Shown piece by piece: positions 1-39,524 of a stretch of DNA of 39,524 nt. Each line of letters begins with the position of its first letter. Position 1 is the stretch's first letter. This DNA comes from an uncultured Alphaproteobacteria bacterium (GTDB taxonomy: Bacteria; Pseudomonadota; Alphaproteobacteria; Bin95). Below the pieces are notes generated by a model that saw only the letters and a list, made by a program, of their open reading frames with translations, was not told the origin of the DNA and did no database searches. Position numbers and translations under genes: made by a program. The stretch is taken from positions 1-39,524 of the forward strand of contig CALLKY010000104.1 of NCBI GenBank assembly GCA_938083135.1, written 5' to 3'.

Positions 1-58
1 TCATTCCATCAACGTGGCAGGCCCGGCGAACTCGCCCATATAATTCCACAGTATACAT
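1..58 (-). CDS. istA: IstA-type transposase, first 19 residues only
   Basis: The minus-strand ATG at 58 opens MYTVELYGRVRRACHVDGM, which resembles the N-terminus of IS21-family IstA transposases, where a helix-turn-helix normally follows. A purine-rich stretch (AAGGCGGGGAG) lies just upstream as a ribosome binding site. Only 19 codons are visible and the gene continues past the left edge. Its position about 108 bases from the element's end fits the usual IS21 layout. The call rests on a short stretch of recalled family similarity plus the terminal sequence. Confidence 0.7.
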   Translation of the reverse strand, partial: MYTVELYGRVRRACHVDGM

Positions 59-166
59 CTCCCCGCCTTCAGCTCGTTGCTTCCAGCGTAAAGTGGCGGA
101 CTTTTAATCCGCGACGATCAGAAAATCCGACCGCTTCTGTGGACCAATTTGCCTCCGTGATTCACA
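1..166 (-). mobile_element. IS21-family insertion sequence, left end (partial)
   Basis: Read on the minus strand, the element begins TGTGAATCACGGAGG at about 166 and runs off the window at 1. After about 108 bases of terminal region comes the start of an istA-type transposase gene. The terminal region carries a small hairpin (gcgga at 96-100 with tccgc at 108-112) and an AAATTGGTCC segment of the kind found in IS21 termini. The boundary is supported on the other side, where a LysR-type reading frame opens immediately beyond 166. The second terminus, the target duplication and istB are outside the window. Confidence 0.75.
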
Positions 167-521
167 TACCTTCCTGAGCCATAAACGCATGATGAGCTGG
201 GAGGACTGGTTTCACGCTGCCAAAGAACCCGCCCCCAAAGGCGGCCACGGCATGCATTTCAATAGTGCCGACCATGCCCTCGACGCCGCCGCCCAAGGTG
301 CCGGCGTGCTTTTAGCGCATAACATCATGGCGCATGATGACCTGCAATCTGGCAGGCTCGTCTCCCCCATCGATCTCTGCATCAAATCGGGACGCGGCTA
401 TTTTCTGGTGGGCCTGGAGGGGGTGGAGGAGCGGCCGTCCGTCGCCAAGTTCTACGCCTGGGTGCTGGAAGAAATCGATACCATGGCGAGTGCCACCACG
501 CTTTGCGGTCGCGCGGAATAG
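167..521 (+). pseudogene. LysR-type regulator, C-terminal fragment cut by IS21
   Basis: The frame is open from the IS boundary (TFLSHKRMMSWEDWF) to the stop at 521. It encodes roughly the last 117 residues of a LysR-family regulator close to the GcvA group. Visible marks are the SWEDWF segment, the 'DHALDAAAQGAGVLLAHN' region, 'GRLVSP', a 'GYFLVG' strand and the final 'FYAWVLEEI' helix of the effector domain. The DNA-binding helix-turn-helix and most of the effector domain are missing. An ATG at 189 could start a short product, but it would lack DNA binding. The neighbour downstream, 42 bases away on the same strand, is a gamma-glutamyltransferase gene. Confidence 0.75.
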
Positions 522-563
522 GCGCAAGATCACACCAACACTGAATTCGAGAGGGCGAAGGCC

Positions 564-2261
564 ATGCTTCAACAGAAAAACTGGCGCGGCCACAGCCCTG
601 CCCCATTCGATTGTGAAAAGCAGCCCGCGAGCGGGTCCAACGGCATTGTGTGCGCTAATAACCCGCTCGGTGCCGCTGCGGGCGCGGAAATGCTGGCGGC
701 GGGCGGCAATGCTGTAGACGCCGCCATCGCCACCCTCCTCACCCTCACCGTGGTTGAGCCAATGATGGTCGGCTTGATCGGTGGCGGCATGACGCATATC
801 CGCACTGCTGATGGCCATAACACGGTCATAGATGGCCAGAGCCAGGCACCCGCAGCCGCCACACCTGATATGTTTGAAACGGTGTCCGACGACATTGCCA
901 CACGCCTCGAGACCAAAGGCCGCCGCAACACCCTAGGCCCCCTGGCAACGGCGACGGCGGGCAATCTGATGGCCTGGGCCAAGGCGCTTGACGATTACGG
1001 CACATTTTCACTGGCGGATGTCATCGCGCCTGCCATCCGCCATGCTGAACGCGGCTTCATCGTCACGCCATATCTTCAGGACTGCACCAAGGAAGCGGGT
1101 GCGGATATGGCTGTTGACCCGCTGATCGCCAGCGCGTTCCTGCCCGGGGGCCAACCGATCAAAGCGGGGTCACGGCTTGTGCAGGGCGCATATGCCGAAA
1201 CGTTGAAAGCCATCCAGGCAGAGGGGCCGTCTGCCCTGCATGGCGGTAGTGTCGGCCAAGTTGTCGCTGATTATATGGCAACCAATGGCGGCATTCTTAG
1301 TCTGAGCGATCTGGCTGAATATGAACCGATTGAACGCGCACCCATTCGCGGCAAATACCGTGGCGTTGAGATTATTGGGCCGCCGCCGCCGGCATCTGGC
1401 GGCGTTCATGTGGTGCAGATGCTGAACATTCTGGAGGGCTATGATCTGGCTGGCATGGGCTATGGCGCACCAGAGACAATCCACCTGATTGCGGAGGCCA
1501 TGAAAATCGCCTTTGCGGATCGGGACGCTTCCACCGGCGATCCCGCATTCCTGAACGTGCCTGTCGAGCAATTGATTTCCAAGGCCTATGCCGAGGATCG
1601 TCGTGCGCTGATAAACCCAGCCCGCGCCCAAACCTGGGCGCCCGGTGTGCCGCCGCTCAACGAAAGCCCGCACACGACGCATATGACTGTCGTCGACAAA
1701 GACGGTGCTGTCGTAACGGCGACACATACAATCAACAGCCTGTTTGGTGCGCGCTATATCATTGGCGAGACGGGTATGATCGCTAACAATTACATGTCCC
1801 TGTTTGACCCCCACCCTGGCCGCGCCCTCTCCATCCAGGCAGGCAAGCGGGTGCCGACTTCAATGGCACCGGTTATGGGCGTGCAGGATGGTGCGGTTCA
1901 ATTTGCGCTCGGGCTGACAGGCGGCGTGCGCATCTTCCCCTCCGCCATGCTCGCGATCCTAAACTTAATCGACCACGGCATGAGCCTGCAGGAAGCCGTT
2001 GAAGCACCCCGCGTGTGGACCCAAGGCGGCGTATTGGAGCTGGAATCTGGCGGCGCTGCGGGTGCTGCAGCCTCCCTTCAAGCTAGGGGCCACACCACGA
2101 TAGCGACGCCGCATCTTGGTGGCGGCATGAACGGTGTCCGCCGTATGCCAGATGGACACTGGCAAGGTGCCGCCTGCTGGCGGGCTGACGGAACGGCCAT
2201 CGCGCTAGGCGGCGGCAATGCCCGCAAAGGCGCGCGCTTTTGGCCAGAACAGGCGCGATAG
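564..2261 (+). CDS. ggt: Gamma-glutamyltransferase family protein
   Basis: This 565-residue Ntn-hydrolase precursor should cleave itself into large and small subunits at Thr371, the first Thr of TTHMTVVDKD, which matches the nucleophile motif of GGT. The N-terminal 'GGNAVDAAIAT' and 'GLIGGGM' segments and the C-terminal 'LTGGVRIFPSAM' (oxyanion Gly-Gly) are also family marks. GGTs move or hydrolyse gamma-glutamyl groups of glutathione and similar amides. No signal peptide is visible, unlike the periplasmic enzymes of enterobacteria, so a cytoplasmic enzyme acting on another amide is possible. A GAGAGGCGAAGG-like stretch precedes the ATG. It lies just after the broken LysR gene on the same strand. 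Confidence 0.85.
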   Translation: MLQQKNWRGHSPAPFDCEKQPASGSNGIVCANNPLGAAAGAEMLAAGGNAVDAAIATLLTLTVVEPMMVGLIGGGMTHIRTADGHNTVIDGQSQAPAAATPDMFETVSDDIATRLETKGRRNTLGPLATATAGNLMAWAKALDDYGTFSLADVIAPAIRHAERGFIVTPYLQDCTKEAGADMAVDPLIASAFLPGGQPIKAGSRLVQGAYAETLKAIQAEGPSALHGGSVGQVVADYMATNGGILSLSDLAEYEPIERAPIRGKYRGVEIIGPPPPASGGVHVVQMLNILEGYDLAGMGYGAPETIHLIAEAMKIAFADRDASTGDPAFLNVPVEQLISKAYAEDRRALINPARAQTWAPGVPPLNESPHTTHMTVVDKDGAVVTATHTINSLFGARYIIGETGMIANNYMSLFDPHPGRALSIQAGKRVPTSMAPVMGVQDGAVQFALGLTGGVRIFPSAMLAILNLIDHGMSLQEAVEAPRVWTQGGVLELESGGAAGAAASLQARGHTTIATPHLGGGMNGVRRMPDGHWQGAACWRADGTAIALGGGNARKGARFWPEQAR

Positions 2262-2295
2262 CCACAAAGGTGCCGTAACAGTTGGAGGCTAGGGC

Positions 2296-3375
2296 CTAGC
2301 GCGGAATGTAGCGGCGGTCCTGCATCTCCTGTAGCAGCTCGATGAACATGTCCTCCGTATCTACGCAATCGTGGAACCCGGCTTTGCGGGCTTTGATCGT
2401 GCTCATGTTGTGCGGGTTAGGGCGTTGGCCGTAACCAAAGATGAAATCGACGAAGCTCCAGCTTGGCACAAGGTCCGCCAGGCTATAGCGGATGAGGTCG
2501 TGTTTCTGCGTGATTTTAGGCCATAGGTCCGCATTGCCCGGCATGGTTCGGGCCAGGGACATGGGGTGGCGGGGGCCTAGCTCCATATCGAATAGTCTGG
2601 CGATGCGCGGCCAGATCACCTCCCACTGATAGACGTCTCCGTTGGCGATGTTGAAGACTTCATCTGCCGCCCGGTCGTCTGTCCCGGCCCATTCCATGGC
2701 GCGGGCGATCAAGCGGGCGTCTGTCGCCTCGCCAATGCGGGGGTCACCGCCGGGAAAGCGCAGCGGCATGCCATAGTCCCGCGATATCGCAGCATATGCG
2801 CCAATGGCCGCGACAACGTTCAATGGGCTGCCAATGGCGACGCCGCACACAATCTGTGGGCGCAGGATGGTCCAGGTCCAACTGGCACCCCGACGATCCC
2901 GCTCATCCGCCAACCAGTCCATCTGGTCATAGTAGAAGTTCGGCGGCATGTAGCGCGGGTCACTCTCCTTCGCTGGGATTTTGAACGGCCCCAAATGCCC
3001 GCCATAGGCCTTTGTGCCCTGCAACAGCGTGATATGCCGTAGGTCCGGCGACGCATCTGCTAGCGGGATGACAAGGTTCTGCAGCATGGTCAAATTAACG
3101 TCCGCGTGTTCCCGCGTCAGCCAGCCCTTGGCGACGTCCGGCATCTCATAAACAGCGGCGTAGGCCAGGTGCGTGACGCCTTTCAACGCGCCAAGCTTGT
3201 CTCGCGCGTCTGCTGCATCCCGCAAATCAACCGAAAGCCAGGTGGCATTGTTGTCGAAATCCGGCGGTCGGCGCGACAGGGCGATCACCTCCCAGCCGTC
3301 CAGCCGATCGAAATGTTCAAGCCCTGCCCGGCCCACGGTTCCGAGCGCGCCTGCGATAACGATGCGGTTGGTCAT
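2296..3375 (-). CDS. PRISE-type SDR reductase (progesterone 5-beta-reductase/iridoid synthase-like)
   Basis: The 359-residue protein has an N-terminal Rossmann motif (GALGTVG, residues 9-15). It also has two hallmarks of the PRISE/VEP1 family of atypical short-chain dehydrogenases: TKAYGGHLGPF at 121-131, holding the family Lys, and NFYYDQMD at 146-153, holding the catalytic Tyr. Family members reduce activated C=C bonds of enones using NADPH, and the best-known ones are plant enzymes. The true bacterial substrate cannot be read from sequence. GGAG sits just upstream of the ATG. It is divergent from another SDR gene across 135 bases, and its stop lies 34 bases from the stop of ggt. Confidence 0.85.
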   Translation of the reverse strand: MTNRIVIAGALGTVGRAGLEHFDRLDGWEVIALSRRPPDFDNNATWLSVDLRDAADARDKLGALKGVTHLAYAAVYEMPDVAKGWLTREHADVNLTMLQNLVIPLADASPDLRHITLLQGTKAYGGHLGPFKIPAKESDPRYMPPNFYYDQMDWLADERDRRGASWTWTILRPQIVCGVAIGSPLNVVAAIGAYAAISRDYGMPLRFPGGDPRIGEATDARLIARAMEWAGTDDRAADEVFNIANGDVYQWEVIWPRIARLFDMELGPRHPMSLARTMPGNADLWPKITQKHDLIRYSLADLVPSWSFVDFIFGYGQRPNPHNMSTIKARKAGFHDCVDTEDMFIELLQEMQDRRYIPR

Positions 3376-3400
3376 GCCTCAATCTCCAAATGTCCGGCCA

Positions 3401-3428
3401 AGCTTACGACAGGATCAGCCCATGCCAA
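3401..3428 (-). promoter_or_regulatory. Candidate sigma-70-type promoter for the PRISE reductase
   Basis: On the minus strand TTGGCA (3428-3423) is followed after 16 bases by TAAGCT (3406-3401). The -35 is a 5/6 match and the -10 a weak 3/6. The start codon is 26 bases downstream of the -10. Confidence 0.3.
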
Positions 3429-3446
3429 ATCATCGCCCGGAATCGC

Positions 3447-3475
3447 TTGCGTCTACCGGGAGCGGTTCCTACGAT
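3447..3475 (+). promoter_or_regulatory. Candidate sigma-70-type promoter for the divergent SDR
   Basis: TTGCGT (3447-3452), a 17-base spacer and TACGAT (3470-3475) lie 36 bases before the SDR start. Both hexamers are imperfect; spacing and location are what support it. Confidence 0.3.
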
Positions 3476-3510
3476 GCGGCTGAAACCTCACACACCAAGG
3501 ACACACGAGC

Positions 3511-4218
3511 ATGATGGACGTATCTGGCAAAAAAGCACTGGTATTCGGCGGCACTTCAGGCATTGGCCTTGCGACGGTCGAGCGGCTGGTCGCCAAAGGT
3601 GCGAATGTCATCGCCATGGGTCGCAGCCCAGAGAAAGCCTCAGACCTGCCAGCAGGCGCCACTTTCCGCCAGGTTGACGTGACGGACCGGGATGCCATGG
3701 CAGCGCTCTTCAAAGCCGAAGCGCCTTTTGACATTCTCGTCAGTGCCGCCACAGGCGGCGCACGTGCGGCTGGCCCGTTCCTGCAAATGGACCTGGACGG
3801 CTATCAAGGCTCCTTCGCCAAGCTCTGGGGCTATGCCAATGTCCTGCGCTACGGCTGCGAACACTTAACGGATAACGGCGCTGCCGTGCTCGTCAGCGGC
3901 GCCCCTGCCCGTAAGGCAAAGCCCGGCCAGGTCGCTATTTCCTCCGTCGGCGGTGCTGTTGAAGCGCTGGTGCGGGCCGTGGCACCCGAAATCGCGCCCA
4001 AGCGCCTCAACCTCATCTCCCCCGGCGTCATCGACACCCCGATGTTCGGCCCCGATGACGAAAACCGCAAGAAAATGGTTGCCGGCGCCACCGCCAAAAA
4101 CCTCATCCCCCGCGCAGGCGTACCAGACGAATGCGCCCAAGCCATCATGCTCGTCATCGAGAACGAATTCATGACCGGCACCACCGTAGACGTAGACGGC
4201 GGCTGGCTGCTGAGCTGA
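3511..4218 (+). CDS. SDR-fold protein without the catalytic Tyr-x-x-x-Lys
   Basis: The 235-residue protein has a classical SDR fold: cofactor motif GGTSGIG (13-19), the acidic 'VDVTD', and the C-terminal 'SPGVIDTPMFG' and 'TGTTVDVDGGWLLS'. A Ser is present at the catalytic strand (VSG, Ser129). Where Tyr-x-x-x-Lys should follow about 13 residues later, the sequence reads QVAISSVGGA, with neither Tyr nor Lys. Either a different residue does proton transfer or the protein binds cofactor without classical chemistry. AAGGA precedes two adjacent ATG codons; the first is taken as the start, but the second is equally possible. It is divergent from the PRISE reductase, and the two may be co-regulated. 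Confidence 0.8.
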   Translation: MMDVSGKKALVFGGTSGIGLATVERLVAKGANVIAMGRSPEKASDLPAGATFRQVDVTDRDAMAALFKAEAPFDILVSAATGGARAAGPFLQMDLDGYQGSFAKLWGYANVLRYGCEHLTDNGAAVLVSGAPARKAKPGQVAISSVGGAVEALVRAVAPEIAPKRLNLISPGVIDTPMFGPDDENRKKMVAGATAKNLIPRAGVPDECAQAIMLVIENEFMTGTTVDVDGGWLLS

Positions 4219-4342
4219 TTGACTAATTGAGTGGGTGGGAGGCGGTCTCGAATGGGGCCGCCTCCTGGCGAATTTCGGGGCGCGATTAAACAAACTCGCG
4301 AAACCGCTACCCGAAGCCATTGTGCTGATTAATGCCAAAATT

Positions 4343-4369
4343 TGAAACAGAATTAGCCATTCTGTTTCA
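4343..4369. repeat. Palindrome copy 1 of a TTTGAAACA/TGTTTCAAA repeat family
   Basis: Perfect 11-base arms (tgaaacagaat at 4343-4353 and attctgtttca at 4359-4369) surround a 5-base centre. The core matches two further copies in the same intergenic island. It lies between the SDR stop and the 3' end of the small membrane protein gene, so a terminator role for that gene is possible, but no T-run follows. Confidence 0.7.
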
Positions 4370-4387
4370 TGATATTCGGGTACCCTC

Positions 4388-4752
4388 CTAGTCATCTTTC
4401 TTGGGGGTGTCATATTTGTCGAAGTCAAATTCCTTTGGCGCTAACGAATAGGCGATATCTCGATCGATCAAGCCGTAGGGAGCCACAGTTTTGATTCGGT
4501 CACGCACGCGAAAGCGTGTAAATATCACAAGAAAAAGGCCGATCATAAATAATATAGCGCCTGGGGCAGCGTCTGTTATTTGCTTTCTGCAACTCCAAGC
4601 GCATTAAATGCCAAAGTTGTTGAAGCAACGACGCCTCCTAAGAATAGCATGCATCCGCCAAATATGCACATGCCGCCCAAAAACAATCCGCCAATTGAAT
4701 AAAAGAACTTCAAGCGCATTCCATATTTGTGCAAATCATTTTCGCTGACCAT
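4388..4752 (-). pseudogene. Small two-helix membrane protein gene, frameshifted
   Basis: A strong ribosome binding site (GGAGGA, 5 bases before) precedes the minus-strand ATG at 4752. The first frame gives 58 residues: a charged start (MVSENDLHKYGMRLKFFYS), a Gly-rich membrane helix (IGGLFLGGMCIFGGCMLFLGG) split here as residues 20-40, and a TAA at 4578-4576. Shifting by -1 around 4580-4584 restores an open frame down to TAG at 4390-4388. That frame gives a second helix (PGAILFMIGLFLVIFTRF) and a charged tail ending KYDTPKKDD. The two halves read as one protein of about 120 residues that has lost one base. Codons are rich in TTT, TTA and ATA, unlike its neighbours. I do not recognise the family. 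A sequencing error is an alternative to true decay. Confidence 0.6.
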
Positions 4753-4850
4753 ATGTTCCTCCGCAACAGCTTAGCTGCAAACCGCCAGCTTAATTATCGC
4801 AGTTTAAAAATCAAACGGTGGGCCAGCGGGGAGCCCAATCAAATGCTCGC

Positions 4851-4880
4851 TTGAAACATTTTGGGCCAATTCTGTTTCAA
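4851..4880. repeat. Palindrome copy 2 of the TTTGAAACA/TGTTTCAAA family
   Basis: Arms ttgaaaca (4851-4858) and tgtttcaa (4873-4880) are perfect complements around a 14-base centre. The right arm plus its inner flank (attctgtttca) is identical to copy 1. Confidence 0.65.
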
Positions 4881-4951
4881 ATCCAAAAAATGGGCGACCG
4901 CTACAGCCGTTAATCGGCTGAAATCCTCGGTCATCAGGTATTGAGGGCAAT

Positions 4952-4991
4952 CTGATTTGAAACAAAATAGAGCGATTGTGTTTCAAATCAG
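4952..4991. repeat. Palindrome copy 3 of the TTTGAAACA/TGTTTCAAA family
   Basis: This is the longest copy, with perfect 13-base arms ctgatttgaaaca (4952-4964) and tgtttcaaatcag (4979-4991) around a 14-base centre. It lies about 85 bases beyond the 3' end of the quinone-oxidoreductase-like gene. Confidence 0.75.
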
Positions 4992-5076
4992 TTAGATAGC
5001 TTCATTTCTTGATTGTTGGGCGAATCCAATCAAACGCCAGAGCATTCCAATTGCCATCAACCTGAACTTCAGCGCT

Positions 5077-6054
5077 CTAAATCGTCAGCACCATCTTGCC
5101 GATGACCTGCCGGTCCTGGATCGCCCGTAACGCCTCAACAGCGTCTTCTAAGGCGTAGGTTTTCCAGACGCGGGGGTTGAGGCGGCCTGCCGTAACGTCT
5201 GGGAGGATGGATTGGAGGCGTTGGCGGGAATTGTCTGGGTAGCGCCAGCTGTGCTCACCAAATACAACGCCAACGACGGCGAAGTTTTTGACCAGGATCA
5301 TGTTAGTTGCGACCTTGGGGATGTCGCCGCTGGCGAAGCCGATTACCAGGATGCGACCTTCCCAGCCTATGCAGCGGACGGATTGCTCGAAGGCGGACCC
5401 GCCAACGGGGTCAAACACAACGTCCGCACCCTTGCCGCCTGTCAGCGCCTTCACGGCATCCCGCAGGCTTTCGTCGCGGTAGTTGACGACATCGTCCGCG
5501 CCGTGAGCTTTGGCGATCTCCAGCTTTTCGGCGGAACTGGCAGCAGCGATCACGCGCGCCCCCAACAGCTTGCCGATCTCTATCGCCGCAATGCCGACAC
5601 CGCCCGTCGCCCCCAGCACTAGCAGCGTTTCACCAGCCTGCAGCTTGCCCCGGTGAGTCAATGCGAAATGCGCCGTGCCATAGGCCACGGGGAACGCGGC
5701 TGCGGTGATGAAATCCATATCATCCGGGATAGGCGTGACGATGCCACCCGGTAGCACCGCTTCCGCCGCATAGGCACCACCGCGCCTGGCGAACGCCATC
5801 ACCCGGTCACCCGGTTTCACGTGGCTGACGCTATCAGCGCATTCCAGCACCTCCCCCGCTAGCTCCAGTCCTGGGATAAACGGCAGGTCCGGCTTCACCT
5901 GATACTTGCCTTCAGACATCAGGATATCCGGGAAGTTCACGCCAGCGGCTTTCACGCCAACGCGCACCTGCCCTTCCCCAAGCTTCGGGCTCGGCGCTTC
6001 GCCAACATACAGATTATCGATGGAGCCAAGCTCCGCGATTTGAAGGGCGCGCAT
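5077..6054 (-). CDS. Zinc-free MDR, NADPH:quinone oxidoreductase-type
   Basis: The 325-residue protein has the medium-chain dehydrogenase/reductase layout: a GroES-like half ('AAGVNFPDILMSEGKY', 'PFIPGLELAGEV') and a Rossmann half with GATGGVG at 148-154. The zinc-ligand Cys/His cluster of alcohol dehydrogenases is absent, placing it with quinone oxidoreductases and enoyl reductases that use NADPH. AGGAG precedes the ATG at some distance. It lies 40 bases downstream of the AMP-forming ligase on the same strand, so the pair is probably one operon. In this context a role in reducing an unsaturated acyl-CoA or related enone is likelier than quinone detoxification, but that is inference. Confidence 0.85.
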   Translation of the reverse strand: MRALQIAELGSIDNLYVGEAPSPKLGEGQVRVGVKAAGVNFPDILMSEGKYQVKPDLPFIPGLELAGEVLECADSVSHVKPGDRVMAFARRGGAYAAEAVLPGGIVTPIPDDMDFITAAAFPVAYGTAHFALTHRGKLQAGETLLVLGATGGVGIAAIEIGKLLGARVIAAASSAEKLEIAKAHGADDVVNYRDESLRDAVKALTGGKGADVVFDPVGGSAFEQSVRCIGWEGRILVIGFASGDIPKVATNMILVKNFAVVGVVFGEHSWRYPDNSRQRLQSILPDVTAGRLNPRVWKTYALEDAVEALRAIQDRQVIGKMVLTI

Positions 6055-6094
6055 GGGGGAGTGCTCCTATTGGCTGGCGACCGTTATTCGGCGA

Positions 6095-7669
6095 CTAATA
6101 TTGGGCGGCAGCAGCCATGACCCGAAGGTCACGGCGCATCAGCTTGCCTGTCGCTGTCAGCGGCAAGCTATCTGTCAGAATAATGCGGGCGGGGGTTTTG
6201 TAAGCTGAAAGTAGGGTCCGGCAATGTTGGCGGAGGGTGTCGGGCGTGGGTGCTGCACCCGGCCGCGCCACAACGTAAGCCACAATAAGCTCACCTTTGA
6301 CTGCATCCTCAACACCCGTCACACCGACCAGCGCTACATCAGGATGCTGCTGCATTGCCTCCTCAACTTCGACCGGGGAAACATTGATGCCGCTGCTCTT
6401 AATGATCTCCGACAGCCGCCCTGCATAGCCGAGCGATCCGTCTGCGTTCAACGCCCCAAGATCGCCCGTGCGGAAGAAGCCATCAGCCGTGAAAACATTG
6501 GCGTTGTGCTGCGCGCTATCACCTGCGTAGCCAGGTGTCAGATAGCCGGAGAATTCAATCTCACCAACTTCACCAGCGCCCAATAGCCCGCCCGTTTCCG
6601 GGTCACGAATGCGCACGGTGACGCCCGGTAGCGGCGGCCCCTGGCATTGGATGCGTTGCTCCAGCGGCCAATCATGGGGGGTGACGCAACAATTGCCGTA
6701 GCCTTCAGTGCTGCCATAAATATTACAGATATCGCTGATCCCAAGCTCCTCCGCCGTTCGTCGCACATCCTGCGGCGCGCCGATGGTGACGCCGGTGCGG
6801 AGCGTTTTCGTGCGGTCTAGCGAGAAGTCGGGTTCCGCCAAGAGCGCGCTGGTCATGGCCGGGAGCGTGTAGAAGCCGGTGCAGCCTTGGCGCTCAATAA
6901 TGTCCAAAGCTTCTGCGGGCTGGAAGCGCTTCTGCAGCACCAACGTGGCACCATGGCTAAGAACGGCAGGCAGCGCGTTCACCGCACCATAGGACCAGAA
7001 CAGCGGGATCGATATCAGCACCTTGTCGTCCGGCTGAATGCCCTGCCGCTCGCCGATATTGAAGGCGTTCTCAATCGCTCCGCCATGGGTCAACGGCACG
7101 CATTTCGGGCGGCTGCTGGAGCCGGAGGTGTAGAGCATCACCAGCGTATCAGCGGCGCTGGCGCTTTCTCCCGGTGGTGGCAAGGTGGCGAGCGATCCGG
7201 TTTGGTATTCCGCGAAATCTACGTCTCCCATGCCGCGCTGGCCGTCATAAACCACGACGCGCTTCAGGTCTGGGACGGTGCCGCCTGCCCGCAGCGCCTG
7301 AATGCTCTCATCGAAATTATGGTCTCCAAACCCGCGCATCGTAAACAGTGTCGAAACCCGAGCGTCCTGCAGCAGGAACTCAAGCTCTGCGGTTGTCGAC
7401 CACGTGCTGAAGGGTGCCACTACAGCGCCGAGTGCGGCCGCACCAAAGAATATCTCCAGCCATTCCGGTGAATTATTGCCAAGCAGGCCAACCCGGTCGC
7501 CCCGCTTAACGCCATCCGCCATCAGCCGCGCTGCAACGCTAGACGCCCGCATCGCCAGATCGGCATAGGACAGCGTGACATTGCCGGCAATTACAGCGGG
7601 GTGCATCGGGCGGCGCCCAGCTTGCTCCAGCAGAAGTTCGAACATTGTGCGGCTGAACGGGGCTTGCAT
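6095..7669 (-). CDS. AMP-forming acyl-CoA ligase (FadD/coumarate-CoA ligase type)
   Basis: From the ATG at 7669 the product has 524 residues of the adenylate-forming superfamily. It has the phosphate-binding loop YTSGSSSRPKC near 180-190 (Ser-rich variant that still fits the AMP-binding signature), YGSTEGYG, the GDLG motif, the hinge GRLSEIIKSSGINVSP, and TATGKLMRR with the catalytic Lys. It should activate a carboxylic acid to its CoA thioester. A GTG at 7783 would add 38 residues but leave only 17 bases to the divergent hydratase start. The shorter start leaves room for promoters and matches a normal N-terminus (TMFELLLEQAGRRP), though neither start has a strong ribosome site. It is followed by the MDR gene. 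The substrate is unknown. Confidence 0.85.
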   Translation of the reverse strand: MQAPFSRTMFELLLEQAGRRPMHPAVIAGNVTLSYADLAMRASSVAARLMADGVKRGDRVGLLGNNSPEWLEIFFGAAALGAVVAPFSTWSTTAELEFLLQDARVSTLFTMRGFGDHNFDESIQALRAGGTVPDLKRVVVYDGQRGMGDVDFAEYQTGSLATLPPPGESASAADTLVMLYTSGSSSRPKCVPLTHGGAIENAFNIGERQGIQPDDKVLISIPLFWSYGAVNALPAVLSHGATLVLQKRFQPAEALDIIERQGCTGFYTLPAMTSALLAEPDFSLDRTKTLRTGVTIGAPQDVRRTAEELGISDICNIYGSTEGYGNCCVTPHDWPLEQRIQCQGPPLPGVTVRIRDPETGGLLGAGEVGEIEFSGYLTPGYAGDSAQHNANVFTADGFFRTGDLGALNADGSLGYAGRLSEIIKSSGINVSPVEVEEAMQQHPDVALVGVTGVEDAVKGELIVAYVVARPGAAPTPDTLRQHCRTLLSAYKTPARIILTDSLPLTATGKLMRRDLRVMAAAAQY

Positions 7670-7800
7670 GGGGGCGGCTAAAACCTTTGGCGCGGGGCGG
7701 GTTGCTTGCGCTTTCAGTTCAACGCAAGATTCAGGATCGAAATTCTGGAAAAAAGATACGAGGCCAAGCCCAGCCTTGTCCACTCACATCGGAGCCACCC

Positions 7801-8559
7801 ATGCCGCTTTTGGTCACTGAAGCCGCACCCCACGTCACGCTGATCACAATTGACGCCCAGGCCAAACGCAACGCCATGAGCCGGGAAATGCTGTTTGAAC
7901 TGGCAGCCCTTTGGGACACGCTGGATGGTGACCCTGATTGCCGCAGCATCGTCATAACCGGTGCTGGCGACAAAGCGTTCTGTGCAGGCGCTGATATTGG
8001 CGGCGATTTGTCCGCCGGGCCAGAAGTCTCCAAGGCCGTGAATGATGCGCTGCTGAAGATCAAGCCAATCTCAAAGCCCATTATCGCAGCGGTGAACGGC
8101 GTGTGCGCAGGCGGCGGCGTGGAGCTTCTGCTTTCCACCGATATCCGCATTGCACATCCAGGTGCCCGGTTTGGGCTGCCAGAAGTGCGCTATTCGATCT
8201 ATCCATTTGGTGGTGCGACGGTGAAGCTTGTCCGCCAGATCGGCTACGTGCACGCGATGGATTTGATTTTGACAGGCCGCCTGATCGAAGCAGACGAAGC
8301 CGCCCGCCTCAACCTGATCAACCGGATCGTACCTGCCGCCAGCGTGCTGGACGAGGCCATCAGCGTCGCCAAAACAATAGCAGCAAACAGCCCGCCAGCC
8401 GTGCAGGCCGTCAAGCAGCAGATCAGCAGCATGATGGCGGATGAGGCCGCATCGCGCGAACCCTTGGAGCAAATGCTTGGCGACCAAGTCCGCGCCAGTG
8501 ATGCCTTCCAAGAAGGCGTTGCGGCATTTATCGAAAAAAGGACCCCGAATTATGGCTGA
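7801..8559 (+). CDS. Enoyl-CoA hydratase/isomerase family protein
   Basis: This 252-residue crotonase-fold protein has the oxyanion segments 'DKAFCAGADIGG' and 'NGVCAGGGVELLLSTDIRIA' (split here only by position, 100-118). Both catalytic Glu residues of true hydratases are present, Glu108 (GGGVEL) and Glu128 (GLPEVR), with the 20-residue spacing of mitochondrial crotonase. Hydration of a 2-enoyl-CoA is therefore likely. GGAG at 7791-7794 fixes the start at 7801; an upstream in-frame extension has no ribosome site. It is the first gene of a three-gene overlapping run with the hotdog protein and a CoA-transferase, divergent from the ligase. Confidence 0.9.
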   Translation: MPLLVTEAAPHVTLITIDAQAKRNAMSREMLFELAALWDTLDGDPDCRSIVITGAGDKAFCAGADIGGDLSAGPEVSKAVNDALLKIKPISKPIIAAVNGVCAGGGVELLLSTDIRIAHPGARFGLPEVRYSIYPFGGATVKLVRQIGYVHAMDLILTGRLIEADEAARLNLINRIVPAASVLDEAISVAKTIAANSPPAVQAVKQQISSMMADEAASREPLEQMLGDQVRASDAFQEGVAAFIEKRTPNYG

Positions 8560-9346
8560 TGCCACTCCACAGGCAGCGCCTGCCCATGAAACCGTCGGCT
8601 ATGCCCTGCCAGTATGGGAAACTGCGGTCGATCAGACGCGGCAAGCCACGTATCACAAATTTGCTGGCATAGACGGGGCCATGTTCGGCGGCATGCTGGA
8701 TGCCTCTGTCCTGTCGAACGACTGCTTGCATGGCGCTCGGCCGCGAGAGGCGCTTGGGGCGAAACGACTGCATGTGGGCGTTCGTGTTCGCCAGTCGGAG
8801 CCTGTGCCGCTTGGTGAGGCGCTTATGGTCCATGCGACCGTTGAGGCGCTTCGTCCTGCCAAACGTGGACGATACATCAATATCGATTTTGCCTTCACGC
8901 GCGCCGATGGGTCTGTCCCAATCCGCATTGATCACCAAAGCCTGATCCTGGACCCCGTGCCGCTCCCCGCGAACCCAACCGCGCGGCCGCCTGAGCCAGA
9001 CAGCACTGCGTTTCGAACGCTCCGCACTCTTCAACTGACGCCCGAAATGGTCAGCGGCTATAGCTTTGAATTTCCGCACCTGGAAGGCCATCATGATCCC
9101 GTTGCCGCTGCCGAAATTGGGATGCGCGCGCCAATCGCCCAAGGTCTGATGGGCTTCACGCTGCTGTTCGCAGAACGCGTGAATATGGGTGCTGCTCGCC
9201 AGTTTGATGTGGAGGCCGCGTTCACACGGCCCATTTTCTGGGACGACGCACTGACCCTCCAGGCCGCTGGCGACACAGATTTCCGTGCCCTCACCCCCGC
9301 CGGTAAAGATTGCAGCAAATTGAAAATTCACGAGTGGACCGCATGA
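8552..9346 (+). CDS. MaoC-like hotdog-fold protein
   Basis: The 264-residue protein overlaps the hydratase stop by 8 bases, with AAGGA upstream. The second half carries a MaoC/hydratase-2-like segment, HDPVAAAEIGMRAPIAQG at 181-198. Asp182 is kept, but the His expected 5 residues on is replaced by Ala. The first half (YHKFAGIDGAMFGGMLD, then a beta-rich stretch) looks like a second hotdog repeat, so this may be a double-hotdog enzyme or thioesterase. Acyl-CoA dehydration, hydration or hydrolysis are all possible. Tight coupling with the hydratase and CoA-transferase genes points to the same substrate. Confidence 0.7.
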   Translation: MADATPQAAPAHETVGYALPVWETAVDQTRQATYHKFAGIDGAMFGGMLDASVLSNDCLHGARPREALGAKRLHVGVRVRQSEPVPLGEALMVHATVEALRPAKRGRYINIDFAFTRADGSVPIRIDHQSLILDPVPLPANPTARPPEPDSTAFRTLRTLQLTPEMVSGYSFEFPHLEGHHDPVAAAEIGMRAPIAQGLMGFTLLFAERVNMGAARQFDVEAAFTRPIFWDDALTLQAAGDTDFRALTPAGKDCSKLKIHEWTA

Positions 9347-10476
9347 CGATCAAACCCGCCTTCGACGGCATTAAAGTCGTAGACCTCACCCAAGGCCTCG
9401 CCGGCCCCTATTGCGCTATGTTGATGGCGCAGAATGGTGCTGATGTCGTCAAAGTCGAGCCACCAGAAGGTGATTGGTCCAGACGAATTGGTGTGCCTGT
9501 CGGCGCGCGAAGTGCAGCCTATCTCGCCTGCAATCGCGGCAAGCGTGCCATCACGGCTGACCTTAAATCCAGCGATGGGCTTGATATGGTGCGCAAACTG
9601 GCGGCCAAAGCGGACGTCTTCATGGAAAGCAATCGCGCAGGCGTCGCAGAGCGCCTGGGCCTCGGCTATGACGCTTTGAAGGCTGAGAACCCGGACCTCG
9701 TCTATCTCTCAATTACCGGGTTCGGCCAAGAAGGCCCCTATTCAGACCGTCCCGCAACCGATGCAGTGCTTCAGGCATTTTCCGGTCTCATGGTCTCCAA
9801 CCCGGACAAGGACGGCGCGCCGAAGCGGATTGAATTTCCAGTGCCGGACTACACAACTGGCCTGATCGCTTATCAAACGCTCGTAACGGCATTGTTCGGG
9901 CGCGCGATGCATGGCGGCGGGCGGCGGTTGGATGTCAGCCTGATGCAGGCGATGTTGCTCTATCAACAACAGGGCATGATTACCCGGGAGCTTGACCCAA
10001 GCCCACCCAAAGGCAGCCCCTTACCACCGACGGGTACGTATCAGGCAGCAGACGGGTATGTGAATATCTCCATCATGCGGGAGAAATTCTATCAGGGTCT
10101 TTGTCAGGTGCTGAATCTGCCAGGCCTCGCCGCAGATGAGCGCCTGCAATCGGTTGAAGGACGCCGGGCCAATGCGGACGATATTATCGCCGCGATCCGT
10201 GTCGCTATTGCCTCGTGGAAAGTGCAGGACCTTTCAGCCGCATTCGCCAAAGCAGACGTCCCGCACGCCATCGTCAATGATTATCCCGCTGCAGCCCGTG
10301 ACCCCCACGTCGCTGCTGTTGAAAGCGTTCGCTGGATTGAAGATATCCCCGGCGCACCGCCGCTGCCGTATGTGAATGTGCCTGGTGCAGCAAAGCTGGC
10401 CACGGATGACCCGCGCAGCGCGGTTCCGGACACGGATTCACACCGGGCTGAAATCTTGGCGGAATTAGAGGGTTAG
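9343..10476 (+). CDS. CaiB/BaiF family (class III) CoA-transferase
   Basis: The 377-residue protein starts with the family N-terminus 'GIKVVDLTQGLAGPYC' and 'MAQNGADVVKVEPPEGDWSR'. It carries 'CNRGKRAITADLKS', 'SITGFGQEGPYSDRPATD' and the catalytic Asp, most likely Asp140 in 'ATDAVLQAFSGLM'. Class III enzymes transfer CoA between carboxylates, for example onto carnitine, formate, oxalate or mesaconate. The start overlaps the previous stop as ATGA. Its last 4 bases overlap the convergent glcF stop. With the ligase it gives the locus two ways of loading CoA, which suggests a substrate activated by one and handed on by the other. Confidence 0.9.
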   Translation: MTIKPAFDGIKVVDLTQGLAGPYCAMLMAQNGADVVKVEPPEGDWSRRIGVPVGARSAAYLACNRGKRAITADLKSSDGLDMVRKLAAKADVFMESNRAGVAERLGLGYDALKAENPDLVYLSITGFGQEGPYSDRPATDAVLQAFSGLMVSNPDKDGAPKRIEFPVPDYTTGLIAYQTLVTALFGRAMHGGGRRLDVSLMQAMLLYQQQGMITRELDPSPPKGSPLPPTGTYQAADGYVNISIMREKFYQGLCQVLNLPGLAADERLQSVEGRRANADDIIAAIRVAIASWKVQDLSAAFAKADVPHAIVNDYPAAARDPHVAAVESVRWIEDIPGAPPLPYVNVPGAAKLATDDPRSAVPDTDSHRAEILAELEG

Positions 10477-11759
10477 CCGAGTTTCTTTGGCTTCGGCCCG
10501 CCTGTGGCCCAATCCAGCAGTTCCGCCGTGTGCACGACAGGCGCATGCACGGCGCTTTTCAGCTGGGTGAGGCAGCCAATATTGCCAGCGGCGATTACAT
10601 CAGCCTGGAGCGCGTTTAGATTCCCAGCCTTCCGTTCCTTAAGCTGGTTAGCAATTTTGGGCTGCATGATGTTGTAGACGCCAGCAGATCCGCAGCAAAG
10701 ATGCGGCTCACGCGGAGTCGTAACGCGGAACCCGGCATCTTCCAGCAGCGCTTTCGGCTCGTCCTTTAGCTGCTGGCCATGCTGCATGGAACAGGCGGAG
10801 TGATAGGCCACTGTCAACTGTTCAGGCGGTTTTGGGTTTTCCAGCCCAATTTCGATCATGAATTCGACAATATCTTTAGTCATCGCGGACACTTCCGCCG
10901 CTTTTTCTGCCCAAAGCGCATCATTTCGCAGCATGAACCCGTAATCCTTGACGGATGTACCGCAGCCCGACGCGTTGATGACGACAGCGTCGAGCCCCTC
11001 GCCGTCCATCTCCGCTGACCATGCGGCGATGTTCTGGCGGGCAGCCGCGTGACCGGCTTCCTCCTGGCCCATGTGATGGACCAGCGCGCCGCAACATCCT
11101 GCCCCCTTGGCGACCACCACTTCGACGCCATGGCGGTTCAGCAAACGGATCGTCGCCTCATTGATAACAGGGTCCAACGCCTGCTGCGCGCAACCTGCGA
11201 GTAGTGCCACACGCTTCTTGCGCTCGCCCGTCGTAAAGTGCGTACGTTCGCCTTCTATTGCAGAACGCGGCGGGATGGAGGCTGGCGTGAGCCGAAGCAT
11301 CGCGCCGATCCGTCCAGGCACGAAACGCGCGATTGGCCGCGCGAACCACGCAGCAGCCAATGCTGCGCGGAAACGGTTCGGGTATGGCAGGATTTCGGCC
11401 AATACCCGCCGCAGCATCCGATCCATGAATGAACGCTTATAGGTTTTTTCGATATGGGAGCGGGCATGGTCAATCAGGTGCTGATAATGCACGCCAGATG
11501 GACAGGTGGTCATGCATGAAAGGCAGGACAGGCAGCGGTCCAAGTGCTTCACAACCGTCGCTGTAGCGGGGCGGCCGTTTTCCAGCATGTCTTTGATTTG
11601 GTAGATACGCCCGCGCGGACTGTCCAATTCGTCGCCAAGCAAGACATATGTCGGGCAGGTCGCTGTGCAGAAGCCGCAATGGACGCAGGTTCGCAGAATC
11701 TTTTCCGATTCGGCAACATCTGCGTCTTTCAGCTGAGCAAGCGTAAAATTCGTCTGCAT
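10473..11759 (-). CDS. glcF: Glycolate oxidase iron-sulfur subunit GlcF
   Basis: The 428-residue protein has two 4Fe-4S motifs near the N-terminus: Cys25, 28, 31, 35 (CVHCGFCTATCP) and Cys76, 79, 82, 86 (CLSCLSCMTTCPSG). Two CCG domains follow ('GAGCCGALVHHMG', 'EPHLCCGSAGVYN'). This is the layout of GlcF, which passes electrons from the FAD subunits GlcD and GlcE as glycolate is oxidised to glyoxylate at the membrane. A GAGGA site precedes the ATG. glcD and glcE, usually adjacent, are not in the window; the next gene upstream is rpmJ. Another CCG-type dehydrogenase subunit is an alternative, but length and spacing favour GlcF. Confidence 0.85.
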   Translation of the reverse strand: MQTNFTLAQLKDADVAESEKILRTCVHCGFCTATCPTYVLLGDELDSPRGRIYQIKDMLENGRPATATVVKHLDRCLSCLSCMTTCPSGVHYQHLIDHARSHIEKTYKRSFMDRMLRRVLAEILPYPNRFRAALAAAWFARPIARFVPGRIGAMLRLTPASIPPRSAIEGERTHFTTGERKKRVALLAGCAQQALDPVINEATIRLLNRHGVEVVVAKGAGCCGALVHHMGQEEAGHAAARQNIAAWSAEMDGEGLDAVVINASGCGTSVKDYGFMLRNDALWAEKAAEVSAMTKDIVEFMIEIGLENPKPPEQLTVAYHSACSMQHGQQLKDEPKALLEDAGFRVTTPREPHLCCGSAGVYNIMQPKIANQLKERKAGNLNALQADVIAAGNIGCLTQLKSAVHAPVVHTAELLDWATGGPKPKKLG

Positions 11760-11841
11760 GGCCGGGCTATTCCTCTAGCGCACTAGCGTTCCGCGCAAGG
11801 ATGATCGAACCCGACTGGAGCGCTGAATTCAAGCACTCTTT

Positions 11842-11875
11842 CCGTCATGTGGGCGACAAAGCCCAACAATGACGG
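11842..11875 (-). terminator. Hairpin after rpmJ, possible terminator
   Basis: Outer arms ccgtcat (11842-11848) and atgacgg (11869-11875) enclose inner arms tgggc (11850-11854) and gccca (11861-11865). It begins 8 bases after the rpmJ stop. No T-run follows on the minus strand, so intrinsic termination is uncertain. Confidence 0.4.
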
Positions 11876-11882
11876 TGTAGCC

Positions 11883-12008
11883 TCAGCCCTGGCGTGCTTT
11901 GAACTTACGGACCACTTTGTTGATCACGTAGATCCGACCGCGACGGCGCACGACCTGGGACGCCTTATGGCGGTTCTTAATGGTTTTCAGCGAACGCACG
12001 ACTTTCAT
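11883..12008 (-). CDS. rpmJ: 50S ribosomal protein L36, zinc-free type
   Basis: The 41-residue product, starting [17 protein letters not shown] and ending VRKFKARQG, is ribosomal protein L36. It is highly basic and lacks the Cys/His zinc ligands of the C+ form, so it is the zinc-independent type (YkgO-like), the usual form in alphaproteobacteria. L36 binds 23S rRNA in the large subunit. A GAGG site lies upstream, and a good promoter sits 75 bases before the ATG. It is transcribed alone between glcF and the second acyl-CoA ligase, apart from any ribosomal protein operon. Confidence 0.95.
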
Positions 12009-12082
12009 CGGACCAAACCTCAAAATGCAAATTAGCAAAGGAAACGCGCGCCGGATCGAAACGACCAGCGCGAGGATACACG

Positions 12083-12112
12083 GATATAGCGAAATGCGGC
12101 CTCTATTGTCAA
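12083..12112 (-). promoter_or_regulatory. Sigma-70-type promoter for rpmJ
   Basis: On the minus strand a consensus TTGACA (12112-12107) is followed after 18 bases by TATATC (12088-12083). The rpmJ start lies 74 bases downstream of the -10. This is the best housekeeping promoter seen in the window. Confidence 0.6.
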
Positions 12113-12113
12113 C

Positions 12114-12136
12114 GGCGGAGGCGTCTTATCTCCGCC
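12114..12136 (-). terminator. Hairpin between the acyl-CoA ligase stop and the rpmJ promoter
   Basis: Perfect 7-base GC-rich arms (ggcggag 12114-12120, ctccgcc 12130-12136) surround a 9-base loop. It lies 10 bases after the ligase stop and directly before the rpmJ -35. It may end ligase transcripts, but no T-run follows. Confidence 0.35.
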
Positions 12137-12146
12137 AACCGGCCTC

Positions 12147-13784
12147 CTATATCTCTTTCGCACGCTCTCTTAGCACGAACTTTTGGACTTTGCCGGTGGA
12201 TGTTTTCGGTAATGGCCCGAACACCACATCGCGCGGGCATTTAAAGCGGGCCATGTTGGCGCGGCAGAATTCGATGATATCCGCCTCACTAGGTGCGGCA
12301 GCGCCGGGCTTTAGTTCAATGAAGGCGCAGGGTGTTTCACCCCATTTCTCATCTGGTTTCGCGACCACTGCAGCTTCTGACACTGATTTGTGGCTATAAA
12401 GCGTTTGCTCCACTTCTACGGAGGAGATGTTTTCGCCACCGGAGATGATGATGTCCTTTGAGCGATCTTTCAGCGCGACATAGCCATCTTCATGCATCAC
12501 GCCAAGGTCGCCTGAATGGAACCATCCGCCAGCAAATGCGGCTTCGGTCGCACGCGGGTTCTTGAGATAGCCCTTCATGACGATATTGCCCTGCATCATC
12601 ACTTCCGCAATCGTCTCACCATCACGTGGGGCGGCGGCCATGGTTTCAGGCTCCATCACATCAACATCTTCAAGCATTGGATAGCGCACACCCTGGCGCG
12701 CTTTAACGGCAGCGCGGTCTGCCGGTGGCAGGTCTGCCCAACTATCATGTGCAGCGCAGACAACTGACGGGCCAAGTGTCTCCGTCAGACCATACACATG
12801 GGTGACGTCAAACCCGGCCTCTTCCATCTTCTGCAAAGTAGATGGCGGCGGCGGTGAGGCCGCTGTCATCACCTTTACGGTGTGATTAAAGGCGCGCTTT
12901 TCGTCCTCAGGTGCATTGGCGATCATGTTCAGCACAATCGGCGCACCGCACATATGATCGACGCCATGATCGGCGATAGCGGCATAAATCGCATCAGCCC
13001 GCACTTGGCGCAGGCACACATGCGTCCCCGCCTGCATGGCGATGACCCACGGGAAGCACCAGCCATTGCAATGGAACATTGGTAGCGTCCAGAGGTAAAC
13101 TGGATGGTGCGGCATTTGCCACACAAGCGCATTGGAGGCCGTGTTCAGGTAGGTCCCGCGATGGCTATAGACAACACCCTTAGGGTCCCCCGTCGTGCCA
13201 GACGTATAGTTTAGGGCAATGGCATCCCACTCATCATCTGGCGGCGTAAAGGGGAAGCTGGCATCGCCGCTTGCGATAAAGGCCTCGTAATCCATCTCGC
13301 CGATCAGGTCGCCAGCGCCGTCGTATTCCGAATCATCAACGTCGATCACGATTGGCTTCACCTTGGCGACCTTAAGCGCCTCAGCCATAACGCCCGCAAA
13401 TTCCCGGTCTACGAACACAGCATCCGCTTCGCCATGGTCCAGGATGAACCCGATGATCGCCGCATCCAGGCGGGTATTGATGGTGTTGATGATTGCGCCG
13501 GTCATGGGAATACCGAAATGCATTTCCATCATTTCAGGCGTGTTGGCTGTCAGCACGGCTACCGTATCGCCCTTCCCAATGCCGCGCTTTGCCAAAGCGT
13601 CTGCCAATTTGTGGGCGCGCGTGTGGGTTTCCTTCCAGGTGAACCGTTTGGTGCCGTGGATAACCGAGACCCGGTCTGGATAGGTCCAAGCCGCCCGCTC
13701 CAAATGACCTAGCGGCGTCAAAGGCTGGAAGTTTGCGGGGTTCTTATCCAGATCGAAGTCATATGGGCTTGGCGACTTTGGCAT
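12147..13784 (-). CDS. Acyl-CoA synthetase (AMP-forming), short/medium-chain type
   Basis: The 545-residue adenylate-forming enzyme shows NYTSGTTGDPKGVVYSHRG at about 192-210, YGLTETLGP, 'GGWFHSGDLGVMHEDGY', 'KDRSKDIIISGGENISSVE' and the catalytic Lys in PKTSTGKVQKF. The N-terminal 'NPANFQPLTPLGHLERAA' and 'MFHCNGWCFPW' motifs place it in the acyl-activating group with plant AAE and butyrate- or methylmercaptopropionate-type ligases rather than long-chain FadD. It makes an acyl-CoA from a free acid, ATP and CoA. GAGAGG precedes the ATG. It is not in an operon with the other ligase. The substrate cannot be fixed from sequence. Confidence 0.85.
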   Translation of the reverse strand: MPKSPSPYDFDLDKNPANFQPLTPLGHLERAAWTYPDRVSVIHGTKRFTWKETHTRAHKLADALAKRGIGKGDTVAVLTANTPEMMEMHFGIPMTGAIINTINTRLDAAIIGFILDHGEADAVFVDREFAGVMAEALKVAKVKPIVIDVDDSEYDGAGDLIGEMDYEAFIASGDASFPFTPPDDEWDAIALNYTSGTTGDPKGVVYSHRGTYLNTASNALVWQMPHHPVYLWTLPMFHCNGWCFPWVIAMQAGTHVCLRQVRADAIYAAIADHGVDHMCGAPIVLNMIANAPEDEKRAFNHTVKVMTAASPPPPSTLQKMEEAGFDVTHVYGLTETLGPSVVCAAHDSWADLPPADRAAVKARQGVRYPMLEDVDVMEPETMAAAPRDGETIAEVMMQGNIVMKGYLKNPRATEAAFAGGWFHSGDLGVMHEDGYVALKDRSKDIIISGGENISSVEVEQTLYSHKSVSEAAVVAKPDEKWGETPCAFIELKPGAAAPSEADIIEFCRANMARFKCPRDVVFGPLPKTSTGKVQKFVLRERAKEI

Positions 13785-13891
13785 ATTGGCCTCTCGAAAG
13801 ACGGTGCAAGTTTGGTCTAGGGTCCTGACCTTAGTCTATCCGGGAGGGGGCGCTATCGGTCAACGGTTTTGGCGCATGCGCCTGATGGAAT

Positions 13892-14764
13892 ATGGAAACG
13901 AGGCAGAATCTCTTGAAAATCACAGCATTTGATGCAGCGCTTGGCGCATTGGTCACTGGGTTTGATGCGGCATCCGATCATTCCGACGACAGATTTACAG
14001 CGTTGCGGACTGCTTTGGCTGAACATCTTGTACTGCTACTCCGCGACCAGAACTTGCCTGACCCGGCGCTGATGGCATTTTCAAGAGGTTTTGGTGAGCT
14101 TGATCCGCCCGGCCCCAACCCCTATGGCGCGCCGTTCCTGCCGGAATATCCAGACATCAACGTGATTTCAAATGTGGTGAAAGACGGCAAGCCAATCGGT
14201 AACTTGGGCGCTGGCGAAGCCGTATGGCATGCTGACATGACCTATATCGAGCGGCCACCGAAGACCGCCATCCTGTTTGCAATTGAGGTCCCAGAAGGCC
14301 AAGGCGATACCTGGTTCTCTAATCAATTCGCCGCCTATGAGGCACTCCCAGATGATTTGCGAACTGAGATCAAAGGCAAACGCCTCGTCCATGATGGCGC
14401 GCATAATTCAGCCGGGATTTTGCGTCGGGGGCATGTGGAGCCGAATGATCCCACAGAAACCGTAGGTGCCAGGCACCCACTCGTGCGATTGGATGAAGGC
14501 ACAGGCCGCCGCGCCTTATTCCTAGGCCGCCGCCCCCATGCCTATATCGAAGGCCTGCCGCTGGCGGAAAGTGAGGCGCTGCTTAATGCGCTTTGGGCGC
14601 ACGCGGCCAAACCAGAATTCACCTGGAGCCATCAATGGCGCACAGGTGATGTGCTGATCTGGAGTAATTTAGGCGTTTTGCACCGCCGCGATTCCTTTGA
14701 TCCAACCGTCCGGCGCGTGATGCACCGGACGCAGATCAAAGGAGACGCAGCAATTACCGCTTAA
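13892..14764 (+). CDS. TauD/TfdA family Fe(II)/2-oxoglutarate dioxygenase
   Basis: The 290-residue protein has the facial triad His113-x-Asp115 (VWHADMTY) and His264 (GVLHRRDSFD), with Arg275 at the TauD 2-oxoglutarate position and Arg279 four residues on. Members oxidise taurine, alkyl sulfates, phenoxyacetates, carnitine precursors and similar acids. An internal TTG at 13913 (KITAFDAALGALVTGFD follows) has a better site (GAGGC, 8 bases away) and begins where TauD proteins usually begin. It may therefore be the real start, giving 283 residues. The 3' end overlaps the GlsB-like gene by 11 bases, convergent. A second paralogue lies at 32767-33642. Confidence 0.85.
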   Translation: METRQNLLKITAFDAALGALVTGFDAASDHSDDRFTALRTALAEHLVLLLRDQNLPDPALMAFSRGFGELDPPGPNPYGAPFLPEYPDINVISNVVKDGKPIGNLGAGEAVWHADMTYIERPPKTAILFAIEVPEGQGDTWFSNQFAAYEALPDDLRTEIKGKRLVHDGAHNSAGILRRGHVEPNDPTETVGARHPLVRLDEGTGRRALFLGRRPHAYIEGLPLAESEALLNALWAHAAKPEFTWSHQWRTGDVLIWSNLGVLHRRDSFDPTVRRVMHRTQIKGDAAITA

Positions 14765-15002
14765 CGGCGCGGTAGATAGCCAGCAGGATCACGGCACCGC
14801 CTGTCGCGAGCAGAATGCTTGGCAGGTTGATGCCGCTAACAGCACCAAGCCCAAGCTCTTTACCGATGAAGCCACCGATCACACCGCCGACAATGCCGAT
14901 CAGCATAGTGACGATAAAGCCACCAGGGTCACGGCCCGGCATAATCAGCTTCGCCAGGAAGCCTGCGATCAGGCCTACGATAATCCAAGCAATCCATCCC
15001 AT
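14754..15002 (-). CDS. GlsB/YeaQ/YmgE family stress-response membrane protein
   Basis: The 82-residue protein consists of three short hydrophobic helices rich in Gly: 'WIAWIIVGLIAGFLAKLIM', 'GFIVTMLIGIVGGVIGGFIG' and 'SILLATGGAVILLAIYR'. PGRDPGG between the first two is the signature of the transglycosylase-associated (GlsB/YeaQ) family of inner-membrane proteins induced by stress. The molecular role is not established. AGGAG precedes the ATG. It sits 53 bases downstream of trcR on the same strand, so it could be read from the trcR transcript. Confidence 0.9.
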   Translation of the reverse strand: MGWIAWIIVGLIAGFLAKLIMPGRDPGGFIVTMLIGIVGGVIGGFIGKELGLGAVSGINLPSILLATGGAVILLAIYRAVKR

Positions 15003-15055
15003 GGGATGTCTCCTAATTCGCTGTTAGCAAAGTGTGCATAGAAGGCAGAACGCAC

Positions 15056-15694
15056 TTAGTGGCGGAAAAGATCCTCAATGGAAGGCGTCTTTTTGGCCTC
15101 TTCCTTTGGCTGATCGTCTGTCTGCAAGCGTGCGCGATCTTTGGCTTCCAGCGCATCACGGTCTTCAGACGAAAGCTTGGAACGCGCTTTTTCGATAGCG
15201 CCACTGAGCTCCATATACGTGCAAAGGCCAAGATCGACTGGATGGCGCGCATGTATATTGCCGCTGTTCCAATGCGTACGATCGCGGACGGCAGCGATGG
15301 TGGTCTTGGTCGTGCCGATCAGCTTGATGATCTGCGAATCCGAAAGTTCCGTGTGGTTCCGCACAAGCCACGCAATCCCATCAGGTTTGTCCTGGCGTTT
15401 GGCAACCGGTGTATAGCGTGGGCCCTTGGTCCGCTCCGCCGCGCGCGGCACAGCGAGCTTGGACATGACGAGGCGGGCGTTCGGGTCTGCCTCACAGCGG
15501 TCAATTTCTTCCTTCGTGAGTTCGCCATTCGCAATCGGGTCACGGCCTTTAATACCTTGTCCGATATCGCCATCCGCCAGCGCCTGCACCTCAAGGGGGT
15601 GCAATTCTGAAAGTGCGCCAATTTGATCAAATGTGAGACCAGTATTATCGACCAGCCATACGGCTGTCGCTTTGGGCATCAAGGGGCCAGTCAT
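15056..15694 (-). CDS. trcR: TrcR/DUF1013 cell-cycle transcriptional regulator
   Basis: From the ATG at 15694 the product is 212 residues. 'KATAVWLVDNTGLTFDQIG' and 'VPRAAERTKGPRYTPVAKRQ' are typical of DUF1013, the TrcR family restricted to alphaproteobacteria. Two helix-turn-helix-like segments are visible, 'LTFDQIGALSELHPLEVQAL' and 'LSDSQIIKLIGTTKTTIAAV', the latter suiting DNA binding. TrcR has been linked to the CtrA cell-cycle network in Caulobacter. GGAGG lies 9 bases before the chosen start. Upstream in-frame codons to 15925 run through noncoding-looking sequence and are excluded. It is divergent from dnaB across 230 bases that hold GANTC sites. Confidence 0.85.
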   Translation of the reverse strand: MTGPLMPKATAVWLVDNTGLTFDQIGALSELHPLEVQALADGDIGQGIKGRDPIANGELTKEEIDRCEADPNARLVMSKLAVPRAAERTKGPRYTPVAKRQDKPDGIAWLVRNHTELSDSQIIKLIGTTKTTIAAVRDRTHWNSGNIHARHPVDLGLCTYMELSGAIEKARSKLSSEDRDALEAKDRARLQTDDQPKEEAKKTPSIEDLFRH

Positions 15695-15722
15695 CGCTAG
15701 GAACCTCCAAAAATATCTGTCA

Positions 15723-15732
15723 GATTCGAATC
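15723..15732. promoter_or_regulatory. Tandem GANTC methylation sites in the trcR leader
   Basis: GATTC (15723-15727) and GAATC (15728-15732) abut about 30 bases upstream of trcR; a third GANTC lies at 15870-15874. GANTC is the target of the CcrM methyltransferase, which times cell-cycle genes in many alphaproteobacteria. Function here is inferred. Confidence 0.4.
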
Positions 15733-15748
15733 GCGCCTGTAGCTGCGT

Positions 15749-15769
15749 GGCGGAGTTTTCACCTCCGCC
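15749..15769 (-). promoter_or_regulatory. GC-rich hairpin in the trcR 5' leader
   Basis: Perfect 7-base arms (ggcggag and ctccgcc) close a 7-base loop about 55 bases upstream of the trcR start. The arms are the same as in the hairpin at 12114-12136. If transcribed, it would form a leader structure; no T-run makes it an obvious attenuator. Confidence 0.35.
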
Positions 15770-15840
15770 GCCGCACATCTTCGATCCGAATGATGTGGGA
15801 TATACATTTATATGGCGCGAAACGCTGCCGAATGAAAGCT

Positions 15841-15858
15841 TTTTCCACGCTATCCACC
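15841..15858 (+). promoter_or_regulatory. Two abutting DnaA-box-like 9-mers upstream of dnaB
   Basis: TTTTCCACG (15841-15849) and CTATCCACC (15850-15858) each match 7 of 9 positions of the DnaA box TTATCCACA, in the same orientation. They lie 67 bases before the dnaB start. Confidence 0.3.
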
Positions 15859-15924
15859 GATTGCATGGGGATTCATTGGATCTCACTCGATTGCGCTCCA
15901 GCTTAAGCGGCGTAGATTGCCGCA

Positions 15925-17481
15925 ATGAATGAAACAGCCTCCATCACCGCCCTGCCCGATCCCGCCTTCCCTGATGAAGAGTTTGGCCCCGATGCTGAAT
16001 TTGGCCACGATGCTGAATTCGGCGGCGGTGGCGGCGGTGGCCCGCCTGTCCGTGAGCCCCCGGCAGATGTTGCCGTTGAAATGGCGCTGCTTGGCGCGCT
16101 GCTGGTCAACAACTCATCCTATGACAGGGTGGCGGATATTCTGGATCCGCACTGCTTTGCAGACTTAGCGCATCAACGAATATACGAAGCCATCCAACGG
16201 CTGATTGAGGCTGGACGCCAGGCGACAGCAACAACGCTCCGTCGCCAGTTCGAAAACGAGGAATCACTTAAAGACCTTGGCGGCGCGCGCTACCTGGCGG
16301 AACTTGCCGCCGGTGCTGCCAATGTGGTCGACGCTGCCGACTACGCCCGCATGATCAATGATCTGTATCTCCGCCGGCAGTTGATCGACATTGGCACAGA
16401 TACAGTGAATGACGCCTACGGTGCTGACCCGGACCTTGATGCTGATGCCCTGATCGAGTCGTCTGAACAGCGGCTGTTTGATCTGGCCGTTTCTGGCATC
16501 GGTGATTCCGGATTTCAGTCCTTCGCGAGTACATTGGCTAGCGCTATTGAAATGGCGGAGTCAGCCTTCAAGCGCGAAGGCCAACTGACCGGAACGCCCA
16601 CAGGCTTTAAGCGCCTGAATGAGCTGCTGGGCGGCTTGCAGCCCTCTGACCTGATTATCCTGGCTGGTCGTCCCGCGATGGGCAAAACGGCCCTTGCCAC
16701 GAACATTGCCTTCAATGCAGCAAAAAGCGTCGTGCTGGATGAAGGGGAAACGGAGAAGAAACACGTCGTCGCCTTCTACTCCCTCGAAATGTCATCAGAG
16801 CAATTGGCGCTTCGTATCCTTGCTGAACAATCGGGCGTTCCATCAGACCGGGTTCGGCGTGGTCAAATTGACCAACACGACTTCGACAAAGTGTTTGAGG
16901 CGGCGGAAGACCTCTCCCGCTTGAGCCTGTTTATCGATGATACTCCAGCGATTACTGTCTCGGCGCTGCGCACACGTGCCCGGCGCCTGCTGCGGACAGA
17001 GAAACGCCTCGACCTTATTGTCGTGGACTATCTACAACTGATGCAGCCGCCGCGCTCGGCACGGTCCGACAACCGGGTCCAGGAAATTTCAGAGATCACA
17101 CGTGGCCTGAAAGCCATCGCCAAGGAAATGAATGTTCCAGTGATCGCGCTTTCACAGCTCTCCCGCGCCGTCGAGCAACGCGAAGACAAGCGGCCGCAAT
17201 TGGCTGATCTACGTGAATCGGGGTCAATCGAGCAGGATGCGGACGTTGTTATGTTCGTATACCGCGATGAATATTATCTCGACCGGAAAGAGCCAGCAGA
17301 GAACACAGAAGAGCACGCCCAATGGCAGGCCGAAATGGATCGTGTGCATGGCCTTGCCGAAGTCATCATTGCCAAACAGCGCCATGGGCCAACGGACAAA
17401 GTGATGCTGGCGTTCGAAGGTGCGCGCACCCGCTTCAGTGACCGCGAAGAGCATGCCAGCGATTACGCGGGCTATGAATGA
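15925..17481 (+). CDS. dnaB: Replicative DNA helicase DnaB
   Basis: The 518-residue protein has the DnaB layout. The N-terminal helical domain starts near 48 ('VAVEMALLGALLVNN'), then comes a linker, then a RecA-type motor with Walker A GRPAMGKT (248-255), 'YSLEMSSEQLALRIL', Walker B LDLIVVDYLQLM and 'VPVIALSQLSRAVEQR'. It unwinds DNA at the fork as a hexamer. An extra N-terminal tail of about 45 residues is acidic and then Gly-rich, with a short repeat (FGPDAEFGHDAEFG then a run of Gly). The ribosome site is weak. The gene overlaps alr by 8 bases and heads a long plus-strand run to the SDR at 24604, divergent from trcR. Confidence 0.97.
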   Translation: MNETASITALPDPAFPDEEFGPDAEFGHDAEFGGGGGGGPPVREPPADVAVEMALLGALLVNNSSYDRVADILDPHCFADLAHQRIYEAIQRLIEAGRQATATTLRRQFENEESLKDLGGARYLAELAAGAANVVDAADYARMINDLYLRRQLIDIGTDTVNDAYGADPDLDADALIESSEQRLFDLAVSGIGDSGFQSFASTLASAIEMAESAFKREGQLTGTPTGFKRLNELLGGLQPSDLIILAGRPAMGKTALATNIAFNAAKSVVLDEGETEKKHVVAFYSLEMSSEQLALRILAEQSGVPSDRVRRGQIDQHDFDKVFEAAEDLSRLSLFIDDTPAITVSALRTRARRLLRTEKRLDLIVVDYLQLMQPPRSARSDNRVQEISEITRGLKAIAKEMNVPVIALSQLSRAVEQREDKRPQLADLRESGSIEQDADVVMFVYRDEYYLDRKEPAENTEEHAQWQAEMDRVHGLAEVIIAKQRHGPTDKVMLAFEGARTRFSDREEHASDYAGYE

Positions 17482-18601
17482 TTTGGCGGACACTGGCGAA
17501 CCCGGCCTCCTATCAATCGATCTGGCCGCCATACAAGCAAACTGGCGGCTTCTGAACGGGCGCAACGGTGCCGCCGAAACGGGCGCTGTCGTGAAGGCTA
17601 ATGCCTATGGCCTTGGGCTGGAACCCGTCGCCAAAGCGCTTTGGAATGCGGGTGCCAGACGGTTCTACGTAGCGCAATCCGGTGAGGGTGAGCGCCTGCG
17701 CCGTATTTTACCTGACGCGACAATTGTCATTCTGGCCCCAGTGTTACCCCAAGGCTTCACACGGTGCCGCGCATCCGCCTTGATCCCGTCATTGAATGGC
17801 CCGGACGCGCTGCAATTCTGGCAGGATGATGCAAAAGCGAACGGCTCTGCTCTCCCCGCAATGCTCCATATTGATAGCGGCATGACGCGTCTTGGCTTTG
17901 ATGACGCTGCGTTTCCTGCTGTATTCGCTGCCCTCTCGAATGCTGAACTTGCTGCCATTGCCGAAGTCGCCAGCCATCTCGCCTGCGCGGATGAACCATC
18001 GCATCCACTAAACACGGAACAACTGGAACGCTTTCAGGCGGCAACTGCCACTGTTCCTGCAGCCATCCTCCGCAGCTTCCCGAACTCCAGTGGATTATTC
18101 CTGGATGAGGCGTTTCATGCGTTCAGCGCTCGGCCCGGTATGGCGCTCTATGGGCTGAATCCAACACCCGCACAGCCGAACCCAATGCGCCCCGTGGTCA
18201 ACTTGCAAGTCCGCATATTACAGACACGCGTTTTGGGCCGAAATGAACGCGTGGGCTATGGTGCCACAGCGTCTGCCAAAGCCGGTGCGCGCATCGCGGC
18301 GATTGCAGCAGGGTATGCGGATGGGCTACATCGCTGTATCGGCGACGATGGTCGCGTATGGATCAATGGTGAAGCAGCGCCCATTCTAGGCCGCATATCC
18401 ATGGATTTGATTGCGGTTGATGTCAGCCATATGCTGGAAAGCCAAGTTATTCCTGGGGGTTGGGCCGAAGTGATCGGACCGCATCAAAGTGCAGACGATC
18501 TTGCCGCAGCTGCTGGCACGATTGGCTATGAAATTCTGACAAGTCTGGGTGCCCGCTATGAGCGCCGCTATCTGCCCGCAATGCCGGAGATACCCGCTTG
18601 A
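17474..18601 (+). CDS. alr: Alanine racemase
   Basis: The 375-residue fold-type III PLP enzyme converts L- to D-alanine for peptidoglycan. The PLP lysine is Lys41 in VVKANAYGLG, and the opposing catalytic Tyr is Tyr261 in RVGYGATASA. 'HIDSGMTRLGF', 'ARPGMALYG' and 'GRISMDLIAVDV' are further family motifs. The ATG at 17474 overlaps the dnaB stop. A longer in-frame start inside dnaB is less likely because the family N-terminus begins at 'GLLSIDLAAIQANW'. The dnaB-alr pair is conserved in alphaproteobacteria. The last 4 bases overlap the TTG start of the ABC permease. Confidence 0.95.
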   Translation: MNDLADTGEPGLLSIDLAAIQANWRLLNGRNGAAETGAVVKANAYGLGLEPVAKALWNAGARRFYVAQSGEGERLRRILPDATIVILAPVLPQGFTRCRASALIPSLNGPDALQFWQDDAKANGSALPAMLHIDSGMTRLGFDDAAFPAVFAALSNAELAAIAEVASHLACADEPSHPLNTEQLERFQAATATVPAAILRSFPNSSGLFLDEAFHAFSARPGMALYGLNPTPAQPNPMRPVVNLQVRILQTRVLGRNERVGYGATASAKAGARIAAIAAGYADGLHRCIGDDGRVWINGEAAPILGRISMDLIAVDVSHMLESQVIPGGWAEVIGPHQSADDLAAAAGTIGYEILTSLGARYERRYLPAMPEIPA

Positions 18602-19371
18602 ACCCGCTTGCTAGCATCGGCGCCGTTGTCCTAGCGTTTTTCACGGCGACTGGACGTGTCGCGATTTTTGCCGGACGCGCGCTGTATCATGTCGTGACAC
18701 CGCCCATGCATTTTCGACAGATGCTTAGGCAGTTGGTTGATGTCGGCTATTACTCGCTGCCCGTTGTGGCGCTAACAACGCTATTTAGTGGCATGGTGCT
18801 GGCGCTTCAAAGCTATACCGGGTTTGCCCGCTTTTCCGCTGAAGGCGCTGTCGCCAGTGTCGTTGTCCTGTCCATGACCCGCGAATTGGCCCCCGTGTTG
18901 GCTGGGCTAATGGTTGCGGGCCGGGTTGGTGCCGCAATGGCCGCGGAAATCGGCACCATGCGCGTTACAGAACAGATCGACGCGCTAGCTACACTCTCCA
19001 CCAATCCAATGAAGTATCTGGTGGCACCGCGCATCATCGCAGGTGTGCTAACGCTGCCACTGCTGGTGCTGATTGGCGATATCATTGGCGTAATGGGCGG
19101 ATACCTGGTCGGCGTATATCGGCTGGATTTCAACCCCTCCGCCTATATCCAGCAGACCTGGGCTTTCGTTGAAACGCTAGATGTCATGTCTGGTCTCGTT
19201 AAAGCCGCCGTCTTTGGATTTATCGTAACGCTGATGGGCTGCTATCATGGCTATAACAGTCGCGGCGGCGCACAGGGTGTTGGTATCGCTACGACGAACG
19301 CGGTCGTATCCTCGGCCATCCTCATCCTTGTCGCGAACTACGTGCTGACAGAAAGCTTCTTCAGCAAATGA
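18598..19371 (+). CDS. mlaE: MlaE-type ABC transporter permease
   Basis: The 257-residue membrane protein of the MlaE (YrbE) family has about five hydrophobic helices. It has the conserved cytoplasmic segment 'MTRELAPVLAGLMVAGRVGA' and 'AAEIGTMRVTEQIDAL' just after it, the coupling region that contacts the ATPase. The family moves phospholipids between inner and outer membranes. The start is TTG in TTGA, sharing bases with the alr stop, with GGAG upstream. It overlaps the ATPase gene by 4 bases. The substrate-binding MlaD (MCE) partner is not next to it in this window. Confidence 0.92.
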   Translation: MNPLASIGAVVLAFFTATGRVAIFAGRALYHVVTPPMHFRQMLRQLVDVGYYSLPVVALTTLFSGMVLALQSYTGFARFSAEGAVASVVVLSMTRELAPVLAGLMVAGRVGAAMAAEIGTMRVTEQIDALATLSTNPMKYLVAPRIIAGVLTLPLLVLIGDIIGVMGGYLVGVYRLDFNPSAYIQQTWAFVETLDVMSGLVKAAVFGFIVTLMGCYHGYNSRGGAQGVGIATTNAVVSSAILILVANYVLTESFFSK

Positions 19372-20141
19372 GCAGCCAACCCAAAATTTCGTTTGAGGAT
19401 GTGCATCTGGCCTTTGGCCCAAAGCAAGTGCTGCGTGGCATTGACTTAGCCGTTGATGCCGGCGAATCCCTCGTCATCATCGGTGGATCAGGCTCTGGCA
19501 AGTCTGTGCTGATCAAAACCGTGCTTGGCATTACGCGGCCTGATAAAGGTGTTGTTGCCGTTGACGGTGAGGATATCGTCGGTGCCTCCGCCCGGCTGCG
19601 CAATACCGTCAACGGCAAGATCGGCATGCTGTTCCAGGGCGGCGCATTGTTCGACAGCTTGCCCGTATGGGAGAATGTGGGCTTCGGCCTGATCCAATCC
19701 GGCGCGATGGATCGCCAGCAAGCACGGGTCAAAGCTATCGACACCCTGGCCCGGGTCGGCCTGGATGAACACGTCTCCACATTGCTGCCGGTCGAGCTTT
19801 CCGGCGGCATGCAGAAGCGCGTCGCCCTTGCGCGGGCTATTGCTGACGAGCCTGAAATCATCTTCTTCGATGAGCCCACAACCGGTCTCGATCCAATCAT
19901 GAGTGACGTTATCAATAAGCTGATTGTTGAATGCGTCCGTGATCTGGGTGCCACCGCTGTCACCATTACGCACGATATGCGAAGTGCGCGCACGATCGCT
20001 GACAAAGTTGCGATGATCTACGAAGGCCAAATTATCTGGACAGGCGGCGTTAAAGACCTAGACGCGCCAGACCATGAGATGGTGGACCAGTTCGTTCATG
20101 GTCGCGCGGAAGGCCCAATCCAGATGGCCGTCCGGCGCTAG
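19368..20141 (+). CDS. mlaF: MlaF-type ABC transporter ATPase
   Basis: The 257-residue ABC ATPase has Walker A GGSGSGKS (39-46), Q-loop 'MLFQGGALFDSLPV', signature LSGGMQKR (144-151), Walker B IIFFDEP (164-170), D-loop 'TTGLDP' and His-switch 'TITHDM'. The 'GALFDSLPVWENVGF' stretch is typical of MlaF and related MCE-system ATPases. It powers the MlaE permease encoded just upstream (ATGA overlap). The C-terminal tail 'MVDQFVHGRAEGPI' also matches this group, where it contacts the partner subunit. Together they form the core of a phospholipid transport complex. Confidence 0.93.
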   Translation: MSSQPKISFEDVHLAFGPKQVLRGIDLAVDAGESLVIIGGSGSGKSVLIKTVLGITRPDKGVVAVDGEDIVGASARLRNTVNGKIGMLFQGGALFDSLPVWENVGFGLIQSGAMDRQQARVKAIDTLARVGLDEHVSTLLPVELSGGMQKRVALARAIADEPEIIFFDEPTTGLDPIMSDVINKLIVECVRDLGATAVTITHDMRSARTIADKVAMIYEGQIIWTGGVKDLDAPDHEMVDQFVHGRAEGPIQMAVRR

Positions 20142-20147
20142 CGCGGA

Positions 20148-21575
20148 ATGGCCAGAAGTACCAGCCAATTCGTATGTCAATCCTGCGGCAGCGTCACCCG
20201 GCGCTGGTCCGGGAAATGCGAGAACTGCAACGAATGGAACTCCATCGTTGAAGAAGCGCGGCCAGAATCCGTGCCCGTTGGCGGCAAGGCGACCGCCGCC
20301 CGCCGCAACCGCCCTGGCGCGCGCTCATTAGAACTTGAATCCCTTGCCGGCGGCGGACCGCCTGCCCCACGCACTCCTACTGGCCTAGCAGAATTTGACC
20401 GCGTATTGGGTGGTGGATTGGTGCGCGGTGGTGCCGTTCTGCTCGGCGGCGATCCTGGCATTGGCAAATCGACACTCCTGCTTCAGGCGCTTGGCGCTGT
20501 CGCCAAATCTGGCCGGGAAGTCATCTATGTCTCAGGCGAAGAAGGTGCGGACCAGATCCGCGACCGCGCAGATCGCCTGGGCCTCGCAGACGCGCCCCTG
20601 CTACTCGCCACAGCAACATCCACAGACGCCGCAGCGGCAACCATCGTCAACACGCCAAACCTGGCGTTGATCGCCATTGATTCCATCCAGACCATGTATG
20701 TGGAGGGCGTCGAGTCAGCACCAGGGTCCGTCGCCCAGGTCCGCGCATCGGCCCAATTGCTGATAGCAGCAGCCAAGCGTGCTGGTGCATCGCTTCTTCT
20801 CGTTGGCCACGTAACAAAGGACGGCGCAATCGCTGGCCCCCGTGTGCTGGAGCATATGGTCGACGCTGTATTGTACTTCGAAGGCGATACGAGCCAGCAC
20901 TACCGCATCCTCCGCGCTGTTAAAAACCGTTTTGGGCCAGCGGATTCGCTTGGTGTGTTTGAGATGACGGGCCTTGGCTTGGCCGAAGTGCCAAACCCTT
21001 CCGCCCTTTTTGTTGGTGAACGCGAAGGCCGGGAGCCTGTCACAGGATCAGCCGTGTTCGCAGGTTTCCGAGGGGCCAGGCCATTGCTGGTGGAAGTCCA
21101 GGCGCTTGTTGGTGCGCCTGGACCAGCCTCGCCGCGTCGTGCTGTTGTTGGCTGGGATTCAGCCCGGCTCGCCATGACACTTGCCGTACTTGAAACCCGT
21201 GCTGGCCTGCCATTTTCCGGGCGGGATGTATTTTTGTCTGTCGCTGGCGGGCTTCGAATCGATGAGCCTGCCGCAGACCTCGCCGCCGCCGCTGCGCTTG
21301 CCTCCGCACTGCTGGAGCGACCAACGCCGAAGGACTGCGTTTTCTACGGCGAATTAGCGCTTTCCGGCGAAGTTCGCCCCGCACCCCAAGCCGACGCGCG
21401 CCTAAAGGAGGCTGAACGCTTGGGCTTCAGCCGTGCCGCTGCGCCAGGGGACACCAAGATGAAAGGCGTCAAGGTTGAGACAATCAAGCGTGTGGATGAC
21501 TTAGTGACGCTTTTGGCCGCACAGCCCTTGCTTCGCGCGCCGAAACCGGCAGATTGGCCGGACGACGAGTCCTAA
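20148..21575 (+). CDS. radA: DNA repair protein RadA
   Basis: The 475-residue protein has the three RadA parts. There is an N-terminal zinc finger (Cys10, 13, 24, 27). A RecA-like ATPase follows, with Walker A GDPGIGKST (101-109), Walker B 'LALIAIDSIQTM' and the RadA-specific KNRFG at 259-263. Last is a Lon-like domain lacking protease function ('DCVFYGELALSGEVRPAPQ'). RadA helps branch migration in recombination and processing of repair intermediates. It begins 6 bases after mlaF, so it is co-transcribed. The zinc finger begins at residue 10, which fixes the start. Confidence 0.97.
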   Translation: MARSTSQFVCQSCGSVTRRWSGKCENCNEWNSIVEEARPESVPVGGKATAARRNRPGARSLELESLAGGGPPAPRTPTGLAEFDRVLGGGLVRGGAVLLGGDPGIGKSTLLLQALGAVAKSGREVIYVSGEEGADQIRDRADRLGLADAPLLLATATSTDAAAATIVNTPNLALIAIDSIQTMYVEGVESAPGSVAQVRASAQLLIAAAKRAGASLLLVGHVTKDGAIAGPRVLEHMVDAVLYFEGDTSQHYRILRAVKNRFGPADSLGVFEMTGLGLAEVPNPSALFVGEREGREPVTGSAVFAGFRGARPLLVEVQALVGAPGPASPRRAVVGWDSARLAMTLAVLETRAGLPFSGRDVFLSVAGGLRIDEPAADLAAAAALASALLERPTPKDCVFYGELALSGEVRPAPQADARLKEAERLGFSRAAAPGDTKMKGVKVETIKRVDDLVTLLAAQPLLRAPKPADWPDDES

Positions 21576-21638
21576 ATCCCGCATCCTGAAATTGCGAGGC
21601 TGATATCCGAACTTTGGATGACGCCGCCCTGCTGATGG

Positions 21639-22334
21639 ATGAGCAATCCGGGCGTTCTAAACATGTTGGATGGTGGCATTCATACTCTTGATATCATCGT
21701 AGCGGGCGTTATCGCAGCAAGCGCTATTTTGGCGTTTCTGCATGGTTTCGTGCGCGAGGTTCTGTCAATCGGCACTTGGGTCGGGTCGGGCGCTATTGCT
21801 GTCGCCGGATACCCTTATATGCGGGAGATGACAGGCTCCTACATTCCCTCGCCATTGATTGCAGACGTAGCGGCAGGCGCGCTTTTGTTCGTGGGTGCAT
21901 TCCTGATCCTGTCGATTGTCGCCCGGATTATAGGGCGAGCGCTGGAAAGCGCAGAGGGATTGAGCGCGCTCAACCGATCATTTGGCCTGCTTTTCGGCCT
22001 GGCCCGTGGCGGCCTGATTGTAACCGTGGCGTATCTCGCATTCTCCTGGACAGTCCCACAACAGGACCATCCAGAATGGGTGACGGAAGCGAAAACCACG
22101 CCCCTCATTAAAGAATTCGCCACCGCAATCGAATCGATGCTGCCGCCTGAATGGCGCGCCAAAGGCCAGGACGCCGCCCAGTCCGCAAAAGATATTGCTG
22201 ACACGGCAGATAACACGCGCCGCCTTTCAGCCCCGCAACCGGCGCAAAACGGTGGGCAGCAGCCTGTTGGCGGAAGTAGCTACGAAGAGCGCGAACGGAA
22301 GAGACTCGACGACCTCATCCGTAACCAGCAATAG
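21639..22334 (+). CDS. cvpA: CvpA family membrane protein
   Basis: The 231-residue protein has four hydrophobic helices within the first 140 residues and the family marks 'LDIIVAGVIAASAILAFLHG' and 'FVREVLSIGTWVGSG'. The C-terminal 80 residues are soluble and low in complexity (Gln- and Gly-rich, then charged). CvpA proteins are inner-membrane proteins needed for colicin V production in E. coli; the native role is unclear. Position directly before purF is the classical cvpA-purF arrangement. The ATG at 21639 has a weak site, and a second ATG at 21663 (MLDGGIHTLDI) is an equally good start. Confidence 0.92.
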   Translation: MSNPGVLNMLDGGIHTLDIIVAGVIAASAILAFLHGFVREVLSIGTWVGSGAIAVAGYPYMREMTGSYIPSPLIADVAAGALLFVGAFLILSIVARIIGRALESAEGLSALNRSFGLLFGLARGGLIVTVAYLAFSWTVPQQDHPEWVTEAKTTPLIKEFATAIESMLPPEWRAKGQDAAQSAKDIADTADNTRRLSAPQPAQNGGQQPVGGSSYEERERKRLDDLIRNQQ

Positions 22335-22370
22335 TACCCGCCTGAACGCCGTCTGCCGGAGACCAGCCCA

Positions 22371-23894
22371 ATGCAATCCCCCGAAGACCAGGACGCGCTT
22401 CATCAGCAATCCGAAACTTATGACGATGATCGCATGCACGAAGAATGCGCGATCTTCGGAGTATGGAACGCGACCGGTGCTGCAAAGCTAACGGGCCTTG
22501 GCCTGCATGCACTGCAGCATCGCGGCCAGGAAGCCAGCGGCATCGTCTCCTATGACCGATCCGAAGGCCGTTTCTATTCCCGTCGTGGGCGCGGACATGT
22601 GGAACGTGTGTTTGGCAATCCAGATCGCATGGAAGGCCTGAAAGGCGGCGGCGCTATTGGCCATAACCGCTACGCCACCACCGGCGAGGATATGATCGGC
22701 AACATCCAGCCAATGTTCGCGGAGTTTGAGTTTGGCGGCTTCGCCGTTGCCCATAACGGCAATCTCACCAACGCCATGTCGATCCGCAGGCGATTGGTCA
22801 GTGACGGCTCGCTATTTCAATCCACCAATGACACTGAAGTCATCATCCACCTGATTGCGCGCAGTGTGCGGAATACGCTGGTCGAGCGCGCGATTGACGC
22901 CCTACAGCAGTTGGAAGGCGCCTATTCGCTGGTCGCACTCTCCCGCAAGAAACTAATCGGCGTGCGCGATCCCATGGGTGTGCGGCCCTTGGCACTTGGC
23001 CGCCTGCCAGGTACCGACGGCAAGGAAGACGCTTGGGTACTGTCCTCAGAAAGCTGCGGCTTCGACATGATCGGTGCCAAGTTTGAGCGCGAGATTGAAC
23101 CCGGTGAGATGGTCGTGATTGACGACCAAGGCATCGAGAGCTTTAGGCCCTTCCCACAAGCCCGTCCGCGCCCCTGCATTTTCGAACACATCTATTTCGC
23201 ACGGCCCGACAGCGTGATCGGCGGGCGGTCTGTCTATGAGTCCCGTAAAAGCATTGGCCGTGAGCTGGCCCGGGAATCCCATCCATCCAGCGGTATCGAC
23301 GTTGTTGTGCCTGTACCCGATTCTGGTGTTCCTGCCGCCCTTGGTTATGCCAATGAGGCGGGTGTTCCGTTCGAGCTTGGCATTGTCCGTAGTCACTATG
23401 TTGGGCGAACGTTTATTCAGCCGAACCAATCAATCCGTGATCTATCTGTAAGAATGAAGCACAGCGCCAATGCCGAAGTATTGCGCGGCAAAAAGGTGGT
23501 TCTGGTGGATGATTCCATCGTACGCGGCACCACATCCGCTAAGATTGTCGACATGGTCCGCCGGGCCGGAGCAGCCGAAGTGCATATGCGCATTTCCAGC
23601 CCGCCAACCGTCAATCCCTGTTTCTACGGCATTGATACGCCGGACACGAAAGAGCTGATCGCCGCCAATTACACTGTCGCCGAAATTGCAGAAAAGATCG
23701 GCGCAGATAGCTTGGCCTATGTCTCAACAGACGGCCTCTACCGCGCCATGGGCGAAGAACAGGGCCGCATCAATGACCGCCCACAATATTGCGACGCTTG
23801 CTTCACCGGCGCATATCCCAATCGCTTGGTTGATAAGGATGCCGGGCTTGTTGGCGCGCTTTCTGGCCGTCCAATTGAGCAGGCCGCAGAATGA
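22371..23894 (+). CDS. purF: Amidophosphoribosyltransferase
   Basis: The 507-residue enzyme makes phosphoribosylamine from PRPP and glutamine, the first step of purine synthesis. It begins with a propeptide of about 25 residues; cleavage would expose the glutaminase nucleophile Cys26 (EECAIFG). 'HNGNLTNA' and 'GIGHNRYAT'-like segments belong to the Ntn glutaminase domain. The phosphoribosyltransferase loop is VVLVDDSIVRGTT. Cys residues in 'RPCIFEHIYF', 'VNPCFYGID' and 'YCDACFTGAYP' match the 4Fe-4S type (Bacillus-like) rather than the E. coli type. GGAG precedes the start. The stop overlaps the SDR start as ATGA. Confidence 0.96.
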   Translation: MQSPEDQDALHQQSETYDDDRMHEECAIFGVWNATGAAKLTGLGLHALQHRGQEASGIVSYDRSEGRFYSRRGRGHVERVFGNPDRMEGLKGGGAIGHNRYATTGEDMIGNIQPMFAEFEFGGFAVAHNGNLTNAMSIRRRLVSDGSLFQSTNDTEVIIHLIARSVRNTLVERAIDALQQLEGAYSLVALSRKKLIGVRDPMGVRPLALGRLPGTDGKEDAWVLSSESCGFDMIGAKFEREIEPGEMVVIDDQGIESFRPFPQARPRPCIFEHIYFARPDSVIGGRSVYESRKSIGRELARESHPSSGIDVVVPVPDSGVPAALGYANEAGVPFELGIVRSHYVGRTFIQPNQSIRDLSVRMKHSANAEVLRGKKVVLVDDSIVRGTTSAKIVDMVRRAGAAEVHMRISSPPTVNPCFYGIDTPDTKELIAANYTVAEIAEKIGADSLAYVSTDGLYRAMGEEQGRINDRPQYCDACFTGAYPNRLVDKDAGLVGALSGRPIEQAAE

Positions 23895-24604
23895 ACGATA
23901 ACCCCAGGCTGCAAGGCCGCATCGCCCTCATTGCCGGCGCATCACGCGGCCTTGGCGCTGCTGCTGCCGAAGCGCTCGCTGCAGAGGGTGCCCATGTCAT
24001 CCTCGTCGCCCGCACCCAAGGCGCGCTTGAGGCATTGCATGATCGGATCGTCAGCGCAGGCGGCAAAGCCACTATAGCACCCGTTGATCTGACAGACGGC
24101 GACGCATCGGACCGCTTGGCGCTTGGAATTGCTGATAGATTTCAGCGCCTGGATATTCTAGTGCAAACGGCGGCGATCCTGGGCGTGCTCTCCCCCATCG
24201 CCCATGTCCCGCCTGAAACCTTTGAGAAAACACTCGCCGCTAATGTCACGGCCCACTGGCGTTTGATCCGCAATTTTGACGCGCTGTTAAAGCGCTCAAC
24301 CGGCGGCCGTGCCATCATCGCAACATCAGGTGCCGCAGCCGGTGGTCTGGCGTATTGGGCACCATACGCCGCCAGCAAAGCTGCACTCGAAGCCATGGTC
24401 TCCTGTTGGGCAGAGGAAGTCAGGCACACCAATGTTCGCGTCAATTTGATTGACCCTGGCGTCATGGCCACAGGCCTCCGCGCCGAAGCCTTCCCCGGCG
24501 AAGACCCGGCGACACTCCGCAAACCAGAAGCCATCGCCCCAATGATCGTAGACCTGGCGCTGCCAGAACTCGAGTTGCACGGGCAGGTTATGCGGGCGGG
24601 CTAA
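23891..24604 (+). CDS. Classical SDR oxidoreductase downstream of purF
   Basis: The 237-residue classical short-chain dehydrogenase has cofactor motif GASRGLG (16-22), Ser146, and the catalytic pair Tyr159 and Lys163 (YAASK). An SDR at this place after purF recurs in many alphaproteobacteria, but the substrate is unknown. It overlaps purF by 4 bases and is probably translationally coupled to it. Its last 4 bases overlap the convergent methyltransferase stop. Unlike the SDR at 3511-4218, all catalytic residues are present. It ends the long plus-strand run that starts at dnaB. Confidence 0.92.
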   Translation: MNDNPRLQGRIALIAGASRGLGAAAAEALAAEGAHVILVARTQGALEALHDRIVSAGGKATIAPVDLTDGDASDRLALGIADRFQRLDILVQTAAILGVLSPIAHVPPETFEKTLAANVTAHWRLIRNFDALLKRSTGGRAIIATSGAAAGGLAYWAPYAASKAALEAMVSCWAEEVRHTNVRVNLIDPGVMATGLRAEAFPGEDPATLRKPEAIAPMIVDLALPELELHGQVMRAG

Positions 24605-25491
24605 TCATCTTTAGCGCCATCAGGCACCCCAAATACATTTGCCATACTCACCTCCCCCGATCCGCGACGGAGGGGTTGTTGTTGGGTTGGTGCAGGTGCC
24701 CAGCCGGTTAGGAAGATGATTTCGAAGGGAATGTTGATGCGGCCGTCAGGGCCAGCGGCTTTCTCTTGTAGCAGCTGCAACGCGCGCATCAGGACTGCGC
24801 GGCGGAGGGGACGGCGGCTGCGTTCATGCAGAATGTTCGTTTCTGCCATGCCACGCAGGTCTTGCAGCAGCTTGAACGGATTGGCGTAGGACACTGTAAT
24901 CGTTTCCGTATCCGCCACGGGCAGTGCGAACCCAGCGCGTTGCAACAGGCCCGCCGCATCGCGGATATCAATCGTCGGCGCGATATGGGGGGATACTGGC
25001 GCATCCAACGCCGCCTCAGCCTCCAAGAACGCAAGCCGGAGCGGATTTAGTGTTTCAGGCCCGAAGATGGCACCGAGGAACAGACCGTCTGGACGCAAGG
25101 CACGGCGGATTTGCACAAGCGCGCCCGGCAGATCATTGACCTGGTGCAGTTCATTGGCTGCGAACACGCAGTCCAACGCGCCATTGGTGAATGGCAGTGT
25201 CTCGAATGACAGCACCGCGCGCGGCCCTGTATCGCGAAGTAGGCTCGTCGCAGCGTCCGCCTCAATCAGTGTTTCAATGCCGCCCCTACCCTTCAGCACA
25301 TCCGCTGAGACACCGCCCCGCCCGTTGGTGGCCAAGGTGACGGGGAAACGGGCTGTCAGGTCATCCAGCCGCTCAGCCATGCGCTCCGCGATCTCCCGAT
25401 GCAGGAAGCGCGCGTTCTCATAGTCCGGCAGGGCGCGGAGGCGCCTGGTGCGGATAAGGGTTGGGTCGAAGATCAAGGGCGATTGGGGCAT
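24601..25491 (-). CDS. SAM-dependent methyltransferase-fold protein, NDUFAF5-like
   Basis: The 296-residue protein resembles alphaproteobacterial relatives of NDUFAF5/BioC: 'FDPTLIRTRRLRAL' and 'FLHREIAERMAERLDDL' at the N-terminus, then 'LPFTNGALDCVFAANELHQV' and 'RRALRPDGLFLGAIFG'. The region expected to hold the SAM motif (usually LDLGCGxG) reads 'VSADVLKGRGGIE', so the first glycine motif is degenerate. NDUFAF5 hydroxylates an arginine of complex I rather than methylating, so a complex I assembly role is possible. No clear ribosome site is seen. It is divergent from the rhodanese gene. Confidence 0.75.
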   Translation of the reverse strand: MPQSPLIFDPTLIRTRRLRALPDYENARFLHREIAERMAERLDDLTARFPVTLATNGRGGVSADVLKGRGGIETLIEADAATSLLRDTGPRAVLSFETLPFTNGALDCVFAANELHQVNDLPGALVQIRRALRPDGLFLGAIFGPETLNPLRLAFLEAEAALDAPVSPHIAPTIDIRDAAGLLQRAGFALPVADTETITVSYANPFKLLQDLRGMAETNILHERSRRPLRRAVLMRALQLLQEKAAGPDGRINIPFEIIFLTGWAPAPTQQQPLRRGSGEVSMANVFGVPDGAKDD

Positions 25492-25593
25492 GGGGCGCAG
25501 TCTGGCGAAGCCTTGCTTGAGCGGCGGGGCGCGCGGGCTTAAAGTCTTATCCTATATCTATAGATCATTCCCCTGAGAGGCGAGCCCAAGCGC

Positions 25594-27180
25594 ATGTCAA
25601 AAACTATCACTGCTAAAGCCCTGCATGACCTGATCCAGGCCAATGCCAGCGAATACGCCGTTGTCGACGTTCGCGGCGAGCGCGCATTCTCTGACGGTCA
25701 CTTGATGCACGCGATCTCCGTGCCGCTTGGTCGGTTGGAAGTGATGATCGGCGATCTGGCACCACGCCTCGCAACGCCAATCATCCTGACTGACGTTGAC
25801 GGCTCCATGGCCACCCGCGCCGCCGAACGGCTTGAGGGCGTTGGCTATACAGATGTCTCAGTACTCGAAAGCGGCACCGAAGGTTGGCGCGAGGCAGGCT
25901 ATGAGGTCTACGGCGGTTTCAACGTGCCTTCGAAAGCATTTGGTGAATTCGTTGAGCATCACTTCGACACACCATCCGTTTCCGCTGAAGAATTGAAAGC
26001 GATGATGGATGGTGGCGAGAAGATGGTCGTGCTCGATAGCCGGCCCATGGATGAATACAACACCATGAATATCCCAACCGGCGTTTGCTGCCCTGGTGGC
26101 GAGCTGGTTTATCGGTTGGGCGAAATTGTGCCTGACGCCGATACCACCGTCGTTGTGAATTGCGCCGGGCGGACACGCAGCATCATTGGCGCGCAGTCCC
26201 TGATCAATGCAGGCGTGAAGAACAAAGTTGTAGCCCTGCGCAATGGCACCATGGGCTGGCACCTATCAGGGTTCCAGTTGGAGCATGGCAACACCCATGC
26301 GGCCCCGCAGGAACTCTCCGGCCAAGCCATCGACGCCGCGAAGGCCCGCGTGGCAGAGGTCGCCAAGCGGTTTGAGGTTGGGCAGGTCGATCTGGATACG
26401 GCGAAAGCCTGGCTTGCAGATGATAGCCGCACCACCTTCCTGCTAGATGTCCGTCACCCACATGAATATGAGGCAGGCCACCTGCCGGGCTCTATCTCCT
26501 CCCCCGGCGGTCAATTGGTGCAGGCGACGGATCGCTATGCGGGCGTGCGTGGCGCAAGGCTGGTGCTGGTCGACGACGCCAATCTCGTCCGCGCCACTAT
26601 GACTGCCCATTGGCTGACCCAGATGCACTGGGACGTGCATGTGCTGGCGGGCGGGCTGCCTGCCAGCGGCCTAGAAGTCGGCAAACAGCCAGTCCATCCG
26701 CTTGGTATGCCAACAGATATAGAAGGTCTCTCAGCTGCAGCCGCGAAGGCGAAGTTGGATGCGGGCTGGGTTGCGGTAGATGTCGCGACGAGCCGGGACT
26801 ACCGCAAGGGCCACATCCCAGGTGCCTGGTGGGCAACCCGCGCGCGTTTGGAAACGGCGGCAGCCAACTTGCCAGATGCGCCGGGATACCTCGCTACATC
26901 TGAAGATGGCTTGGTCGCAAAATACGCGGCGGCAGAACTCGCTAAGCTCACCGGCAAACCAACGGCTTCACTTGAGGGTGGTGCTAAGGCCTGGGCAGAC
27001 GCCGGGATGCCGCTTGAACAAGGGGAAACCCAGCTGGCAGATGAGGCAGATGATGTCTGGCTCAAGCCTTATGAGCGCAAAGGCGTTGTAGAGGACTTCA
27101 TGAAGGAATACCTGACCTGGGAAATTGACCTGATTAAGCAGGTCGAGCGGGATGATCTCGTATCCTTCCGCGCATTCTAG
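25594..27180 (+). CDS. Four-domain rhodanese-like protein
   Basis: The 528-residue protein has four rhodanese-like domains at about 6-107, 126-235, 272-370 and 377-480. Each shows the 'VVDVRGERAFSDGHL' type of start ('VVLDSRPMDEYNTMNIP', 'FLLDVRHPHEYEAGHLPG', 'VAVDVATSRDYRKGHIPG'). Only the second has the active-site Cys (Cys190, VVVNCAGRTR). The equivalent places in domains 1, 3 and 4 read TDVDGS, VDDANL and TSEDGL. It probably transfers sulfur through one site, with the other domains structural or binding. No signal peptide. A GAGAGGCGAG stretch lies upstream of the ATG, and an AT-rich stretch with the palindrome atctatagat (25556-25565) probably holds the promoter. Confidence 0.9.
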   Translation: MSKTITAKALHDLIQANASEYAVVDVRGERAFSDGHLMHAISVPLGRLEVMIGDLAPRLATPIILTDVDGSMATRAAERLEGVGYTDVSVLESGTEGWREAGYEVYGGFNVPSKAFGEFVEHHFDTPSVSAEELKAMMDGGEKMVVLDSRPMDEYNTMNIPTGVCCPGGELVYRLGEIVPDADTTVVVNCAGRTRSIIGAQSLINAGVKNKVVALRNGTMGWHLSGFQLEHGNTHAAPQELSGQAIDAAKARVAEVAKRFEVGQVDLDTAKAWLADDSRTTFLLDVRHPHEYEAGHLPGSISSPGGQLVQATDRYAGVRGARLVLVDDANLVRATMTAHWLTQMHWDVHVLAGGLPASGLEVGKQPVHPLGMPTDIEGLSAAAAKAKLDAGWVAVDVATSRDYRKGHIPGAWWATRARLETAAANLPDAPGYLATSEDGLVAKYAAAELAKLTGKPTASLEGGAKAWADAGMPLEQGETQLADEADDVWLKPYERKGVVEDFMKEYLTWEIDLIKQVERDDLVSFRAF

Positions 27181-27928
27181 AACCGCTTCGCACTCCTGCC
27201 CGGCGCGGGCTTGATCTGCTGATCCCGCCCCGTTGTCTCTCTTGCGGTCGAGAGACGACGGAGGCGCAGGGTGTTTGTCCCGAATGCTGGCGTGAGCTAG
27301 CCTTCGTGGCAGCACCGGTCTGCCGGGTCTGTGGGTTTGGGCTGCAAGCAGAAGGCGCTGGCGAAGGGCCGGATGGGGATACATGCGGTGCCTGTATGGT
27401 CAGTCCGCCCCGCTTTGACCGCGCCCGCGCCATGCTCGCCTATGATGACGCAAGCCGCCCATCATCATCGCCTATAAGCGTGCCAGCCGGTTGGAGGCGA
27501 CACCTTTGCTGACCCGGTGGCTACTGGCTGCGGGTCGGGATTTGATCGCAGACGCAGACTTGATCGCACCAACGCCGCTGCATTGGCGACGGTTGCTCGG
27601 GCGGCGTTATAATCAATCCGCCGAACTGGCTCGGCGCATGGCTGGATCTGAGACTATTTCCTATGCGCCAGATCTACTGCACCGAACACGGGCGACCCGC
27701 AGCCAGGGCGGGCTTAGCCCTGCTGGCCGCAAGCGCAATTTGACCGGTGCATTCAAGCTGAACGAACGCTGGCGGGATCGGATTACCGGCAAGCGCGTAC
27801 TGCTGATCGATGACGTGTTTACAACAGGGGCCACCGTCGAACGCTGCGCCGCCGTGCTGAAGCGCGGCGGTGCCAGCGCTGTGGACGTCGTGACCATTGC
27901 CAGGGTTGAACGGCCAAGGCCGGTTTAG
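27174..27928 (+). pseudogene. comF: comF, phosphoribosyltransferase-type competence protein, frameshifted
   Basis: The first frame carries the N-terminal zinc finger with four CxxC pairs (CLSC, CPEC, CRVC, CGAC), then 'FDRARAMLAYDDASR'. At 27458-27461 the frame is lost: read with one extra base it continues as 'IIIAYKRASRLEATPLLTRW' into the phosphoribosyltransferase domain with VLLIDDVFTTGAT and ends at 27928. One C is probably missing from the run before ATCATCATC. The first frame also lacks ATG, GTG or TTG before the zinc finger (ATT at 27174 and CTG at 27216 are the only options). ComF acts in DNA uptake or repair. It could be a decayed gene or a sequencing error; an ATG-like start at 27491 would give only the C-terminal half. 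Confidence 0.8.
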
Positions 27929-27938
27929 GATCAGGAGC

Positions 27939-28841
27939 CTAGCGCGCCTTCCGCTCCGCAACCCAGCGCACCCAATTGCCATAGAATGCCTGCGCGTTTG
28001 CTCGCCAGGTCTGTGGCGGCGGGTTGGCGGGATCATCATCCGGGAAATAGTTGATCGGCGGGGCTATCGGGCCGCCCTTCTCCAAGTCCCGCTGATATTC
28101 GATCGCCAGTGTTTCAGCGTCATATTCAAAGTGATTGAGCACGTGGAGGTGGCCAAGCCGCTCATCAGCAAGCGCACCGATGCCAGACCCTTCAGACACC
28201 AGCAAAGGCTTCAGGTGCGGCAGCGCTTTCAGATCCTCGGCACGGGTTTCTGTCCAACGCGACACGGGCATCATCGGCCCATCATCCAAACATTGCAGGA
28301 ATGGCGAGGCCGTATCCGTCAGATGATGCTGGAAGATGCCAAATCGCTTCGCTTCAAGCTGATGTTTCGGCACACCATAATACCGATAAAGTGCAGCCTG
28401 CGCGCCCCAGCAGAGGCTAAGCAGCGGAATGCCCGCGCCGTCGTTCGCGTCCCGGGTCCAATCCAGAACTTCCGTCATCTCATTCCAGTAATTTACAGCC
28501 TCGAACGGCAAAGTCTCAATGGGCGCACCGGTGATGATGACCGCATCGAAGGATGACAATTTCACATCGCGCCAGCGCCGATAGAACCTATCTAGGTGAC
28601 CCGGCGGGGCATTCTTGCCCGCGTAGTTTTCGGGTGCTGCCAGCGTGATTGAGACATGAACAGATGCGCGGCCAAGCATGCGCGCCAACTGTAGTTCTGT
28701 TTCGAGCTTCTTCGGCATCAAATTGAAGATGACGATATTCAGGGCGTCTGCTGCAGCCGGATCATGAGCATCCAACAACGGCACGCCTTCGGCGGCCAGT
28801 GCAGCCCGCGCCGGTAGGTCCGGCGGCAAAATAACAGCCAT
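27939..28841 (-). CDS. metA: Homoserine O-acetyltransferase, MetA type
   Basis: From the ATG at 28841 the product is 300 residues of the MetA family. It carries 'VIFNLMPKKLETELQLARM', the nucleophile Cys144 (LSLCWGAQAALY) and HFEYD with the catalytic His and Glu. At the specificity position the sequence is ITGAPIETLPFE with Glu109. In characterised MetA enzymes Glu at this place goes with acetyl-CoA and Gly with succinyl-CoA, so acetylation is predicted. It activates homoserine for methionine synthesis. GGAGG and AAGG lie upstream. The start is 4 bases after the P-loop gene's stop, so they are one operon. Upstream in-frame residues lie inside that gene and are excluded. Confidence 0.9.
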   Translation of the reverse strand: MAVILPPDLPARAALAAEGVPLLDAHDPAAADALNIVIFNLMPKKLETELQLARMLGRASVHVSITLAAPENYAGKNAPPGHLDRFYRRWRDVKLSSFDAVIITGAPIETLPFEAVNYWNEMTEVLDWTRDANDGAGIPLLSLCWGAQAALYRYYGVPKHQLEAKRFGIFQHHLTDTASPFLQCLDDGPMMPVSRWTETRAEDLKALPHLKPLLVSEGSGIGALADERLGHLHVLNHFEYDAETLAIEYQRDLEKGGPIAPPINYFPDDDPANPPPQTWRANAQAFYGNWVRWVAERKAR

Positions 28842-28845
28842 CGCC

Positions 28846-29808
28846 TTAACCCCTCCGTGCGCTAGCGAGACTGGGCGCGCGGCCTTCACGCTTGGCGCAG
28901 GCCGCCAGGTATCGCTCAAGCGTTTCCGCGCCGTGGGGATTATCATTAACCTCCCGTGCGAGGGCACCGTGCAGAACCTCCAGGAACTCGTCTGCGGTGG
29001 GTGTTCGGTTAGCATTTGGCCCGAACAGGTCAGCCGCCTCAACGCTAACGCCAAACCGTTCCGCCATATCGCGATAGCGCGGTTTGCGGAATTCCATTAG
29101 TTCCGGAAATAGCGGTCGCGCGAAGTCGATCATATCGACGCCGGCACCATCATCCGGCTGATTTTCAAGTCTAGGGCCAATGAATAGCGGATTATAAAAT
29201 AACGGTTTTGGGTGGCTGCGCGCGCGCTCCTTAAGCGCTTCCTCCGTATCGGCATCGCCCCGAATATACAGTAAGAGCGAAGTGTCGATCAGCGGGCGGA
29301 TCACCGGATCATCCGGGTCCTTTGGTTCTGCAATCTCGCAGAGCGAGCCGCTCGCGTCGTTGATGAAATTGCGGCAGGCGTAGATTGACCAGGACTTTGC
29401 GATGAAATGCGGCACATCCTGCATCGAAAGCACTTCGGCTTGGCGATAGAGTTCCTGCCGCTCCAGAAAGTCGGCCTTGTTCAGACCGCCTGTCGCCGGG
29501 TCGCCATACATTCCAAGGAACGTCGAGACCGGTTCCAAGTTATCAACGGAGATATTGTGCGCGATGAAAATCGAGTCTGAGCGCAGCAGATCCGCCACAA
29601 ACTGATCGCCCATGGTCATGATTTTGAACTTGATATTGTCCAGGATCGGTTCGGCCAAATACCGCGTGCCAATGCGATAATCGGCGGAATAATGGTACCA
29701 ATTGGCTTCTTCCTGGAGCGCCTTAGATAGCGTCGTTTTACCAACGCCAGACATGCCCAGCAGCGAAATGGCGTGCGGCAGCGCGCGGAAGGCTTCAAGA
29801 TTGATCAT
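28846..29808 (-). CDS. P-loop NTPase/kinase-like protein of unknown function
   Basis: The 320-residue protein begins with Walker A GMSGVGKT at 18-25, as in shikimate kinase and related small-molecule kinases ('LLGMSGVGKTTLSKALQEE'). The rest has no motif I can name: a 'DLLRSDSIFIAHNISVDNLE' stretch, 'DTSLLLYIRGDADTEE' that could be a Walker B-like strand, and a C-terminal helical tail. No membrane segment or signal peptide. It is directly upstream of metA (4 bases), so a link to homoserine or methionine metabolism is possible, but nothing in the sequence proves it. No SAM riboswitch was recognised in front of it. Confidence 0.65.
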   Translation of the reverse strand: MINLEAFRALPHAISLLGMSGVGKTTLSKALQEEANWYHYSADYRIGTRYLAEPILDNIKFKIMTMGDQFVADLLRSDSIFIAHNISVDNLEPVSTFLGMYGDPATGGLNKADFLERQELYRQAEVLSMQDVPHFIAKSWSIYACRNFINDASGSLCEIAEPKDPDDPVIRPLIDTSLLLYIRGDADTEEALKERARSHPKPLFYNPLFIGPRLENQPDDGAGVDMIDFARPLFPELMEFRKPRYRDMAERFGVSVEAADLFGPNANRTPTADEFLEVLHGALAREVNDNPHGAETLERYLAACAKREGRAPSLASARRG

Positions 29809-30015
29809 AAGCTAGGGCCTTTCACCGAGGGTATAACCCGGCCAAAATCCAACAGGGCCGCGGATGATAGGGCCGCAGCGGCGCATTGCAAGCGTTAGGC
29901 CCCTGACCCGAGTGTCAGGACCCAAGAGCAACAGCATGCGGCAACACTTCTGTTGGCTTTCCGGGTCCGTACCGCTAATTTCCGGCGCTCACTCCAGATC
30001 AACCGCCGGATAGTC

Positions 30016-30519
30016 ATGCCAGATCCTGCCCTTTCAATCACTTACATCTGCCAGTCTGAAGCGGATACCGCCGCCTTGGCCGCCAACTTGGCACGCGTTG
30101 CGGCACCGGGTGACCTGGTGGTGCTAGAAGGCGCTTTAGCGGCAGGAAAAACGCATTTTATCAAATATATGTGCGGCGTACTTCAGATTGAAGATACAGT
30201 AACAAGCCCGACATTTACCCTAGCACATTTCTATGCTGGCCCCATCATGCCAGTTCTACATGTTGACGCTTACCGCATTGAAACGGCAAAAGAATTTTCA
30301 GACCTAACGCTGCATGACTTTTTCGACGACCATCTGACGGCAATTGAGTGGGGCGCTAAGTTCCAAGATGTCCTGCCGCCTGCCCTGCACATCCAAATCG
30401 ATCCGATAGACGGCGATGACAATGCGCGCCGGATCACCCTCGCCAGCGCTGCACCGTCTTGGGTTGCGCGGGCTGATGTGCTGCGCACCGCCTCAGAAAG
30501 CCTCATCCCATGCGACTGA
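30016..30519 (+). CDS. tsaE: tRNA t6A biosynthesis ATPase TsaE
   Basis: The 167-residue protein has a Walker A variant GALAAGKT (39-46; the usual TsaE form is GxLGAGKT), 'TSPTFTLAHFY', 'VLHVDAYRIE' and 'DHLTAIEWGAKF'. TsaE binds the TsaB-TsaD complex and hydrolyses ATP to reset it during synthesis of threonylcarbamoyladenosine at A37 of tRNAs reading ANN codons. The ATG at 30016 is where family proteins start; a longer frame to 29953 adds an unlikely basic leader. It overlaps tsaB by 10 bases and leads a four-gene t6A run, divergent from the P-loop gene. Confidence 0.92.
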   Translation: MPDPALSITYICQSEADTAALAANLARVAAPGDLVVLEGALAAGKTHFIKYMCGVLQIEDTVTSPTFTLAHFYAGPIMPVLHVDAYRIETAKEFSDLTLHDFFDDHLTAIEWGAKFQDVLPPALHIQIDPIDGDDNARRITLASAAPSWVARADVLRTASESLIPCD

Positions 30520-31142
30520 CGCTTTGTATCCACACCTCCGCCAAATCGCCTTGGCTGTACCTGCTGAAGGACAGCATCCCGATTGCCGAAGCCATGGACG
30601 ATAATCGCGATCCCACGACTGGCCCCACGCTCGGCCAAATGGCTGTAGGCATGTTGCAAGGCGCTGACGCCGTTATTGGCGACCTGACCGATATTCTCGT
30701 GGATATCGGGCCAGGACGCCTGAGCGCCGTCCGTGCGGGTGTCTCCTTTGCGAATGCGCTGAGCTTCGGGTTGAACATTCCACTGGCACCGGTCAACGCA
30801 AGCGGAACACTCGGCCTGCAGGCGTCTATGGCGACCGGCCTGCCTGCGCTGGTCATTCACAAATCCGCCGCCGGCGCGGCTTATGTCGGGCGTTACCAGG
30901 ATGGCAGGCTCCAGTCTCTCCGATATGGTCCTTTATCCGAGACCGTGGCTCAGTCTGCTGAAGGCCTCACCGAGGCTGCCTTGATAGGCCCGGAAGCCGA
31001 TGTATCCGGCCTTACATTCAGCGATGGCGGCCCGGATATCATCACCGCCGCGACGTTTGCTGCTGTGCTGGCGGCTGGTCCTGCCTTCACATCCGACCCC
31101 ATTCAACCGATTACTGAACAATCGGAGATTATTGATGGCTGA
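30510..31142 (+). CDS. tsaB: tRNA t6A biosynthesis protein TsaB
   Basis: The 210-residue protein is a divergent TsaB. The N-terminus LTLCIHTSAKSPWLYLL replaces the usual AIDTS motif, but 'VDIGPGRLSAVRAGVSFANA' matches the GPGSFTGLR region of the family, and the protein length is normal. TsaB is an ASKHA-fold scaffold that dimerises with TsaD and recruits TsaE. The assignment is supported by its place between tsaE and tsaC. It overlaps tsaE by 10 bases and tsaC by 8. The RimI acetyltransferase gene often found beside tsaB is absent. Confidence 0.9.
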   Translation: MRLTLCIHTSAKSPWLYLLKDSIPIAEAMDDNRDPTTGPTLGQMAVGMLQGADAVIGDLTDILVDIGPGRLSAVRAGVSFANALSFGLNIPLAPVNASGTLGLQASMATGLPALVIHKSAAGAAYVGRYQDGRLQSLRYGPLSETVAQSAEGLTEAALIGPEADVSGLTFSDGGPDIITAATFAAVLAAGPAFTSDPIQPITEQSEIIDG

Positions 31143-31734
31143 GCGCGACCCTAAAGCCGCTGCGAGCGCCCTCCTGGCCGGTGGCGTTGCGTTGTTGCCG
31201 ACAGACACCGTCTACGGCCTCGTAGCACACCCGGAGCAGCCGTTAGCCGCCCGCCGGATATTCCAGTTGAAGCGCCGGCCAGATGCGCTCCGCCTACAGG
31301 TGCTTGCTGGATCATTGGCTGACCTGGGGCGGATCGGCGCTCGATTGCCGCCCGCCGCAGAAGCCTTGCTGAGCAATGATGCGATCAAAGGCGGCATTAC
31401 GTTCATCTTTGCCCTTGATCCCGCGCTCCGCCCTGAATGGCTGGAAGACCGTGATGAGGTTGGCGTGCGGTTTCCGGCAGACACTTTCATCCAAAACGTC
31501 ATCAGCGAAACCGGCCCATTGTACGCGACCAGCGCCAATGCCCACGGCAAGCCACCCGGCAAGACCGTGGCAGACATCCTGGCAGACCTGGATGGCGCAC
31601 CGGATTACGTGGCGGATGGCGGCAGGCTCGTTGGCGTGAACTCCACCGTTGTCAATTTCAATGCAGACCCGCCGCGCGTCGAACGCTGGGGGGCTGTTGA
31701 TGATCTCACCGCATACGGGCTTGGCCATGCATGA
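31135..31734 (+). CDS. tsaC: Threonylcarbamoyl-AMP synthase TsaC (Sua5/YrdC)
   Basis: The 199-residue YrdC-domain protein makes threonylcarbamoyl-AMP from threonine, bicarbonate and ATP. Motifs are 'ALLPTDTVYGLVAHP', 'FQLKRRPDALRLQVL' (the Lys-Arg that binds substrate), 'YATSANAHGKPPGKT' and the C-terminal 'GVNSTVVNF'. Its length fits the short TsaC form rather than Sua5 with an extra domain. CGGAG lies 8 bases before the ATG, which overlaps the tsaB stop. The family N-terminus begins here, so the longer in-frame extension is excluded. The last 8 bases overlap tsaD. Confidence 0.93.
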   Translation: MAERDPKAAASALLAGGVALLPTDTVYGLVAHPEQPLAARRIFQLKRRPDALRLQVLAGSLADLGRIGARLPPAAEALLSNDAIKGGITFIFALDPALRPEWLEDRDEVGVRFPADTFIQNVISETGPLYATSANAHGKPPGKTVADILADLDGAPDYVADGGRLVGVNSTVVNFNADPPRVERWGAVDDLTAYGLGHA

Positions 31735-32728
31735 ACCAAACTCACTGATCCTTGGTATCGAGTCATCCTGCGACGACACCGCCGTGGCCTTAGTGGCCAG
31801 GGATGGATCCGTTGCGGCGGCCCTAACCCAGAGCCAGGCTGAAATCCACGCCCAATATGGCGGCGTATACCCGGAACTCGCCAGCCGGGCCCATGCCGCC
31901 GAAATCATCCCAACGATCCGCCAAACGCTGGCACAGATTGATGCGGCACCAGAACATATCCGCGCCATTGCCGTCACCCGCGGCCCTGGGCTGATCGGGC
32001 CGCTGCTTGTTGGCCTGAACGCGGCGGAGGGCTTAGGACTTGGATGGTCAAAACCTGTGGTCGGCGTCAATCACTTACGCGGTCATCTGCGCAGCGCAGA
32101 ATTAGATGGCGGCAAGATTACCTACCCTGCCGTTGTCCTGCTGGCCTCCGGTGGTCATACGCTGATGGCCTATATGGCGGACGCCAAGTCTGTCGAAATT
32201 CTGGGCGGCACCCGGGATGATTCCGTTGGCGAGGCCTATGACAAGGTCGCCCGCATGTTGGGCCTTGGATATCCGGGCGGTCCCGCTGTCGATAAGCTGG
32301 CGAAAACCGGCGCGCCAGACATTACATTCCCACGGCCCATGATCCGGGAAGGTTTGGAGTTTTCGTTCTCAGGCCTCAAATCCGCTGTCGCGCGATTGGT
32401 TGAACGCGAGCCGGACGTGGACAAACCGACAGTCGCCGCATCCTTCGTCGCTGCGGCAATGGACGTGCTGGCCGCCAAATGCGCCCGCGCCCTGGCAGAG
32501 CGGGAGGCGGCGTCACTCGTTGTGGTTGGTGGCGTATCCGCTAGTCCACAACTCCGCGAACGGACGGCGGAAGTGTGTGCTGCGGCTGGCGTTGATCTGG
32601 CGCTGCCGTCTCTCAAATGGTCCACCGACAATGGGGCGATGATTGCGCTGGCGGGCTGGGATTATCTGGATATGGGCCTTGTCCCGCACCTGAAGCCAGC
32701 GACACGGCTTTCCATCGAACAGTTTTGA
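31727..32728 (+). CDS. tsaD: tRNA N6-threonylcarbamoyltransferase TsaD
   Basis: The 333-residue ASKHA-fold enzyme transfers the threonylcarbamoyl group to A37 of tRNA. It begins with the family signature LILGIESSCDDTAVAL, has the metal-binding His116-x3-His120 (VNHLRGHLRS), 'YPAVVLLASGGHTLM', 'ARMLGLGYPGGPAVD', 'EFSFSGLKSAVAR', 'VVGGVSAS' and 'STDNGAMIA'. Length and motifs are typical. The ATG at 31727 overlaps the tsaC stop; earlier in-frame ATGs lie inside tsaC. It completes a contiguous tsaE-B-C-D set and is followed after 38 bases by a dioxygenase gene on the same strand. Confidence 0.97.
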   Translation: MHEPNSLILGIESSCDDTAVALVARDGSVAAALTQSQAEIHAQYGGVYPELASRAHAAEIIPTIRQTLAQIDAAPEHIRAIAVTRGPGLIGPLLVGLNAAEGLGLGWSKPVVGVNHLRGHLRSAELDGGKITYPAVVLLASGGHTLMAYMADAKSVEILGGTRDDSVGEAYDKVARMLGLGYPGGPAVDKLAKTGAPDITFPRPMIREGLEFSFSGLKSAVARLVEREPDVDKPTVAASFVAAAMDVLAAKCARALAEREAASLVVVGGVSASPQLRERTAEVCAAAGVDLALPSLKWSTDNGAMIALAGWDYLDMGLVPHLKPATRLSIEQF

Positions 32729-32766
32729 GCGCTATCGTTCGTGCTGGCTTTAGCAGGAGCGATGAT

Positions 32767-33642
32767 ATGAGCGATCAACGACGTAACAGCGAAATCACAG
32801 TGAAGCCGCTTGGATATGCGCTTGGCGCAGAAGTCCTGGGCGTCGATACATCCGCACCTCCAGCGCCAGATACAGTCAACGCCGTCAATGCGCTTTGGCA
32901 TGAGCATCACGTGATCGCATTTCGGGGCGAGCGGCTTGAAGCGCAGGATATTACCGCATTTGCCGGCGCATTCGGCCCGCTGGATGATCATGCGTCCACA
33001 CCCTTCTATCGGCACCAAGACTTCCCTGAATTGCTACAGGTGACCAATCGTGAAATAGGCGGCAAGCCTTCAGAGACCCGCACTACGGGCCGGAACTGGC
33101 ATTCTGACTATGCCTATACGAGCCATCCAGCAGCCGCGTCCATGCTCTACTGTGATACACGCCCGCCCGTCGGCGGCGATACGATGTTCGCCAATATGGT
33201 CCGCGCCTACGATACGTTATCGCCGAAAATGCGGGAGATCGTGGATGGGCTGGACGCTGTCTACGATATTTCATTGACCGCAGGCTTTGGCCAACGCGAC
33301 CCGAAGCAAACAGCGGAAACCCGCCGCCTGAACCCGCCGATTGCCCACCCAGCCGTTCGCACCCACCCGGATAGCGGCAAGCGTGCGCTTTATGTGAGCG
33401 AACGCGTGTCCCATTTCCACGGCATGACCATTGCGGAGAGCAAGCCGCTGATAGACTTCCTCTGCGCCCACGCGACCCGGCCAGACAATGTCTACCGGCA
33501 TCAATGGGCGGAGGGTGACCTGGTCTGCTGGGACAATCGCACCACCATGCATTTGGCCCTTGCTGATTTCGACCAAACCCAGCCCCGCCACATGCTGCGC
33601 GCGACGCTGCTCGGCGGGCAATCTGGGTTCATCGTCGAGTAA
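32767..33642 (+). CDS. TauD/TfdA family Fe(II)/2-oxoglutarate dioxygenase
   Basis: The 291-residue enzyme has His112-x-Asp114 (NWHSDYAYTSHPAAASM) and His262 (TMHLALADFD) as iron ligands, with Arg274 and Arg278 near the C-terminus for 2-oxoglutarate and substrate. 'YEVSERV'-like 'LYVSERVSHFHGM' and 'RPPVGGDTMFANM' place it among TauD/TfdA enzymes close to the 2,4-D and taurine dioxygenase group. The substrate cannot be fixed. AGGAG precedes the ATG. It follows tsaD by 38 bases and might be read through from it. It is a distant paralogue of the gene at 13892-14764. Confidence 0.9.
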   Translation: MSDQRRNSEITVKPLGYALGAEVLGVDTSAPPAPDTVNAVNALWHEHHVIAFRGERLEAQDITAFAGAFGPLDDHASTPFYRHQDFPELLQVTNREIGGKPSETRTTGRNWHSDYAYTSHPAAASMLYCDTRPPVGGDTMFANMVRAYDTLSPKMREIVDGLDAVYDISLTAGFGQRDPKQTAETRRLNPPIAHPAVRTHPDSGKRALYVSERVSHFHGMTIAESKPLIDFLCAHATRPDNVYRHQWAEGDLVCWDNRTTMHLALADFDQTQPRHMLRATLLGGQSGFIVE

Positions 33643-33654
33643 AACGCGTTCGAT

Positions 33655-33725
33655 AGAAAACGGGCGCTCCCCTGCCCCTCTGACACTGGCCTGTCGCCAA
33701 GTCCCTTGAGGCAGAAAAGCGCCCG
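33655..33725 (-). terminator. Long hairpin with T-run after acnA
   Basis: Perfect 8-base arms cgggcgct (33661-33668) and agcgcccg (33718-33725) enclose a partly paired inner stretch (ctgcc against ggcag). On the minus strand the stem is followed by TTTTC, which suits a terminator for acnA; the plus strand lacks a T-run. Confidence 0.5.
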
Positions 33726-33753
33726 CAGAAGCAAGCGTCGATGCATGAAGACT

Positions 33754-36429
33754 TTAGGCCGCCTGCATCATGTTGCGCAGGACGTATGGCAGGATGCCGC
33801 CGTTCTTGTAGTAGGCGACTTCATCTTCCGTATCGATGCGGCAGAGCAGCGTTATCTGCTCCGAAGAACCATCCGCACGATGGATGGTGCAAGGCACGTC
33901 CATACGCGGCGTGATGCCGCCAGCGATGCCTGTGATGTCAAAGGTTTCCGTACCATCCAGCTTCAAGGTATTACGGCTCTGGCCATCTTTGAATTCCAGT
34001 GGCAGGACGCCCATGCCGACAAGGTTGGAGCGGTGAATACGCTCAAAGCTCTCAACAATCACGGCTGACACGCCAAGTAAGTTCGTGCCCTTAGCTGCCC
34101 AGTCACGACTGGAGCCCGTGCCATATTCCTTACCGCCGATAATGACCAATGACGTACCTTCTTCACGGTAACGCTCGGCCGCATCAAAGATCGGCATGAT
34201 ATCGCCGCTCGGCTGATGCTTGGTCACACCACCTTCTGTGCCCGGTGCCATCTCGTTCTTGATACGAATGTTGCCGAACGTGCCGCGCATCATCACTTGG
34301 TGATTGCCGCGCCGCGCGCCGTAGGAGTTGAAATCGACCGGGCGGACCTGACGTTCCAGCAGATATTCGCCAGCCGGACTATCCCGCTTGATCGAACTTG
34401 CGGGGCTGATGTGATCCGTCGTGATGCTGTCACCCAGCTTTGCCAATGAACGCGCGCCGTGAATATCCGCGAAATCAGCGACTTCCATGGTCATGCCTTC
34501 AAAGTAAGGCGGGTTCTGGACATAGGTCGAACCATCAGACCAATCATAGGTCTCACCGCCGGAGACGTGGATCTTCTGCCACTGCTCTGGGCCAAGGAAC
34601 ACATTGGAATAGCGGTCCTTGAACATCTGCGGCGTGAGGGAGCTTTCCAGCACGTCGGAGACTTCAGCTGGCGTCGGCCAAATGTCCTTCATGTAAATAT
34701 CATTGCCATCTGCATCCTGCCCCAGCGGATCATTCAGCAGGTCCGCCTTCATGGAACCAGCGAGTGCGTAGGCAATAACCAGTGGCGGGGAAGCCAGGTA
34801 ATTGGCCCGAACCTGCGGATGAACGCGGCCCTCAAAGTTGCGATTGGAGGAGACCACCGCGCCGACCAGAAGGTCGCCCTGGTCAATCGCGTCCGCAATG
34901 CCTGGTTCAAAGGGACCGGAGTTGCCGATACAGGTCGTGCAACCAAACGCCACAATGTTGAAGCCGAGATCATCCAGATGATCCTGCAGGCCAGCGACCT
35001 CCAAATAGTCCTGCACGACCTGGGAGCCTGGCGCGAAGGAAGTCTTCACCCATGGCTTCGGCTTCAGGCCAAGCGCGTTGGCCTTCTTGGCCAAGAGGCC
35101 TGCCGTAATCAGCAGCGGCGGGTTTGAGGTGTTAGTGCAGCTTGTGATCGCCGCCAGGGTTACATGGCCCGGCTCAATCGAATAGTCCGCCCCAGCAACA
35201 GCAGTCGTCGTGCCGCCGCCAAGGTCAGCTTCAGTTTTAACGAAGGCTTTAGCTGCATCGGACAACAGAACACGATCCTGCGGACGCTTCGGGCCAGCAA
35301 GTGCTGGCATAACGGAGCCCATGTCGAGTTCTAGCGTATCGGTGAAGACCGGGTCCGCAGCGCCCTTCTCGCGCCACATGCCTTGTGCTTTAGCATAAGC
35401 CTCAACGAGCGCAATGCGATCTTCGTCACGGCCTGTGAACTTCAAATACCGGATTGTCTCCCCGTCGATTGGGAAGAACCCACAGGTGGCACCAAATTCT
35501 GGGGTCATATTGGCGATTGTTGCGCGGTCAGGCAGGGGCAGTTCGTCCAGGCCATCGCCGTAGAATTCTACAAATTTTCCAACAACGCCCTTCTGGCGCA
35601 GCATTTCAACAACCCGCAACACAAGGTCCGTTGCGGTCGAGCCTTCCTTGAGCTTACCCGTCAGCTTGAAGCCAACAACTTCCGGGATCAGCATGGAAAC
35701 GGGCTGGCCAAGCATGGCAGCCTCAGCCTCAATACCGCCAACACCCCAGCCAAGAACGGCCAGGCCATTGATCATGGTCGTGTGGCTATCTGTGCCCACA
35801 AGCGTATCTGGATAAGCGACGGTCTTGCCATCGACTTCATCCGTCCAAACAACCTGGGCCAAATATTCCGTGTTCACCTGATGACAAATGCCGGTGCCAG
35901 GCGGCACAACGCGGAAATTGCGGAACGCCGCGGAACCCCAGCGAAGAAATTCATACCGCTCCTGGTTACGCTCGAACTCAAGCTCAACGTTCTTGTCGAA
36001 CGAGGCTTCCGTGCCGGCGGAATCCACCATGACTGAGTGATCAATGACCAGATCAACCGGGGAGAGCGGGTTTATCTTCTGCGGATCGCCGCCGAGCTTC
36101 ACGATGGCGTCGCGCATGGCCGCCAGATCGACAACAGCGGGAACGCCCGTGAAATCCTGCATCAGCACGCGGGCTGGGCGATACGCGATTTCGTGGGGCG
36201 CGCGGCGGTTATCAAGCCACGTCTTGAATTGCTTGACGTCCTCGACCTTCACACTGCGGCCATCTTCATAGCGCAGCATGTTTTCCAGCAGCACTTTCAA
36301 GCAATACGGCAAACGCGTGACATCGCCAATGGCGCTGGCCGCCGCGGGAATGCTGAAATAGTCGTATGACTTGCCTGCAGCATTCAGGCTACGGCGCGTT
36401 TTAAGCGTGTCTTGACCGACGGTCGGCAT
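33754..36429 (-). CDS. acnA: Aconitate hydratase AcnA
   Basis: The 891-residue enzyme isomerises citrate and isocitrate in the TCA cycle. It is the AcnA/IRP1 type, with the swivel domain at the C-terminus. Cluster ligands are Cys431 (SCTNTSNPP), Cys497 and Cys500 (FGCTTCIGNSG). 'GTDSHTTMINGLAVLGWGVGG' (split across 212-232), 'SSNRNFEGRVHP' and 'GSSRDWAAKG' are further family motifs. Length is the usual one. GGGAG precedes the ATG, and a promoter lies about 40 bases upstream. It is divergent from the DUF427 gene and convergent with the dioxygenase gene. Confidence 0.97.
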   Translation of the reverse strand: MPTVGQDTLKTRRSLNAAGKSYDYFSIPAAASAIGDVTRLPYCLKVLLENMLRYEDGRSVKVEDVKQFKTWLDNRRAPHEIAYRPARVLMQDFTGVPAVVDLAAMRDAIVKLGGDPQKINPLSPVDLVIDHSVMVDSAGTEASFDKNVELEFERNQERYEFLRWGSAAFRNFRVVPPGTGICHQVNTEYLAQVVWTDEVDGKTVAYPDTLVGTDSHTTMINGLAVLGWGVGGIEAEAAMLGQPVSMLIPEVVGFKLTGKLKEGSTATDLVLRVVEMLRQKGVVGKFVEFYGDGLDELPLPDRATIANMTPEFGATCGFFPIDGETIRYLKFTGRDEDRIALVEAYAKAQGMWREKGAADPVFTDTLELDMGSVMPALAGPKRPQDRVLLSDAAKAFVKTEADLGGGTTTAVAGADYSIEPGHVTLAAITSCTNTSNPPLLITAGLLAKKANALGLKPKPWVKTSFAPGSQVVQDYLEVAGLQDHLDDLGFNIVAFGCTTCIGNSGPFEPGIADAIDQGDLLVGAVVSSNRNFEGRVHPQVRANYLASPPLVIAYALAGSMKADLLNDPLGQDADGNDIYMKDIWPTPAEVSDVLESSLTPQMFKDRYSNVFLGPEQWQKIHVSGGETYDWSDGSTYVQNPPYFEGMTMEVADFADIHGARSLAKLGDSITTDHISPASSIKRDSPAGEYLLERQVRPVDFNSYGARRGNHQVMMRGTFGNIRIKNEMAPGTEGGVTKHQPSGDIMPIFDAAERYREEGTSLVIIGGKEYGTGSSRDWAAKGTNLLGVSAVIVESFERIHRSNLVGMGVLPLEFKDGQSRNTLKLDGTETFDITGIAGGITPRMDVPCTIHRADGSSEQITLLCRIDTEDEVAYYKNGGILPYVLRNMMQAA

Positions 36430-36469
36430 GGCGGATTTTCTCCCACTGGGCGATAAGGATGGCGCGCAT

Positions 36470-36499
36470 TCTATATTGAAACTAGCGCGCTATTGGCCA
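36470..36499 (-). promoter_or_regulatory. Candidate promoter for acnA
   Basis: On the minus strand TGGCCA (36499-36494), an 18-base spacer and TATAGA (36475-36470) lie 40 bases before the acnA start. The -10 is a 5/6 and the -35 a 4/6 match. Confidence 0.45.
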
Positions 36500-36568
36500 G
36501 CGTCCACACACCAGCCGAAGCACTGTCATTTCCTACAACGATTCCCTCAACCTTAGAAGTATGATGCC

Positions 36569-36596
36569 TTGGAACTATGGCCGAGAGCGCTATCTT
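36569..36596 (+). promoter_or_regulatory. Candidate promoter for the DUF427 gene
   Basis: TTGGAA (36569-36574), a 16-base spacer and TATCTT (36591-36596) lie 31 bases before the start codon. Confidence 0.4.
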
Positions 36597-36627
36597 AAAG
36601 CCCATGATGATTGATGGAGAATGAGCA

Positions 36628-36996
36628 ATGGCTGAAAATCCAGCACCCGGATTCCAGAAAAAGCCGGATCACGAAGTGACGCTCACGCCCTTCACCGGAA
36701 ATGTTCAGGTGAGGCTGGGTGACGCCGTAATCGCGGAGAGCGCTCAGGCGATCAAAGTGACGGAATCCAACCACGGTGACTGCTTCTACATTCCACGCGC
36801 TGACGTTGCGATGGATCAGGCGACGAAGACGGAAACCTCCTCCTATTGCCCATTCAAAGGCCACGCCAGCTATTACAGCTTTGGGGCCGCGACGGATGCT
36901 GCTTGGTCCTATGAAGCGCCCTATGACGAATGCGCTGGCCTCAAAGACTATCTGGCATTCTATCCCAACCGCGTGAGCGATATCCGGGCGGGCTGA
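36628..36996 (+). CDS. DUF427 domain-containing protein
   Basis: The 122-residue protein is a single DUF427 domain, a small beta-rich fold. Recognisable segments are 'VQVRLGDAVIAESAQAIKV', 'FYIPRADVAMD', 'SSYCPFKGHASYYSFG' and 'AAWSYEAPYDECAGLKDYLAFYP' (read as two adjoining pieces). Function of the family is not established. GGAG sits upstream of the ATG. It starts a plus-strand run with the GT42-like gene 26 bases on, though a shared role is not evident. Confidence 0.88.
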   Translation: MAENPAPGFQKKPDHEVTLTPFTGNVQVRLGDAVIAESAQAIKVTESNHGDCFYIPRADVAMDQATKTETSSYCPFKGHASYYSFGAATDAAWSYEAPYDECAGLKDYLAFYPNRVSDIRAG

Positions 36997-37022
36997 GCAG
37001 GGCTTCTGGCAGAGGCTGCACT

Positions 37023-38141
37023 GTGTCGCTCAAACACGCGTTTGGCTTGCTAGATCGCGCGCCAGAACGCTCGATCTGGTTTGTCGCTGAAACTGATGCA
37101 GATGTGGCGGCGGCGCACCGGCTAGCAACCGACATTGGTGACAAGCACGGGCGATTGGCGCTTTACATCAGCGGGCCAGAAGCGCCCACGCCGCTTACGT
37201 TGCAGCCACGGCCGATCCGGCTAAGACTTGCGTTGAAACTTGCGCTATCGCAGCTGAGGTGCCGGGCCGTGGTGCTGCCCGCGAGGCCATCAAGGTTCAG
37301 CATCGCGCTTGCGGCAGCGGCGGCGGCCAAGGGTCTGTCCGTTCTATTTTTGCCGCGAATAAATATTGATTTCATCATATTTATCAGTAAATTGCCGCAT
37401 CTTCTTCGTGAAAACCCTCGCAGTAAAACAGTTAATCCTTGGTCTGAAGCTATCGCCAAACGGATCAACCCGCCGATTGCATCCCTGGATGCATTGCAGA
37501 CGGCGCTCAACAGTCCAAAGACCGTTCTCTGCTTAGGCAGCGGCCCCTCCTCGAACGACGGCGCAGCCGTCGCTGCCGCAGAAACAGCGGACGTGATATT
37601 CCGTGTCAAGCATCGCTGGCTGAAGGAAGGGCGTATCCGCCGTGCAGATGTCGTATTCAGCGGCACGGTTGAGAGGACGCGGCAGGTGCCGAACGCTATC
37701 CTGCTGTCACCAGATACGACCACAGCCTATCGCGTCGCGTGGTCCGCTTTGCTGCGTGGGCGGCGCATCCGCTACGGCATTGTTGAGGCGCTGGCACCCG
37801 GCTTCCATGCCCGCGATAAATCCGGTGCGCGCATGACCAATGGCGCCGCGATGCTTGCCCTCGCCGTCGCAATGAAACCGGAGCGGCTGATCATCGCTGG
37901 CATCGATCTCTACAGCCATCCATCGGGCGCCTATCCGGGCACGCCAGAGACGGCCAACGCCTACGCGCCAGCCCATGACCGGGAGCTTGAGCGCACGCAC
38001 ACCCTGGCGATGCTGCAGCGGCAGATCACGCAATCCGGCCCGCAATCCCTAACCGTAATTGGGCCGCTGCATGATATTGCGATCCAGTCCGGCATCGCCC
38101 TTAATGCTGGCGGAAACGGCAATTCGGAGACCGCCCCATGA
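37023..38141 (+). CDS. GT42 (CstI/CstII)-like sialyltransferase-fold glycosyltransferase
   Basis: From GTG at 37023 (AGAGG, 8 bases before) the product has 372 residues. The C-terminal part resembles Campylobacter CstII: VLCLGSGPSS at 168-177 (nucleotide-binding GNGPSL region), 'ADVIFRVKHRWL', MTNGAAMLALAVAMK at 271-285, and AGIDLY at 292-297. His318 in 'PAHDRELER' sits where the general-base His188 of CstII would be. The first 150 residues recall the N-terminal half of Kdo transferases ('RSIWFVAETDADVAAAHRLA'). It may transfer sialic acid or Kdo to a surface glycan, but no sugar synthesis genes are nearby. It overlaps the sugar kinase gene as ATGA. An earlier in-frame start at 36930 lies inside the DUF427 gene. 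Confidence 0.65.
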   Translation: MSLKHAFGLLDRAPERSIWFVAETDADVAAAHRLATDIGDKHGRLALYISGPEAPTPLTLQPRPIRLRLALKLALSQLRCRAVVLPARPSRFSIALAAAAAAKGLSVLFLPRINIDFIIFISKLPHLLRENPRSKTVNPWSEAIAKRINPPIASLDALQTALNSPKTVLCLGSGPSSNDGAAVAAAETADVIFRVKHRWLKEGRIRRADVVFSGTVERTRQVPNAILLSPDTTTAYRVAWSALLRGRRIRYGIVEALAPGFHARDKSGARMTNGAAMLALAVAMKPERLIIAGIDLYSHPSGAYPGTPETANAYAPAHDRELERTHTLAMLQRQITQSGPQSLTVIGPLHDIAIQSGIALNAGGNGNSETAP

Positions 38142-39067
38142 GCATCGTCACCTTTGGCAGCGTCACCTGGGATGTCGCAGCCGTCGCCAGCCGCTTGCCA
38201 AAACCCGGCGAGACCTTGCTTGGCAGCGGTTACGCCCAAGGCCTTGGCGGCAAAGGGGCGAATCAGGCGGCGGCAGCAGCACGGCTTGGGGCGGGCTCAC
38301 ACTTCTTTGGGCGGATCGGCCAAGACCCATTCGGCAAAAGCGTGAAATCCGCGTTCGGCGCATTCGGCCTTGATCCATCAGGCCTTGCTGAGGACCCAGA
38401 GGCCGCGACAGCCCTCGGCGTGATCCTGATCGGCCAGGATGGTGAGAACGCGATCATCCAAGCGCCCGGCGCCAACCGCACCGTCAGCGCCGCAGATGTC
38501 ACCCGCGCCCTCCCCGCCATCGCCAAGGCCAAAGCCGTATTGCTGCAGCTAGAAGTCCCGCTGGAAGCCACATTGGCGGCGGCCCGTGCGGCGCGGCAAG
38601 CAGGTGCCTGGGTCATCCTGGACCCAGCGCCGGCCCCGCAAGACAGCCTGCCCGGCTCCATCTTCATGGCCATGGATATCCTGACACCGAATGAGATCGA
38701 GGCCGAAACCTATGCCGGGTTCCGCCCCATGGACGCTGAAAGCGGCCAAGCCGCCGCCCAACGGCTGGTGGACCTAGGTGCGCCCACCGCCATCGTCACC
38801 ATGGGTGCCGCCGGATGCGCCTGGGCGTCAGACACCGCCCCCTCCGGCTACCTCCCTGCCTTCCCCGTAGACGCCATAGACACCGTAGCCGCCGGCGACT
38901 GCTTCAACGCCGCCCTCGCCGTAGCCTTAGCAGAAGGCAAGCCGCTTAAGCCCGCCATCCACTTCGCCTCCGCCGCTGGCGCGCTAGCGACGACGGCCGT
39001 TGGAGCGGCTGCGGCTGCGCCTGGACGGGATGCGGTTGAGGGGGTGGTTGGTAATGAGGTGCGGTGA
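38138..39067 (+). CDS. rbsK: Ribokinase-like PfkB family sugar kinase
   Basis: The 309-residue PfkB-fold kinase has LGGKGANQA (36-44) near the substrate site, 'GRIGQDPFGKSV', 'GANRTVS', 'DILTPNEIEAE', and the anion hole and base DTVAAGDCF at 248-256 with catalytic Asp254. The second Gly of the usual DTxGAGD is Ala. The layout is closest to ribokinase, but other PfkB sugars are possible. No ribose transporter or repressor is nearby. It is translationally coupled to the glycosyltransferase gene by a 4-base overlap, so it may phosphorylate a sugar for the same pathway. It is followed by more than 300 noncoding bases. Confidence 0.85.
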   Translation: MSIVTFGSVTWDVAAVASRLPKPGETLLGSGYAQGLGGKGANQAAAAARLGAGSHFFGRIGQDPFGKSVKSAFGAFGLDPSGLAEDPEAATALGVILIGQDGENAIIQAPGANRTVSAADVTRALPAIAKAKAVLLQLEVPLEATLAAARAARQAGAWVILDPAPAPQDSLPGSIFMAMDILTPNEIEAETYAGFRPMDAESGQAAAQRLVDLGAPTAIVTMGAAGCAWASDTAPSGYLPAFPVDAIDTVAAGDCFNAALAVALAEGKPLKPAIHFASAAGALATTAVGAAAAAPGRDAVEGVVGNEVR

Positions 39068-39387
39068 TGGCGGTGCGGGGTGGTCCGGCTTTTCAAGTAT
39101 CAAGAGGCTGTATCTGAAAAAGATAGCATTTGCTCTTGGTGAAGTTTCGCCCTAACTATCAATGGCAGAAACGGCCCAAAGCTGCCGATCATCCGAGACC
39201 TTCGGATTGCAGTCTTGTTCCAGATTTCTGCCATTGCAGACAGCGCTGGGCTTCGACGTCAACATATCTTGAGATAGCAAGATGCTTGTGCGCCCCTGAT
39301 AAAAGTGCGCACATTGTTAGTAGTCTCTTATCCCTCTATACTTAATCATAACTAACGCACAGTGATGGTGCGGCCTTCAAATTATTT
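39068..39387. other. Noncoding stretch between the sugar kinase and the right-hand IS
   Basis: No convincing gene was found here. It holds a nested inverted repeat (39160-39236) and a 7-base hairpin (tgtgcgc 39287-39293, gcgcaca 39307-39313). AT content rises towards the IS. Confidence 0.6.
39160..39236. repeat. Nested inverted repeat, possible small RNA structure or MITE relic
   Basis: Outer arms caatggcagaaa (39160-39171) and tttctgccattg (39225-39236) are a perfect 12-base match. Inside, ctgc (39182-39185) pairs with gcag (39209-39212), and atccga (39191-39196) with tcggat (39202-39207). The nesting would give one long imperfect stem with an alternative hairpin, ggcag (39164-39168) with ctgcc (39182-39186). 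Confidence 0.55.
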
Positions 39388-39524
39388 GGGGCTGGCCTAT
39401 CTAAGGGTTTCGGTTCAGAGGTTTGCCCACTTGCGTAATACTTTCAAGAGGTTTTCGGTGGGCCTGTGATTGAAGCGCCATTCGCACTCTTTGAGATAGA
39501 GGTGAAAGTGCTGGCTAGGGACGC
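39388..39524 (-). mobile_element. IS1595-family insertion sequence, end (partial)
   Basis: The minus strand runs from a transposase C-terminus out to a proposed terminus near 39388, where a GGGGCTGGCC stretch begins on the plus strand. The exact end and the terminal repeat cannot be checked because the other end is outside the window. The transposase remnant is the main evidence. Confidence 0.5.
39415..39524 (-). CDS. IS1595-type (ISXO2-like) transposase, C-terminal 35 residues
   Basis: The minus-strand frame enters from the right edge and ends at a TGA at 39417-39415. It reads FHLYLKECEWRFNHRP and then LLKVLRKWANL, which resembles the C-terminal tail of IS1595-family transposases with an ISXO2-like DDE domain, where a HLYLKECEWRFN-type segment is typical. 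The catalytic domain is outside the window. I am confident it is a transposase tail, less so of the subgroup. Confidence 0.65.
   Translation of the reverse strand, partial: VPSQHFHLYLKECEWRFNHRPTENLLKVLRKWANL

Follow-up and report, generated by a model that had tools for sequence, protein, structure and literature searches.

Lipopolysaccharide synthesis is typified by the Kdo transferase WaaA (KdtA, family GT30), which, before KdoT was described, was assumed to add all Kdo of the inner core. In vitro, the ELM1-like KdoT of Acinetobacter baumannii was found to use CMP-Kdo as the donor for adding Kdo to Kdo2-lipid IVA, and a KdoT homologue from Rickettsia gave partial complementation (PMC12856342). 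In another family, GT42, transfer by CstII employs His188 as the general base (PMC4202792). Here we describe an alphaproteobacterial gene whose product appears to combine a lobe related to WaaA with a domain related to CstII.

The gene and its surroundings

The window, i.e. the whole stretch of 39,524 nucleotides that was analysed, is an entire contig, C104, from a draft genome (G000) of 4.15 Mb and 99.99% completeness. The transferase gene, its domains and motifs and the two adjoining genes are located on the forward strand. The gene for the GT30N-GT42-like chimeric glycosyltransferase (37023..38141) encodes 372 amino acids from a GTG start. Its frame is open further in the 5' direction, up to an ATG at 36930, and comparison with a congeneric homologue supports GTG 37023 as the probable start. 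The gene is preceded by a DUF427 (NTP_transf_9) gene (36628..36996) and followed by a gene for a ribokinase-like PfkB sugar kinase (38138..39067), with a 4-bp overlap in which the transferase stop and the kinase ATG at 38138 share the letters ATGA, as read directly in the sequence. The transferase frame is where the sequence-only reading that preceded this work had placed it, within the range 37023-39067 given there. Membership of the kinase in the PfkB family is clear (Pfam, E 6.4e-56), while the ribokinase cut-off of TIGR02152 is missed (280 vs 299.65 bits). The contig ends about 450 bases past the kinase gene (39068-39524), so that any further downstream partner genes are out of view. Elsewhere in the window, homologues of TsaE (29953-30519) and TsaD (31649-32728), ordinary tRNA-modification genes, are found near each other.

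A search of genomes identified a homologue with 48% identity in a congener (G013), where the genes for aconitase, DUF427, transferase and PfkB kinase occur in the same order. Between these two species the PfkB (69%) and aconitase (85%) neighbours are more conserved than the transferase. The coupling of transferase and kinase, pointed out in the sequence-only reading, is present, but it is specific to this lineage: of all loci found, none but the window and the congener (G013/L068) shows it. The kinase was therefore dropped as a system-defining feature, being confined to one genus; a functional link between the two enzymes is putative and, like the coupling, genus-specific.

Relatives and domain composition

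Taken alone, the window protein falls below the Pfam cut-offs, and for this reason the earlier assignment of its two halves could not be decided from one sequence. It matches the CST-I family (PF06002) with E 0.15 and 12 bits against a cut-off of 25, it finds CstII among PDB sequences at about E 2.5, and its N-terminal region has no direct match in Pfam. Used as the only query, it retrieved no relatives in a search of genome contigs, and a search of plasmids for relatives also returned none. The genome search provided, besides the congeneric homologue, a second relative in a more distant alphaproteobacterium (G213), and a three-sequence alignment including it as query retrieved 56 related loci from public genomes. 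These include members of the genera Pelagibius, Hansschlegelia, Mesorhizobium, Bosea and Aestuariivirga, as well as metagenome-assembled genomes of Gammaproteobacteria, Acidobacteria, Planctomycetota and Verrucomicrobia. Weak matches (L009-L015, E 0.001-0.009) were left out of the relatives, and a match of one member (L018) to the viral peptidase family PF12381 was set aside as peculiar to that member and not present in other relatives. As judged from sequence comparison, it is these 56 loci, and not the single sequence, that settle the ancestry of the window protein. The two-part architecture, considered unusual before, is thus not a one-off but belongs to a widespread family, and GT42, regarded as a trait of mainly host-associated bacteria, is represented here by a GT42-like family found mostly in free-living ones. 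A literature search, which covered open-access papers only, returned no description of a GT30-GT42 fusion; the family is apparently undescribed, and the window gene encodes a diverged member of it.

The GT42-like catalytic domain comprises residues 155-358 (37485..38096). A profile of 35 related C-terminal domains matched, among PDB sequences, CstII with E 6.3e-8 over 147 columns, the sialyltransferase of P. multocida with 2.9e-6 and Cst-I with 2.4e-5, the sole remaining match being an unrelated chain at E 0.56. Taken singly, 31 of the 35 domains matched CST-I in Pfam at E up to 1, with a best value of 2.3e-6. When 385 genomes of the class were searched with PF06002 no match was obtained, but the controls were likewise unmatched, which makes this result uninformative. 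The AlphaFold model of the window protein (pLDDT 89) resembles Cst-I with Z 12.4 over 190 residues (rmsd 4.1), human ST6GalNAc2 with Z 12.1 and CstII with Z 11.2. The domain thus has a fold of the sialyltransferase/MptE/Maf group, shared also by GT29 and HPPK, and in sequence it is nearest to GT42, in agreement with the CstII-like domain proposed from the sequence alone.

Equivalences to CstII N9, N31, N51, R129 and S132 were taken from the window-CstII and profile alignments. The GSGPSS motif (residues 172-177; 37536..37553) corresponds to GNGPSS of the family and to G-N9-G-P-S of CstII, and Lys196 in FRVK (37608..37610) corresponds to the Asn of the family motif FRVN and to N31. At the N9 and N31 positions Asn is found in 37 and 38 of the 40 aligned members, respectively, in contrast to Ser173 and Lys196 of the window protein; the N51 position is occupied by Gly or Ala in 38 of the 40. 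The R-M-T-N-G motif (residues 270-274; 37830..37844) is the equivalent of CstII R129-I-T-S132-G, and G-I-D-L-Y (residues 293-297; 37899..37913) that of G-I-D-F-Y156. Elements invariant in all 40 members include C-x-G-x-GPSS, Arg194, Phe212, Gly274, Asp295, Tyr304 and His318 (37974..37976). The last is the presumed general base and putative equivalent of CstII H188, a residue that lies past the end of the profile-CstII alignment.

The N-terminal GT-B-type lobe (residues 14-150; 37062..37472) is a degenerate relative of the WaaA/Kdo-transferase N-domain, as indicated by the fold of the model and by the family. The Kdo-transferase-like character that had been proposed for it was borne out through the relatives: the Kdo transferase N family PF04413 has matches in 17 of 40 and in 9 of 17 of them (best E 1e-25), and hhalign of the family N-lobe against the WaaA N-lobes of sister genera yielded P 94.6 and E 6.8e-8 over 105 columns. 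A canonical N-lobe of the family, predicted with pLDDT 79, has as its top structural match WaaA of A. aeolicus (2xci; Z 11.9, 138 residues, rmsd 2.9), a rank that it shares with MurG and further GT-B lobes. WaaA is absent among the best 50 structural matches of the whole window-protein model, which we do not regard as counter-evidence.

In the window protein the N-lobe runs straight into the GT42-like domain, with no donor-binding C-lobe of WaaA, and in nearly all members the column of the WaaA catalytic glutamate (SIGE motif) contains Ala, Asp or another residue. A planctomycete member (L046:7881-9929) carries an apparently complete WaaA followed by the GT42-like domain; it matches 2xci with E 2.3e-23 over both halves, it has an HGEGMGEF motif and keeps the WaaA glutamate, and it is likely to be a bifunctional enzyme. 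Other members have a degenerate WaaA (L045, L047, L050) or, in the clade of the window protein, the N-lobe only, and part of clade B comprises little besides the GT42-like domain. Erosion from complete WaaA to lobe-only to stand-alone forms is one reading of a tree that lacks a true root.

Neighbours of the family and envelope pathways of the genus

A homologue of ELM1/KdoT is encoded in 17 of the 56 loci, mostly directly upstream of the GT42-like gene, and also at a further locus (L008 of G136). In one case (L039:1-2133, its start cut by the contig edge) ELM1/KdoT, the Kdo-transferase N-lobe and the GT42-like domain are fused in one protein. A second partner family is present in 25 loci (e.g. 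L030:9515-10951 in Pelagibius litoralis), usually beside the GT42-like gene and mostly unannotated; two of three tested members have no Pfam match, and that in L018 has a weak one to GT8. This neighbourhood places the main clade of the family in the assembly of the inner core or of lipid-linked glycans. A separate clade of 14 sequences (support 99/96; L055, L058, L059, L060, L063, L067 and relatives) is found in operons for uptake and catabolism of sugar acids, together with TRAP transporters, aldehyde dehydrogenase, galactarate/altronate dehydratase, GntR regulators and DHDPS-family aldolases. The domain thus has at least one other setting and need not always act on glycans.

The genomes of the window's genus differ from those of their relatives in the lipid A pathway genes found. 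LpxC has no match in any of the five genus genomes (G000, G010-G013) and was found in all nine other genomes of the family, and WaaA (PF04413) has no match in the same five and was found in eight of the nine. All are drafts, two of the five in the genus being at least 99% complete. This gene content suggests that lipid A synthesis was lost in the genus, and the enzyme has then probably taken on a different role in sugar transfer; our literature search found no report of lipid A loss in Alphaproteobacteria.

The possibility that no CMP-sugar pathway exists in the genome, raised at the outset, did not materialize. Only two PF02348 genes were found, encoding KdsB and PseF, and the latter belongs to a complete PseB-C-F-G-I cluster (L115:6864-12280; G000:C5), all members of which score above the curated cut-offs. 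From this gene content the organism is predicted to make both CMP-Kdo and CMP-pseudaminic acid. PF01973 (MptE/Maf) has no match in any of the 14 genomes of the order, the window's genome included, where a protein of this type would be the user of the Pse cluster. A KpsS/KpsC-like pair is present in the window's genome (L114:14063-19899; G000:C13) and in the congener (L116:2-7437; G013:C100), adjoining polyketide-synthase-type (KR, ER-like, ACP) and 8-amino-7-oxononanoate-synthase (AONS)-like genes. Within the order, the pair was found in no genome except the two in which the GT42-like gene is present, a co-occurrence of n=2 genomes. The combination of KpsS/KpsC with polyketide-type and AONS-like genes resembles a capsule that has a dedicated lipid anchor.

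Proposed function, alternatives and comparison with known systems

We propose, with a probability of about one half, that the window protein is a repurposed CMP-ulosonate transferase under selection, a diverged member of the GT30N-GT42 family. The GT42-like domain would be the catalytic unit, probably using a CMP-activated ulosonic acid, i.e. Kdo or, in the window's genome, pseudaminic acid, and transferring it by inversion with the invariant His as the base. The WaaA-type N-lobe, mostly devoid of the WaaA catalytic glutamate, probably docks a lipid-linked acceptor at the membrane. The Kdo/lipid A inner core is the probable ancestral acceptor, and the family as a whole probably attaches a Kdo-like ulosonic acid close to a lipid-linked core. 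Within the window's genus the enzyme would have been retained under selection and retuned to another acceptor, possibly a glycolipid of the KpsS/KpsC type. The two domain assignments of the earlier reading were correct; the addition of a nonulosonic acid, which it also suggested, is still an inference.

The most serious challenge to this proposal is that the window lineage may have left CMP-ulosonate chemistry, the GT42 fold now handling another nucleotide-linked or phosphorylated substrate, perhaps the product of the PfkB kinase. In the tree, the proteins of the window and of the congener group together inside the lobe-only clade (support of the larger clade 100/96), and their stem is the longest of all (1.44); both differ at five near-invariant positions (N173S, E178N, N196K, P208A, P271M/L). 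The window copy is, by this sequence comparison, an atypical and fast-evolving member of the family. Replacement of the N9 and N31 equivalents, two asparagines of the donor site, together with the changes at the three other positions, means that the use of CMP-ulosonates may have been lost; the confinement of the kinase coupling to this lineage and the presence of relatives in sugar-acid catabolism operons point in the same direction. However, most other motif residues are kept, the presumed base included, and the genome has both CMP-ulosonate pathways, so we consider such a change of chemistry unlikely, if well worth keeping in mind.

It is less probable still that the gene is a functionless, fading relic of the lost lipopolysaccharide pathway. 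The lack of LpxC and WaaA matches in the genus would fit such a relic, as would the finding of the gene in only two of the five genus genomes and the eroded N-lobe, which shows 32% identity (54% for the C-domain) and in the window has no detectable sequence match on its own, an observation that also speaks against our proposal. Yet the frames are intact in both species at about half identity, gene order is the same, and the invariant residues are kept. Moreover, codon positions 1, 2 and 3 of the C-domain differ at 0.34, 0.27 and 0.52, and a second position about half as variable as the third indicates selection on the protein and makes a relic unlikely.

A Maf- or MptE-type protein (flagellin glycosyltransferase or pterin pyrophosphokinase) in place of GT42 is very unlikely; the sequence-only reading had named the MAF/DUF115 group as an example of an unrelated fold that would contradict its assignment. 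The overall fold is the same, and the archaeal HPPK of M. jannaschii (Z 11.0) and Maf (Z 10.6) are nearly tied with CstII as matches of the model. Sequence favours GT42: MptE-like (PF01973) is matched weakly by 3 of the 35 C-domains (best E 0.058) as against 31 for CST-I, no hit to it was listed with the window protein as query within an E limit of 10, and the C-domain profile matches neither Maf nor HPPK among PDB sequences. A classical sialyltransferase adding N-acetylneuraminic acid, to which the GT42 profile match might point, is very unlikely, as the NeuB-type synthase encoded in the Pse cluster is a PseI by its score (494.5 bits, above the cut-off) and stays below the cut-off for NeuB (287.7 vs 399.65), PseF is the cytidylyltransferase of that cluster, the only other PF02348 gene found is KdsB, and the gene content predicts no Neu5Ac in the organism.

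Beyond the single protein, we tentatively propose that the family represents a novel class of ulosonate transferases, composed of a WaaA acceptor lobe and a GT42-type catalytic domain and acting alongside KdoT-type enzymes in building the lipopolysaccharide core, which the window's genus carried into a lipid A-less envelope with new donor or acceptor specificity. The existence of the family hints at a further, uncharacterised step of ulosonate addition in many Alphaproteobacteria and in other bacteria, and its complete WaaA fusion, degenerate fusion, lobe-only and stand-alone forms offer natural intermediates to experimenters. In the window's genus, an enzyme of lipopolysaccharide type seems to have outlived lipopolysaccharide.

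Among known systems, the family N-lobe is homologous to that of WaaA/KdtA (GT30; PF04413), and the planctomycete fusion has both WaaA halves, but most members lack the C-lobe and the catalytic glutamate, and the lobe of the window protein is shortened and without a direct sequence match. The association with homologues of Acinetobacter KdoT (PMC12856342) points to an inner-core Kdo context, although KdoT, itself a GT-B protein, belongs to a separate family (PF06258) and is not homologous to the GT42 domain. Maf flagellin glycosyltransferases and MptE-like proteins (PF01973) have a related catalytic-domain fold, while the sequence evidence favours GT42. With CAZy GT42 (Cst-I and Cst-II of Campylobacter jejuni; PF06002) the family shares the fold (Z 11-12), a profile match at E 6e-8 and the motifs GNGPS, FRxN, R-x-T-S/N-G and GIDxY, but it is only about 15% identical, lies under the Pfam cut-off, has the extra N-lobe and occurs mostly in free-living bacteria, and the window copy additionally lacks the equivalents of N9 and N31.
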